40,879 nt of DNA from Bacillus multifaciens (GTDB lineage: Bacteria; Bacillota; Bacilli; Bacillales; Bacillaceae_G). Of this stretch, positions 1 through 40,879 are shown one piece after another. The stretch spans positions 1 to 40,879 of the forward strand of contig NZ_JAVBXD010000040.1 of the NCBI RefSeq assembly GCF_030756675.1. Reading direction: 5' to 3'. Every line of letters starts with the position of its first letter. Within the stretch, counting starts at the first letter, position 1. The notes below the pieces were generated by a model, which was given only the letters and a program-made list of their open reading frames with translations, ran no database searches and was not told the DNA's origin. The position numbers and the translations under genes were made by a program.

Positions 1-19
1 TGTATTTCTTAATTATACA

Positions 20-137
20 AAAATGTACCATACAGAGAGAGACTTTTTTAGTGTCTACTCTATAGGGTACATTTTACTTCTATGCATGGACAGATGCTCT
101 CGCCCACCTAAAAAAAGATGGTTTTATGTCGGTTTTT
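20..137 (-). repeat. bcr1-like intergenic repeat, copy A (variant 3' half)
   Basis: Read on the minus strand, positions 137 to 76 give the module that also opens three other copies in this window (6931, 27158, 39416): a GACATAAAACC arm, a T-rich loop, a GGTGGG arm, then GCGAGAGCATCTG. After this module the copy leaves the others. Positions 75 to 20 form a separate long stem-loop whose outer arms are AAAATGTACC (20-29) and GGTACATTTT (66-75). The family resembles bcr1, the dispersed repeat reported for the B. cereus group, but the match to that named family is from memory. No protein is encoded here. Confidence 0.65.
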
Positions 138-267
138 TATTTGTATTTATATAGTTTAAAAACAAAATGAGTGTATAATAGATTGAAATTCTCGCCAGTG
201 AGAAGTTTACTACCTAGTGAGTGTAGGACGAATAGTTGGAAAAATGTATGAAAGAGGTTTTCATAAT

Positions 268-519
268 ATGGTGAAATGGAGTTATTTTGTTTTCATTAAT
301 ATTTTTGCTTTTATAATGATGGGGCTAGATAAAAGGAAAGCAAAGAAGAAGCAGTGGCGTACACCAGAGAGTACGTTATTTTTAGTTGCGGCAGCAGGGG
401 GAGGAATTGGAGCTTGGATTGGCATGTATATGTTTCATCATAAAACACACAAAAATAAGTTTGTGTTTGGTATTCCATCTCTTGCCGCTGCAGGTGTATA
501 TGTCTTTTGGATATTGTAA
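268..519 (+). CDS. DUF1294 family small membrane protein
   Basis: This 83-residue protein has two hydrophobic segments, at residues 5-19 and about 35-50, and a hydrophobic C-terminus. They are separated by a basic linker containing DKRKAKKKQWR and a GxGGGIGAWIGM glycine-rich stretch. That layout matches DUF1294, a family of unknown function in bacterial membranes. The open frame extends upstream to a GTG at 217. I prefer the ATG at 268 because AAAGAGG lies 10 bases before it and the extra N-terminal residues do not fit the family. It stands alone between two repeats. A TATAAT at 174-179 could be its -10 element, though the -35 is weak. Confidence 0.8.
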   Translation: MVKWSYFVFINIFAFIMMGLDKRKAKKKQWRTPESTLFLVAAAGGGIGAWIGMYMFHHKTHKNKFVFGIPSLAAAGVYVFWIL

Positions 520-524
520 AGAGT

Positions 525-680
525 TTATCCCGCATTAACGCGCAGTAAGACCCCCACCTCAAGATTGAGAGAGAAGCGAAGAAGATAGGTGGGGGATAAC
601 TGCCCGTAAAAGCCCGATTGGTTCAACTAACCATCAGTGGTGAGGGAAAAAACCCCCGCTGATAGAAGTTTCACTTTATA
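525..680. repeat. B. cereus-group intergenic repeat with three hairpins
   Basis: The stretch holds three consecutive inverted repeats: CCCCCACCT (551-559) with AGGTGGGGG (587-595), GGTT/AACC (620-632), and ATCAGTGG (633-640) with CCCCCGCTGAT (653-663). I recognise its wording, including CCCGATTGGTTCAACTAACC, as a dispersed element common between genes in B. cereus-group genomes; this recognition is from memory. It lies just downstream of the DUF1294 stop and just upstream of the rarD promoter. The first hairpin could terminate upstream transcription, but no T-run follows it. Confidence 0.6.
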
Positions 681-703
681 TGAAAAGGTTATGTAGCGGA
701 AAA

Positions 704-733
704 TTGTAAAGTAATAAAAGGACATTTTATAAT
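704..733 (+). promoter_or_regulatory. Predicted sigma-A promoter of rarD
   Basis: A TTGTAA hexamer (704-709) and a perfect TATAAT (728-733) are separated by 18 bases and lie about 30 bases upstream of the rarD start. Confidence 0.55.
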
Positions 734-760
734 GAAGAAAAAAGAAAAGAGGAGAGTTAA

Positions 761-1690
761 ATGGAAGCGCAAAAAAAAGGGATGATATATGCGACAAGTG
801 CATATATGATGTGGGGGATCCTGCCGCTTTATTGGAAATTGGTAGACAAAGTTCCGGCAGAAGAAATTTTAGCGCATCGCATCGTCTGGGCATTCGTTTT
901 TATGTTATTCGTTTTATTCATTTCTAAACGTTTTGGACAGTTTACGAATGAGTTTGTTCAACTGTTTAAACGCCCTAAATTATTCATGTCATTAACTATC
1001 GCTTCTATATTAATTAGCGGGAACTGGTTTGTGTACATATGGGCTGTTAATCATAACCATGTCATCGAAGCAAGTCTAGGTTATTATATTAATCCGCTTG
1101 TTAGTATTTTACTTGGCACGCTTGTGTTAAAAGAAAAACTTAATTTTTGGCAATACATTGCTGTGGGCTTAGCTGCATTTGGAGTTGCAATTTTAACACT
1201 ACGCTATGGATCGATTCCGTGGATTGCAATTTCGTTAGCATGTACGTTTGGGTTATATGGTTTATCAAAGAAATTATTAGATTATGATTCAATGATTGGG
1301 CTGACGATGGAAACGATGCTTGTAACACCGTTTGCTCTCGTATATTTAGGGATGCTTGGTGCCGAAGGGATTAGTTCATTTGGGACAGTGTCGATTACAT
1401 CGACATTACTTCTAGCGGGAGCGGGTATTGTTACTGCACTGCCGCTTTTATATTTTGCAAAAGGTACAAAGCTTATTCCGTTATCAATGATCGGTTTTTT
1501 GCAATATATCGCACCGACAATTAGTCTTGTATTAGGAATCTTTGTTTTTCATGAACGTTTTACTACTGCACACATGACGGCATTTTTCTTTATTTGGATT
1601 GCGTTATTTATCTTTTCGATAGCAAAAACGAAATTTATGTTAAATAAGCAGCCGAAATTTATAAAAAATAAATCTGCAAAAGTTTCGTAA
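761..1690 (+). CDS. rarD: RarD-type EamA-family permease
   Basis: This 309-residue integral membrane protein has about ten hydrophobic segments and two EamA repeats. The N-terminus (GMIYATSAYMMWGILPLYWK) and the stretch around HRIVWAF match RarD, the chloramphenicol-sensitive protein family in the drug/metabolite transporter superfamily. The substrate is not established for the family. AGGAGAG precedes the ATG, so the start is well placed. The C-terminus ends in a short basic tail (residues about 290-309) as usual for cytoplasmic ends. It is monocistronic, with its own promoter at 704-733 and a terminator at 1690-1722. Confidence 0.9.
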   Translation: MEAQKKGMIYATSAYMMWGILPLYWKLVDKVPAEEILAHRIVWAFVFMLFVLFISKRFGQFTNEFVQLFKRPKLFMSLTIASILISGNWFVYIWAVNHNHVIEASLGYYINPLVSILLGTLVLKEKLNFWQYIAVGLAAFGVAILTLRYGSIPWIAISLACTFGLYGLSKKLLDYDSMIGLTMETMLVTPFALVYLGMLGAEGISSFGTVSITSTLLLAGAGIVTALPLLYFAKGTKLIPLSMIGFLQYIAPTISLVLGIFVFHERFTTAHMTAFFFIWIALFIFSIAKTKFMLNKQPKFIKNKSAKVS

Positions 1691-1722
1691 AACGGCATAG
1701 TATTATGTATGCCGTTTTCTTT
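1690..1722 (+). terminator. Intrinsic terminator of rarD
   Basis: AACGGCATA (1691-1699) pairs with TATGCCGTT (1708-1716), followed by a short T-rich tail. Confidence 0.8.
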
Positions 1723-1768
1723 ATAATGAAAATAAGGATATTCCATTATAAGCGGTGAGGTGCGAATT

Positions 1769-2194
1769 ATGGAAACAATTTTACATAACAACCCATTAAT
1801 GTCTGCAGTGATTGCCTGGTTTTTAGCACAACTTGCAAAAGTGATCATCACCTTAGTAAAAAAAAGAGAGTTTGATTTTGCACAATTTTTTGCTTCGGGC
1901 GGAATGCCGAGTTCTCATTCTTCCACCGTGACAGCATTAGCAATCGCAATTGGAATTGAAGAAGGATTTTCAAGTTCTCTATTTGCGATTGTGGCAATTT
2001 TTGCGATTATTGTCATGTATGATGCATCTGGAGTGAGGCTTGCTGTCAGTAAACAAGCGAAAATTTTAAATGATTTTTTTCATGGAAGACAAACGGATTA
2101 TAAAAAATTGAATGAACTTGTCGGACATACGCCATACCAAGTCATTATTGGGGCGCTTTTAGGAATTGTTGTTGCGATTTGTTATTGTTCGTAA
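1769..2194 (+). CDS. yuiD: Divergent PAP2 family membrane protein (DUF212, YuiD-like)
   Basis: The 141-residue protein has four hydrophobic segments and the sequence GGMPSSHSSTV near residue 45. MPSSHS resembles the acid-phosphatase/vanadium haloperoxidase signature and defines the divergent PAP2 (DUF212) family, to which B. subtilis YuiD belongs. The length matches. Lipid phosphatase activity is only inferred from the fold. I chose the ATG at 1769 rather than the in-frame GTG at 1760 because GGTGAGG (1754-1760) sits 8 bases before the ATG. It follows the rarD terminator and so should have its own promoter, which I cannot place with confidence. Confidence 0.88.
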   Translation: METILHNNPLMSAVIAWFLAQLAKVIITLVKKREFDFAQFFASGGMPSSHSSTVTALAIAIGIEEGFSSSLFAIVAIFAIIVMYDASGVRLAVSKQAKILNDFFHGRQTDYKKLNELVGHTPYQVIIGALLGIVVAICYCS

Positions 2195-2294
2195 GCAAAG
2201 TGAGGAATGAATCTTGCTTTGCTTTTTCTTTTGCGCATATTTACGTATTTGTTTGAATATCGTATATGGATTCAGTACAGAAGGGGGGATATCT

Positions 2295-4154
2295 ATGCTA
2301 TTGTATGACAAAGTAAAATACGAAATGGAGCGCCAGATTACAGCGTTACGTACGATGCAGCAAAGGGATGGAACATGGCGCTTTTGTTTTGAAGGATCCC
2401 CGCTTACAGATTGCACGATGATTTTCTTGTTGCGTATGTTAAGAAAAGAAAAAGAAATAGAGCCATTTGTAGCAAGGCTTACTTCTTTGCAAGCAAATGA
2501 AGGAACGTGGAAGTTGTATGAAGATGAGCCAAATGGGAATCTTTCAGCTACCATTCAAGTTTATGCGGCATTGTTAGCTTCTTTGCAATATAAGAAAGAA
2601 GACCGAATTATGCGCCGCGCAGAACAATTTATTCGTGAACAAGGTGGAATTACAAATGCTCATTTTATGACAAAATTTTTGTTAGCGCTGCATGGACAAT
2701 ACAATTATCCTCCATTGTTTCATTTCCCTATGCCTTTTTTCTTTCTACCCGATCATTCCCCGTTCAGTATGTATGAGGTGAGTAATACTGCTCGAATTCA
2801 TTTCGTGCCTACGATTCTTTGTATGAATAAGAAATTTGTAGTAGAAGAAATTGACGTTCCTGATTTGAATCATATAGTGGGTGCAAATAAATCAAATTGG
2901 TTTCATTCTCAGCGCTCTTCAGTTTGGCAAACAATTATATCTGAAGGGGAAAAGTTAATTTCGTATCCGCATACACTTCATCAAAAAGGGTATAAAGCAG
3001 CGGAACGATTTATGTTAGAACGTATAGAAGGAAATGGAACACTTTACACTTATGCAAGCGCTACTTTTTATATGATTTATGCCCTCCTTGCCCGCGGTCA
3101 TTCTATACATTCTCCTATTATTGAGAAAGCTGTATTAGGGTTACAGTCGTACATATGGAACACAAAGAATGGTGCTCATTTACAAAACTCACCTTCAACA
3201 GTGTGGGATACTGCTCTTTTAAGTTACGCTTTGCAAGAAGCAAATGTGTCAGAAGATGATGCGATGATTGAACGAGCAAATCGCTTTTTATTAAAGAAGC
3301 AGCATACTTCTTATGGCGATTGGCATGTGCATGCCCCTTCTTTATCTCCTGGTGGCTGGGGATTTACTGATATGAATACCATTGTGCCAGATTGTGATGA
3401 TACAACAGCAGCACTGCGCTCACTTACTTCTATCGCGAAGAAAGATAAGAAAGTGAAACGAGCTTGGGATAAAGGGATACATTGGATTCTTGGAATGCAA
3501 AATACAGATGGAGGCTGGGGAGCATTTGAGAAGAATGTTGATAAACATATGTTTCTGCATCTTCCGCTTGATAATACAGAAGATATGATTCTTGATCCGT
3601 CTACAGCAGATATAACAGGAAGGGTACTTGAGTTTTTTGGAACGCATGCACTGAATGAAATAAACAGGTATGATTTACAACGCGGGATGCACTGGCTTCT
3701 ACGCAATCAAGAACAAAATGGTTCATGGTATGGAAAGTGGGGAGTTTGTTACATATATGGTACATGGGCTGCTGTAACAGGCCTGCGGGCAAATGGTTTG
3801 CCAAAGAAACATCCAGCAATAGACAAAGCAGTACGGTGGTTAGAAATGATTCAACATCGAGATGGAGGCTGGGGAGAATCGTGCAGAAGCAGCAAGGAGA
3901 AACGATTTATTTCCACGTCTTTTAGTACACCTTCTCAAACTGCGTGGGCTTTAGATGCGCTCATTGCTGTGCATGATAGGGAGACACCATGCATTCAAAA
4001 CGGAATCAATTATTTGTTAGAGCATTCATTTCACAATACTGAATATCCAACTGGAACAGGACTTCCAGGAGAGTTTTATATTCGCTATCATAGTTATCAT
4101 CATTTATTTCCTTTATTAACATTCGCGCATTATGTGAAAAAATACAAAAAATAA
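2295..4154 (+). CDS. shc: Squalene-hopene cyclase family terpene cyclase
   Basis: This 619-residue protein is a class II triterpene cyclase that protonates and folds a linear isoprenoid into a polycyclic product. The catalytic DxDD motif is visible as DCDDTTA at residues 366-372. Several QW repeats are present, including QNTDGGWGAFE, QEQNGSWYGKWG and QHRDGGWGES. In Bacillus the homologue makes hopanoid-like or sporulenol-type products in the membrane. The open frame extends to 2214, but the ATG at 2295 has AAGGGGGG just before it and starts like known Bacillus enzymes. It is monocistronic and ends in a terminator shared with yfhD. No other isoprenoid gene is nearby. It seems clearly diverged from the B. 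cereus enzyme I recall. Confidence 0.92.
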   Translation: MLLYDKVKYEMERQITALRTMQQRDGTWRFCFEGSPLTDCTMIFLLRMLRKEKEIEPFVARLTSLQANEGTWKLYEDEPNGNLSATIQVYAALLASLQYKKEDRIMRRAEQFIREQGGITNAHFMTKFLLALHGQYNYPPLFHFPMPFFFLPDHSPFSMYEVSNTARIHFVPTILCMNKKFVVEEIDVPDLNHIVGANKSNWFHSQRSSVWQTIISEGEKLISYPHTLHQKGYKAAERFMLERIEGNGTLYTYASATFYMIYALLARGHSIHSPIIEKAVLGLQSYIWNTKNGAHLQNSPSTVWDTALLSYALQEANVSEDDAMIERANRFLLKKQHTSYGDWHVHAPSLSPGGWGFTDMNTIVPDCDDTTAALRSLTSIAKKDKKVKRAWDKGIHWILGMQNTDGGWGAFEKNVDKHMFLHLPLDNTEDMILDPSTADITGRVLEFFGTHALNEINRYDLQRGMHWLLRNQEQNGSWYGKWGVCYIYGTWAAVTGLRANGLPKKHPAIDKAVRWLEMIQHRDGGWGESCRSSKEKRFISTSFSTPSQTAWALDALIAVHDRETPCIQNGINYLLEHSFHNTEYPTGTGLPGEFYIRYHSYHHLFPLLTFAHYVKKYKK

Positions 4155-4183
4155 ACCGAGAACATATCCTCGGTTTATTTTTT
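4143..4183. terminator. Bidirectional terminator between shc and yfhD
   Basis: AAACCGAG (4153-4160) pairs with CTCGGTTT (4169-4176). A T-run follows on the plus strand and an A-run precedes it, so it can serve both convergent genes. It overlaps the yfhD stop codon. Confidence 0.8.
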
Positions 4184-4327
4184 GTTGCTTTGTTGTTGTT
4201 TTTGACGTGCATCTGCAGCATCTGCACGCGCTTGCGCCTCTAAGTCGTCTTGATCAGCAAGCTCCCTAGAAAATTCAACATCAATACCGTCAGAAACTTT
4301 GTTTTGCTGTACATTCTTTTTCTTCAT
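4175..4327 (-). CDS. yfhD: YfhD family small protein
   Basis: A 50-residue frame on the minus strand begins with ATG at 4327 and ends with TAA at 4175. AAGGAGA lies 8 bases upstream of the start. The product is highly charged and hydrophilic: a basic start (MKKKNVQQNK), then GIDVEFSRELADQDDLEAQA, then an alanine/glutamine-rich tail ending in lysines. The EFSxELADxDDLEAQARA block is typical of the YfhD family of short Bacillus proteins. I know of no defined function for them. The gene is convergent with shc and shares its terminator. Confidence 0.85.
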   Translation of the reverse strand: MKKKNVQQNKVSDGIDVEFSRELADQDDLEAQARADAADARQKQQQSNKK

Positions 4328-4459
4328 CTTACACAATCTCCTTGTGTTATGCTAAGTTGCAATTATAGTGTGACACAAATTGACTTTTTTATACAAAAAG
4401 GAAAATGACATATGTAAGACGAAATATATAGAAAATATATTGAAAAGTGGGGGAGAAGA

Positions 4460-5194
4460 ATGAACTTTTTAGAGGGAAAAACAGCTGTTGTCACTGGTGC
4501 CGCGCAAGGAATTGGAAAAGAAATTGCCCGTGTATTTTGCTCTTTAGGAGCGAAAGTATTGCTAAGTGATATGAATCAAGAAATTTTAAATAGTACGACA
4601 ACCCAATTGTTACAGGAAGGATATGATGTTAGGGCTTATGTTTGTGATGTAAGCAGTCATACAGATGCAAAATCGCTAATTGAGTATGCGATTCAAACAT
4701 ACGGTGCATTGCATATTTTAGTAAATAATGCAGGTATTACACGAGATGCAATGCTGCATAAAATGGAAAAAACAGCGTGGGAACAAGTGCTGCAAGTAAA
4801 TATAACAGGAGTATTTAATTGCATGCAACCAGCACTTTTACATATGCGCGAGCAACAATATGGACGCATTATTAATATTTCCTCGATTAGCTGGCAGGGA
4901 AATATCGGCCAAGCAAACTACGCTGCTGCGAAAGCAGGTGTAATTGGACTGACGAAAACAGCATCAAAAGAAGCAGCCGGATTTGGTATTACATGTAATG
5001 CAATTTGTCCGGGATTTATGGATACCGATATGACGAAAGCTATACCAGACAAAGTAAAGGACAAAATGATTACGGCAATTCCAGCAGGACGAATCGGATC
5101 ACCGCAAGATATTGCACATGCAGTTGCCTTTCTAGCATCAGACTTTGCTTCATATATTACTGGAGAAGTGTTGAATGTAAGTGGGGGATTATAA
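4460..5194 (+). CDS. fabG: FabG-like short-chain dehydrogenase/reductase
   Basis: The 244-residue protein is a classical SDR oxidoreductase. The cofactor motif TGAAQGIG is at residues 12-19, NNAG follows at 89-92, and the catalytic triad is S141, Y154 and K158 (NYAAAKAG). The GFMDTDMT stretch and the C-terminal GEVLNVSGGL are typical of 3-oxoacyl-ACP reductase (FabG), which uses NADPH to reduce 3-oxoacyl thioesters. It is not next to the core fab genes, so it is probably an accessory paralogue, and other keto substrates such as acetoacetyl-CoA are possible. GGGGGAG precedes the ATG. It converges on the aldehyde dehydrogenase and shares a terminator with it. Confidence 0.85.
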   Translation: MNFLEGKTAVVTGAAQGIGKEIARVFCSLGAKVLLSDMNQEILNSTTTQLLQEGYDVRAYVCDVSSHTDAKSLIEYAIQTYGALHILVNNAGITRDAMLHKMEKTAWEQVLQVNITGVFNCMQPALLHMREQQYGRIINISSISWQGNIGQANYAAAKAGVIGLTKTASKEAAGFGITCNAICPGFMDTDMTKAIPDKVKDKMITAIPAGRIGSPQDIAHAVAFLASDFASYITGEVLNVSGGL

Positions 5195-5230
5195 GTATTA
5201 AGAAAAACGCTCACTGTTCTTACTAATACA

Positions 5231-5264
5231 GAGAAGGTCTTGCCAATTGGCAAGACCTTTCTTC
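5231..5264. terminator. Bidirectional terminator between fabG-like gene and aldehyde dehydrogenase
   Basis: AAGGTCTTGCC and GGCAAGACCTT form an 11-bp stem with an AATT loop (5234-5259), followed by a T-rich tail on the plus strand. Confidence 0.85.
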
Positions 5265-6748
5265 TAGTTTAAGTTGATCCAAACGCTCTTTACTTCTGTA
5301 TAGTTATTTAACGCATAAGAACCCATTTCTCGTCCAAGACCTGATTGTTTATATCCTCCAAACGGAGACGCTGCATCAAAGACGTTATAACAGTTTACCC
5401 ATACCGTTCCAGCTCTTAATTTATTTGCAACATAATGTGCATTTTTCATGTTTTCCGTCCACAAACCAGCTGCTAATCCATATGCTGATTTATTAGCACG
5501 TTCAATCACTTCATCAATGTCATCGAATGGCATTGCAGCAACGACAGGACCGAAAATTTCTTCTTTTGCAATCGTCATTTCATCTTGTACAGCTGCGAAG
5601 ATTGTTGGGGAAACGTAATAACCATTTTCAAAAGGCTTCGTTCCGCCAACTAATATTTCTGCACCTTCATTTTTTCCTTTTTCAATATAGCCCATCACTC
5701 GATTTTGTTGTTCTTCTGATACAAGGGGACCAATAGTAGTTTGTGGATCTAATCCAGCACCTTGCGTTAAGCTTTTTGAATATAAGGCAAGATCTGCTAC
5801 AACATTATCATACATTTTCTTTGGAATGAACAAGCGAGATCCAGCGCAGCATACTTGTCCTTGATTAAACATAACGCCCGAAAGTGCGGCTGGAATTGCA
5901 CGAGACAAATCAGCATCAGGTAAAATAATATTTGGCGATTTACCCCCAAGCTCTAATGTTACGCGTTTTAAAGATTGAGATGCTTCTTTCATAATGTGTT
6001 TTCCAACTTCAGTGGAGCCTGTGAAAGCAATTTTATCAACGAGAGGGTGACTGACAAGAGCTTGACCAGCTGTTTCGCCGTATCCAGGTACAATGTTAAT
6101 AACACCTTTTGGAAATCCAGCTTCTTCAATCAGTTCAGCTAAATATAGCGCGGAAAGAGGTGTTTGTTCTGCTGGTTTTAATACAACAGTACATCCGGTT
6201 GCTAGTGCTGCTCCTAGTTTCCACATCGCCATTAAAAGAGGGAAGTTCCAAGGGATAATTTGACCAACAACACCAACTGGTTCATGGCGTGTATAGTTAA
6301 AATAATCTCCTGAAACAGGGATTGTTTGACCAACTAATTTTGTTGCCCATCCAGCGTAATAACGCATATGTTCAATTGCAAGAGGAATATCTGCAGTTGT
6401 TGTTTCTTGAATTGGTTTTCCATTATCTAATGTTTCAAGTTGTGCAAGCTCGTCTTTATGTTTTTCCATTAAATCAGCAAGCTTGTACATGAGACGGCTG
6501 CGATCCGCGCCGCTCATACGTGACCATGGACCTTCATCAAATGCCACGCGTGCTGCCATGACAGCTTTATGAATATCTTCACGACTGCCTTCATATACAA
6601 CGGCTAATGTATCGCCAGTTGCTGGATTTGGTGTTTTAAATGTTTTGCCTGAAGCGCTTTCAATAAAGTCTCCGTTTACATATAACTTTTTAGTTCCTTG
6701 TAAAAATTTCTCTACTCTTTCATGAAGGTTCACAGCTAGTTGACTCAT
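5264..6748 (-). CDS. NAD(P)-dependent aldehyde dehydrogenase
   Basis: This 494-residue soluble enzyme oxidises aldehydes to carboxylic acids. Visible signatures are PWNFPLLMAMWK, the cofactor loop FTGSTEVGK, the general-base segment LELGGKSPN, and the catalytic thiol in FNQGQVCCAGSR, where the first cysteine is residue 300. The C-terminus has PFGGYKQSGLGRE. The pattern fits the DhaS/ALDH1-2 class with broad substrate range rather than betaine-aldehyde or semialdehyde enzymes, but substrate cannot be read from the sequence. AAGGGGG lies upstream of the ATG. It is a single-gene unit, with a repeat-containing intergenic region behind its start. Confidence 0.92.
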   Translation of the reverse strand: MSQLAVNLHERVEKFLQGTKKLYVNGDFIESASGKTFKTPNPATGDTLAVVYEGSREDIHKAVMAARVAFDEGPWSRMSGADRSRLMYKLADLMEKHKDELAQLETLDNGKPIQETTTADIPLAIEHMRYYAGWATKLVGQTIPVSGDYFNYTRHEPVGVVGQIIPWNFPLLMAMWKLGAALATGCTVVLKPAEQTPLSALYLAELIEEAGFPKGVINIVPGYGETAGQALVSHPLVDKIAFTGSTEVGKHIMKEASQSLKRVTLELGGKSPNIILPDADLSRAIPAALSGVMFNQGQVCCAGSRLFIPKKMYDNVVADLALYSKSLTQGAGLDPQTTIGPLVSEEQQNRVMGYIEKGKNEGAEILVGGTKPFENGYYVSPTIFAAVQDEMTIAKEEIFGPVVAAMPFDDIDEVIERANKSAYGLAAGLWTENMKNAHYVANKLRAGTVWVNCYNVFDAASPFGGYKQSGLGREMGSYALNNYTEVKSVWINLN

Positions 6749-6930
6749 TGTATAACCCCCTTAAAAATATATAATGTAAACGCAGCAAAATGCTCCGTTT
6801 ATTCCAAATAAAGGCGGAGGTGTAAAATAAACTAGGTGAATGACATCTAATTTCAATCGTAACTTAAAGAATCAGAAATTTCAATCTTTAATTCTGTTAT
6901 AATTGTTAAAAATATGTAAATGCAAATTGA

Positions 6931-7080
6931 AAAACTGACATAAAACCTCTTTTTTTAGGGAGGACAAGAATGTCTGGCCGCGCATAGGAGCGGTCAGGTT
7001 CTATTCAGGCTAGTAGCTAGCATCTTGTATTCTGCATAGCTGCAATCTATGTGTTAAAAAAATCAAAGTAGATTTATATA
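6931..7080 (+). repeat. bcr1-like intergenic repeat, copy B
   Basis: The element starts with CTGACATAAAACCTC, followed by a T-rich loop and GGGAGG, so the first stem is CCTC with GAGG. A second stem is formed by CTGGCC and GGTCAG. It closes with CTGCATAGC and an AATCTA/TAGATT stem ending in TTTATATA. The same framework with different paired bases occurs at 27158 and 39416. This copy lacks the ATGCGAAGTTTAAAC segment that those two share. It occupies most of the 448-base gap between the aldehyde dehydrogenase and yhdT; apart from promoter sequence I see nothing else there. Confidence 0.7.
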
Positions 7081-7196
7081 TGTAATTTTTTATGGAAGTC
7101 CAATCTTTTTTCGTGAAAGATGTTCATTTTGCTTTTTTGTAGGAAAAACTATACAAAGAATGTTACAATAATACATCGTGGAAGGAGGGGATAGAA

Positions 7197-7475
7197 ATGA
7201 ATCGACATCATGAAGATCCGCGTTTTCGCATTGCACATCGTGAAGCCTGGATTGGAATTGGACTTGCTGTTATCAACTTTCTGATATGGTACGGTTTTGC
7301 ATACGGATTAGGTAGTGGTAACCCAAAAGATTATGCATACATATTAGGATTCCCAGCTTGGTTCTTTTATAGTTGTATAGTTGGATTTATTGTAATGGTT
7401 TTACTTATTGTCTTTGTTGTTCGTTTCGTCTTTCAAGATGTTTCGTTTGATGAGGAAGAAAAGAGTGAGGAATGA
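7197..7475 (+). CDS. yhdT: YhdT family membrane protein (DUF997)
   Basis: The 92-residue protein has a charged N-terminus (about residues 1-15), two transmembrane segments (about 20-40 and 58-80) and an acidic tail ending in EEEKSEE. The WIGIGLAVINFLIWYGFAYG and GFPAWFFYSC stretches match the YhdT family. These small proteins are almost always encoded immediately before panF and are presumed accessory to the symporter. GGAGGGGA precedes the ATG. Its TGA overlaps the panF ATG (ATGA), so the two are translationally coupled. Confidence 0.88.
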   Translation: MNRHHEDPRFRIAHREAWIGIGLAVINFLIWYGFAYGLGSGNPKDYAYILGFPAWFFYSCIVGFIVMVLLIVFVVRFVFQDVSFDEEEKSEE

Positions 7476-8917
7476 AAATGAACTGGTATGTAATTATTCC
7501 AATGATGTTATCTTTTGTTGTTGTATTTTTAATTGGTGTATATGCATCGAGACGAGTGCGAGCGACCGCGCATAACAAATTTTTGCAAGAGTATTTTCTC
7601 GGTGGCCGTGAACTTGGTGGATTATTATTAGCAATGACGATGATTGCGACGTATGGAAGTGCGAGTAGCTTTATTGGTGGGCCTGGAATTGCCTATAATA
7701 CGGGCCTTGGCTGGGTATTGTTGGCGTCTATTCAAGTTGTAACGGGTTACATTGTATTAACTGTACTGGGGAAGAAATTTGCGATTATTGCAAGGAAAAT
7801 GGAAGCTATTACGTTAATTGATTACTTGAAAGGAAGATATAATAATAAAGCTGTTGTTATTTTATCAGCATTATGTATTATTATTTTCTTGTTTTCAGCA
7901 ACTGTTGCGCAGTGGGTTGGCGGTGGAAGATTAATTGAATCATTAACAGGTCTTTCTTATACAACGTCTTTATTTCTTTTTACGTTCTTTGTACTTGTTT
8001 ATGTTTTGATTGGTGGTTTTCGTGCTGTTGCGCTTTCAGATACAATTCTCGGTCTTATTATGTTAATTGGTACAACAATTATTTTAATTGGTACAATTAT
8101 TGCAGGCGGTGGTGTTTCAAATATCATGCAAGAGCTTGTACAGATTAATCCCAATCTTATTACGCCGTTTGGGGCGGACGGTAGTCTGACAAAAGTTTAT
8201 GTGTCTTCATTTTGGATTTTAATTGGTGTGGGAGTTGTGGGCTTACCGCAAATTAGCGTACGTGCAATGTCGTATAAAAATTCAAAAGCGATGCATCAAG
8301 CTTTAATTATTGGCACTGTTGTTGTTGGCACAATTATGATTGGCATGCATTTAACTGGTGTATTCGCACGTGTCGTTTTACCAGGAGTGGATGTACCGGA
8401 TAAAGTAATGCCGTTGCTTGCGATGAAAGTATTGCCGCCTTGGCTTGCTGGTATTTTCTTAGCAGCTCCAATGGCAGCTATTATGTCGACGGTGAATTCA
8501 TTGTTGTTACTTGTGAGTTCTTCTATTATTAAAGATATTTATGTGAATTATATAAACGAAAATGCTGCGGATCAAACCGTAAAACGTGGAACGCTCTGGA
8601 TTACAGCGATTGTTGGATTACTTGTTTATGCTGCAGCGATTAAACCGCCTGACTTTTTAATTTGGTTAAATTTATTTTCTTTTGGTGGTTTAGAAGCAGC
8701 ATTTATTTGGCCGCTTGTACTTGGTTTGTATTGGAAAAAAGGGAATGCTGCCGGGGCACTTGCTTCTATTATTGTTGGAGTTGGTTCTTATATGGGATTT
8801 CATTTGCTTCTCCCTAATCCTTTCGGTGTTCATACGGTCGTATTTCCGGTCTGTTTAGCACTTATCGCTTACATTATAGGGAGCATGTTGTTTTCACGTA
8901 AGTTGCAACAAATTTGA
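7472..8917 (+). CDS. panF: Sodium/pantothenate symporter
   Basis: This 481-residue polytopic protein belongs to the sodium:solute symporter (SSSF) family. Hallmarks are the early DYFLGGRELG-like stretch (QEYFLGGRELGG), GSASSFIGGPG in the second segment, RAVALSDTILG in the middle and AAPMAAIMSTVNSLLLLVSS in the sodium-binding region. It should import pantothenate with sodium for coenzyme A synthesis. The length is as expected for PanF. Coupling with yhdT by an ATGA overlap supports the assignment over other SSSF members. It ends at a strong terminator (8964-9012). Confidence 0.92.
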   Translation: MKMNWYVIIPMMLSFVVVFLIGVYASRRVRATAHNKFLQEYFLGGRELGGLLLAMTMIATYGSASSFIGGPGIAYNTGLGWVLLASIQVVTGYIVLTVLGKKFAIIARKMEAITLIDYLKGRYNNKAVVILSALCIIIFLFSATVAQWVGGGRLIESLTGLSYTTSLFLFTFFVLVYVLIGGFRAVALSDTILGLIMLIGTTIILIGTIIAGGGVSNIMQELVQINPNLITPFGADGSLTKVYVSSFWILIGVGVVGLPQISVRAMSYKNSKAMHQALIIGTVVVGTIMIGMHLTGVFARVVLPGVDVPDKVMPLLAMKVLPPWLAGIFLAAPMAAIMSTVNSLLLLVSSSIIKDIYVNYINENAADQTVKRGTLWITAIVGLLVYAAAIKPPDFLIWLNLFSFGGLEAAFIWPLVLGLYWKKGNAAGALASIIVGVGSYMGFHLLLPNPFGVHTVVFPVCLALIAYIIGSMLFSRKLQQI

Positions 8918-8963
8918 AATCTCTAAAAAGAGCAAGAGAACATCATTAAACGTATTGTAATTA

Positions 8964-9012
8964 GAAGAGGCTGCTATGTAAAATATGAGAGCATAGCAGC
9001 CTCTTCTTTTTT
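8964..9012 (+). terminator. Intrinsic terminator of yhdT-panF
   Basis: A 15-bp stem pairs GAAGAGGCTGCTATG (8964-8978) with CATAGCAGCCTCTTC (8992-9006), followed by six Ts. Confidence 0.9.
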
Positions 9013-9127
9013 ATATTCTCTACTACGCATTCATTTGGTATAAATTGATATTTTGTTAATAAATGTAATACAATGGATTTTGATATTATTTTAAATATTC
9101 AGAAATTCGAGTAAGAGGGGTTGGGAA

Positions 9128-9415
9128 ATGAATTTTAATAAAAAGGTATTTGAAATAATGGATTCTATAGAAAATGCAGATAATGGATTTGAAGATATAT
9201 TAGAATTATCTTTGAGATGTAAGTTTTCTGATTGCACACATACAACTGAGCCTAACTGTGGTGTTAAAAAAGCAATCTCTGAAGGCATCTTCTCAGAGGA
9301 GAAATTTAACAATTATTATAGAGTTAAAAATGAGGCAGAATATGTTTCTAAGCAAAAGAATAAAACTAAGGCTATTGATTATATGAAGCAACTGAAACTT
9401 TTTCAACGGTCTTAG
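9128..9415 (+). CDS. Orphan C-terminal zinc domain of RsgA (truncated paralogue)
   Basis: The 95-residue product corresponds only to the C-terminal part of ribosome small-subunit GTPase A. NGFEDILELSLRCKFSDCTH matches the segment that follows the GTPase domain. The cysteine-histidine cluster CKFSDCTHTTEPNC has the CX4CXHX5C zinc-binding spacing, and KKAISEGIFSEEKFNNYYR is also typical. The circularly permuted GTPase domain and OB fold are absent, and the 115 bases upstream hold no remnant of them. It still has an ATG with GAGGGG upstream and a terminator, so it may be translated. The likeliest history is an internal deletion in a second rsgA gene. Confidence 0.7.
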   Translation: MNFNKKVFEIMDSIENADNGFEDILELSLRCKFSDCTHTTEPNCGVKKAISEGIFSEEKFNNYYRVKNEAEYVSKQKNKTKAIDYMKQLKLFQRS

Positions 9416-9460
9416 CTAAGCTAATTCATAATTATTTATACTGTAATACATATAATATAT

Positions 9461-9506
9461 GAATAAAGGGCAGTACATTTTTTATATGTACAGCCCTTTA
9501 TTCATT
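9461..9506 (+). terminator. Intrinsic terminator after the RsgA fragment
   Basis: GAATAAAGGGC pairs with GCCCTTTATTC, with an inner GTACA/TGTAC pairing, over 9461-9502. The following tail is T-poor. The rest of the gap up to 9725 holds no gene that I can see. Confidence 0.6.
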
Positions 9507-9725
9507 GAGACTTTGTAAAATTTATGCCTTGATAAATTTATTTTCCTGTTTTTTATTTTGCAATCTTATGTGCGCTATATGTAAAACAGTCTTTTTCATG
9601 AAAATAATCCATTCATAATTTGTTTATAATTTTTCTCAGGTGAGATAAAAAATGCTCGCATTTACTTCTGTACACTTTCTTTCGTTCATATAGTAATAGC
9701 AATTGATAGGATGGAGTTGAATGCC

Positions 9726-10658
9726 TTGAAAAAAGTACTGTTTCTTGGAGATCCAGGTATTGATGATTCATTGGCAATTATATACGGTTTATTACATCCT
9801 GATATTGATATTGTTGGCATTGTAACCGGATATGGAAATGTTACGCAGGAACAAGCGACGAATAATGCAGCATATTTATTACAAATAGCAGGAAGAGAAG
9901 ATATTCCAATTATTAATGGAGCAAAGATTCCTTTATCAGGAGGATTTATAACATATTATCCGGAAATACATGGGCAAGAAGGATTAGGTCCTATTCGTCC
10001 ACCTGAAACGATTAAAGCGAATGTGAATCCATTTTGCGAAATATTTGAGATTATTAAAAAATATAAAGGAGAAATAATTATCGTTGATGCGGGGCGTTCA
10101 ACAAGTTTAGCAACGGCCTTTATTTTAGAGAAAGAACTGATGAAAAGTGTGAAAGCGTATTACATCATGGGGGGAGGGTTTCTTGTTCCAGGTAATGTTA
10201 CCCCTGTTGCAGAAGCGAATTTTCACGGAGATGCGATTGCGTCAAATCTAGTCATGCAATATGCGGAACATGTTACGTTAATCCCGCTAAATGTGACGAA
10301 TGAAGCAATCATTACTCCAAATACTGTTACATATATTGCAAAGAAAACAAAAACAAATTTCAATAAATTGATCGAACCGATTTTTAATTATTATTACGGA
10401 GCTTATAAAAAATTAAATCCTAAAATAGGAGGAAGTCCAATTCATGATGTTGTCACAATGATGGCTGTCGGCAATCCTTCTTTGATGGAATATGTTTATC
10501 GCCGAGTTCAAGTTGATGTAGATGGTCTTGCAAAAGGGGAAAGTATAGCTGATTTTAGACCGCAGCCAAGTGCTGAGGCGATGAAAAACTGGGTAAGAAT
10601 TGGGTGGAAATTACATTACAAACAATTTCTCGAAGATTTTATTCGGATTATGACATAG
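9726..10658 (+). CDS. Inosine-uridine preferring nucleoside hydrolase family protein
   Basis: This 310-residue enzyme hydrolyses the N-glycosidic bond of nucleosides to free base and ribose. The calcium-binding aspartate cluster is seen as LGDPGIDDSLA (D9, D13, D14). Other family segments are YGNVTQEQATNNAAYLL, VPGNVTPVAEANFHGD and the late HDVVTMMA. Base specificity cannot be read. The frame opens at ATG 9711, but I place the start at TTG 9726 because GGAG (9713-9716) lies 9 bases before it and the protein then begins KKVLFLGDPG as in relatives. It is a single-gene unit ending in a perfect 16-bp terminator. Confidence 0.88.
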   Translation: MKKVLFLGDPGIDDSLAIIYGLLHPDIDIVGIVTGYGNVTQEQATNNAAYLLQIAGREDIPIINGAKIPLSGGFITYYPEIHGQEGLGPIRPPETIKANVNPFCEIFEIIKKYKGEIIIVDAGRSTSLATAFILEKELMKSVKAYYIMGGGFLVPGNVTPVAEANFHGDAIASNLVMQYAEHVTLIPLNVTNEAIITPNTVTYIAKKTKTNFNKLIEPIFNYYYGAYKKLNPKIGGSPIHDVVTMMAVGNPSLMEYVYRRVQVDVDGLAKGESIADFRPQPSAEAMKNWVRIGWKLHYKQFLEDFIRIMT

Positions 10659-10680
10659 ACAATATGCAAGTTTACAAGTT

Positions 10681-10722
10681 ACAATAGAGGCGATCTTATA
10701 TAGATCGCCTCTATTGTTTTTT
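10681..10722 (+). terminator. Intrinsic terminator of the nucleoside hydrolase gene
   Basis: A perfect 16-bp stem, ACAATAGAGGCGATCT (10681-10696) and its complement (10702-10717), has a TATAT loop and a T-run. Confidence 0.92.
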
Positions 10723-10775
10723 ATATGAATTATATATAATAGATTACAAGATATAGTTTAGGAGAGGAATTCCAT

Positions 10776-11885
10776 TTGAAAACAATTGGATTGTTTGTGG
10801 GAATAATTGGTATATTCGCATTTATTATCTCAGGAAATTTTTTAGTAAAAAAAGTATGGAGTTCAAATTATGATGATGCGCAGTATGTTGCATCATTTGT
10901 AGAAGAAAATAAAGAGCAAAAAAACAGCGCTTTGTTAGTAAAGCGAAATGAAAAATTGGTATATTCTGTAAACCCTAACGTTGTATTACCTGTTGCGAGT
11001 ACGATGAAGCTTATTGTAGCATTGGAATTCACAAAACAAGTAGGAGAAGGAAAAATTGATCCAAATGAGCTTGTATCATTGGATGATGTTAATCGTTATT
11101 ATATTCCAAAGACAGATGGCGGTGCTCATGAAAGATGGCAAAAAGTTCTAATGAAAAAAGGACTTATAGAGGAAAATGCTGTTACACTTGAGGACATCGC
11201 AAGAGGAATGATGAAATTTAGCTCAAATGCAAATACAGAGTATTTAATGGATCGTCTTGGTATCGACAATATTAATGCAAATATAAATAAACTGGCATTA
11301 CCATCACATCAGCCATTATTTCCAATCGTTGCTTCATTGTATATTCCGGGATATTTACACAAGGAATTACATGTTCCGAAACAGCAACTAGAAAATAAAT
11401 TAAAAAACATGTCGCAAGAAGAATATCGTAAATATGCGATGTTAATGCATGAGCGTTTAAAGCAAAAAGGCTCGCAGTTGCAAAATGAAATTCCGCTTTT
11501 CCTAGGCGAAAAGTATGAAAAAATATGGTCAGATAGATTTCCAGCCGCTTCTGCGAATGACTATATGATTTTATTAGAGAAAGCAAATCATAAAAGGGAT
11601 CTTTCAAAAGAAGAAGAGAAAGAATGGGCACAACTTGTAGAATCAGATATGCAAGGGAAAAAATATCGTCAAGTTTTTCGACATGCTGGTCAAAAAAATG
11701 GCTATACCCCATGGACTTTATCTAAAGCGGTATATGCAACAGATAAACAAGGCAACTGTACAGAAATTGTCTTTTTAGCAAATGATATAAATGAAGACGA
11801 CAGTGCTGAATTACGTAAACATTTACTTAATTTGCATTTTCAAATATTACAAAGTGATAAATATAAAGCGACGATTATTAAGTAA
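10776..11885 (+). CDS. Membrane-anchored class A beta-lactamase-like serine hydrolase
   Basis: The 369-residue protein begins with an uncleaved or cleavable hydrophobic segment (residues 4-22), and the rest should be outside the membrane. It has the nucleophile motif STMK (S75, K78) and the second motif SSN (149-151) in FSSNANTEYL. A clear KTG is not visible; the C-terminal QKNGYTPWTLSKAVY may be its structural equivalent. This fits the beta-lactamase2 fold but not a proven lactamase. A role in peptidoglycan or peptide hydrolysis is equally possible. The start is TTG with GGAGAGG upstream. It is flanked by terminators on both sides. Confidence 0.78.
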   Translation: MKTIGLFVGIIGIFAFIISGNFLVKKVWSSNYDDAQYVASFVEENKEQKNSALLVKRNEKLVYSVNPNVVLPVASTMKLIVALEFTKQVGEGKIDPNELVSLDDVNRYYIPKTDGGAHERWQKVLMKKGLIEENAVTLEDIARGMMKFSSNANTEYLMDRLGIDNINANINKLALPSHQPLFPIVASLYIPGYLHKELHVPKQQLENKLKNMSQEEYRKYAMLMHERLKQKGSQLQNEIPLFLGEKYEKIWSDRFPAASANDYMILLEKANHKRDLSKEEEKEWAQLVESDMQGKKYRQVFRHAGQKNGYTPWTLSKAVYATDKQGNCTEIVFLANDINEDDSAELRKHLLNLHFQILQSDKYKATIIK

Positions 11886-11912
11886 AACCGATGTGTATGC
11901 ATCGGTTTTTTT
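11884..11912 (+). terminator. Intrinsic terminator of the serine hydrolase gene
   Basis: AAACCGATG (11885-11893) pairs with CATCGGTTT (11900-11908), followed by a T-run. Confidence 0.88.
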
Positions 11913-11986
11913 CTTTGGATAAACACATTATTTTAAGTAGGTGGGTATGATGATTAATAATAAATAGACGAGGGGAGCTATTTGAA

Positions 11987-13495
11987 ATGCAGGAGGAGAA
12001 CAAGAAGTTTTTACAACGGGAAGGAGTAACCTTTCCTGGTAGGACATATGCAGATTGTATACTACAACATATATTCTGTTTTCAGAAAAAGTATTTATTA
12101 GAGGACATGTTTCGTATTCACTATGCCCATGTCATTATGTTGAAAGAAGAAGGTTTGTTAAAAAAACAAGATGCTAAAAAAATAGTAATGGCAGTAGAAA
12201 AAGTAAAAACGATCTCATTAGACAAGCTTGTATATAGTGAAGAGTATGAAGATCTCTTTTTTCTAGTTGAGCATCTCATTCAAAAAGAAGCAGACAGTGA
12301 TAGTATTAGCAATATGCATATTGGACGAAGCCGAAATGATATGGGGGTGGCGATGTATCGGATGAGCTTACGACGTTATTTACTACGATACATCGAACAT
12401 TTTATGTTACTACAAGAGGGTATTCTAGAGCAAGCTAAAGAGCATATGGAAACGATAATGCCGGCATATACGCATACACAGCCAGCACAGCCAACAACGT
12501 TTGGGCATTATTTACTTGCCATTTATGATATGATGGGGCGGGATACGGAGCGTTTATGGAGAGCTTATCGTGCTGTAAATCAATCTCCGCTAGGGGCGGC
12601 AGCACTTGCTACAACAAGTTTTCCAATTAATCGAAAACGGGTTTCGGATCTTCTTGGTTTTTCAAAAGTAATTGAAAATTCTTATGACGCGATTGCAAGT
12701 ACTGACTATTTATTAGAAACAAGTAGTGCACTTATGATAATGATGACAAATACAAGTAGATGGCTCCAAGACTTTTTATTATTAACTACGAAAGAATACA
12801 GTGGCATTACAGTTGCAGATCCTTATGTGCAAATTAGTAGTATTATGCCGCAAAAACGTAACCCAGTATCAATTGAACATGCAAGATCTCTTGCGAGTAG
12901 TATTTGGGGAGAAGCGTTTACAGTTTTTCAAATGATTCATAATACTCCATTTGGAGATATAGTCGATACAGAAGATGATTTACAGCCGCATTTATATGAA
13001 GGGTTCGAGAAAGCAATTCGAGTTGTTTGTGTAATGAATGCGGTGGTACGTACAATGAAAATTGAAAAGGAAATTTTGCAAAGTCGTGCAAATAAGCATG
13101 CAATTACGATAACTGAATTAGCTGATTCATTAACTCGGAAGTACGATGTTCCATTTCGTCGTGCTCATCACGCAGCTAGTTATATAGCAAAATTTTCGGA
13201 AGAACAGGAAAAAGATTTGCATGAACTAAACCTAGCTGATATTAATCTTTATTTACAAAAAGAATTACAGGTTGAACTAAAAGAAAAAGAGTGGAAAGAA
13301 ATAATTTCACCTCATTCATTTGTTGCAAGGAGAAATGTTTATGGAGGACCGAGCCGCGAACAGATGGAACGGATGATTAGAGAAAGAAAAGAGAATATTG
13401 CAAGGCAGGAACAAGCGTTAGAGGATGTGAAGAAAAAGCTTAGTGAAGCTGATACAGAGATCAATACAATTGTTGCAGCTATTGTAAACTCATAA
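11987..13495 (+). CDS. Argininosuccinate lyase-like protein of the fumarase/aspartase superfamily
   Basis: This 502-residue protein has the superfamily active-site blocks: MHIGRSRNDMGVAMYR, the histidine segment HTQPAQPTTFGH (near residue 163) and the serine loop SSIMPQKRNP (near 285). These match argininosuccinate lyase, which splits argininosuccinate into arginine and fumarate. However, there is no argG nearby, the protein is about 40 residues longer than typical ArgH, and the last 45 residues form a charged, probably coiled-coil extension (MERMIRERKENIARQEQALE). It may be a second lyase acting on a related amine-fumarate adduct. Start ATG with GAGGGGAG upstream. No clear terminator follows. 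Confidence 0.75.
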   Translation: MQEENKKFLQREGVTFPGRTYADCILQHIFCFQKKYLLEDMFRIHYAHVIMLKEEGLLKKQDAKKIVMAVEKVKTISLDKLVYSEEYEDLFFLVEHLIQKEADSDSISNMHIGRSRNDMGVAMYRMSLRRYLLRYIEHFMLLQEGILEQAKEHMETIMPAYTHTQPAQPTTFGHYLLAIYDMMGRDTERLWRAYRAVNQSPLGAAALATTSFPINRKRVSDLLGFSKVIENSYDAIASTDYLLETSSALMIMMTNTSRWLQDFLLLTTKEYSGITVADPYVQISSIMPQKRNPVSIEHARSLASSIWGEAFTVFQMIHNTPFGDIVDTEDDLQPHLYEGFEKAIRVVCVMNAVVRTMKIEKEILQSRANKHAITITELADSLTRKYDVPFRRAHHAASYIAKFSEEQEKDLHELNLADINLYLQKELQVELKEKEWKEIISPHSFVARRNVYGGPSREQMERMIRERKENIARQEQALEDVKKKLSEADTEINTIVAAIVNS

Positions 13496-13564
13496 AAAAG
13501 AAGGATTTTCGTTTTAAATCGCTAATATATCACTATATATTTAGGAAAGAAAGAAGAGATTATA

Positions 13565-14404
13565 GTGATACGACTCCACATATATACAAATTTTACGCAA
13601 TTTAAAAATGATGTTCTTCCTTTTTTAGAAACATATGAGCAAGAGAATAATTTAATACTTGGTGTGTTACGATCCTCTCAGCTCCCATTATTTATGGCAA
13701 CAGCTATAAAAGGGGAAGAGCTTGTATTTGTCATGCTTCAAACACATCAGCGTCAAGTTATTGTAGCGAAATCTGCGCCTTTAGAAAAAGATGATATGAG
13801 AGAGATTGCACAGCAATTAGCGGTTGCATATCCTGATGTACCTGGATTAATTGGAGAAAAACAGGTGGTAGAACGTTTAGCAGAACAACTTGCAGGTTTT
13901 CAAAATAAGTCGATTCAAATCAAAATGAATCAAGGTGTATACGGCTTAAAGTATGTTAAGAAGCAGGCTGAAAGCAATGGGATTTTTCGCCGAGTAGAAT
14001 TAAAAGAAAAAGATTTAATTGAAGATTGGGTATACTGTTTTTGTGAAGATGTAAATTTAGCAATCACAAAGGAAGAAGCAGTGCATACTGCTGCTGAATT
14101 AATTGAAAGTAAACGCCTGTTTGGATGGGAAGTGGAAGGAAGGTTAGTTTCGATGGCTGCTGTTACAAGGCCGACGAAACGAAATATCACAATTAATTTT
14201 GTATATACTCCGGTGGCAGAACGTAAAAAAGGTTATGCTTTCAATTGTGTTTCAGAACTAAGTCAAAGTATGTTGGATAATGGATATGAAATGACTTCAT
14301 TATATACTGATTTAGCAAATCCTACATCTAACAAAATATATAAAGAAATTGGTTATGAATTAATAATGGAGTCAGTTCTATTATTTTTAGAATCTGAACA
14401 TTAG
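13565..14404 (+). CDS. GNAT family N-acetyltransferase
   Basis: The 279-residue protein has a divergent N-terminal half (about 1-145) and a C-terminal GNAT domain. In that domain, FVYTPVAERKKGYAFNCVSE fits the acetyl-CoA binding beta4-alpha3 region, in which R/Q-x-x-G-x-A is expected. TDLANPTSNKIYKEIGYE is the usual end of the fold. It should transfer an acetyl group from acetyl-CoA to an amine; the substrate is unknown. The start is GTG at 13565 behind a weak AAGAAGAG site, so the exact start is less certain. It converges on the benzil reductase gene with a shared terminator. Confidence 0.78.
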   Translation: MIRLHIYTNFTQFKNDVLPFLETYEQENNLILGVLRSSQLPLFMATAIKGEELVFVMLQTHQRQVIVAKSAPLEKDDMREIAQQLAVAYPDVPGLIGEKQVVERLAEQLAGFQNKSIQIKMNQGVYGLKYVKKQAESNGIFRRVELKEKDLIEDWVYCFCEDVNLAITKEEAVHTAAELIESKRLFGWEVEGRLVSMAAVTRPTKRNITINFVYTPVAERKKGYAFNCVSELSQSMLDNGYEMTSLYTDLANPTSNKIYKEIGYELIMESVLLFLESEH

Positions 14405-14435
14405 AAAAAACTCGCTATTAACGAGTTTTTTCTAA
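14401..14435. terminator. Bidirectional terminator between GNAT gene and yueD
   Basis: TTAGAAAAAACTCG (14401-14414) and CGAGTTTTTTCTAA (14422-14435) form a stem with T-runs on both strands. It contains both stop codons. Confidence 0.88.
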
Positions 14436-15184
14436 TGTTCATCAATGCGTATAATACCACCTTGATTGAAGTGATTTGTTTCTAATAAATCAATAACGGC
14501 CTTTGCTACATAGTTCGGTGAAAGTAAATGATCGTTTTCTTTCAAAGTTAAGAAACGGTCAACCTGTATAAAATCTTCTTTTGGTGTTTGTCTAATTTCT
14601 GCCTGCATGTTTGTATCGACAACACCTGGCGCAAAAGATATAACCTTTACTGGGTGTTCTTTGTCAGTCTCCTCTAGAGCAATACATTTGGTAAGCATAT
14701 TTATGCCAGCTTTCGTTGTGCAATATGCGCCCCAACCGAAGTACGGATTTTGACCAGCACCAGAAGAGATATTGATAATACGTTTATCTACATTCCAGTC
14801 TTTCGTGTGCTTCATAAATGCTGAAGAAAGCAACATGGGTGCTACTAAATTTACATGTACATTTGCAATTAATTGCTCACTTTCTGACCGCTCAAGTGGT
14901 TTCATTGGTGCTAACATACCGGCATTATTAATAAGGTGAATAGAAGAAACGGTTGTTACATCAATATTTGAGAAAATCTTTTCCATGAGTGATTCAATTT
15001 GCTGAATCTCTTGTAGGTTAACCGAATAGAAATCAAAGGGAATATTTAGGTGCTTTGCTTTTTCAATGAGTTGTTCGTTTTGGTTACGTGATAGCGAAAT
15101 AAGTTTCGTCCCTTGTTCTAATAATTGCATGGCAATTGCCTCACCTAAACCGCGAGAAGTTCCAGTTAATATTACATAGCGCAT
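14432..15184 (-). CDS. yueD: Short-chain dehydrogenase, benzil reductase type (YueD-like)
   Basis: This 250-residue SDR has the NADP-binding TGTSRGLG at residues 7-14, the structural NNAG, a catalytic serine in ISSGAG and the YxxxK pair in AYCTTKAG. The overall sequence matches the benzil reductase ((S)-benzoin forming) of B. cereus and YueD of B. subtilis, which reduce one keto group of an aromatic diketone with NADPH. The physiological substrate is unknown. The frame extends nine codons upstream, but AAGGAGA lies 8 bases before the ATG at 15184, which gives MRYVILTG, so I use that start. Confidence 0.85.
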   Translation of the reverse strand: MRYVILTGTSRGLGEAIAMQLLEQGTKLISLSRNQNEQLIEKAKHLNIPFDFYSVNLQEIQQIESLMEKIFSNIDVTTVSSIHLINNAGMLAPMKPLERSESEQLIANVHVNLVAPMLLSSAFMKHTKDWNVDKRIINISSGAGQNPYFGWGAYCTTKAGINMLTKCIALEETDKEHPVKVISFAPGVVDTNMQAEIRQTPKEDFIQVDRFLTLKENDHLLSPNYVAKAVIDLLETNHFNQGGIIRIDEH

Positions 15185-15312
15185 ATATTGTAATCTCCTT
15201 TCCTTATACATGCATTAGTATAAAGCATTCTTTTTTTTAGCGAAACGAAACTGAACGAAATAATTACCTCTACATACAATAAAGTAAGGCATTGTTTTGA
15301 GGGGGAGTAGGT

Positions 15313-15768
15313 ATGTACTATGTAAATCCTAACTCGTATAATCAATTTTATCGAGTGAACGAAGGGACTTATAAACAAGTATCGCAAGCGATTTTAGAAG
15401 CGATTCAAGGGGAAGCTGCGGCAATTGATTTTTATAGCCGGCTTGTAAACGAGGCACCTAATGCAAAACATAAAAAAGATATTTCACATGCATTAGAAGA
15501 TGAAAAGGTACATTTACAGCAATTTATACAATTGTTTACAACATTAACGGGGCAACAGCCAACGTATCAAGTAGTACAAACGCAATATTCTTCCTATAAA
15601 GAGGGATTAGAACGTGCGTATGAAGATGAACTAGAAGCGTATGAAGACTATCGGAATGCTTATTTGCTAACACAAAATTTAGCAGTTCGAGATGTTTTTT
15701 TTCGAGCGATGACTGATGAAATGGAGCATGCTATTCGTTTTGGGTTTTTACGATCTTCTTTATCATAA
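15313..15768 (+). CDS. Ferritin-like domain protein (YhjR-like)
   Basis: The 151-residue, largely helical protein carries two ExxH-type metal-ligand pairs, EDEKVHLQQF near residue 75 and TDEMEHAIRF near 140. Additional glutamates lie at EGEAAAIDFY and EDELEAYEDY. This four-helix arrangement fits the ferritin/rubrerythrin-like fold that binds a di-iron centre. The tyrosine-rich N-terminus (MYYVNPNSYNQFYRVNEGTY) resembles Bacillus YhjR, a sporulation-related protein. GAGGGGGAG precedes the ATG. It is monocistronic with a terminator immediately after the stop. Confidence 0.75.
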   Translation: MYYVNPNSYNQFYRVNEGTYKQVSQAILEAIQGEAAAIDFYSRLVNEAPNAKHKKDISHALEDEKVHLQQFIQLFTTLTGQQPTYQVVQTQYSSYKEGLERAYEDELEAYEDYRNAYLLTQNLAVRDVFFRAMTDEMEHAIRFGFLRSSLS

Positions 15769-15794
15769 AACTAGACGATGTTGTCTAGTTTTTT
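15767..15794 (+). terminator. Intrinsic terminator of the ferritin-like gene
   Basis: AAAACTAGAC (15767-15776) pairs with GTCTAGTTTT (15783-15792), followed by Ts. Confidence 0.85.
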
Positions 15795-15917
15795 CCTGTT
15801 ATTTAGGATAACCATATCAAGCTTAATGTTGAGGGAAGTTACACTTTATCAATGAATGAAGTTGCTGAAGGGAATGGGAATAGACAAGAAATAATATTAT
15901 GAGGAGATGTTATAAGA

Positions 15918-16319
15918 ATGCGAGATCGAGGTGCAGCAATTATTATAGAAGAAGGAAAAGTAGCTCTTATAAAACGTATTCGGGATAAAGATGTTTACTA
16001 CGTGTTTCCGGGCGGCGGAATTGAGGAAGGAGAAACCTCAGAAGAAGCAACGATTAGGGAAGTATATGAAGAGCTTGGGATACATATACAAATCAAGCAG
16101 CTTGCAAAGAAGGTAAACTACAATGGGACACAATATTTTTATGAAGCGATCATTGTAGGTGGTATATTTGGTAATGGAAAAGGTGAGGAATATATTCAAA
16201 ATGAAGGTGACCGAGGCGAATATATTCCGATATGGGTTTCAATAAAGGAGATATTACATATAAATATTAAACCGTTGGAAGTAGGGAAATATATATATCA
16301 ATTATATGGAAATATGTAA
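15918..16319 (+). CDS. Nudix hydrolase
   Basis: The 133-residue protein contains a complete Nudix box, GX5EX7REVYEELGI, from G33 to I55. The box binds magnesium and hydrolyses nucleoside diphosphates linked to another moiety. Upstream residues form the usual first strands (GAAIIIEEGKVALIKR). The substrate cannot be inferred. AGGAGATG lies upstream of the ATG. It is followed closely by the promoter of the acetate permease gene, and I see no clear terminator between them. Confidence 0.9.
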   Translation: MRDRGAAIIIEEGKVALIKRIRDKDVYYVFPGGGIEEGETSEEATIREVYEELGIHIQIKQLAKKVNYNGTQYFYEAIIVGGIFGNGKGEEYIQNEGDRGEYIPIWVSIKEILHINIKPLEVGKYIYQLYGNM

Positions 16320-16343
16320 TATATAGAAATAAAATAAAAAAGA

Positions 16344-16372
16344 TTGACAGCACCCTCTGATTTCAGTATTGT
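16344..16372 (+). promoter_or_regulatory. Predicted sigma-A promoter of the acetate/succinate permease gene
   Basis: A perfect TTGACA (16344-16349) and TATTGT (16367-16372) are spaced by 17 bases. The spacer holds the left arm, ACCCTCTGATTT (16352-16363), of an inverted repeat whose right arm (16389-16401) contains the ribosome binding site. Confidence 0.7.
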
Positions 16373-16404
16373 ATTCAAGTATGTGTTTAAATCAGGAGGG
16401 TTTT

Positions 16405-17022
16405 ATGGAAAAGCAAACTACACATCATGTGAAAATGACAACAGCAGATCCGTCTGCACTAGGTTTATTTGGACTTGCAATGGTTACACTTGTTGCGTCC
16501 TCACAAAAACTTGGCTTAACAAGTGGTGTTTCATTTGTATTGCCATGGGCGATCTTCTTAGGAGGTTTTGCTCAATTATTTGCTTGCATTAACGATGCAA
16601 AGCACAATAATACATTCGGTACAACAGCGTTTGGTGGATTTGCATTATTTTGGTTTGGCGTTGGTACTTCATGGCTAATTCAACTTGGCGTATTTGGTGA
16701 GCAGTTAGCAGCAACTGTGGATCCAAAACAACTTGGAGTAGCATTTGTTGGTTACTTAATTTTTAGCTTATTTATGACAATTGGTGCAATGGAAACACAT
16801 AAAGTATTATTTACGATTTTTGTACTTATTGATTTCTTATTTATAGGCCTTTCATTTAGTACTTTAGGTGTTATGCCGCATGCCATGCATAAATTAGCAG
16901 CAATTTCTGAACTGTTAATTTCACTACTTTCATTCTACGGATCAGCAGCAGCAGTATTAAACACACATTTCGGAAAAGTTGTATTACCGGTTGGTAAGCC
17001 ATTTGGTATCTTCAAAAAATAA
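16405..17022 (+). CDS. Acetate/succinate permease, GPR1/FUN34/YaaH (SatP) family
   Basis: This 205-residue protein has six hydrophobic segments and the family N-terminal signature DPSALGLFGLAM, a variant of the NPAPLGL motif. Family members such as E. coli SatP move acetate and succinate across the cytoplasmic membrane. I use the ATG at 16405 because AGGAGGG (16394-16400) lies just before it; an upstream ATG at 16369 would overlap the promoter. The right arm of a 12-bp inverted repeat covers the Shine-Dalgarno. It ends in an 18-bp terminator shared with the minus-strand glycosidase gene. Confidence 0.85.
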   Translation: MEKQTTHHVKMTTADPSALGLFGLAMVTLVASSQKLGLTSGVSFVLPWAIFLGGFAQLFACINDAKHNNTFGTTAFGGFALFWFGVGTSWLIQLGVFGEQLAATVDPKQLGVAFVGYLIFSLFMTIGAMETHKVLFTIFVLIDFLFIGLSFSTLGVMPHAMHKLAAISELLISLLSFYGSAAAVLNTHFGKVVLPVGKPFGIFKK

Positions 17023-17041
17023 CAACATAAACGAAACAGAA

Positions 17042-17086
17042 AAGAGCAGTTAAGTATCTGTAGGATACTTAACTGCTCTTTGTTTC
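17042..17086. terminator. Bidirectional terminator with an 18-bp perfect stem
   Basis: AAAGAGCAGTTAAGTATC (17042-17059) and its complement (17065-17082) enclose a 5-base loop. The right arm lies inside the last codons of the minus-strand glycosidase gene. Confidence 0.85.
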
Positions 17087-18181
17087 GTGAGAAGCAACAG
17101 CAGATGGTCCTGTAAATTCCGCAATCTTTGAAGCTTCTGCTGGATGACCGTCAATTGTAACATCTACTTTTTGATTGTTATTGGTAGTTACAACCCAACA
17201 GTTTGGAAGGTAACGAGATTTATGAGAAAGAGTAGAAGGGATGTTTAATATATCTCCTAGGGCATACATAGTTGCAGAAGAACCGCCATCCATAGCCATC
17301 GCATTTTCAGCGCCATTTTCATATAAAAGATCCTGACAATCTTTTAAAGAAGCGCCAATACTGTGCGGTTGTCTACCATCTACGATAAGAAACATAATTG
17401 AGCCATCTTTTTTCTGAGCCATAATGCTTCGCGGGCCATATCCCCAGCCACCATCATTCGTCAGCATTTTTTCACCATTTACGATAAGTTGTGGCATAAA
17501 ACCAGCTGCAGAAACAATATTTTTATTCAATAATTGCTGTGCAGAGTAGTCGCCTGTTATCATTTGTCCATATTTTGTTAAACCAGTAATAATAGCTGGT
17601 GTATTCTCATTTTGAGGCGTATGAATAATTTGCCCGTTTTCAATTACAATACCTAGACCAACTTTACCGCCACCGTGGCCTGTTTCATCTGAAAATCCAC
17701 TTGCATTTACCGCAGCAAGCGCGTGATTCCGCTTTGCCATCACGTAAATTTTTTCACCGACATCGCTACCTTGTGTACCTTGCTGTGTTACAAGTTTTAC
17801 ATTAAGAGGATTACTAATTGTCATAAGTTTGCCTTCAAAATAATGATCCTCATATTTTTTTTGAATGGTTTCAATTTTTACGTGAAGCGGCATATGCTTT
17901 TTTGCTTCTAATTGTTGTTTTGTAAGTTTTTGAAGCCCATCAGATTGGCTGTTTTTCCATTTTGGATTATTAATTGAATTTGAAATATCATTTAATTCTT
18001 GTTGAGATAAAAATGTGAATTTTGCTAAATCACGATGTTGTGAAGTTAAGATACTTTCCGCAGCAATTACACGTAATTTATGTCCATACGGCGTACCAAA
18101 CAGAACACCAGCACCAATTACAATGAAAACAAGTAATAAAATGGAGGATATTTTTATTGCCTTTTTTAAATATTTTTTCAT
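17069..18181 (-). CDS. Phosphodiester glycosidase family protein (NAGPA domain)
   Basis: The 370-residue protein has an N-terminal transmembrane anchor (residues 10-30) and an extracellular domain. Typical NAGPA stretches are AAVNASGFSDETGHGGG, GYGPRSIMAQKKDGSIMFLI, VDGRQPHSIGASLKDCQDLL and AMAMDGGSSATMY. The human relative removes N-acetylglucosamine from phosphodiester-linked mannose. Bacterial members are thought to act on wall polymers or exopolysaccharide phosphodiesters, and the substrate here is unknown. The start is ATG with AGAGGAG upstream. It is monocistronic. Confidence 0.85.
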   Translation of the reverse strand: MKKYLKKAIKISSILLLVFIVIGAGVLFGTPYGHKLRVIAAESILTSQHRDLAKFTFLSQQELNDISNSINNPKWKNSQSDGLQKLTKQQLEAKKHMPLHVKIETIQKKYEDHYFEGKLMTISNPLNVKLVTQQGTQGSDVGEKIYVMAKRNHALAAVNASGFSDETGHGGGKVGLGIVIENGQIIHTPQNENTPAIITGLTKYGQMITGDYSAQQLLNKNIVSAAGFMPQLIVNGEKMLTNDGGWGYGPRSIMAQKKDGSIMFLIVDGRQPHSIGASLKDCQDLLYENGAENAMAMDGGSSATMYALGDILNIPSTLSHKSRYLPNCWVVTTNNNQKVDVTIDGHPAEASKIAEFTGPSAVASHETKSS

Positions 18182-18464
18182 TCTGAAAACTCCTCTTATA
18201 TAATTCAGCTTTTCGTTTTTTATGGTGCAATCACTTCTTATTTAATTAGTGTAGATTCCTTTACAATATGATGATATGAACAATTTGGCAAGTGGAAAAT
18301 ATGAAAGTATATCGTTAAATCATAATGAAAATGGTCAGATTAAAAGTGACGGAAAAATAAGTGTATCTCATGAGGAAAGGTATAGATATAATAGAAGAAA
18401 TTTAGAAATTAAATGAAGTAAAGGATGACAAGGTCTTCTTTACATAAATTTTAAAAATAAAAAT
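18182..18464. other. Intergenic stretch without a recognisable gene
   Basis: This AT-rich gap lies between two divergent transcription units. It should hold the minus-strand promoter of the glycosidase gene. I find no open frame with a ribosome binding site and no clear repeat. Confidence 0.5.
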
Positions 18465-18493
18465 TTGCATTTATGTTAATAAAGGTGTATAGT
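18465..18493 (+). promoter_or_regulatory. Predicted sigma-A promoter of the cold-shock gene leader
   Basis: TTGCAT (18465-18470) and TATAGT (18488-18493) are spaced by exactly 17 bases. Transcription would start near 18500, about 170 bases before the cold-shock start codon. Confidence 0.65.
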
Positions 18494-18538
18494 GAGATTA
18501 AACCATTTTACTTTTAATACCATAGAGATTTAAATAAG

Positions 18539-18594
18539 CTGTAACTTCAGAGGGGATAGCAATTTTAAATCTTCTCTGTGTTGCAGTTTTTTTT
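18539..18594 (+). terminator. Terminator-like hairpin inside the cold-shock gene leader
   Basis: CTGTAAC (18539-18545) pairs with GTTGCAG (18580-18586), and CAGAGGGGA (18548-18556) pairs with TCTTCTCTG (18570-18578). Eight Ts follow. With the promoter at 18465-18493 this would yield a roughly 95-base transcript. It could be a leader attenuated before the cold-shock gene or a separate small RNA. Confidence 0.7.
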
Positions 18595-18668
18595 AATCTG
18601 ATGATTAATTGTAAAGTGGTTGAAAATGGACATGTACATTAAGGTACATATTTTAGGAGGATTTTTTC

Positions 18669-18869
18669 ATGCAAAACGGTAAAGTAAAATGGTTTAACGC
18701 TGACAAAGGTTTCGGTTTCATCGAAGTTGAAGGTGGAGAAGACGTATTCGTTCACTTCTCAGCTATCCAAGGCGACGGCTTCAAAACTTTAGAAGAAGGT
18801 CAAGAAGTTACTTTCGAAGTTGAGCAAGGTAACCGTGGACCACAAGCTACTAACGTAACAAAAAAATAA
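18669..18869 (+). CDS. Cold-shock protein (CspD-like)
   Basis: This 66-residue protein is a single cold-shock domain with both RNA-binding motifs, KGFGFIE (RNP1) and VFVHF (RNP2). It binds single-stranded RNA and DNA and acts as an RNA chaperone. The start [10 protein letters not shown] is closest to Bacillus CspD/CspC, but the cereus group has several paralogues and I do not assign one. AGGAGG lies upstream of the ATG. A small hairpin, ATGTAC/GTACAT, lies just before the ribosome binding site. Codon use is strongly biased, consistent with high expression. It ends in a GC-rich terminator. Confidence 0.95.
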
Positions 18870-18879
18870 TTGAAATGAA

Positions 18880-18907
18880 AGAGAAGGGAACTCCCTTCTC
18901 TTTTTTT
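18880..18907 (+). terminator. Intrinsic terminator of the cold-shock gene
   Basis: AGAGAAGGG and CCCTTCTCT flank a four-base loop, followed by seven Ts. Confidence 0.92.
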
Positions 18908-18991
18908 AGTACCCTAAATATGAGTGATTGTTAATACATTTTAGAAATAAGGGATATACTGTTAAGAAGCGATAAGGAAGAGGTATGTAGT

Positions 18992-19840
18992 ATGTACGAA
19001 CCAAAATATTATATTGTATTTGATATTGAGCGGAATTTTAGACCTTATCAATCAGATGCTCCAACGGAAATAGTTGATATCGGAGCTATTAAGATTGAAG
19101 CAAGTACAATGAACCCCATCGAAATTTTTTCATCATTAGTGAAACTAACGGCATCCCTATCTCGCCATACAACAAAATTAACAGGAATTACAAAACAAGA
19201 TGTAAAAAGTGCAGAAAAATTTCCGAAAGTAATTGAGAGATTTTGTACGTTTCTTGGAGAAGATTATATGTTTGTAACTTGGGGAAAAGAGGATTATGGA
19301 TTTCTAACGGAAGATTGTACACGACATAATGTGAAATGCCCGGATCTTGAGAAAGAAAGAAGATTTGATTTGCAGAGATTTGTATTTCATGCATATAAAG
19401 AATTATTTTTAAATCCACCCAGTTTGAAACTTGCAGTAGCACATTTGAATTTAGAGTGGGAAGGAAAACAACATCGCGCCTTCGACGATGCCAAGAACAC
19501 AGCAAATATTTTTCTTACAGCAGCTAAGCAAAAAGACATCCGTAAACGTTACAAGAGAGATGTGGAAATTATCCTTGTGAAAAATGGTTCTTTGACTGAG
19601 AAGGGTAAAAAGAAAATGAAGAGATGGGTATTTAAAGAGGTAAAAAAAAGAGGACAATCCCAAATGACATGGGATACGTTCATAAATAGTAAGACATGGG
19701 AGAGTGTATCAGAACAATATTATTTTGATCATACGACTTTACTACTACTACAAAATTATTTTCATACTGCTTTAAAAAAAGCAAAGCAGCAACTTCAAAT
19801 ATTGGCTTCAATGAATAACCAAGAGAATAAAACAAAATAG
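18992..19840 (+). CDS. DEDDh 3'-5' exonuclease, ERI-1/KapD-like
   Basis: The 282-residue protein has an N-terminal exonuclease domain of about 185 residues. Motif I is VFDIERN (D and E of DEDD), motif II lies near FVTWGKEDYGFL, and motif III is HRAFDDAKNTA, giving the H...D pair of the DEDDh class. It resembles the ERI-1 type and Bacillus KapD, which inhibits sporulation when overproduced. The extra C-terminal region (about 190-282) is basic and has no motif I recognise. The ATG lies 8-10 bases after AGGAAGAGG-type sequence. It appears monocistronic. Confidence 0.82.
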   Translation: MYEPKYYIVFDIERNFRPYQSDAPTEIVDIGAIKIEASTMNPIEIFSSLVKLTASLSRHTTKLTGITKQDVKSAEKFPKVIERFCTFLGEDYMFVTWGKEDYGFLTEDCTRHNVKCPDLEKERRFDLQRFVFHAYKELFLNPPSLKLAVAHLNLEWEGKQHRAFDDAKNTANIFLTAAKQKDIRKRYKRDVEIILVKNGSLTEKGKKKMKRWVFKEVKKRGQSQMTWDTFINSKTWESVSEQYYFDHTTLLLLQNYFHTALKKAKQQLQILASMNNQENKTK

Positions 19841-20670
19841 GTGCTATAAGAAAAACGGATGTTTTATACTACTGAAAAAGATAGATTATGTGCAATCAGT
19901 GAAGGGGAAAGAATACACTGATTGCAGTTTCATTTGAGATTAGTGAGCTGTTAATAATTACTTCATGCAGGAGAGCTGTTCCGTCCAAAGAAAATAAAAA
20001 GTAACTCCTCTAAACTTCCTGTGGTGCAAATTGGCCTACACGTTTTTCTAATTTCCTCATTAAATAAACATATACATTAAGGTCAAAGACGAAAATTAAC
20101 CCTCCTCATCATACAGATTTTCATATCGATACAAAAGGATAGAAATATAAATTTGCGAAGATAGTATAGCAACTTCTCTTTTTATCATCAATAAACAAGA
20201 GGAAACATCGATTGTGAACTTAAAATAAACTGTAAAATGCTCATTCATCCTGAAAATAATAAGGAATCCTCATTTATCCCGCTATTCAAGCCTCAAGATG
20301 TAGAGAAAAATGAAGAAAATCTCCAGTGATTGCAGTTTCACTTTATTGAACACAGCAATTAATCAAACTATGAAAACGAAGAAACTTGTCTATGAATATT
20401 CCAATACTAGTAAGAATGATTAAATTATTATTTTCGCTTTATATCTGATAAAACACTATTCATTTGTTTAATGGTAAAAATGTAATAAAAAACAGTTAGT
20501 AGTACGCCTCTTGTTAAAACAAAGAAACTCCACTATTCTTCAACAGCTATTCTTTTTTTCAAATGGAATCAATTTATAAAAATATATATTAATCTAGGGT
20601 ACATATGCGAGTGATGAATCATAGAATATGAGATGAAGCGATTTCTAAATTACAGTTAAGGAGAAATAAA
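19841..20670. other. 830-base region without a convincing gene
   Basis: Near its start TGCAATCAGTG (19891-19901) and CACTGATTGCA (19916-19926) form an 11-bp hairpin that may terminate the exonuclease transcript. The 14-base string TGATTGCAGTTTCA occurs at 19919-19932 and again at 20327-20340. An open frame of 44 codons ends at 20329 and has protein-like composition (HPENNKESSFIPLFKPQ), but it has no ribosome binding site and I cannot match it. The region may hold the remains of a lost gene. Confidence 0.45.
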
Positions 20671-21222
20671 ATGAAAGCATATTTTAGTAAAAGAAGAGTC
20701 AGTAGAAGAGATATAGAAAAATATAATCTCATTGGGAGCGGAAAAGATGGGGAAGTATATCAATTAACCGATAATAAATGTGTGAAAATATATTTTATGG
20801 AAGAAACTCAAAAAAAAGAGTTGCAGGCTCTTAAAATTGGACAATCTTCACCTGTTATTCCACGACTTTATGAATATGGAGAAAATTATATCGTTATGGA
20901 GTATGTACAAGGAATTTCACTTGCTCGTTACTTGAAAAAAGAAAAAAAAATTACAGAAGATTTAACTGGAAAAATATTAATAATGTTAAGTGAATTAAAA
21001 AAGATAGGCTTTACACGATGGGATACGGAAGTGAGACATGTTTTAATAAATGAAAATGGTCAGTTAAAAGTAATTGATCATAAAAGAGCTTTTACTTTAA
21101 ATAGAAAGGTTCCTACCAAATTATTAAAAGGGTTTGAGAAATTTGGATTGGCAAACGATTTCTTAAAAGATGTGAAGAATATACAGCCTTCTGTTTACAA
21201 TACATGGATGAAGCGTCAATAA
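20671..21222 (+). CDS. Small protein kinase-like protein with altered active site
   Basis: This 183-residue protein has the front half of a kinase fold: the nucleotide loop GSGKDGEVYQ (22-31), the ATP-anchoring lysine K39 in CVKIYF, and MEYVQG at the hinge. The catalytic loop reads RWDTEVRHVLI, with D118 present but histidine where the metal-binding asparagine is expected. The DFG position reads DHK (136-138). It is short, lacks much of the C-terminal lobe, and resembles small Bacillus kinases such as YrzF. Activity is therefore uncertain. AAGGAGA lies upstream of the ATG. A terminator follows the stop, so it is not part of the downstream glycosyltransferase operon. Confidence 0.75.
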   Translation: MKAYFSKRRVSRRDIEKYNLIGSGKDGEVYQLTDNKCVKIYFMEETQKKELQALKIGQSSPVIPRLYEYGENYIVMEYVQGISLARYLKKEKKITEDLTGKILIMLSELKKIGFTRWDTEVRHVLINENGQLKVIDHKRAFTLNRKVPTKLLKGFEKFGLANDFLKDVKNIQPSVYNTWMKRQ

Positions 21223-21253
21223 AACATGAAGTGCCTTATACTTCATGTTTTTT
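21221..21253 (+). terminator. Intrinsic terminator of the kinase-like gene
   Basis: AAAACATGAAGT (21221-21232) pairs with ACTTCATGTTTT (21240-21251), followed by Ts. The remaining 309 bases before 21563 hold no gene that I can see; they should contain the promoter of the following operon. Confidence 0.88.
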
Positions 21254-21562
21254 CGTAGTTAAACTACCGCTATATTTTTTGATTACTTCTTTTTACAATG
21301 TATGAGTGATAAGGATCCCCTCTGAAAATCGTTAAAAATTCAAAGAAGGAAAGTGGGAGATAACAGTTGGTATGTGCCTAATTAGCAAGAGATTTTCATC
21401 AATGATGAAAAGTTTTCTTTATCACATAGAGAGAAATGCCCATGTAAATGTACGGCTGAAGTAGTGGTTATTAGTAATAAATAAAAACAAGTTTTCCGCT
21501 AATGACAGTTTCTTTTTGTAGTATTAATCATAAATTAAGTAGTACAAGGAGTGAAAATACTA

Positions 21563-22219
21563 ATGAAAGAGTGTATTTTAGTCATTGGCGCACATCCCGA
21601 CGATGAGTTATTAGGATCTGGCGGTACTTTAAAAAGATTAGTAGAAGAAGGACATCAAGTAATTTCAATTATTACTGCTCTAGGAAGAAAAGAGGAAGCA
21701 CATCACATACAGCAACTAGGCCGCTGTGCAAATAAGGAAATTGGTATTGAAGAAGTGATATTCCTCGAACATGCTAATTTAGAGTTAGAATTAATTCCAT
21801 TACATCAATTAACGAAAGAAATTGAACAGTTAATACAAATTCATAAACCAAGCAAAATCTTCACCCATCATTATGGAGATCTGAATATGGATCACTATGT
21901 TACTTTTCAAGCGGTTTTGACTGCGACTCGCCCTCTACCAAACCAACAGCCAATAGAATTGATTACATTTGAAACCGTTTCTTCGAGTGAATGGAATATA
22001 CACACGAATGATAAATCTTTCAAGCCTAATTATTTTGTCAATATTACAGATCAAATAGATTCAAAGATTACGGCGCTTAAACATTATGATGTAGAAATGA
22101 GAGATTTTCCTCATCCGCGTTCATACAAAGGGGTTGAGTATTTAGGGAGGGTTAGAGGAATGACGATTGGCGTACCATACGCCGAAGCGTTTGAAGTAAT
22201 AAGGAGGGTTTGGAAGTGA
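21563..22219 (+). CDS. PIG-L/LmbE family deacetylase
   Basis: The 218-residue protein has the zinc site typical of N-acetylglucosaminyl deacetylases: AHPDDE with H11 and D14, and a second histidine in LNMDH (H111). Relatives remove the acetyl group from GlcNAc in glycolipids, in mycothiol (MshB) and in bacillithiol (BshB) precursors. I use ATG 21563 because AAGGAG lies 11 bases before it, rather than GTG 21551, which is inside that site. Its TGA overlaps the GTG start of the next gene. It is distinct from the bshB2 gene at 38732. With the neighbouring glycosyltransferases it probably acts on a sugar that one of them adds. Confidence 0.85.
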   Translation: MKECILVIGAHPDDELLGSGGTLKRLVEEGHQVISIITALGRKEEAHHIQQLGRCANKEIGIEEVIFLEHANLELELIPLHQLTKEIEQLIQIHKPSKIFTHHYGDLNMDHYVTFQAVLTATRPLPNQQPIELITFETVSSSEWNIHTNDKSFKPNYFVNITDQIDSKITALKHYDVEMRDFPHPRSYKGVEYLGRVRGMTIGVPYAEAFEVIRRVWK

Positions 22220-23541
22220 AAAAGAGATTTGAGTTCCCTTATCCTTATATAATCCAAACATTGGATAAGTATTACGGAGTTAAATCATACTCATTACAAA
22301 AAAAGAAAAGTACAGCAGAAGAACGTTATACAGAGTCAAAGGGGTCTAAAAAGAAGAAACTTTCAATATTAATCGCTACATTTTGGGACTATCCTCATAC
22401 TGGCGGACTATCTAATTATATTACAGCACTTAGTGAAGGATTAAGAAGACAAGGACATCACGTTGATATTATCTCTCCTAATCACTTTTCTAGCAGTCAA
22501 GTGGAGAGGCTTCGCGAAGGGATTGTTCCTGAGTTAAAAAATTTTTTAAAAGAACGATATGGAAGTTATAATAGCACAATTATCAAAAATCAAAGAAATA
22601 TGTATATATATGAAAGAACGATTCGTGAAAATATCAAATTTAAAAAATATGACGTCTTCCATGCGCAAGATTTGTTTACAGCTAATATATTAGGAAGAAT
22701 CAATGAATATTATGGAAAAAAATTGATATTTACTCCCCATGGAATGTTTACTTTTAATCGGGTAAAGTTCGGCATGTTTAAAAAGGATTCAGTAGAAGAA
22801 TTCTACCATATGGCATTAGAAAGAAAAGCAATTGAATTTGCCGATCACCTTATTATTCTCAGTGATTCATTTCGTCGCCCATTAATGAAGTTAGGGGCAA
22901 ATCAAGAGAACATGACAACCGTACTGACAGGTATTGATTATCCTGATAAGTATCAAACAAAAAATACATCTTCAACCCGTAATAAAATTGTTATTACATG
23001 TGTGGCTAGATTAGGACCAAGAAAAGGTCATAATGTATTACTTGACGCCATTTCACAGATGGAAAGCAAATATAAAGATAAAATTAAATTGCTTATTGTC
23101 GGCGATGGTGAGATGAGAGAGAAATTAGAAGAACAGGTTCATTCTTTGAATCTTTCCATGGTGGAATTTTTAGGGCAAAGAGATGATGTACCAGATATTT
23201 TAAGTAAAACAGATATTTTTGTACTTCCAACTTTAAATGATAGCCTCCCAATTTCAATTATTGAGGCAATGCATAGCGGGCTTTGTGTTATTTCGACGCC
23301 ATCAGGAGGTATACCTGAACTTGTTAAAGACTCTAAGACAGGCATTCTTGTCGATGCAGGAGACGCAAATAAACTGGCACGTGCATTACATTCTGTTATT
23401 GCAAATCAGCAGGAGCGGGAAGAGCTGGGGAAAAATGCAAGAAAATTTGCTCAGAAGTATTTAACTAGGGAGACTATGGTAGCAAACATCGAAAACATCT
23501 ACAAAAAGGATTTAAGTAAGGAAGAGTTCAATGAATCATGA
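22216..23541 (+). CDS. GT4-family glycosyltransferase (first of two paralogues)
   Basis: This 441-residue enzyme has a GT-B fold. An N-terminal extension of about 48 residues precedes the first strand (LSILIATFWDYP) and the glycine-rich loop HTGGLSNYIT. The C-terminal domain has VARLGPRKGHN, LLIVGDGEMREKL and the nucleotide-sugar site PISIIEAMHSG with an aspartate eight residues before the glutamate. It should transfer a sugar from a nucleotide donor to an unknown acceptor. AGGAGGG (22201-22207) places the start at GTG 22216, overlapping the deacetylase stop. It overlaps the following ATP-grasp gene by 11 bases. Confidence 0.85.
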   Translation: MKKRFEFPYPYIIQTLDKYYGVKSYSLQKKKSTAEERYTESKGSKKKKLSILIATFWDYPHTGGLSNYITALSEGLRRQGHHVDIISPNHFSSSQVERLREGIVPELKNFLKERYGSYNSTIIKNQRNMYIYERTIRENIKFKKYDVFHAQDLFTANILGRINEYYGKKLIFTPHGMFTFNRVKFGMFKKDSVEEFYHMALERKAIEFADHLIILSDSFRRPLMKLGANQENMTTVLTGIDYPDKYQTKNTSSTRNKIVITCVARLGPRKGHNVLLDAISQMESKYKDKIKLLIVGDGEMREKLEEQVHSLNLSMVEFLGQRDDVPDILSKTDIFVLPTLNDSLPISIIEAMHSGLCVISTPSGGIPELVKDSKTGILVDAGDANKLARALHSVIANQQEREELGKNARKFAQKYLTRETMVANIENIYKKDLSKEEFNES

Positions 23542-24706
23542 GCATGCAGCAGTTGTACTGGATTTAAGTGCAAATGGAATTGGGATTATTAGAAGTTTGG
23601 CGAGAAAAGGAATTAGCGTTTATGCATTTGATGTAGAGAAACCTTATAAAATAGGAAAATCGCGCCTTGCTACATGCGGAATATGCCCAAGCCCTTTGTA
23701 TGAAGAAAATGAATTACTAATTTTTCTAATCAACTTGGCTAAAGAATTTAAAGTGAAACCTGTTTTGTATACAGGGGCAGATGATTATGTGATATTCATT
23801 TCAAAATATCGAATGGAGCTCTCTAACTACTTTTTATTTTTGTTCCCTGAACATTCGTTGATTGAAGAAACACTAAATAAACAAAAAGCATATGAACTAG
23901 CAGTCAAACATAATATTCCGTGTCCTAAAACGTATGTAATTACGAAACAAGAACAATTGGAAGAAGCAATATTGAACGTTGATTTTCCATGTATATTAAA
24001 GCCGGTTTTGGGTCATGAGTTTCGAAAAAAGATAAACCAAAAGGCTATTCTCATTCAGAATGCAGATCAACTGAGAAATGAGTATCAATCATATCGACAG
24101 CATGGAAAGCTCATAATTCAAGAAATTATTCCTGGTGACAATCAATGCTTTTATAAAGTTGCGACATTTTATGACGACAACATGGAGTTGCTTGCGTTAT
24201 TTTCCTTACAAAAAAATCATCAATTCCCAGCTGAATTTGGAACAGGAGCGCACATTGTTAGTAAACAAGTACCAGAATTAGTAGATATATGCTTGCCTTT
24301 TTTTAAAAACATTGGTCTTAAAGGTATTGCTATGGCTGAGTTTAAAAAGGATCCTCGGGATGGTGTTTATAAATTTATTGAAATAAACCCGCGCTTTTGG
24401 TTAACTCATAGTCTCACAGGGCCAGCTGGCATCGATTTTGTTTACATGTATTATTTATATTTGACAAAGCAAAATCCAACGCCGAGACTCAAACAAATAG
24501 ACGGTATTAAATGGATTTATCTTGTTCGATATTATTTAACATTTCGTCATAAGAAAAAAAGAGCTGAAATGAAATGGAAAGACTTTTATAAAGGATTGAG
24601 AGGTAAAAAAGAGTTTGCTTTGTTTGCGTGGGATGACCCAATGCCATTCATTAGAAGCACATGGTCTCACTTGGTAAATGCCTGGAAACGAAAGCGAAAG
24701 GAATGA
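23531..24706 (+). CDS. ATP-grasp family carboxylate-amine ligase-like protein
   Basis: The 391-residue protein starts with a Rossmann-like preATP-grasp segment (AVVLDLSANGIGIIRSLARK). The ATP-grasp core includes FPCILKPVLGHEFR, which carries the ATP lysine, then LIIQEIIPGDN at the hinge and YKFIEINPRFWL with the magnesium-binding glutamate and asparagine. Such enzymes join a carboxylate to an amine through an acyl phosphate. The basic C-terminal 80 residues are outside the core. The ATG overlaps the end of the glycosyltransferase gene. A free amine made by the deacetylase is an attractive but unproven acceptor. Confidence 0.8.
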   Translation: MNHEHAAVVLDLSANGIGIIRSLARKGISVYAFDVEKPYKIGKSRLATCGICPSPLYEENELLIFLINLAKEFKVKPVLYTGADDYVIFISKYRMELSNYFLFLFPEHSLIEETLNKQKAYELAVKHNIPCPKTYVITKQEQLEEAILNVDFPCILKPVLGHEFRKKINQKAILIQNADQLRNEYQSYRQHGKLIIQEIIPGDNQCFYKVATFYDDNMELLALFSLQKNHQFPAEFGTGAHIVSKQVPELVDICLPFFKNIGLKGIAMAEFKKDPRDGVYKFIEINPRFWLTHSLTGPAGIDFVYMYYLYLTKQNPTPRLKQIDGIKWIYLVRYYLTFRHKKKRAEMKWKDFYKGLRGKKEFALFAWDDPMPFIRSTWSHLVNAWKRKRKE

Positions 24707-25767
24707 AAATATTGTACGAAGCAGAAGTATTGTCCGGTTACCTTCAAAAGTTAAGAATTGCAGAAAAACTCTCTTATTCAATGAATAAGAGAGTTGTAAT
24801 AGATTCTAATAAAATAGAGTGTTTAAAATCAACAAGAAGAAGTAGCATTTATAAATTGTTTATTCAAACAAAAGCTGATTACTATCCAATCATTTTAAAA
24901 ATATATAATTCAGCAGATTACAAAAACGAAATAGAGATTAATATGTATAATACAGCTTATCCTATATTGAAAGAATTTCTTCCTGAAATATATCATATTG
25001 AACAAAATCGCAATGAGACTTGGATATTTATGGAGTTTGTACGTCAAATACGTGGTCAGATTACCTTTTTACCGAAACATTTTGACTACATTATTCCCAC
25101 GGTTGCTAAACTTCACGCACACACATTTGAAGACAATTATAAAAAACATAAATATGCTTGGAAAACTTGGCTCCCTATTTATGAATCGAGCCGCATGAGG
25201 AATGATCGAACGAAACAAATTGAAAAGACGATTGATTTTCTCGATGCTGGAATGAAAGACGATCGGTTAAGGGGAATTATTAAGCCTCATTATAAATCGC
25301 TAGTAAAACTATGTAACAAAGGGCCGGATTTTTTTCCGGAACTGTTTGAAAATGGTTCGTCAATAACGCATGGCGATCTTCATTTGCAAAATATTTGTAG
25401 TAATAATGTATCACTACATGCACCGTGGCATATTCAGTTTATCGATTGGGAGTCAACTAAATATGCACCTGTCTGGTTTGATATGGTTGTTCTAGTTGAA
25501 ATTTTATTAGGCTTCAGAAAAGATTGGCAAAGCAGTGCAGAAGAAATTCGTACACATTGTGTGGAAGTTTATGCAAAAGAAATGCAAAAGAATGGCATAA
25601 ACTTTAAAACAAATCCAATGGACCTTTATAAAATGGCGTATTTGCAAAGAACATTAGAAAAGGGACTGCATACTCAGCTGCGAAGAATATTTGATAACCG
25701 CGGCGGTGAATTATTACCATATCATCTTGAAAAAATATCTACCTGGGGAAGTGAATTAGGTTTATAG
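24703..25767 (+). CDS. APH/CotS-like phosphotransferase
   Basis: This 354-residue protein has a kinase fold of the aminoglycoside phosphotransferase type. The catalytic loop is HGDLHLQN (223-230), and the metal-binding aspartate is D248 in FIDWES. LILKIYN-like sequence near residue 65 should carry the ATP lysine. Relatives phosphorylate small molecules such as sugars, choline and antibiotics; the B. subtilis CotS spore-coat family has the same fold. The open frame begins at 24661, but ATG 24703 forms an ATGA overlap with the ATP-grasp stop and gives the family length. The substrate is unknown, perhaps the operon product or a sugar precursor. Confidence 0.78.
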   Translation: MKILYEAEVLSGYLQKLRIAEKLSYSMNKRVVIDSNKIECLKSTRRSSIYKLFIQTKADYYPIILKIYNSADYKNEIEINMYNTAYPILKEFLPEIYHIEQNRNETWIFMEFVRQIRGQITFLPKHFDYIIPTVAKLHAHTFEDNYKKHKYAWKTWLPIYESSRMRNDRTKQIEKTIDFLDAGMKDDRLRGIIKPHYKSLVKLCNKGPDFFPELFENGSSITHGDLHLQNICSNNVSLHAPWHIQFIDWESTKYAPVWFDMVVLVEILLGFRKDWQSSAEEIRTHCVEVYAKEMQKNGINFKTNPMDLYKMAYLQRTLEKGLHTQLRRIFDNRGGELLPYHLEKISTWGSELGL

Positions 25768-25806
25768 CATATTTACAATTTTCATCATCAGCTGAGTAAG
25801 GAGGAG

Positions 25807-27135
25807 ATGCTTCTGAATACAGCAAAGGAAAGACGGAATGAATGTAATTATCCATTCCATACAAGCCTACTAAAAATTATGGATGAATACTATCAAATAG
25901 ATAATAAAAATGATCGTATTACCGAACCGTTTCAGACGTTTGAAATAAAAAAAGATAGTACACTAAGTAAAACAAGCAAACTAAAAATTCTTTATGTAAC
26001 ATTTTTGAAATATCCTAATACAGGGGGATTATCTAACTATATTACTTCTTTAAAAACAGGCTTTGAAAAGTATGATCATGACGTAGAAGTCATCTCTCCT
26101 ACTCAAATGACAGCAGTTCATTTAGAGAAAGACATTCCGAAGGCTGCAGAACATGCAAGGGATTTTATGTTACAAAGATATGGGATAGTGAATGAAAAAA
26201 TTATAAAAAACACGAGTTTTTTAAATGTTTTTAAGTCTTTTTTAAGAGAAAAAAGCTTAGAGCAATATGATGTCTTTCATGCACAAGATTTATTCGCGGC
26301 CTTTTTATTAGGACAACTAAACCTAGAGTATAAGAAACCACTATTTTTTACACCGCATGGGCATTTCACAATGAGCCGATTAAAATTTGATAAAATAGAA
26401 GAAGGATCAATTGAAGAAGCGTATTTCAGTGAAATTGAAAAACAGGGAATAAGAGCGGCTGATCAAATCATAACAATCAGCAATTCCTTTCATATTCCTT
26501 TAAAAGAATACGGAGCAAAGACAGAACAGTTGATTACTGTTCATACAGGTATAGATTTTCAGCAAGATTCAAAATCTAAAACGAAGTATAATAACAAACT
26601 TGTCATTTCCTGTGTTTCTCGCCTCTCGCCTAGAAAAGGTCATGATATTCTTCTAAAAGCACTCTCACAAATTCAACAAGATTTAACGAATGTAGAGATA
26701 TGGATTGTTGGGGATGGTGTCATGCGAGAAAGGCTAGAACATCAAGTAATAGAACTTGGACTTGACAATGTTAAATTTTTTGGCAGAAGAACAGATATAC
26801 CAAAAATTCTTTCTGTTTCTACAATCTATGTATTACCTACTATTAACGATAACTTTCCAATTTCGGTTATTGAAGCTATGTTTTCTCGTCAAGCTATTAT
26901 TACAACAAATTGCGGTGGCATACCGGAAATGATTCAAAACGGAAAAACAGGGATCATTTGTGAACCCGGAAATGTGCAACAACTTTCCGATGCTATTCAA
27001 TTGCTTTTAACGAATAAGAGCCTTCGTGAACAATTAGGAAGAGAGGCTCAGGCTTATTCACGGCAACATTTAACTCAAGATGTGATGGTTTCAAAGATTG
27101 AAAGTATATATTACTCTTTTATGAACAATATATAG
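25807..27135 (+). CDS. GT4-family glycosyltransferase (second paralogue)
   Basis: The 442-residue protein is a GT-B enzyme and a clear paralogue of the one at 22216. Shared blocks are NTGGLSNYIT (residues 71-80), FHAQDLFAA, FTPHGHF, SRLSPRKGHD and DNFPISVIEAM. Both proteins also share a CNYPFHTSLLKIMDEYYQ-type N-terminal extension. AAGGAGG lies only one base before the ATG, so the true start may be the CTG at 25813, which has normal spacing. It follows the phosphotransferase gene by 39 bases and is probably the last gene of the operon, before a repeat and a terminator at 27386. Confidence 0.83.
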   Translation: MLLNTAKERRNECNYPFHTSLLKIMDEYYQIDNKNDRITEPFQTFEIKKDSTLSKTSKLKILYVTFLKYPNTGGLSNYITSLKTGFEKYDHDVEVISPTQMTAVHLEKDIPKAAEHARDFMLQRYGIVNEKIIKNTSFLNVFKSFLREKSLEQYDVFHAQDLFAAFLLGQLNLEYKKPLFFTPHGHFTMSRLKFDKIEEGSIEEAYFSEIEKQGIRAADQIITISNSFHIPLKEYGAKTEQLITVHTGIDFQQDSKSKTKYNNKLVISCVSRLSPRKGHDILLKALSQIQQDLTNVEIWIVGDGVMRERLEHQVIELGLDNVKFFGRRTDIPKILSVSTIYVLPTINDNFPISVIEAMFSRQAIITTNCGGIPEMIQNGKTGIICEPGNVQQLSDAIQLLLTNKSLREQLGREAQAYSRQHLTQDVMVSKIESIYYSFMNNI

Positions 27136-27157
27136 AATGCATTCAAATATTTGAGTT

Positions 27158-27336
27158 GAAAAACGACATGAAAACCCTTTTCTTTTTAGGGGGGCGAAAG
27201 CGACTGGCCATGCGGAAAAGCGGTCAGGGCCTTTTTCTGCCACATGCGAAGTTTAAACAAAGGGAGAAAGTGAGTGTAGAATCTATTTTTCTGCATAGCA
27301 ATCTATATGTCGAAAAGTCAATATGGATTTATATAG
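27158..27336 (+). repeat. bcr1-like intergenic repeat, copy C
   Basis: The element has the same framework as copies B and D. Its first stem is CCCTT with AGGGG, its second CTGGCC with GGTCAG, and its last AATCTATAT with ATATGGATT, ending in TTTATATAG. It shares ATGCGAAGTTTAAAC and AAAGGGAGAAAG with copy D. An open frame of 70 codons crosses it but is not a gene. The terminator of the glycosyltransferase operon lies beyond it. Confidence 0.7.
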
Positions 27337-27385
27337 AAACGACCAAAGTATATTCCTATTACATGTAAAGTTGAAAAGAAAAGGG

Positions 27386-27423
27386 AAAAACGAGTGCGTG
27401 TTTATTACACGCACTCGTTTTTA
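27386..27423 (+). terminator. Intrinsic terminator after the glycosyltransferase operon
   Basis: AAAAACGAGTGCGTG (27386-27400) pairs with CACGCACTCGTTTTT (27408-27422). The symmetric A and T runs could serve both strands. Confidence 0.9.
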
Positions 27424-27498
27424 ATTCATATAAGGAAACCTTCTAAAAGACAAAAAATATATTTGGGGTAATAAAACGTTCAAAATAGTTTTAAAATC

Positions 27499-28590
27499 TT
27501 ATTCTCCTTCTCCTATACCATACCCGTATTGCTGCTTCTTCTCAATTCGCTCAATTACATCCTGCAGCTCATCGGGTTTCAAAAATTCAATAGGGGAGAA
27601 GCCTTTTTCAAACGTAAGCGTATCCGCCTCAATCATCAATACATATTTATCCTTCACTTTCGCAATATGAACTTGGTCTCCAAAATCCGCAAGCAATGCT
27701 TTCACTGAAATATGGTCTGCCTTTAGCTTTAATTCGATTTCAGGAGTATGCTCCACAATTTGTGCTGTAGCTTCCATTACTTCTTCTGTTGTGAAATGCT
27801 CCATAATTTCACGCTTTGGACTTGCGGCCCACACTTCCATTGCTTGGTCGAATTGTTCTCGTTCTTCTGTGCCTTCTTCAAAGACGTCTTCAATTTGGTC
27901 GTATACCATATCCATTACTTGTGTTTTCATAATTTCTGGCATGGAACGCTCGTACTCAACGAATTTTAAGAAGTCTTCGAAGTAGCGGGCGTGTGATGCT
28001 TGGTGGATTTTTAGTTCGCCTACTTCTACGATGCCTTCTTCTGGCATATATGGATATTGAATCGACTTCATATTTTTCGTTGTGATTGCCATCTCAACAT
28101 TTCGAATTAGTGTTGCTTCGTCGGAAATAGAAGCAACTTTTGGTTCGAAGTCACATTTCATTACAAAGACGAATGGATCGTCGAAGTATTTGCGAAGTTT
28201 TGCTTGGACAACGAGAAATACACCGCCGCGTACTGCGCTTGTATCAATATATGTATAGACGAGCGGTTCGTTTGTATCCTTAAATGTTTCTTTCGTTTCT
28301 GCAAAGCGAATACGGTTAAAAAGGTTGTAGTTCGGGTTTGAATCTAATTCATGACCAACTTCAACAATGAAGCGGCCAATTTTTGTTGGGACTTGTTCAC
28401 TTTTTGGATGACGGTCTACTTTTCGCTTCGAAATTTTTAACAATTCTCCATCTAGAAAGTCTTTTAATGGACTGTCATCATATTCTTCTGCATCTAACGT
28501 TTGAAAATGCTTATAACGTTTATCAGCTTGTTCGCCTTGTCCGTCTACTTGTACGACGTAAAAGGAAAGAAAATTTATTTCAAAATCCAT
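27499..28590 (-). CDS. DUF3900-type cytoplasmic protein of unknown function
   Basis: This 363-residue acidic protein has no signal peptide and no membrane segment. It begins MDFEINFLSFYVVQVDGQG and contains RHPKSEQVPTKIGRFIVEVG and FVFVMKCDFEPKVASISDEA, which I recall from the DUF3900 family of Bacillus; the family name is from memory. The middle (about 215-270) is glutamate-rich and probably helical. The frame begins three codons earlier, but AAGGTGAT sits 5-6 bases before the ATG at 28590. No motif suggests an enzyme. It is a single-gene unit, transcribed divergently from the VanW gene. Confidence 0.7.
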   Translation of the reverse strand: MDFEINFLSFYVVQVDGQGEQADKRYKHFQTLDAEEYDDSPLKDFLDGELLKISKRKVDRHPKSEQVPTKIGRFIVEVGHELDSNPNYNLFNRIRFAETKETFKDTNEPLVYTYIDTSAVRGGVFLVVQAKLRKYFDDPFVFVMKCDFEPKVASISDEATLIRNVEMAITTKNMKSIQYPYMPEEGIVEVGELKIHQASHARYFEDFLKFVEYERSMPEIMKTQVMDMVYDQIEDVFEEGTEEREQFDQAMEVWAASPKREIMEHFTTEEVMEATAQIVEHTPEIELKLKADHISVKALLADFGDQVHIAKVKDKYVLMIEADTLTFEKGFSPIEFLKPDELQDVIERIEKKQQYGYGIGEGE

Positions 28591-28790
28591 GATTATCACC
28601 TTGTTTCATTTCGTTAACTCTTTTCAGTATAGAGATGGAGAAAACATTCGTCAATTTACTAACGGTGATGTATTCATTCGTGAGTATGATGGACACTTCT
28701 GAATAATACGTTGTCTTTATCTTAAAAATAATCATTTTTTACTACATTTTTAAGTAATATTGGTATAATAAAATATCGAATGTATAAAAA
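28591..28790. other. Divergent intergenic region
   Basis: The region should contain the promoter of the minus-strand DUF3900-type gene. A 23-codon frame around 28634-28702 has a protein-like composition but no ribosome binding site. I see nothing else. Confidence 0.4.
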
Positions 28791-28819
28791 TTGTCACAGT
28801 GTATTTTTTGGTATATACT
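28791..28819 (+). promoter_or_regulatory. Predicted sigma-A promoter of the VanW gene
   Basis: TTGTCA (28791-28796) and TATACT (28814-28819) are separated by 17 bases. The resulting leader would be about 195 bases long, with no obvious open frame. Confidence 0.6.
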
Positions 28820-29021
28820 GGGTGTGAGGCGTTGGATTTTTAAAGCACTTAAGAATGTTGTAAGGAAATATGTGTAGACTTTTATGAAAGAAAAGAGTAA
28901 CTTAAGATATGGTGCAAATACGACAGTAATACATAAAATTCATTTTAAAAAGTAATGTAATTATACATACATAGAATTGTTGAAACTAGAAAAAAGATAG
29001 AGAATAGAAGGAGAGAGTAAT

Positions 29022-29930
29022 TTGTTACGTAAGGCTCGTATTTTAGTGTTAGGGACATTATGTTTAGGCGTAGTCAGCGGGTGTAATGCAAAAGCTAGTG
29101 AGGTTACATTAGTAAGTGGCATTGGTGATCATACTGTAGAAGCAAAAGCGGAGGTTAATAAAAGTATTAGTTTAGTAGATGGTAGAACTGGAAAAGAAGT
29201 AAAAAAGATAGATTTAGCTAGTTTAGGTTATTTCGAAGATGAAAAAACATTTAAAAAAGAAGTGTCTAAGGTAGTTAGCGAAGTTGCAAAGAGTGTAGAT
29301 ACAAAGATGGTTCCTTCTCGTATGAAAAGTGACGGTACATGGGTAGAAGGAAAGCCTTCTTATGAATTAATGGAAAAAGAGTTAGTTGATAAATTGATGA
29401 ATGCTGGAATGTGGGAGTCTTCTTATCAGTTGCCGATTGTAGAGAAAAAACCTGCAGCAACACCGGAGAGTGGAAGTGGCAACGGAACAGTAATCGGAAG
29501 ATATGAAACGAATTTGGGTGGTTCTACAGGTGGTAGAATTGAAAATATTCGTTTGTCTGCAAGTACTGTCAATGGAGTTGTATTAGGAAAAGGAGATAGA
29601 TTTTCCTTTAATTCTTTAGTCGGAGATACTACACCTGATAAAGGTTATCAGTTAGGTAAAGAGATTGTAGATGGTAAACTAGTGGATGGATATGGCGGAG
29701 GTGTATGCCAAACTTCATCTACATTGTTTAACGCTGCAGATCAAGCTGGATTAAAAATGGTAGAGAGATCAACACATTCCAAAGAAGTAGGTTATGTGCC
29801 TAAAGGAAGAGATGCGACAATTGCATATCCGTATTTAGATTTAGTATTCGAGAATGCAAGCGATAACCCGGTAAAGCTTGTAATGTACATGGATGGTCAG
29901 AAGTTAGTTGCAGAGGTACGTGCTGTATAG
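29022..29930 (+). CDS. VanW family lipoprotein
   Basis: The 302-residue protein has a lipoprotein signal peptide with lipobox VVSGC (C21), so it should be tethered to the outer face of the membrane. After a linker of about 130 residues, the VanW domain begins near residue 165. It shows LSASTVNGVVLGKGDRFSFN, GYGGGVCQTSSTLFNAA and the later YVPKGRDATIAYP. VanW is found in some vancomycin-resistance clusters, but its biochemical function is not settled, and no resistance genes lie nearby. B. subtilis YoaR is similar. The start is TTG with AGGAGAG upstream. Confidence 0.85.
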   Translation: MLRKARILVLGTLCLGVVSGCNAKASEVTLVSGIGDHTVEAKAEVNKSISLVDGRTGKEVKKIDLASLGYFEDEKTFKKEVSKVVSEVAKSVDTKMVPSRMKSDGTWVEGKPSYELMEKELVDKLMNAGMWESSYQLPIVEKKPAATPESGSGNGTVIGRYETNLGGSTGGRIENIRLSASTVNGVVLGKGDRFSFNSLVGDTTPDKGYQLGKEIVDGKLVDGYGGGVCQTSSTLFNAADQAGLKMVERSTHSKEVGYVPKGRDATIAYPYLDLVFENASDNPVKLVMYMDGQKLVAEVRAV

Positions 29931-29993
29931 GTGTAGGTATTGAACTCTTTTTAGGAAACTTCCAAAAAGGTAAATTGAAGTAAATAGATGTAT

Positions 29994-30029
29994 ACAAAAA
30001 GGTGCTTTTTATGTAAGCACCTTTTTGTG
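29994..30029 (+). terminator. Intrinsic terminator of the VanW gene
   Basis: CAAAAAGGTGCTT (29995-30007) pairs with AAGCACCTTTTTG (30015-30027). The A/T symmetry may also serve the convergent GNAT gene. Confidence 0.88.
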
Positions 30030-30060
30030 TTGACATGTAAATGTATCGTTACTTCATACG

Positions 30061-30579
30061 TTATAGCTCAATCCAATATCTTTTTACCACATTCCCGTCT
30101 TCTTCAATATAGTTTGAATCAGGTATACCCCCATTTTTGATAATGGTCTTTTCAGAACCAATATTACTTTCGTCACAGACGACAAGAACCTTTTGAATGC
30201 CTAGTTCTTTCGTTTTTTCTAATGCTAAACCTAATAGAATTGTAGCGTACCCTTTTTGTCTTTCAGAAGGGCGAATACCGTAACCGATATGCCCGCCGCA
30301 ATCCAATAGTTTCTCTGTTAATTGATGGCGTATATTTACAGCACCAACAATTTTTTTATTCTCAGCAACTAACCAATAAGTAGAATCAGGTACCCAATCT
30401 TTAGGAAGGTTTTCACCTTTTTCTGAGTCTAATAGAAACTGAATCATACCATGAAAATCTGTTGGGTCTTTACTAATGACCCACGGCACCATATTTTCCC
30501 CGCTATTTTTCCACTCTTGATAGAAATTTAAATACTCATCTTGTAGTTCCAGTGTAGGTTTTACTAATGAAACATTCAT
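30061..30579 (-). CDS. GNAT family N-acetyltransferase
   Basis: This 172-residue protein is a complete GNAT domain. The strand and acetyl-CoA loop appear as GYGIRPSERQKGYATILLGL, which contains the Q/RxxGxA pyrophosphate-binding pattern, and CDESNIGSEKTIIKNGG is the usual C-terminal helix region. The substrate is unknown; relatives modify small amines or protein N-termini. The frame offers two ATGs. AAAGGGG is 7 bases from the second and only 1 from the first, so I place the start at 30579. Confidence 0.83.
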   Translation of the reverse strand: MNVSLVKPTLELQDEYLNFYQEWKNSGENMVPWVISKDPTDFHGMIQFLLDSEKGENLPKDWVPDSTYWLVAENKKIVGAVNIRHQLTEKLLDCGGHIGYGIRPSERQKGYATILLGLALEKTKELGIQKVLVVCDESNIGSEKTIIKNGGIPDSNYIEEDGNVVKRYWIEL

Positions 30580-30846
30580 TTGCATGCCCCTTTAATGTAG
30601 AATATTTATAATATTATAACGTTTATTATGGGTTTTGAAGGATAGGGTCTGTTTTTGAAGTGATAGCTGTTTCTACTTTAGTGAGATGAGTATCCTTTTT
30701 CATAGAATCGATTCATAGGTGAGAAAATAAAATCGAACTGTACTAACTAATAATCACATTTCCAGATTATTTTTCTGTATTCTTTCTATAATATCAATTA
30801 ATATATATAAAACAATATTAATTCAACAAACTAGGAGTGAGACGTA

Positions 30847-31320
30847 ATGAACTACCAACAAATAGAAATGAAAACATTAGAGGGGAAAAAATTAAGTAGA
30901 TTGAAATCATATATAGCAGAAACAAAATCTGTTTTAAAAAATTCCTTACATATTAATCCGCTTATAAAGAATAATCAAAAGAACAGTGAGAGAGAAATTA
31001 GATATTATGCGATAAATTCTTGTCTAACAAAATTAAATCATTATATTGATTTGACTTTTGAGGTAGCTGGATTTTCCGAAGAAGAAATTAACAAAAATGT
31101 TTTTACCGGAGAAAAAGTAGTATCTCTATTAAAGTTCATTGACTTCTCAATCCATAACAACAAAATAAATATGAAAACATTGAAAGATCGTGAATTTTGT
31201 ATTTTTTCTGATGCTGAACATACGAATCTGTTTTTATTACAAGCTAAGCACGAGATGTTAGTGTATGCGGATATTAAAACTTGGATTATTAATTCACTTT
31301 CATATAAGGAATATATATAG
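30847..31320 (+). CDS. Hypothetical protein, 157 residues
   Basis: I do not recognise this protein. It is soluble, lysine- and asparagine-rich and predicted mainly helical, without signal peptide, membrane segment or cysteine cluster (only two scattered cysteines). Its low GC content is close to or below that of the neighbours. TAGGAGTGAGACG lies before the ATG, a good ribosome binding site, so it is likely translated. It has about 260 bases of AT-rich DNA upstream and 210 downstream, and it shares no operon with the flanking genes. It could be strain-specific. Confidence 0.65.
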   Translation: MNYQQIEMKTLEGKKLSRLKSYIAETKSVLKNSLHINPLIKNNQKNSEREIRYYAINSCLTKLNHYIDLTFEVAGFSEEEINKNVFTGEKVVSLLKFIDFSIHNNKINMKTLKDREFCIFSDAEHTNLFLLQAKHEMLVYADIKTWIINSLSYKEYI

Positions 31321-31485
31321 ACTATAGAGAAGTGAATGATTGATAAGGAATAAAGAAATTTTATTAGTAAGGTTCTAAGGTAGGGTTTTTATGTCTTTGT
31401 AAAACATTTCTTTTTTTAAGAAAATTATTGAGAAAATCTTTCTTTAATTAAGTTTAAAGAAATCAAAAAGGTAAAATATTGTCCG

Positions 31486-31522
31486 CTCTAGAATTACTCG
31501 TACATTCGAAATAATTCTAGAG
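31486..31522 (+). promoter_or_regulatory. Inverted repeat immediately upstream of the protease ribosome binding site
   Basis: CTCTAGAATTA (31486-31496) and TAATTCTAGAG (31512-31522) are perfect 11-base complements with a 15-base loop. They end right before AGGAGAG. The repeat may stabilise the mRNA, affect translation, or be an operator. Confidence 0.6.
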
Positions 31523-31538
31523 TAGGAGAGTGATAGTT

Positions 31539-33041
31539 TTGTTGAAAAAAGTTGTCACAGTTGCTACCGTAATTCCATTGATTTTTGGTATGATTCATAC
31601 TGTTTCAGCGGTAGAAGAGACACAAGGAAAAGTGCAAAATGTCTCACTGCAAGAACAGGCAACCGAATATTTGAAAATGAATGCAGCGCAGTACTCTTTG
31701 AAGTCGGATGTATCAGATTTACAATATGTTTCTACGACGGATACAGAGGTGGCATCTTATATTAGGTTTCAACAAACGGTAAATGGATTTCCTGTATTTT
31801 CTAGACAACTAACCGTAACGTTCAATAAAGGAGGAGAAGGTGTGTTGGCAGTTTCGGACTACCTTCCTGTACAGAGTGTGAAGCAAATTAAGCAAAAGCT
31901 AAGTGAAAAAGAAGCGGAAGGGAAATCTACTCAGTATCTTGAAGCTGATGATACGAATTTATGGGCTCCAACTACGCGGGAGTTTGGATATATCATAGAA
32001 GAAGGTGTGGCAATTCCTGTGTATCGGGTTGTCATTCATTCGCAAAAGCCGTTTGGTGCTTGGGAAACATTTATTGATGCGGAAAATGGGAAATTACTTA
32101 AGAAAAAAGATTTAAACCGAAAAGCAGAAGGACAGGGGAAAGTGTTTCTACCAAACCCTGTAGTAACGAGTGGAAACTTGGCTGGATTGGCTGACAATAA
32201 AGACTCAGATTCTACCGCATTGAATAACCAATTGAAAACGGTCACTTTAAAAGGTCTTAATGGGTCAGGCTATCTAGTTGGAGATTATGTGACGATTGCG
32301 TCGAAAGTAAAAACGTATTCTGCTTCTTTTCAATATAACTACACACGATCAAATGATAGATTTGAAGATGTGATGGCATATTATCATATCGATACTTTGC
32401 AGCGATATATACAACAAAATGGGTTTAATAATATTAACAACCGTTCTATTAAAGCAAATGTGAATACATCTACAGCAGATAATTCTTTTTATTCGCCTTC
32501 AACTAAGGCGCTGACATTTGGTTCCGGCGGAGTTGATGATGCAGAAGATGCAGGAGTGATTGCTCATGAATACGGTCATTCTATACAAGATAATCAAGTT
32601 CCTGGGTTTGGGAACTCTTCAGAAGGCGGAGCTATGGGAGAAGGGTTTGGAGATTTCTTAGGAGCTACATATGAAGATGCTGTATCAGATACAGGTTATG
32701 GAAAAGCTTGTATTGGAGAATGGGATTCAACTTCATATTCCAATACGAATCCAACTTGCCTTCGTAGGTTAGATAATAATAAAGTGTATCCGAAAGATAT
32801 CGTAAATGAAGTTCATGCGGACGGTGAAATTTGGTCACAAGGTGAGTATGACATGGCGCAAGCTTTTGGCCGAGATATTGCGACAAAGATTATTTTACAA
32901 TCGCATTGGTCTCTTACTCCTAACGCTACTTTCCGTGACGGTGCTAAAGCAATTAAGCAAGCAGATGCTCTTCTTTATGGAGGACAGCACGGTGCAGAAA
33001 TTGATCGGATTTGGACGGCGCGAGGCATCAGTACAAACTAG
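31539..33041 (+). CDS. Secreted zinc metalloprotease, M36/M4-like with FTP propeptide
   Basis: The 500-residue protein has a signal peptide (about residues 1-24, ending near VSAVEE), an FTP-type propeptide (YIRFQQTVNGFPVFSRQLTV) and a gluzincin catalytic domain. The zinc site is HEYGH (343-347), with the third ligand E368 in GEGFGDF; EVHADGEIWSQ supplies the later histidine. This arrangement is nearer to fungalysin (M36) than to classical bacillolysin. It should be exported and self-processed. AGGAGAG (31524-31530) fits TTG 31539 with 8-base spacing better than GTG 31530. No PlcR box is evident upstream. Confidence 0.85.
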   Translation: MLKKVVTVATVIPLIFGMIHTVSAVEETQGKVQNVSLQEQATEYLKMNAAQYSLKSDVSDLQYVSTTDTEVASYIRFQQTVNGFPVFSRQLTVTFNKGGEGVLAVSDYLPVQSVKQIKQKLSEKEAEGKSTQYLEADDTNLWAPTTREFGYIIEEGVAIPVYRVVIHSQKPFGAWETFIDAENGKLLKKKDLNRKAEGQGKVFLPNPVVTSGNLAGLADNKDSDSTALNNQLKTVTLKGLNGSGYLVGDYVTIASKVKTYSASFQYNYTRSNDRFEDVMAYYHIDTLQRYIQQNGFNNINNRSIKANVNTSTADNSFYSPSTKALTFGSGGVDDAEDAGVIAHEYGHSIQDNQVPGFGNSSEGGAMGEGFGDFLGATYEDAVSDTGYGKACIGEWDSTSYSNTNPTCLRRLDNNKVYPKDIVNEVHADGEIWSQGEYDMAQAFGRDIATKIILQSHWSLTPNATFRDGAKAIKQADALLYGGQHGAEIDRIWTARGISTN

Positions 33042-33089
33042 TTGTAAAATAGTGAATATAAAGGGAATAGATCTAGAAATATAGAAGGT

Positions 33090-33124
33090 AAAGGATATCG
33101 ACATTTGTTGATATCCTTTTATAT
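33090..33124 (+). terminator. Intrinsic terminator of the metalloprotease gene
   Basis: AAAGGATATC (33090-33099) pairs with GATATCCTTT (33110-33119), followed by a T-rich tail. Confidence 0.8.
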
Positions 33125-33157
33125 ATGTTTGAAATAGAAAAATATCGAGTAAATTTA

Positions 33158-33186
33158 TTGACAATAAACATAATTGTAACTAAAAT
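33158..33186 (+). promoter_or_regulatory. Predicted sigma-A promoter of the Bcr/CflA efflux gene
   Basis: A perfect TTGACA (33158-33163) and TAAAAT (33181-33186) are separated by 17 bases. The leader would be about 140 bases. Confidence 0.75.
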
Positions 33187-33193
33187 AGTTACA
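33175..33193. promoter_or_regulatory. Palindromic operator overlapping the efflux gene -10
   Basis: TGTAACTA and TAGTTACA form a perfect 8+8 palindrome around AAA. It covers the whole -10 hexamer, so a dimeric repressor bound here would block transcription. The regulator is not encoded next door; MarR or TetR families commonly use such sites. Confidence 0.65.
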
Positions 33194-33333
33194 TCTTATT
33201 TGTTATTCTAAATTCTTGTGAAGTGATGCAGATGAAAAGGATATACGTAATTTGAAACGTAAAATGTAACTTCTAGTAATGGGAGTTTGTTTCATTCTGC
33301 ACGCTAGTAAGGGAAAAAAGGAGGTTTATATAA

Positions 33334-34548
33334 TTGCAAACAGAATTACAAATGAAAGTACAAATCGCAAAAGATAAGCGAATCATTTTAGCGATCATTC
33401 TCGGAAGTTTATCTGCGATTGGACCGCTTTCTATTGATATGTATCTTCCTGCTTTTCCAGCCTTAACAGACGATTTGCATACGACAAGTGCGCTTACACA
33501 GTTAAGCTTAACAGCATGTTTGTTGGGAATTGCGTTAGGGCAATTGTGGGTCGGTGCATGGAGCGATCGCCAAGGAAGGAAAAAACCAATTGTAATTGGT
33601 CTTGTTATTTATGCGGTTACGTCATTCTTATGTGCGCTAACACCGTCTGTATGGGCGCTCATTGTTTTACGTTTTATGCAAGGGGCAGCTGGTTCAGCGG
33701 GGATTGTACTTTCACGTGCGATTGTGAGAGATTTATACACGGGTTCAGAGCTTACGAAATTCTTTTCTGCTTTAATGTTAGTAAACGGAGCTGCTCCAAT
33801 CTTCGCGCCTATTATTGGGGGGCAAATTTTAAGCTTTGCTTCTTGGCACTGGGTATTTATTGTATTAGGTATATTAAGTGGACTTATGTTGTTAAGTGTT
33901 ATTTTTATATTGCCAGAAACGTTGAACGAAGAAAAAAGAACCACAGGTGGATGGGGAGAGAGTTTATCACATTATAAACGCTTATTACAAGATCGTGTAT
34001 TTATGGGATATGCACTTTCTCAAGGGTTTATTACAGCAGCGATGTTTGCTTATATTTCAGGATCACCGTTTGTCATTCAAAATATTTTTGGTGCTTCGCC
34101 GCAATTATATAGTTTGTTTTTTGCGATAAACGGTTTTGGTATCATCATTGCATCGCAGGTTACAGGACGTTTAGCAGGAAGAATTAATGAACGTACTTTA
34201 TTAGTAACAGGCCTTCTGTTGGCATTGTTTGGAGGCATGATTCTTCTTCTGATAATTTTATTGGCACCTTCTTTAATAGGAGTGTTAATCTGCCTCTTTA
34301 TGATTGTTTCTAGTGTAGGGATTGTAGGGACGACGGGCTTTACGTTGGCTATGCAAAATCAGCAAAAGGCAGCAGGAAGCGCTGCGGCTTTACTAGGACT
34401 GTTACCTTTTATCTCTGGCGCTGTAGTAGCACCTTTAGTTGGTATTCAAGGAGAACACACGGCTGTACCGATGGGAATTACCATTGTTTGTTGTCATATC
34501 GGTGCGATGCTTAGCTTTATCATTTTAACGAAACGAAATCATGATTAA
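33334..34548 (+). CDS. Bcr/CflA family multidrug efflux MFS transporter
   Basis: This 404-residue protein has about twelve transmembrane segments. The start region (SAIGPLSIDMYLPAFPAL) is the signature of the Bcr/CflA drug:proton antiporters, and GALSDRQGRKKP-like sequence (WVGAWSDRQGRKKP) is the MFS loop 2-3 motif. RAIVRDLYTGSEL is also typical. It should export drugs such as bicyclomycin or chloramphenicol, but specificity cannot be read. The start is TTG with GGAGG upstream. A palindromic operator overlaps its -10, pointing to repression relieved by a ligand. Confidence 0.9.
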   Translation: MQTELQMKVQIAKDKRIILAIILGSLSAIGPLSIDMYLPAFPALTDDLHTTSALTQLSLTACLLGIALGQLWVGAWSDRQGRKKPIVIGLVIYAVTSFLCALTPSVWALIVLRFMQGAAGSAGIVLSRAIVRDLYTGSELTKFFSALMLVNGAAPIFAPIIGGQILSFASWHWVFIVLGILSGLMLLSVIFILPETLNEEKRTTGGWGESLSHYKRLLQDRVFMGYALSQGFITAAMFAYISGSPFVIQNIFGASPQLYSLFFAINGFGIIIASQVTGRLAGRINERTLLVTGLLLALFGGMILLLIILLAPSLIGVLICLFMIVSSVGIVGTTGFTLAMQNQQKAAGSAAALLGLLPFISGAVVAPLVGIQGEHTAVPMGITIVCCHIGAMLSFIILTKRNHD

Positions 34549-34589
34549 AAATTTCATTTATAAAATTGTGATCTTTTAATTTGGTTGTA

Positions 34590-35053
34590 CATGCAAGGGC
34601 AAGTATACGGGGGTTAAATACAGCTGCAACATTATGGTGTTCTGCAGCTGTAGGACTCTTGTCGGAGCGGTTTTTTTTAAAATAGCTATATTAGGAGCAT
34701 TTGGTGTTTTAGTGGCTAATATTTTCCTCCGCCCAGTTGCGCTATTTATGAATAAGAAATTAACTGATCAAATGCCAGAGACAATGAGCTATGCATTAAC
34801 TGCAACGTGTTCTAATACTGATGAAGTTCATATTAGATTGTTGCTCATGCAAATGTTCAATACAGAAGAGATGGAGTTAAGAGAATTATATAGTGAAGAA
34901 ATTGAAGATGGTAAAAAAGTAACGATTCACGCAGTTTTACACTGTGATGCTAAGAAGGCGGTTTTAATTGAAAAAGTAGTAAATGGCCTTAGATTAGAAA
35001 CAGGCGTTACAGCTACCGGATGGAAGTCTCTTTCTGGACAAGAGGTTGATTAA
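34590..35053 (+). pseudogene. Decayed MgtC/SapB family gene
   Basis: Only the second half of an MgtC-family protein remains. The segment IRGLNTAATLWCSAAVGLL is readable from about 34605 in one frame. After a one-base loss near 34660-34666, the rest (FFKIAILGAFGVLVANIFL, then a soluble C-terminal domain) continues in another frame to 35053. The first three or so membrane segments are missing, and the DNA before 34590 does not encode them. The downstream frame can be read as a 139-codon ORF from 34634, but it has no ribosome binding site and its first residues are out of frame with the family. Confidence 0.75.
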
Positions 35054-35093
35054 AAAGATACAAGTAAAAAATTTTGGACATGTCAAAGAGCTA

Positions 35094-35123
35094 TTTCATG
35101 AAGGTGGAAACGCCATCATGAAA
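35094..35123 (+). promoter_or_regulatory. Hairpin with GAAA tetraloop upstream of ilvA
   Basis: TTTCATGA-A-GGTG pairs with CGCC-A-TCATGAAA around a GAAA loop, giving twelve pairs and one A-A mismatch. It is followed directly by a terminator hairpin. It may belong to the decayed mgtC transcript. Confidence 0.45.
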
Positions 35124-35125
35124 GG

Positions 35126-35165
35126 ATGAATCAACATAGCGGGTATGTTGATTCATTTTGATTTA
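35126..35165 (+). terminator. Intrinsic terminator downstream of the mgtC remnant
   Basis: ATGAATCAACATA (35126-35138) pairs with TATGTTGATTCAT (35144-35156), followed by TTTGATTT. Confidence 0.8.
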
Positions 35166-35173
35166 AACGATGT

Positions 35174-35201
35174 TTGAAAAATTTAGATTATTCTGTATAA
35201 T
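35174..35201 (+). promoter_or_regulatory. Predicted sigma-A promoter of ilvA
   Basis: TTGAAA (35174-35179) and a perfect TATAAT (35196-35201) are separated by 16 bases. The leader is about 40 bases, too short for a T-box. Confidence 0.7.
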
Positions 35202-35245
35202 GTAAAGCAAAACTTTTTAAATTATACAGTGAGGCGGTCAAAGAT

Positions 35246-36505
35246 ATGAAAAATGTGAAAGAAATGATCAAAATTGAGGATATTCTCGTTGCGTATAATA
35301 TGTTAAAAGATGTGATTCGAAATACATCTTTAGAGCGCGATCCAATTTTATCTGAGAAATATCAATGTAACGTATATTTAAAAAGAGAGGACTTACAAGT
35401 GGTCCGTTCTTTCAAAATACGAGGTGCCTATAACTGTATTAGTAGTTTACCGATAGAAGATGTGAAAAAGGGGATTGTCTGCGCAAGCGCTGGTAACCAT
35501 GCACAGGGCGTAGCTTATACATGTCATAAACTACAAATTCCAGCAAAGATTTTTATGCCAAATACAACACCAAGTCAAAAGGTATCACAAGTACGCTTTT
35601 TTGGAGGAGATTACGTAGAGGTTATATTGCAAGGAGATACATTTGACAGCTCATATGGGCAAGCTGTGAAATATTGTGAAGAATTTGGATTAACATTTAT
35701 TCATCCGTTTGATGATCCAATGGTTATTGCAGGACAAGGGACGATTGGTGTAGAAATTTTACATGATACGGATTGTGCGATTGATTATATGTTTATGGGA
35801 ATTGGCGGTGGAGGCTTAGCAGCAGGAGTTGGAACATACATAAAAGGGGTTAGTCCTTTAACGAAAATTGTTGGAGTGGAACCAGAAGGTGCTGCTTCGA
35901 TGAAAGAGGCGTTTGCGAAAGAAGAGGTTGTCACGCTTCCACATATTGATTCATTTGTGGACGGAACAGCGGTTAAACAAGTTGGTTATCTTACATATGA
36001 AATTTGTAAACGCGTACTAGATGATATTGTTGCTGTGCCAGAAGGAAAAGTATGTACGACATTACTTGAATTATATAATAAAAATGCAATTGTTGCCGAG
36101 CCATCCGGTGCATTGCCAATTGCAGCGCTTGATTTATACCGAGACGAAATTCGTGGGAAGACAGTTGTTTGTATTGTAAGTGGTGGCAATAATGACATTG
36201 ATCGAATGCAAGAAACGAAGGAAAGATCATTAATTTATGAAGGACTAAAGCATTATTTTATAATCAACTTTCCCCAGCGGCCACGTGCTTTGCGTGAGTT
36301 TTTAGATAACGTTCTCGGAGCAAATGATGATATTACGCGTTTTGAGTATACGAAGAAAAATAATAAGGATAATGGTCCAGCACTAGTTGGAATTGAACTG
36401 CAGAAAAAAGAAGATTATGAACCTCTTATTAGAAGAATGGAAGAAGAAGGAATACGTTATATGGAAATCAATCACAATCCGACATTATTTAATCTATTGA
36501 TTTAA
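35246..36505 (+). CDS. ilvA: Threonine dehydratase (threonine ammonia-lyase)
   Basis: The 419-residue PLP enzyme converts threonine to 2-oxobutanoate and ammonia, the first step of isoleucine synthesis. The PLP lysine is K57 in SFKIRGAYN, the phosphate loop is GIGGGGLAAG, and SGGNND follows later. The C-terminal part (about 335-419, HYFIINFPQRPRALREFLDN) is one ACT-like regulatory domain, giving the length of the Bacillus biosynthetic form. It sits outside any ilv-leu operon and has its own promoter with a short leader and no T-box. AGGCGG lies upstream of the ATG. A small membrane protein gene follows 14 bases later. Confidence 0.93.
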   Translation: MKNVKEMIKIEDILVAYNMLKDVIRNTSLERDPILSEKYQCNVYLKREDLQVVRSFKIRGAYNCISSLPIEDVKKGIVCASAGNHAQGVAYTCHKLQIPAKIFMPNTTPSQKVSQVRFFGGDYVEVILQGDTFDSSYGQAVKYCEEFGLTFIHPFDDPMVIAGQGTIGVEILHDTDCAIDYMFMGIGGGGLAAGVGTYIKGVSPLTKIVGVEPEGAASMKEAFAKEEVVTLPHIDSFVDGTAVKQVGYLTYEICKRVLDDIVAVPEGKVCTTLLELYNKNAIVAEPSGALPIAALDLYRDEIRGKTVVCIVSGGNNDIDRMQETKERSLIYEGLKHYFIINFPQRPRALREFLDNVLGANDDITRFEYTKKNNKDNGPALVGIELQKKEDYEPLIRRMEEEGIRYMEINHNPTLFNLLI

Positions 36506-36519
36506 AAGGAGACTTGAGA

Positions 36520-36747
36520 ATGAATTTAGAAAAAAGGAAGTCAGCTGAAGAAGAAATCGTAGAATTAAAGGAACTTGTGAAAGAGTTGCATGGTTCCATT
36601 CATCAACTGCAAGCAGAAGTCCAGCAAATGCGGCATGAAAGACCAGTTGTACAAATGAAAAAGGGAATTGAATGGACACCAACAATGGTCGGTCAAGTTG
36701 GCGGTATTATTTTAGGTGGTCTAGCAATTATCGGTATCTTTTGGTGA
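36520..36747 (+). CDS. Small coiled-coil protein with C-terminal membrane anchor
   Basis: The 75-residue protein has a charged heptad-like region (about 5-40, EEEIVELKELVKELHGSIHQ) followed by a short linker and a glycine-rich hydrophobic C-terminus (VGGIILGGLAIIGIFW). It is probably tail-anchored in the membrane with the coiled coil in the cytoplasm. I do not recognise a named family. AAAGGAG (36505-36511) favours ATG 36520 over TTG 36514. It lies 14 bases after ilvA and before a terminator, so it is likely co-transcribed, although no functional link is evident. Confidence 0.75.
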   Translation: MNLEKRKSAEEEIVELKELVKELHGSIHQLQAEVQQMRHERPVVQMKKGIEWTPTMVGQVGGIILGGLAIIGIFW

Positions 36748-36787
36748 AAAAGAAAGGATTGCAGCTTTAGCCGCAATCCTTTCTACA
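36748..36787. terminator. Bidirectional terminator after ilvA operon and the ArsB/NhaD permease
   Basis: AGAAAGGATTGC (36751-36762) pairs with GCAATCCTTTCT (36773-36784). It overlaps the stop of the minus-strand permease gene. Confidence 0.85.
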
Positions 36788-38108
36788 TTAAATAACGTAA
36801 ATAAATATATGCATGTGATAAAAGTAGTGCAACAATTGTTAATGGTAACCCAATTTTTAAGAAGTCCATGTATGAGAAACCGCATCCTTCACGTTTGGCA
36901 ATACCTGCTACAACGACGTTGGCAGAAGCACCAATTAGCGTACCGTTTCCTCCTAAGCAAGCTCCAAGTGATAATGCCCACCATAGTACTTCAATTTGCT
37001 GAGAATCCGCTGAAAGTCCAAGTCCACTTGCTAAGTTTTGAATAAGCGGAATCATAGTTGCGACAAACGGAATGTTATCAATTGTAGCAGAAGCGGCCCC
37101 GGATACCCATAAAATTAAGATAGATGCATAACCGATATCCCCATTTGTTACGTCCAATACTTTTTTGGCAAGTGAGGAAATAAGCCCGATATCAACAAGT
37201 GCACCGACAAGAACGAATAAACCAGCAAAGAAGAAAATCGTTACCCATTCAATATGTGCAAATACATTTTCTATTTCGTGCTCTTTTACACCGATTAGCA
37301 TTAAAAGGACAGCGCCAAGTAGGGCGATAACGGCAGCATCAACATGAATAATAGAATGGAAAATGAATCCAAGTATTGTTAGTCCTAAAATGGATAGAGA
37401 CTTAACGAGTAAGCTGCGGTCGCGAATATAATCAGTTTCATTTAAAGACATCAATTTCTGAATTTGTTCGTTAGTTGTTTTTAATTTGTTACGATACATG
37501 ATATATATAATAAGTAACGTAACAGCAGAAATAATAACAACAATCGGTGCTAAATTCAGTAAAAATGCGTTAAAATCAAGATGCTTATTTGCAGATCCAA
37601 TCATAATGTTTGGAGGATCGCCAATAAGCGTTGCTGTTCCGCCGAGATTCGAAAATAATACTTCTGAAATTAAAAACGGAACAGGAGGTACCTTCAAAAT
37701 ACGCGTAATCGATAATGTAACAGGTACAACTAATAAAACTGTCGTTACATTGTCTAAAAATGCAGAACCAACTGCCGTTAAGAGGGATAAAAGCAGTAAA
37801 ATTCGAATTGGCTTTCCGCCCGCAGCTTTAGCAGCTTTAATTGCCACATATTCAAAGACGCCAGATTGACTTGTAATATGTACGAGAATCATCATTCCAA
37901 TTAATAGAGTGATTGTTTCCCATTGAATATGTGTGGTAAAGGCAGTATGTAAATCTACAATTCCCATAATTACCATAATGGCAGCCCCAAGTAAAGCAAT
38001 AACAGCACGGTTAATTTTTTCAGAGATTATAAAGCCATATGTGACTAAAAATACAGCAATGGCAAAATAGTATTGCCAGTTTGCAACTTCATGTGCTGAA
38101 TGATCCAA
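36783..38108 (-). CDS. ArsB/NhaD-family anion or sodium/proton permease
   Basis: The 441-residue protein has about eleven transmembrane segments and two related halves, with FLDNVTTVLLVVPVTL in the first and TIDNIPFVATMIPL in the second. LGGTATLIGDPPNIMIG and LGGNGTLIGASANVVVAG are the hallmark loops of the ion transporter superfamily that includes ArsB, NhaD and citrate permeases. The substrate cannot be decided, and no arsR or arsC is near. The frame extends 72 codons upstream, but AAGGTG lies 6 bases before TTG 38108, and the family length agrees with that start. Confidence 0.83.
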   Translation of the reverse strand: MDHSAHEVANWQYYFAIAVFLVTYGFIISEKINRAVIALLGAAIMVIMGIVDLHTAFTTHIQWETITLLIGMMILVHITSQSGVFEYVAIKAAKAAGGKPIRILLLLSLLTAVGSAFLDNVTTVLLVVPVTLSITRILKVPPVPFLISEVLFSNLGGTATLIGDPPNIMIGSANKHLDFNAFLLNLAPIVVIISAVTLLIIYIMYRNKLKTTNEQIQKLMSLNETDYIRDRSLLVKSLSILGLTILGFIFHSIIHVDAAVIALLGAVLLMLIGVKEHEIENVFAHIEWVTIFFFAGLFVLVGALVDIGLISSLAKKVLDVTNGDIGYASILILWVSGAASATIDNIPFVATMIPLIQNLASGLGLSADSQQIEVLWWALSLGACLGGNGTLIGASANVVVAGIAKREGCGFSYMDFLKIGLPLTIVALLLSHAYIYLRYLM

Positions 38109-38368
38109 AGTGTTCACCTTCTTTTTAAGAATCCTATACATAGTATTGTATAAAAATGTCGAAATGCATCCCTCTGCATAAATATTATTGTAGCAAATTC
38201 GCATACAGAAAGAAATGAAAATACTGAACACATCAAAAATGAAAAATTTCACATACCGTATCGGATATAAAAAAGCAAAAAAATATGCAAAGTAATCATT
38301 GTCCTCTATTATAAGAGATAGCAATTTACATTATTTTTTCGTAAACTGATTAAAAGAGGTGAAATCCG

Positions 38369-38719
38369 ATGGAAATAATAACAGATACTTCTGTCGTACA
38401 AAGTGAAATCGAACGTTTTCTAAATCAAGATGTATACCTTCATTTAGAAACGACAAATGGTGCATATGCTTCACATGTAAATGAAAAAACGATGACAGTT
38501 GGGGCATTCATTCGTAATGCAGTGATTCGCTTTGAACGTGGTAAGATTACTGGGACGAATCCATATCGCATAGGGTTAAAAATGGAGCATGGCTGGGTAT
38601 ATGCAGAAGGTGTGACACATTGGGAAAAAGATGAAAAAAATCGTCTTTTATTAGCAGGCCATGATGAAAAAGGGCGTCTAGCGGTTGCAATGCAATTAAG
38701 CTTAACGCTGTTTGCATAA
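38369..38719 (+). CDS. yojF: YojF family protein (DUF1806)
   Basis: This 116-residue soluble protein has no signal or membrane segment. Its core, LETTNGAYASHVNEKTMTVG and YRIGLKMEHGWVYAEGVTHW, matches Bacillus YojF. It is the usual partner gene of the bacillithiol deacetylase BshB2 (YojG); its own biochemical role is not known to me. AGAGGTG lies upstream of the ATG. The stop is 12 bases before the bshB2 start, so the two form an operon. The gene is divergent from the permease gene. Confidence 0.88.
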   Translation: MEIITDTSVVQSEIERFLNQDVYLHLETTNGAYASHVNEKTMTVGAFIRNAVIRFERGKITGTNPYRIGLKMEHGWVYAEGVTHWEKDEKNRLLLAGHDEKGRLAVAMQLSLTLFA

Positions 38720-38731
38720 GGAGTGGAGATT

Positions 38732-39397
38732 ATGGAAAGACACGTACTTGTAGTATTTCCGCATCCAGATGATGAATCATTTGCGGCGGGAGGAACAATT
38801 CGTCAATATCGAAATAATGGAGTCCCTGTTACGTATGCTTGCGGGACACTTGGGCAAATGGGGCGGAATATGGGGAAAAACGTATTTGCCAATCGCGAAA
38901 CGATTCCAAACATTCGTAAGCGGGAATTAGAAGAAGCATGCCAAGCGATGGGAATTGAAGATTTACGCTTACTTGGCTTCCATGATAAAACGTTAGAATT
39001 TGAAGATGTTGAATTTGTTGCGGATAAAATTCAAGAAGTAATTCGCGATGTAAATCCGTCTTTAATCATTACGTTTTACCCTGAGCACGGCGTACATCCA
39101 GATCACAATGCATTTGGCCGCGCAGTTGTTCGCGCGGTAGAACGTATGCCAAAAGAAGAACGCCCGGTTATTCATGCAGTGGCTATCACGAAAAATCGTG
39201 AAGAAGCGCTAGGGAAGCCAGATGTCGTTAACGATATAAGCGATGTATTACCGCAAAAATTAACAGCACTTCGTGCGCATCGCTCACAAACAGAAGCGAT
39301 GTTAGAAGAAATGGAAGCAAAACTAAAAAAACAGGATCCAGCGACGACAAAATGGTTACAAGGTGAACAATTTTGGACGTATAAATGGGAATCATAA
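38732..39397 (+). CDS. bshB2: Bacillithiol biosynthesis deacetylase BshB2
   Basis: The 221-residue zinc deacetylase has PHPDDE (H11, D14) and HPDHNAFG for the remaining zinc ligand. The segments GTLGQMGRNMG and RRE/RKRELEEACQAMGI fit the BshB family, which removes acetyl from GlcNAc-malate to give GlcN-malate in bacillithiol synthesis. Association with yojF identifies the BshB2 (YojG) type, which overlaps functionally with BshB1. AAGGAG (38718-38723) lies 8 bases before ATG 38732; the GTG at 38723 is inside that site and is not used. A bcr1-like repeat follows. Confidence 0.9.
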   Translation: MERHVLVVFPHPDDESFAAGGTIRQYRNNGVPVTYACGTLGQMGRNMGKNVFANRETIPNIRKRELEEACQAMGIEDLRLLGFHDKTLEFEDVEFVADKIQEVIRDVNPSLIITFYPEHGVHPDHNAFGRAVVRAVERMPKEERPVIHAVAITKNREEALGKPDVVNDISDVLPQKLTALRAHRSQTEAMLEEMEAKLKKQDPATTKWLQGEQFWTYKWES

Positions 39398-39415
39398 GCA
39401 ATATAAATCCAAATT

Positions 39416-39596
39416 AAAAAACCGACATAAAACCATCTTTTTTAGGTGGGCGAGAGCATCTGGCCAAGCATAGAAGCGGTCAGTTCCTTTTACTTCCAAA
39501 TGCGAAGTTTAAACAAAGGGAGAAAGCGAGTGGCAGCTCTTTTTTTTCTGCATAGCAGAAATCTATATGTCGGAAAATCAAAATGGATTCATATTG
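39416..39596 (+). repeat. bcr1-like intergenic repeat, copy D
   Basis: The first stem is CCATC with GGTGG, the second CTGGCC with GGTCAG, and the final one AATCTAT with ATGGATT. Its first 60 bases are nearly identical to copy A in reverse, and its middle (ATGCGAAGTTTAAAC) is nearly identical to copy C. A 73-codon frame crosses it but is not a gene. Confidence 0.72.
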
Positions 39597-39629
39597 AAGC
39601 AGTAAACCTTCTAGTTTTCATATTATATC

Positions 39630-39665
39630 GAGATGCCGTAATGATGGCATCTCTTTTCTTTTTTT
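39630..39665 (+). terminator. Intrinsic terminator downstream of yojF-bshB2 and copy D
   Basis: GAGATGCC (39630-39637) pairs with GGCATCTC (39646-39653), followed by a long T-rich tail. Confidence 0.88.
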
Positions 39666-39732
39666 AGATAGGCACATCGGTCTATTTCCTTTCATACAAT
39701 ACAAGCGAATTGTAGAAAGAGGGGGATAATAA

Positions 39733-39993
39733 ATGGATTATTCATACGAAGATGTGTACGGAGATTTTCGAAATGGTTATCAGTTGAGCGGAGAAGTCGT
39801 TTCTAGCGTGGATCCATACGTTGTGCAAACATTACAAATGATTGTCGGGAAAAATGTTGTTGTCGACACAATGCGCGGCAGTTTGCAGGGCATGTTAAAG
39901 GCTGTTAAACCAGACCATATCGTGATTGAAGAGGAAGATACACCGTTCTTTATTCGGATGCAGCAAATTGTTTGGATCACGCCGGAAGAATAA
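39733..39993 (+). CDS. YuzF-like protein (DUF2642)
   Basis: The 86-residue soluble protein has a short tyrosine-rich N-terminus (MDYSYEDVYGDFRNGYQLSG) and a small beta-rich domain with VGKNVVVDTMRGSLQGMLKA and DHIVIEEEDTPFFIRMQQIV. That domain matches the DUF2642 family, which includes Bacillus YuzF and several spore-associated proteins. The molecular function is unknown. GAGGGGGA lies upstream of the ATG. It stands alone between a terminator at 39630 and one at 40088. Confidence 0.8.
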   Translation: MDYSYEDVYGDFRNGYQLSGEVVSSVDPYVVQTLQMIVGKNVVVDTMRGSLQGMLKAVKPDHIVIEEEDTPFFIRMQQIVWITPEE

Positions 39994-40087
39994 TGCGGAG
40001 GAAAGAATCTTTATCTTTTATACATTTGTAATGATGGTAATAACCAAGAAGTTGTTTGGGGTGTAGAGTGGGTTAAAAAAAGTTTGA

Positions 40088-40134
40088 TAAAAATCACCTC
40101 GTGAGATATCGCTATCTGAAGAGGTGATTTTTTG
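40088..40134. terminator. Terminator between the YuzF-like gene and fabZ
   Basis: AAAATCACCTC (40090-40100) pairs with GAGGTGATTTT (40121-40131), with an inner AGATA/TATCT pair. T-runs are present for both strands. Confidence 0.82.
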
Positions 40135-40190
40135 TGTAAGAGAAAAAGAGTAAATTCTATAGAAAAGAAGGTAAAGATTATAATAAGTTT

Positions 40191-40619
40191 TTAGGCTTTC
40201 TTATTGTTGTAAAGAGCGAATGTAACTTCTGCTTCACAAGCGATTTCTCCATCTACAAAAGCAACAGCGTTTGCTTTTGCGATTAAACCACGGACTCTTG
40301 TTATTTCTACTTCTAAACGTAATTGATCTCCAGGGTGGACTTGTTTCTTGAAACGACAACGATCAATACCAGCAAATAACCCAATCTTTCCTCGGTTTTC
40401 ATCTTTCATTAACATAATAACTGCACTTACTTGTGCCAACGCTTCCACAATTAGAACGCCCGGCATTACTGGATAATCTGGAAAGTGACCATTAAAGAAT
40501 TCTTCATTAGCAGTGACATTTTTAATTCCAACTGCGCGTTTTCCTTCCTCTATTTCAAGAATGCGATCAACTAGTAAAAGCGGGTAACGATGTGGAATAA
40601 TTTCTTGAGTATTGAACAT
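40191..40619 (-). CDS. fabZ: 3-hydroxyacyl-ACP dehydratase FabZ (probable second copy)
   Basis: This 142-residue hot-dog-fold enzyme removes water from 3-hydroxyacyl-ACP in fatty acid elongation. The active site is visible as [12 protein letters not shown] with H45, and E59 in [20 protein letters not shown] at the N-terminus is diagnostic. It differs in several places from the B. cereus FabZ I recall, so it may be a paralogue rather than the housekeeping copy. It is divergent from a fabH gene. A FapR-type operator lies between the two start codons. GGAGAGGG lies upstream of the ATG. Confidence 0.88.
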
Positions 40620-40685
40620 AAATCCCTCTCCTTTATACTTTCATGAGTGGTTATTTAAGTACCGTTATTTTGTATTATTAGTAAG

Positions 40686-40706
40686 TTTTAGAACCTAGTA
40701 CTAATA
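40686..40706. promoter_or_regulatory. FapR-type operator between fabZ and fabH
   Basis: The palindromic TTAGAACCTAGTACTAA differs at one base from the TTAGTACCTAGTACTAA form of the FapR site known from Bacillus. FapR represses fatty acid and phospholipid genes until malonyl-CoA binds it. The position between divergent fab genes fits control of both. Confidence 0.8.
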
Positions 40707-40752
40707 TTAAATTATAAAACTAAGTGTAATATTAGTAAAGGGTGAGAAATAA

Positions 40753-40879
40753 ATGAGGTCAAGAACAAGAATTCCAGCTATTTGTACCTATGTACCTGAA
40801 AAGAAGTTAACAAACTTTGAGCTTGAGCAAATGGTTGAAACAAATAATGAGTGGATTATTCAAAGAACAGGAATTCATG
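40753..40879 (+). CDS. fabH: 3-oxoacyl-ACP synthase III FabH, N-terminal part only
   Basis: The gene runs off the end of the window; 42 residues are visible. They begin [20 protein letters not shown] and continue to [12 protein letters not shown], the characteristic start of FabH, including the conserved N/DEWIxxRTGI. FabH condenses a short acyl-CoA with malonyl-ACP to start fatty acid synthesis, and in Bacillus it accepts branched primers. The active-site cysteine lies beyond the window. AAAGGGTGAG precedes the ATG. It is divergent from fabZ with a FapR operator between. Confidence 0.88.

Follow-up and report, generated by a model that had tools for sequence, protein, structure and literature searches.

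Gene organisation of the locus

The window, a stretch of 40,879 nucleotides of Bacillus multifaciens DNA, carries five same-strand open reading frames (ORFs), confirmed by ORF calling, which encode a PIG-L family deacetylase, two GT4 glycosyltransferases (a and b), an ATP-grasp ligase-like protein and an APH/EcKL-fold kinase. A further gene upstream (20671-21222), encoding a small kinase-like protein, was overlooked in the original prediction and is part of the set. The features are as follows.

20601..20628, plus strand: candidate sigma-K promoter of the small kinase gene, AC-N17-CATAGAATA
20671..21222, plus strand: small kinase-like protein, 183 aa, separate upstream gene (Pkinase 1e-7, ABC1 1.6e-6, RIO 1.7e-5)
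21223..21254, plus strand: likely terminator after the small kinase gene, a hairpin followed by a T run (read by eye)
21495..21512, plus strand: TCCGCTAATGACAGTTTC, a conserved element lying 16 nt upstream of the -10 (comparison across loci)
21529..21537, plus strand: sigma-K-type -10 of the main operon, CATAAATTA (CATANNNTA enrichment across loci)
21563..22219, plus strand: PIG-L family deacetylase (PIG-L 2.8e-19)
22216..23541, plus strand: GT4 glycosyltransferase a, core (Glycos_transf_1 3.8e-42)
23531..24706, plus strand: ATP-grasp carboxylate-amine ligase-like protein (weak Pfam matches and conserved residues)
24703..25767, plus strand: APH/EcKL-fold small-molecule kinase (EcKL 7.4e-8, APH 8.1e-7)
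25807..27135, plus strand: GT4 glycosyltransferase b, paralogous to a (42% identity) and optional

The overlaps are those originally described (GTGA at 22216, 11 bases at 23531-23541, ATGA at 24703), as is the gap of 39 bases between the kinase gene and GT4 b, which was read in the sequence. For the deacetylase, the longest ORF opens at GTG 21551; ATG 21563 was taken as the start because it is favoured by AAGGAG. GT4 a begins with GTG 22216, its longest ORF opening at TTG 22210, and the longest ORF of the APH/EcKL kinase opens at 24661. The hairpin at 21223..21254 has an A+T-rich stem and is absent from the terminator-scanner list.

Enzyme families and catalytic residues

With 70.3 bits against a Pfam gathering threshold of 28.2, the deacetylase belongs to the PIG-L superfamily; its nearest solved structure is the diacetylchitobiose deacetylase 8bgn (1.3e-15), and His15, Asp17, Asp18, Glu19, Asp110, Asn112, Asp114 and His115 (ORF numbering) are invariant in 22/22 sequences. 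Both glycosyltransferases have GT4/GT1 domains (Pfam, 3.8e-42 and 2.4e-41). The first Glu of the paired Glu motif of GT4 a is present in 21/21 sequences, the second in 18, with Asp in the other 3. The ATP-grasp protein matches Pfam weakly (CPSase_L_D2 1.2e-5, 25.4 versus 19.8 bits; RimK 1.5e-5, 25.1 versus 21), and K157, E270, E284 and N286, which we take to be the positions with ATP-grasp roles, are invariant in an alignment of nine sequences. No near solved structure was found for this protein, and the predicted structures are poor (pLDDT 42 for the ATP-grasp protein, 45 for the kinase). The kinase falls within the APH/EcKL superfamily (EcKL 32.5 versus a gathering threshold of 22, APH 29.5 versus 23.2) and retains the catalytic K, D, N and D in 23/23 sequences. 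K39, D118 and D136 of the small kinase are retained in 18/18 sequences, and position 123 is H where N is usual.

A GT4 adjoining a kinase-fold protein in a sporulation setting resembles the CotSA/CotS pair of B. subtilis, and GT4 and kinase-fold proteins might accordingly serve as spore-coat components. We regard this as very improbable. The CotS model TIGR02906 misses the cassette kinase in both genomes tested (G001, G002) and matches other genes, all below the cut-off, so that the kinase was rejected as a relative of CotS and the CotS analogy that had been drawn is not a family relation. Moreover, the kinase catalytic residues are retained throughout, and PIG-L and ATP-grasp proteins are not known to belong to that pair. 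The window kinase has no NCBIfam match at E up to 0.01.

GT4 and PIG-L enzymes in pairs make bacillithiol and mycothiol, and the PIG-L, GT4, ATP-grasp and APH types co-occur in butirosin-type clusters. The set could thus make a soluble bacillithiol- or aminoglycoside-like small molecule in the mother cell: the GT4 would load a small acceptor with an amino sugar, PIG-L would deacetylate and ATP-grasp acylate it, and APH would phosphorylate it for storage or protection. GT4 a and the deacetylase do score on the BshA and BshB1 models (111.1 and 49.7 bits), but far below the equivalog cut-offs (TIGR03999, 273.7; TIGR04001, 182.5), and the same holds for GT4 b on BshA (105.3 bits) and the deacetylase on BshB2 (37.7 bits; TIGR04000, 195.25). 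Neither glycosyltransferase reaches the MshA cut-off (97.1 and 78.2 bits for a and b; TIGR03449, 462.5). The deacetylase is therefore neither BshB1 nor BshB2, in agreement with the original prediction, and the canonical bshB2 does lie elsewhere in the window (38723-39397, TIGR04000 347 bits, cut-off 195). Membership in the bacillithiol or mycothiol pathways was rejected on these grounds. A small molecule is an unlikely product; the flanks of the cassette, its promoter sites and the pBM600 context, described below, also weigh against it.

Conservation of the cassette

We compared 397 genomes of the order and obtained 22 cassette loci, 21 from genomes and one from plasmid pBM600. A 1.9-kb stretch of the window reaches no more than 73% DNA identity with the best of these genomes. 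Because the loci are related to one another, their counts are not independent, and we also tallied sequence groups. Members of the close ATP-grasp family (53-82% identity) are present in 21/397 genomes, and the APH/EcKL kinase in exactly the same 21, plus one match of 29% identity. Within the genus Priestia, 5/10 genomes have the ATP-grasp gene. The deacetylase, GT4 a, the ATP-grasp protein and the kinase occur together in 21/22 loci; in the exceptional one the deacetylase and a GT4 are at a second locus. GT4 and ATP-grasp are fused in one genome (L047). Had neighbourhood analysis found the genes scattered, the original prediction was to be regarded as refuted; they are conserved together. The five genes described at the outset are a real conserved unit, yet the full set is six or seven genes, comprising the small kinase gene (within the fetched stretch of 18/22 loci, with varying position and strand) and a 4-epimerase gene linked in 10/22 loci, while GT4 b, following the kinase in 14/22 loci, is optional.

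The families recurring in the flanks of at least four loci are limited to those of the cassette, the small kinase and the 4-epimerase; no exporter, transport or other pathway family does so, which argues against a small-molecule pathway and also against a surface polysaccharide locus of the ordinary kind. For the latter it may be said that such loci often contain GT4, epimerase and PIG-L genes, that RmlA-, RmlD- and GT2-like genes adjoin the cassette in P. taiwanensis (ORFs read) and that ATP-grasps 23-27% identical to the cassette protein sit in polysaccharide loci of other phyla. Nevertheless, a vegetative capsule or teichuronic-type polysaccharide locus, conserved by chance, is distinctly improbable: scores on the TuaC model of teichuronic acid synthesis are 73.6 and 63 bits (NF047684, cut-off 550), and the sigma-K-type sites and the spore-coat context on pBM600 point elsewhere.

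SpoIVA is present in 21/21 cassette genomes; CotX is not enriched among them (7/21 versus 142/397, Fisher p = 1). In one locus (L044), 5.4 kb separate the deacetylase gene from a collagen gene whose BclA_C match is below the cut-off. The 10 cassette-linked epimerases carry Ser or Cys (by eye) at the position that we take to be the GalE size gatekeeper. This residue was rejected as a guide to hexose versus N-acetylhexosamine, since the best PDB relatives carry Ser too.

Distant ATP-grasps (25-41% identity) were surveyed at the loci of 21 of the 37 remaining genomes (L054-L074): PIG-L and kinase relatives were not found nearby at E up to 1e-10, and one locus had a weak GT4 match. A Deinococcus ATP-grasp of 27% identity adjoins genes for an amino-acid racemase and a D-cysteine desulfhydrase, neighbours that would suit an amino acid substrate. 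Among plasmid relatives from other groups, contexts are mixed (five regions out of 56 records below 60% identity, one of the five unannotated).

Promoter and upstream signals

The sigma-K consensus, CATANNNTA at -10 with AC at -35, was searched across loci. At 21529-21537 the -10-like CATAAATTA noted originally is present; the full form AC-N15..17-CATANNNTA was not found there. Sigma-K-type -10 sites are strongly enriched at the starts of the deacetylase and small kinase genes. CATANNNTA lies within 120 nt before the deacetylase in 15/22 loci (1.6 expected), corresponding to 12/16 sequence groups, and before the small kinase gene in 12/17 loci (0.8 expected), as compared to 23/229 other ORFs, called mechanically, of the same loci. 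It precedes no internal cassette gene in the loci compared. The strict motif is missing upstream of the deacetylase in 7/22 loci and of the small kinase in 5/17, and also at the split deacetylase locus of genome G050.

Single loci are uninformative for full sigma-K or sigma-E patterns; meaningful comparison is across loci only. In the whole window the full sigma-K form is seen four times versus 5.2 expected, no commoner than chance, and the single full match at the small kinase promoter is not significant alone. AC occurs 14-18 nt before the -10 in 2/22 deacetylase and 6/17 small kinase loci, a sigma-E-like pattern in 0/22 and 3/17.

An exact copy of the element TCCGCTAATGACAGTTTC precedes the deacetylase gene of the window and that of 8/21 other deacetylase loci; six more have it within two mismatches, and in seven it was not found; the pattern was drawn from the cassette loci themselves, which makes this test partly circular. 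The exact element occurs once per genome, at the cassette, in six cassette genomes and not at all in two cassette-free ones. Allowing one mismatch gives 31 matches in all (six exact) versus three for the reversed pattern; one-mismatch matches away from the cassette outnumber those of the reversed pattern and occur in the two cassette-free genomes too.

Judged from these sites, the cassette is probably expressed in the mother cell under sigma-K. The sporulation link suspected originally is borne out by the promoter comparison across loci together with the context on pBM600, and both suit a spore surface better than a small molecule.

pBM600 and the exosporium of Priestia megaterium

Plasmid pBM600 of P. 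megaterium carries the small kinase gene and the four core genes, which are BMQ_RS26615-BMQ_RS26630 in strain QM B1551. It also has two CotX/CotV-domain genes, the closer one 3.4 kb away from the core set. Neither a second cassette GT4 after the kinase nor a linked epimerase was found in the 30.7 kb examined. According to the portion of PMC4674009 consulted, spores of all five P. megaterium strains without pBM600 are devoid of an exosporium; BclA1, BclA2, BxpB, Alr, SleL and CotX2 are the genes studied in that portion, the cassette genes not among them, and identification of the essential plasmid-encoded exosporium proteins is urged. The exosporium defect is not assignable to the cassette, because many other genes lie on pBM600 and pBM500 might also be responsible.

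Proposed function

We propose, with a probability of roughly 60%, that the cassette is a late-sporulation, mother-cell (sigma-K) operon which builds an unusual amino-sugar decoration, glycan or glycoprotein, of the outermost spore layers. The best reading of the product is a putative de-N-acetylated, amide-substituted and phosphorylated amino-sugar glycan. Expression is predicted here, and so are the sugar and its acceptor, the sequence of the reactions, the acid that is ligated and the site of phosphorylation. Where linked, the 4-epimerase would supply a UDP-N-acetylhexosamine, from which GT4 a, and b where present, would transfer the N-acetylhexosamine to the acceptor. The putative chemistry would then proceed from deacetylation over ligation to phosphorylation: the PIG-L enzyme would strip the acetyl group, the ATP-grasp enzyme would link the resulting amine to a carboxylic acid, which may be an amino acid, and the APH-fold enzyme would phosphorylate a hydroxyl. 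The small kinase-like protein is possibly an accessory enzyme or regulator. No exporter would be required for a product deposited on the forespore from within the cytoplasm of the mother cell.

A more specific version is tentative and rather doubtful. Old chemical work reportedly describes a galactosamine-6-phosphate polymer in P. megaterium ATCC 12872, presumably the same strain as QM B1551. The cassette might make this polymer for the outer spore coat or exosporium: the 4-epimerase would provide UDP-GalNAc, the GT4 would polymerise it, PIG-L would free the amine, the APH-fold kinase would add the 6-phosphate and the ATP-grasp enzyme would substitute part of the amines. No paper on the gene set or on the polymer was found among titles and abstract openings of the open-access literature. 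If true, the cassette would supply a genetic basis hitherto lacking for the exosporium that depends on the plasmid, and its product would add a class of glycan, aminoacylated phospho-hexosamine, which to our knowledge is known in no spore.

As far as we know, little is established beyond the B. cereus group about spore-surface glycan chemistry and the genes of plasmid-dependent exosporia. With its small size and clear limits, the cassette, found in 21/397 genomes, is a candidate for plasmid-encoded exosporium genes. The spore-decoration reading also puts forward a candidate chemistry for a spore glycan, in which removal of the N-acetyl group would be followed by the ATP-dependent formation of an amide and by phosphorylation.

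Comparison with known systems

Bacillithiol is made by the GT4 enzyme BshA, the deacetylase BshB1/BshB2 and BshC, a bond being formed to the freed amine. The cassette shares the action of a GT4 and a PIG-L enzyme on an N-acetylated sugar followed by a bond to that amine, but it would ligate by ATP-grasp instead of BshC and has an extra kinase and a second GT4. The cassette thus resembles a system for glycans of the spore surface more than a pathway to a thiol-type small molecule. Butirosin and other aminoglycoside clusters have the four enzyme types in common with it, whereas no further pathway family recurs in at least four of the cassette flanks and the cassette has spore-type promoter sites. 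A cluster of genome G295 (L118) likewise groups an APH/EcKL kinase and an ATP-grasp with a PIG-L and a pair of GT4-type proteins as direct neighbours; it differs in being 25-31% identical to the cassette where aligned, in an ATP-grasp of PylC-like/ATPgrasp_Ter type and in its sulfotransferase and sulfate-activation genes, and no CATANNNTA occurs in the 300-base stretch between its halves.

The sps and ytc/cotS regions of B. subtilis contain sigma-K-controlled genes for spore-surface sugars, a type of control that is predicted for the cassette as well. We know of no B. subtilis spore-surface polysaccharide set combining PIG-L, ATP-grasp ligase and APH kinase, and the cassette kinase falls outside the family of CotS. 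Sigma-K control is described in the consulted part of PMC4191935 for the B. subtilis spore polysaccharide gene spsM. In P. megaterium QM B1551, finally, the four core genes and the small kinase gene reside on pBM600, the plasmid required for exosporium functions.

Genes of the cassette

The original prediction described five same-strand open reading frames (ORFs), and reading the ORFs of the window gave all their positions and overlaps as claimed. A sixth gene, encoding a small kinase-like protein, belongs with them:

20671-21222, small kinase-like protein (small kinase), 183 residues, sixth gene of the set
21223-21254, hairpin and T run, seen by eye, 3' of the small kinase gene
21563-22219, +, PIG-L deacetylase
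22216-23541, +, glycosyltransferase GT4 a
23531-24706, +, ATP-grasp protein
24703-25767, +, APH/EcKL kinase
25807-27135, +, glycosyltransferase GT4 b

The hairpin and T run suggest that the small kinase and the main operon form two transcripts. Pfam searches of the five ORFs returned PIG-L, two GT4-type, weak ATP-grasp and EcKL/APH domains, while in NCBIfam none of the five proteins reached a listed cut-off (for the GT4s among the best 25 of 44 and the best 25 of 42 families). GT4 a and GT4 b are paralogues with 42% identity across 433 aligned positions. On the reverse strand, about 3.4 kb from the deacetylase, 17069-18181 encodes a NAGPA-type phosphodiester glycosidase (PF09992, 1.2e-35); sugar-phosphate chemistry is possible for it, and it lies outside the families recurring in cassette flanks.

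Co-inheritance of the cassette genes

An ATP-grasp match (E up to 1e-20) was found in 58 of the 397 sampled genomes of the order, 21 at 53-82% identity, two at 41% and 38%, and the remainder at 32% or less. A scan of named genomes, confined to close relatives, found it in two, Priestia taiwanensis and P. megaterium CH447, and tblastn against plasmids gave 93 records, 37 of them from Priestia. Flanks were examined in all 21 close genomes, in plasmid pBM600 of P. megaterium QM B1551 and in 21 of the 37 other genomes with an ATP-grasp match. The ATP-grasp, GT4 a and kinase genes were present in all 22 close loci and the deacetylase gene in 21; the small kinase was found anywhere within the fetched stretch in 18, and GT4 b 3' of the kinase in 14. 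Neither deacetylase nor kinase (E up to 1e-10) was detected in the 21 distant loci, and a GT4 matched weakly in one of them. A kinase search (E up to 1e-15) of these 397 genomes returned 22, namely the 21 cassette genomes and G295 (29%). The cassette is real and conserved, and none of the papers listed by our literature searches describes it.

Leaving aside the core and small kinase genes, one family alone recurred in the flanks (thresholds: 4 or more loci, 35% identity and 60% coverage of the shorter protein). This was a 4-epimerase, present in 10 of 22 close loci: 3' of GT4 b in eight, 3' of the kinase in L053, where it is broken into two ORFs, and upstream in L001. A Cytobacillus spongiae replicon carries kinase, PIG-L, GT4, ATP-grasp, EcKL kinase, GT4 and epimerase genes. 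Since flank comparison showed that the surrounding genes vary between loci, close relatives excepted, the cassette seems to be transferred as a whole.

Putative catalytic residues were checked after each aligned row had been given to the window protein that it matched best. Alignment showed deacetylase His15, Asp17, Asp18, Glu19, Asp110, Asn112, Asp114 and His115 in 22/22, and the K, HxD, N and IDWE residues of the kinase in 23/23. The small kinase retained K, D and D in 18/18, with His where Asn is usual. The first Glu of the GT4s was present in 21/21 GT4 a (the fused L047 row excluded) and 16/16 GT4 b sequences, and ATP-grasp K157, E270, E284 and N286 were invariant in the nine aligned of 23 available sequences.

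Split, fused and diverged versions

The cassette of genome G050 (L037: small kinase-GT4-ATP-grasp-APH) is without a deacetylase, which stands at a second locus (L117: PIG-L-GT4). This deacetylase shows 67% identity, and the GT4 gene after it encodes a protein 50% identical to GT4 b. Judged from these two loci, the unit was split but kept; the pair offers a natural test of whether the genes are functionally linked even when they are not neighbours. In G119, GT4 a and the ATP-grasp protein are a single 826-residue ORF (L047, 8169-10649). G295 holds a diverged second cluster (L118, 9042-18549) with an APH/EcKL kinase, a PylC-like ATP-grasp, a PIG-L and two GT4-type proteins, adjoining genes for a sulfotransferase, ATP sulfurylase, citrate/sulfate-type transporter and APS kinase; the cluster may represent a sulfated version of this glycan chemistry. 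The same enzyme types beside sulfation genes suggest a module of deacetylase, ligase and kinase that recurs in different settings.

Sigma-K-type sites and a conserved upstream element

The pattern CATANNNTA, the sigma-K -10 consensus, lies no more than 120 nt from the deacetylase start in 15/22 loci (shuffles predict 1.6) and equally close to the small kinase in 12/17 (0.8 expected), the window included in both. Before GT4 a, ATP-grasp, kinase and GT4 b it was found in 0/23 each (expected 0.2-0.8), the GT4 b count taking in GT4 a wherever GT4 b is absent. Grouping loci at 85% or higher ATP-grasp identity left the site in 12/16 deacetylase and 9/14 small-kinase groups. Among the remaining mechanical ORFs of these loci (120 aa or longer), 23/229 had it. 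At the two corresponding positions the C. spongiae locus, which is outside the count, carries CATATAGTA and CATACACTA. SpoIVA is present in 21/21 cassette genomes. Against a sigma-K reading count the rarity of AC at -35 (2/22 for the deacetylase, 6/17 for the small kinase) and sigma-E-like patterns before three small-kinase genes.

In the window, CCGCNAATGNCNGTTNC precedes the deacetylase -10 by 16 nt. It is exact in 8/21 other deacetylase-bearing loci, with one or two mismatches in six more. With one further T, the exact pattern occurs once per genome, at the cassette, in six cassette genomes, and zero times in two genomes without the cassette. One-mismatch matches outnumber those of the reversed pattern (31, 6 exact, versus 3 in eight genomes), also in the genomes without the cassette. 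The element may be an activator site standing in for the poor -35. By eye, it is a single half-site in the window and lies within an inverted repeat of the AGACATTAGC...GCTAATGTCT type in four loci (L044, L047, L048, L108).

Elsewhere in the window, 39674-39993 comprises AC-N17-CATACAATA and, downstream of it, a small ORF (39733-39993, 86 aa) resembling by eye DUF2642-type spore-coat proteins; pBM600 also has a DUF2642 gene (L003, 4405-4965). Within 15255-15768, AC-N16-CATACAATA precedes a gene of rubrerythrin/ferritin-like type (15313-15768) that may belong to late sporulation.

Spore context and proposed chemistry

On pBM600, the core set and small kinase are found alongside two CotX/CotV-domain proteins, with 3.4 kb between the deacetylase and the nearer of the two. 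In L044, 5.4 kb separate the deacetylase from a collagen gene whose BclA_C match falls below the cut-off. CotX was present in 7/21 cassette genomes as against 142/397 overall, which counts against a general link. According to Manetsberger et al. 2015 (PMC4674009), the five strains without pBM600 had lost the exosporium, with pBM500 not excluded as the cause, and a mutant in bxpB, located on pBM600, kept an apparently normal exosporium.

The deacetylase has diacetylchitobiose deacetylase as nearest solved relative, the 4-epimerase is nearest to GalE-like 4-epimerases with a score below the GalE cut-off, and a distant ATP-grasp relative has genes for amino-acid racemase and D-cysteine desulfhydrase as neighbours. 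ATP-grasp enzymes of the carboxylate-amine ligase kind require an amine, and APH-fold kinases phosphorylate a hydroxyl. Reading the chemistry of the pathway from the enzyme families, the PIG-L de-N-acetylase would act on N-acetylhexosamine units, the ATP-grasp ligase would work on an amine and the APH-fold kinase would put phosphate on a hydroxyl. Together with the strict linkage, the GT4-ATP-grasp fusion suggests that all four steps (transfer, deacetylation, amidation and phosphorylation) fall on a single sugar. The cassette probably serves the spore surface; with sugar, acceptor, acid and order as proposals, it is probably a type of spore-surface glycan operon with unusual, testable chemistry.
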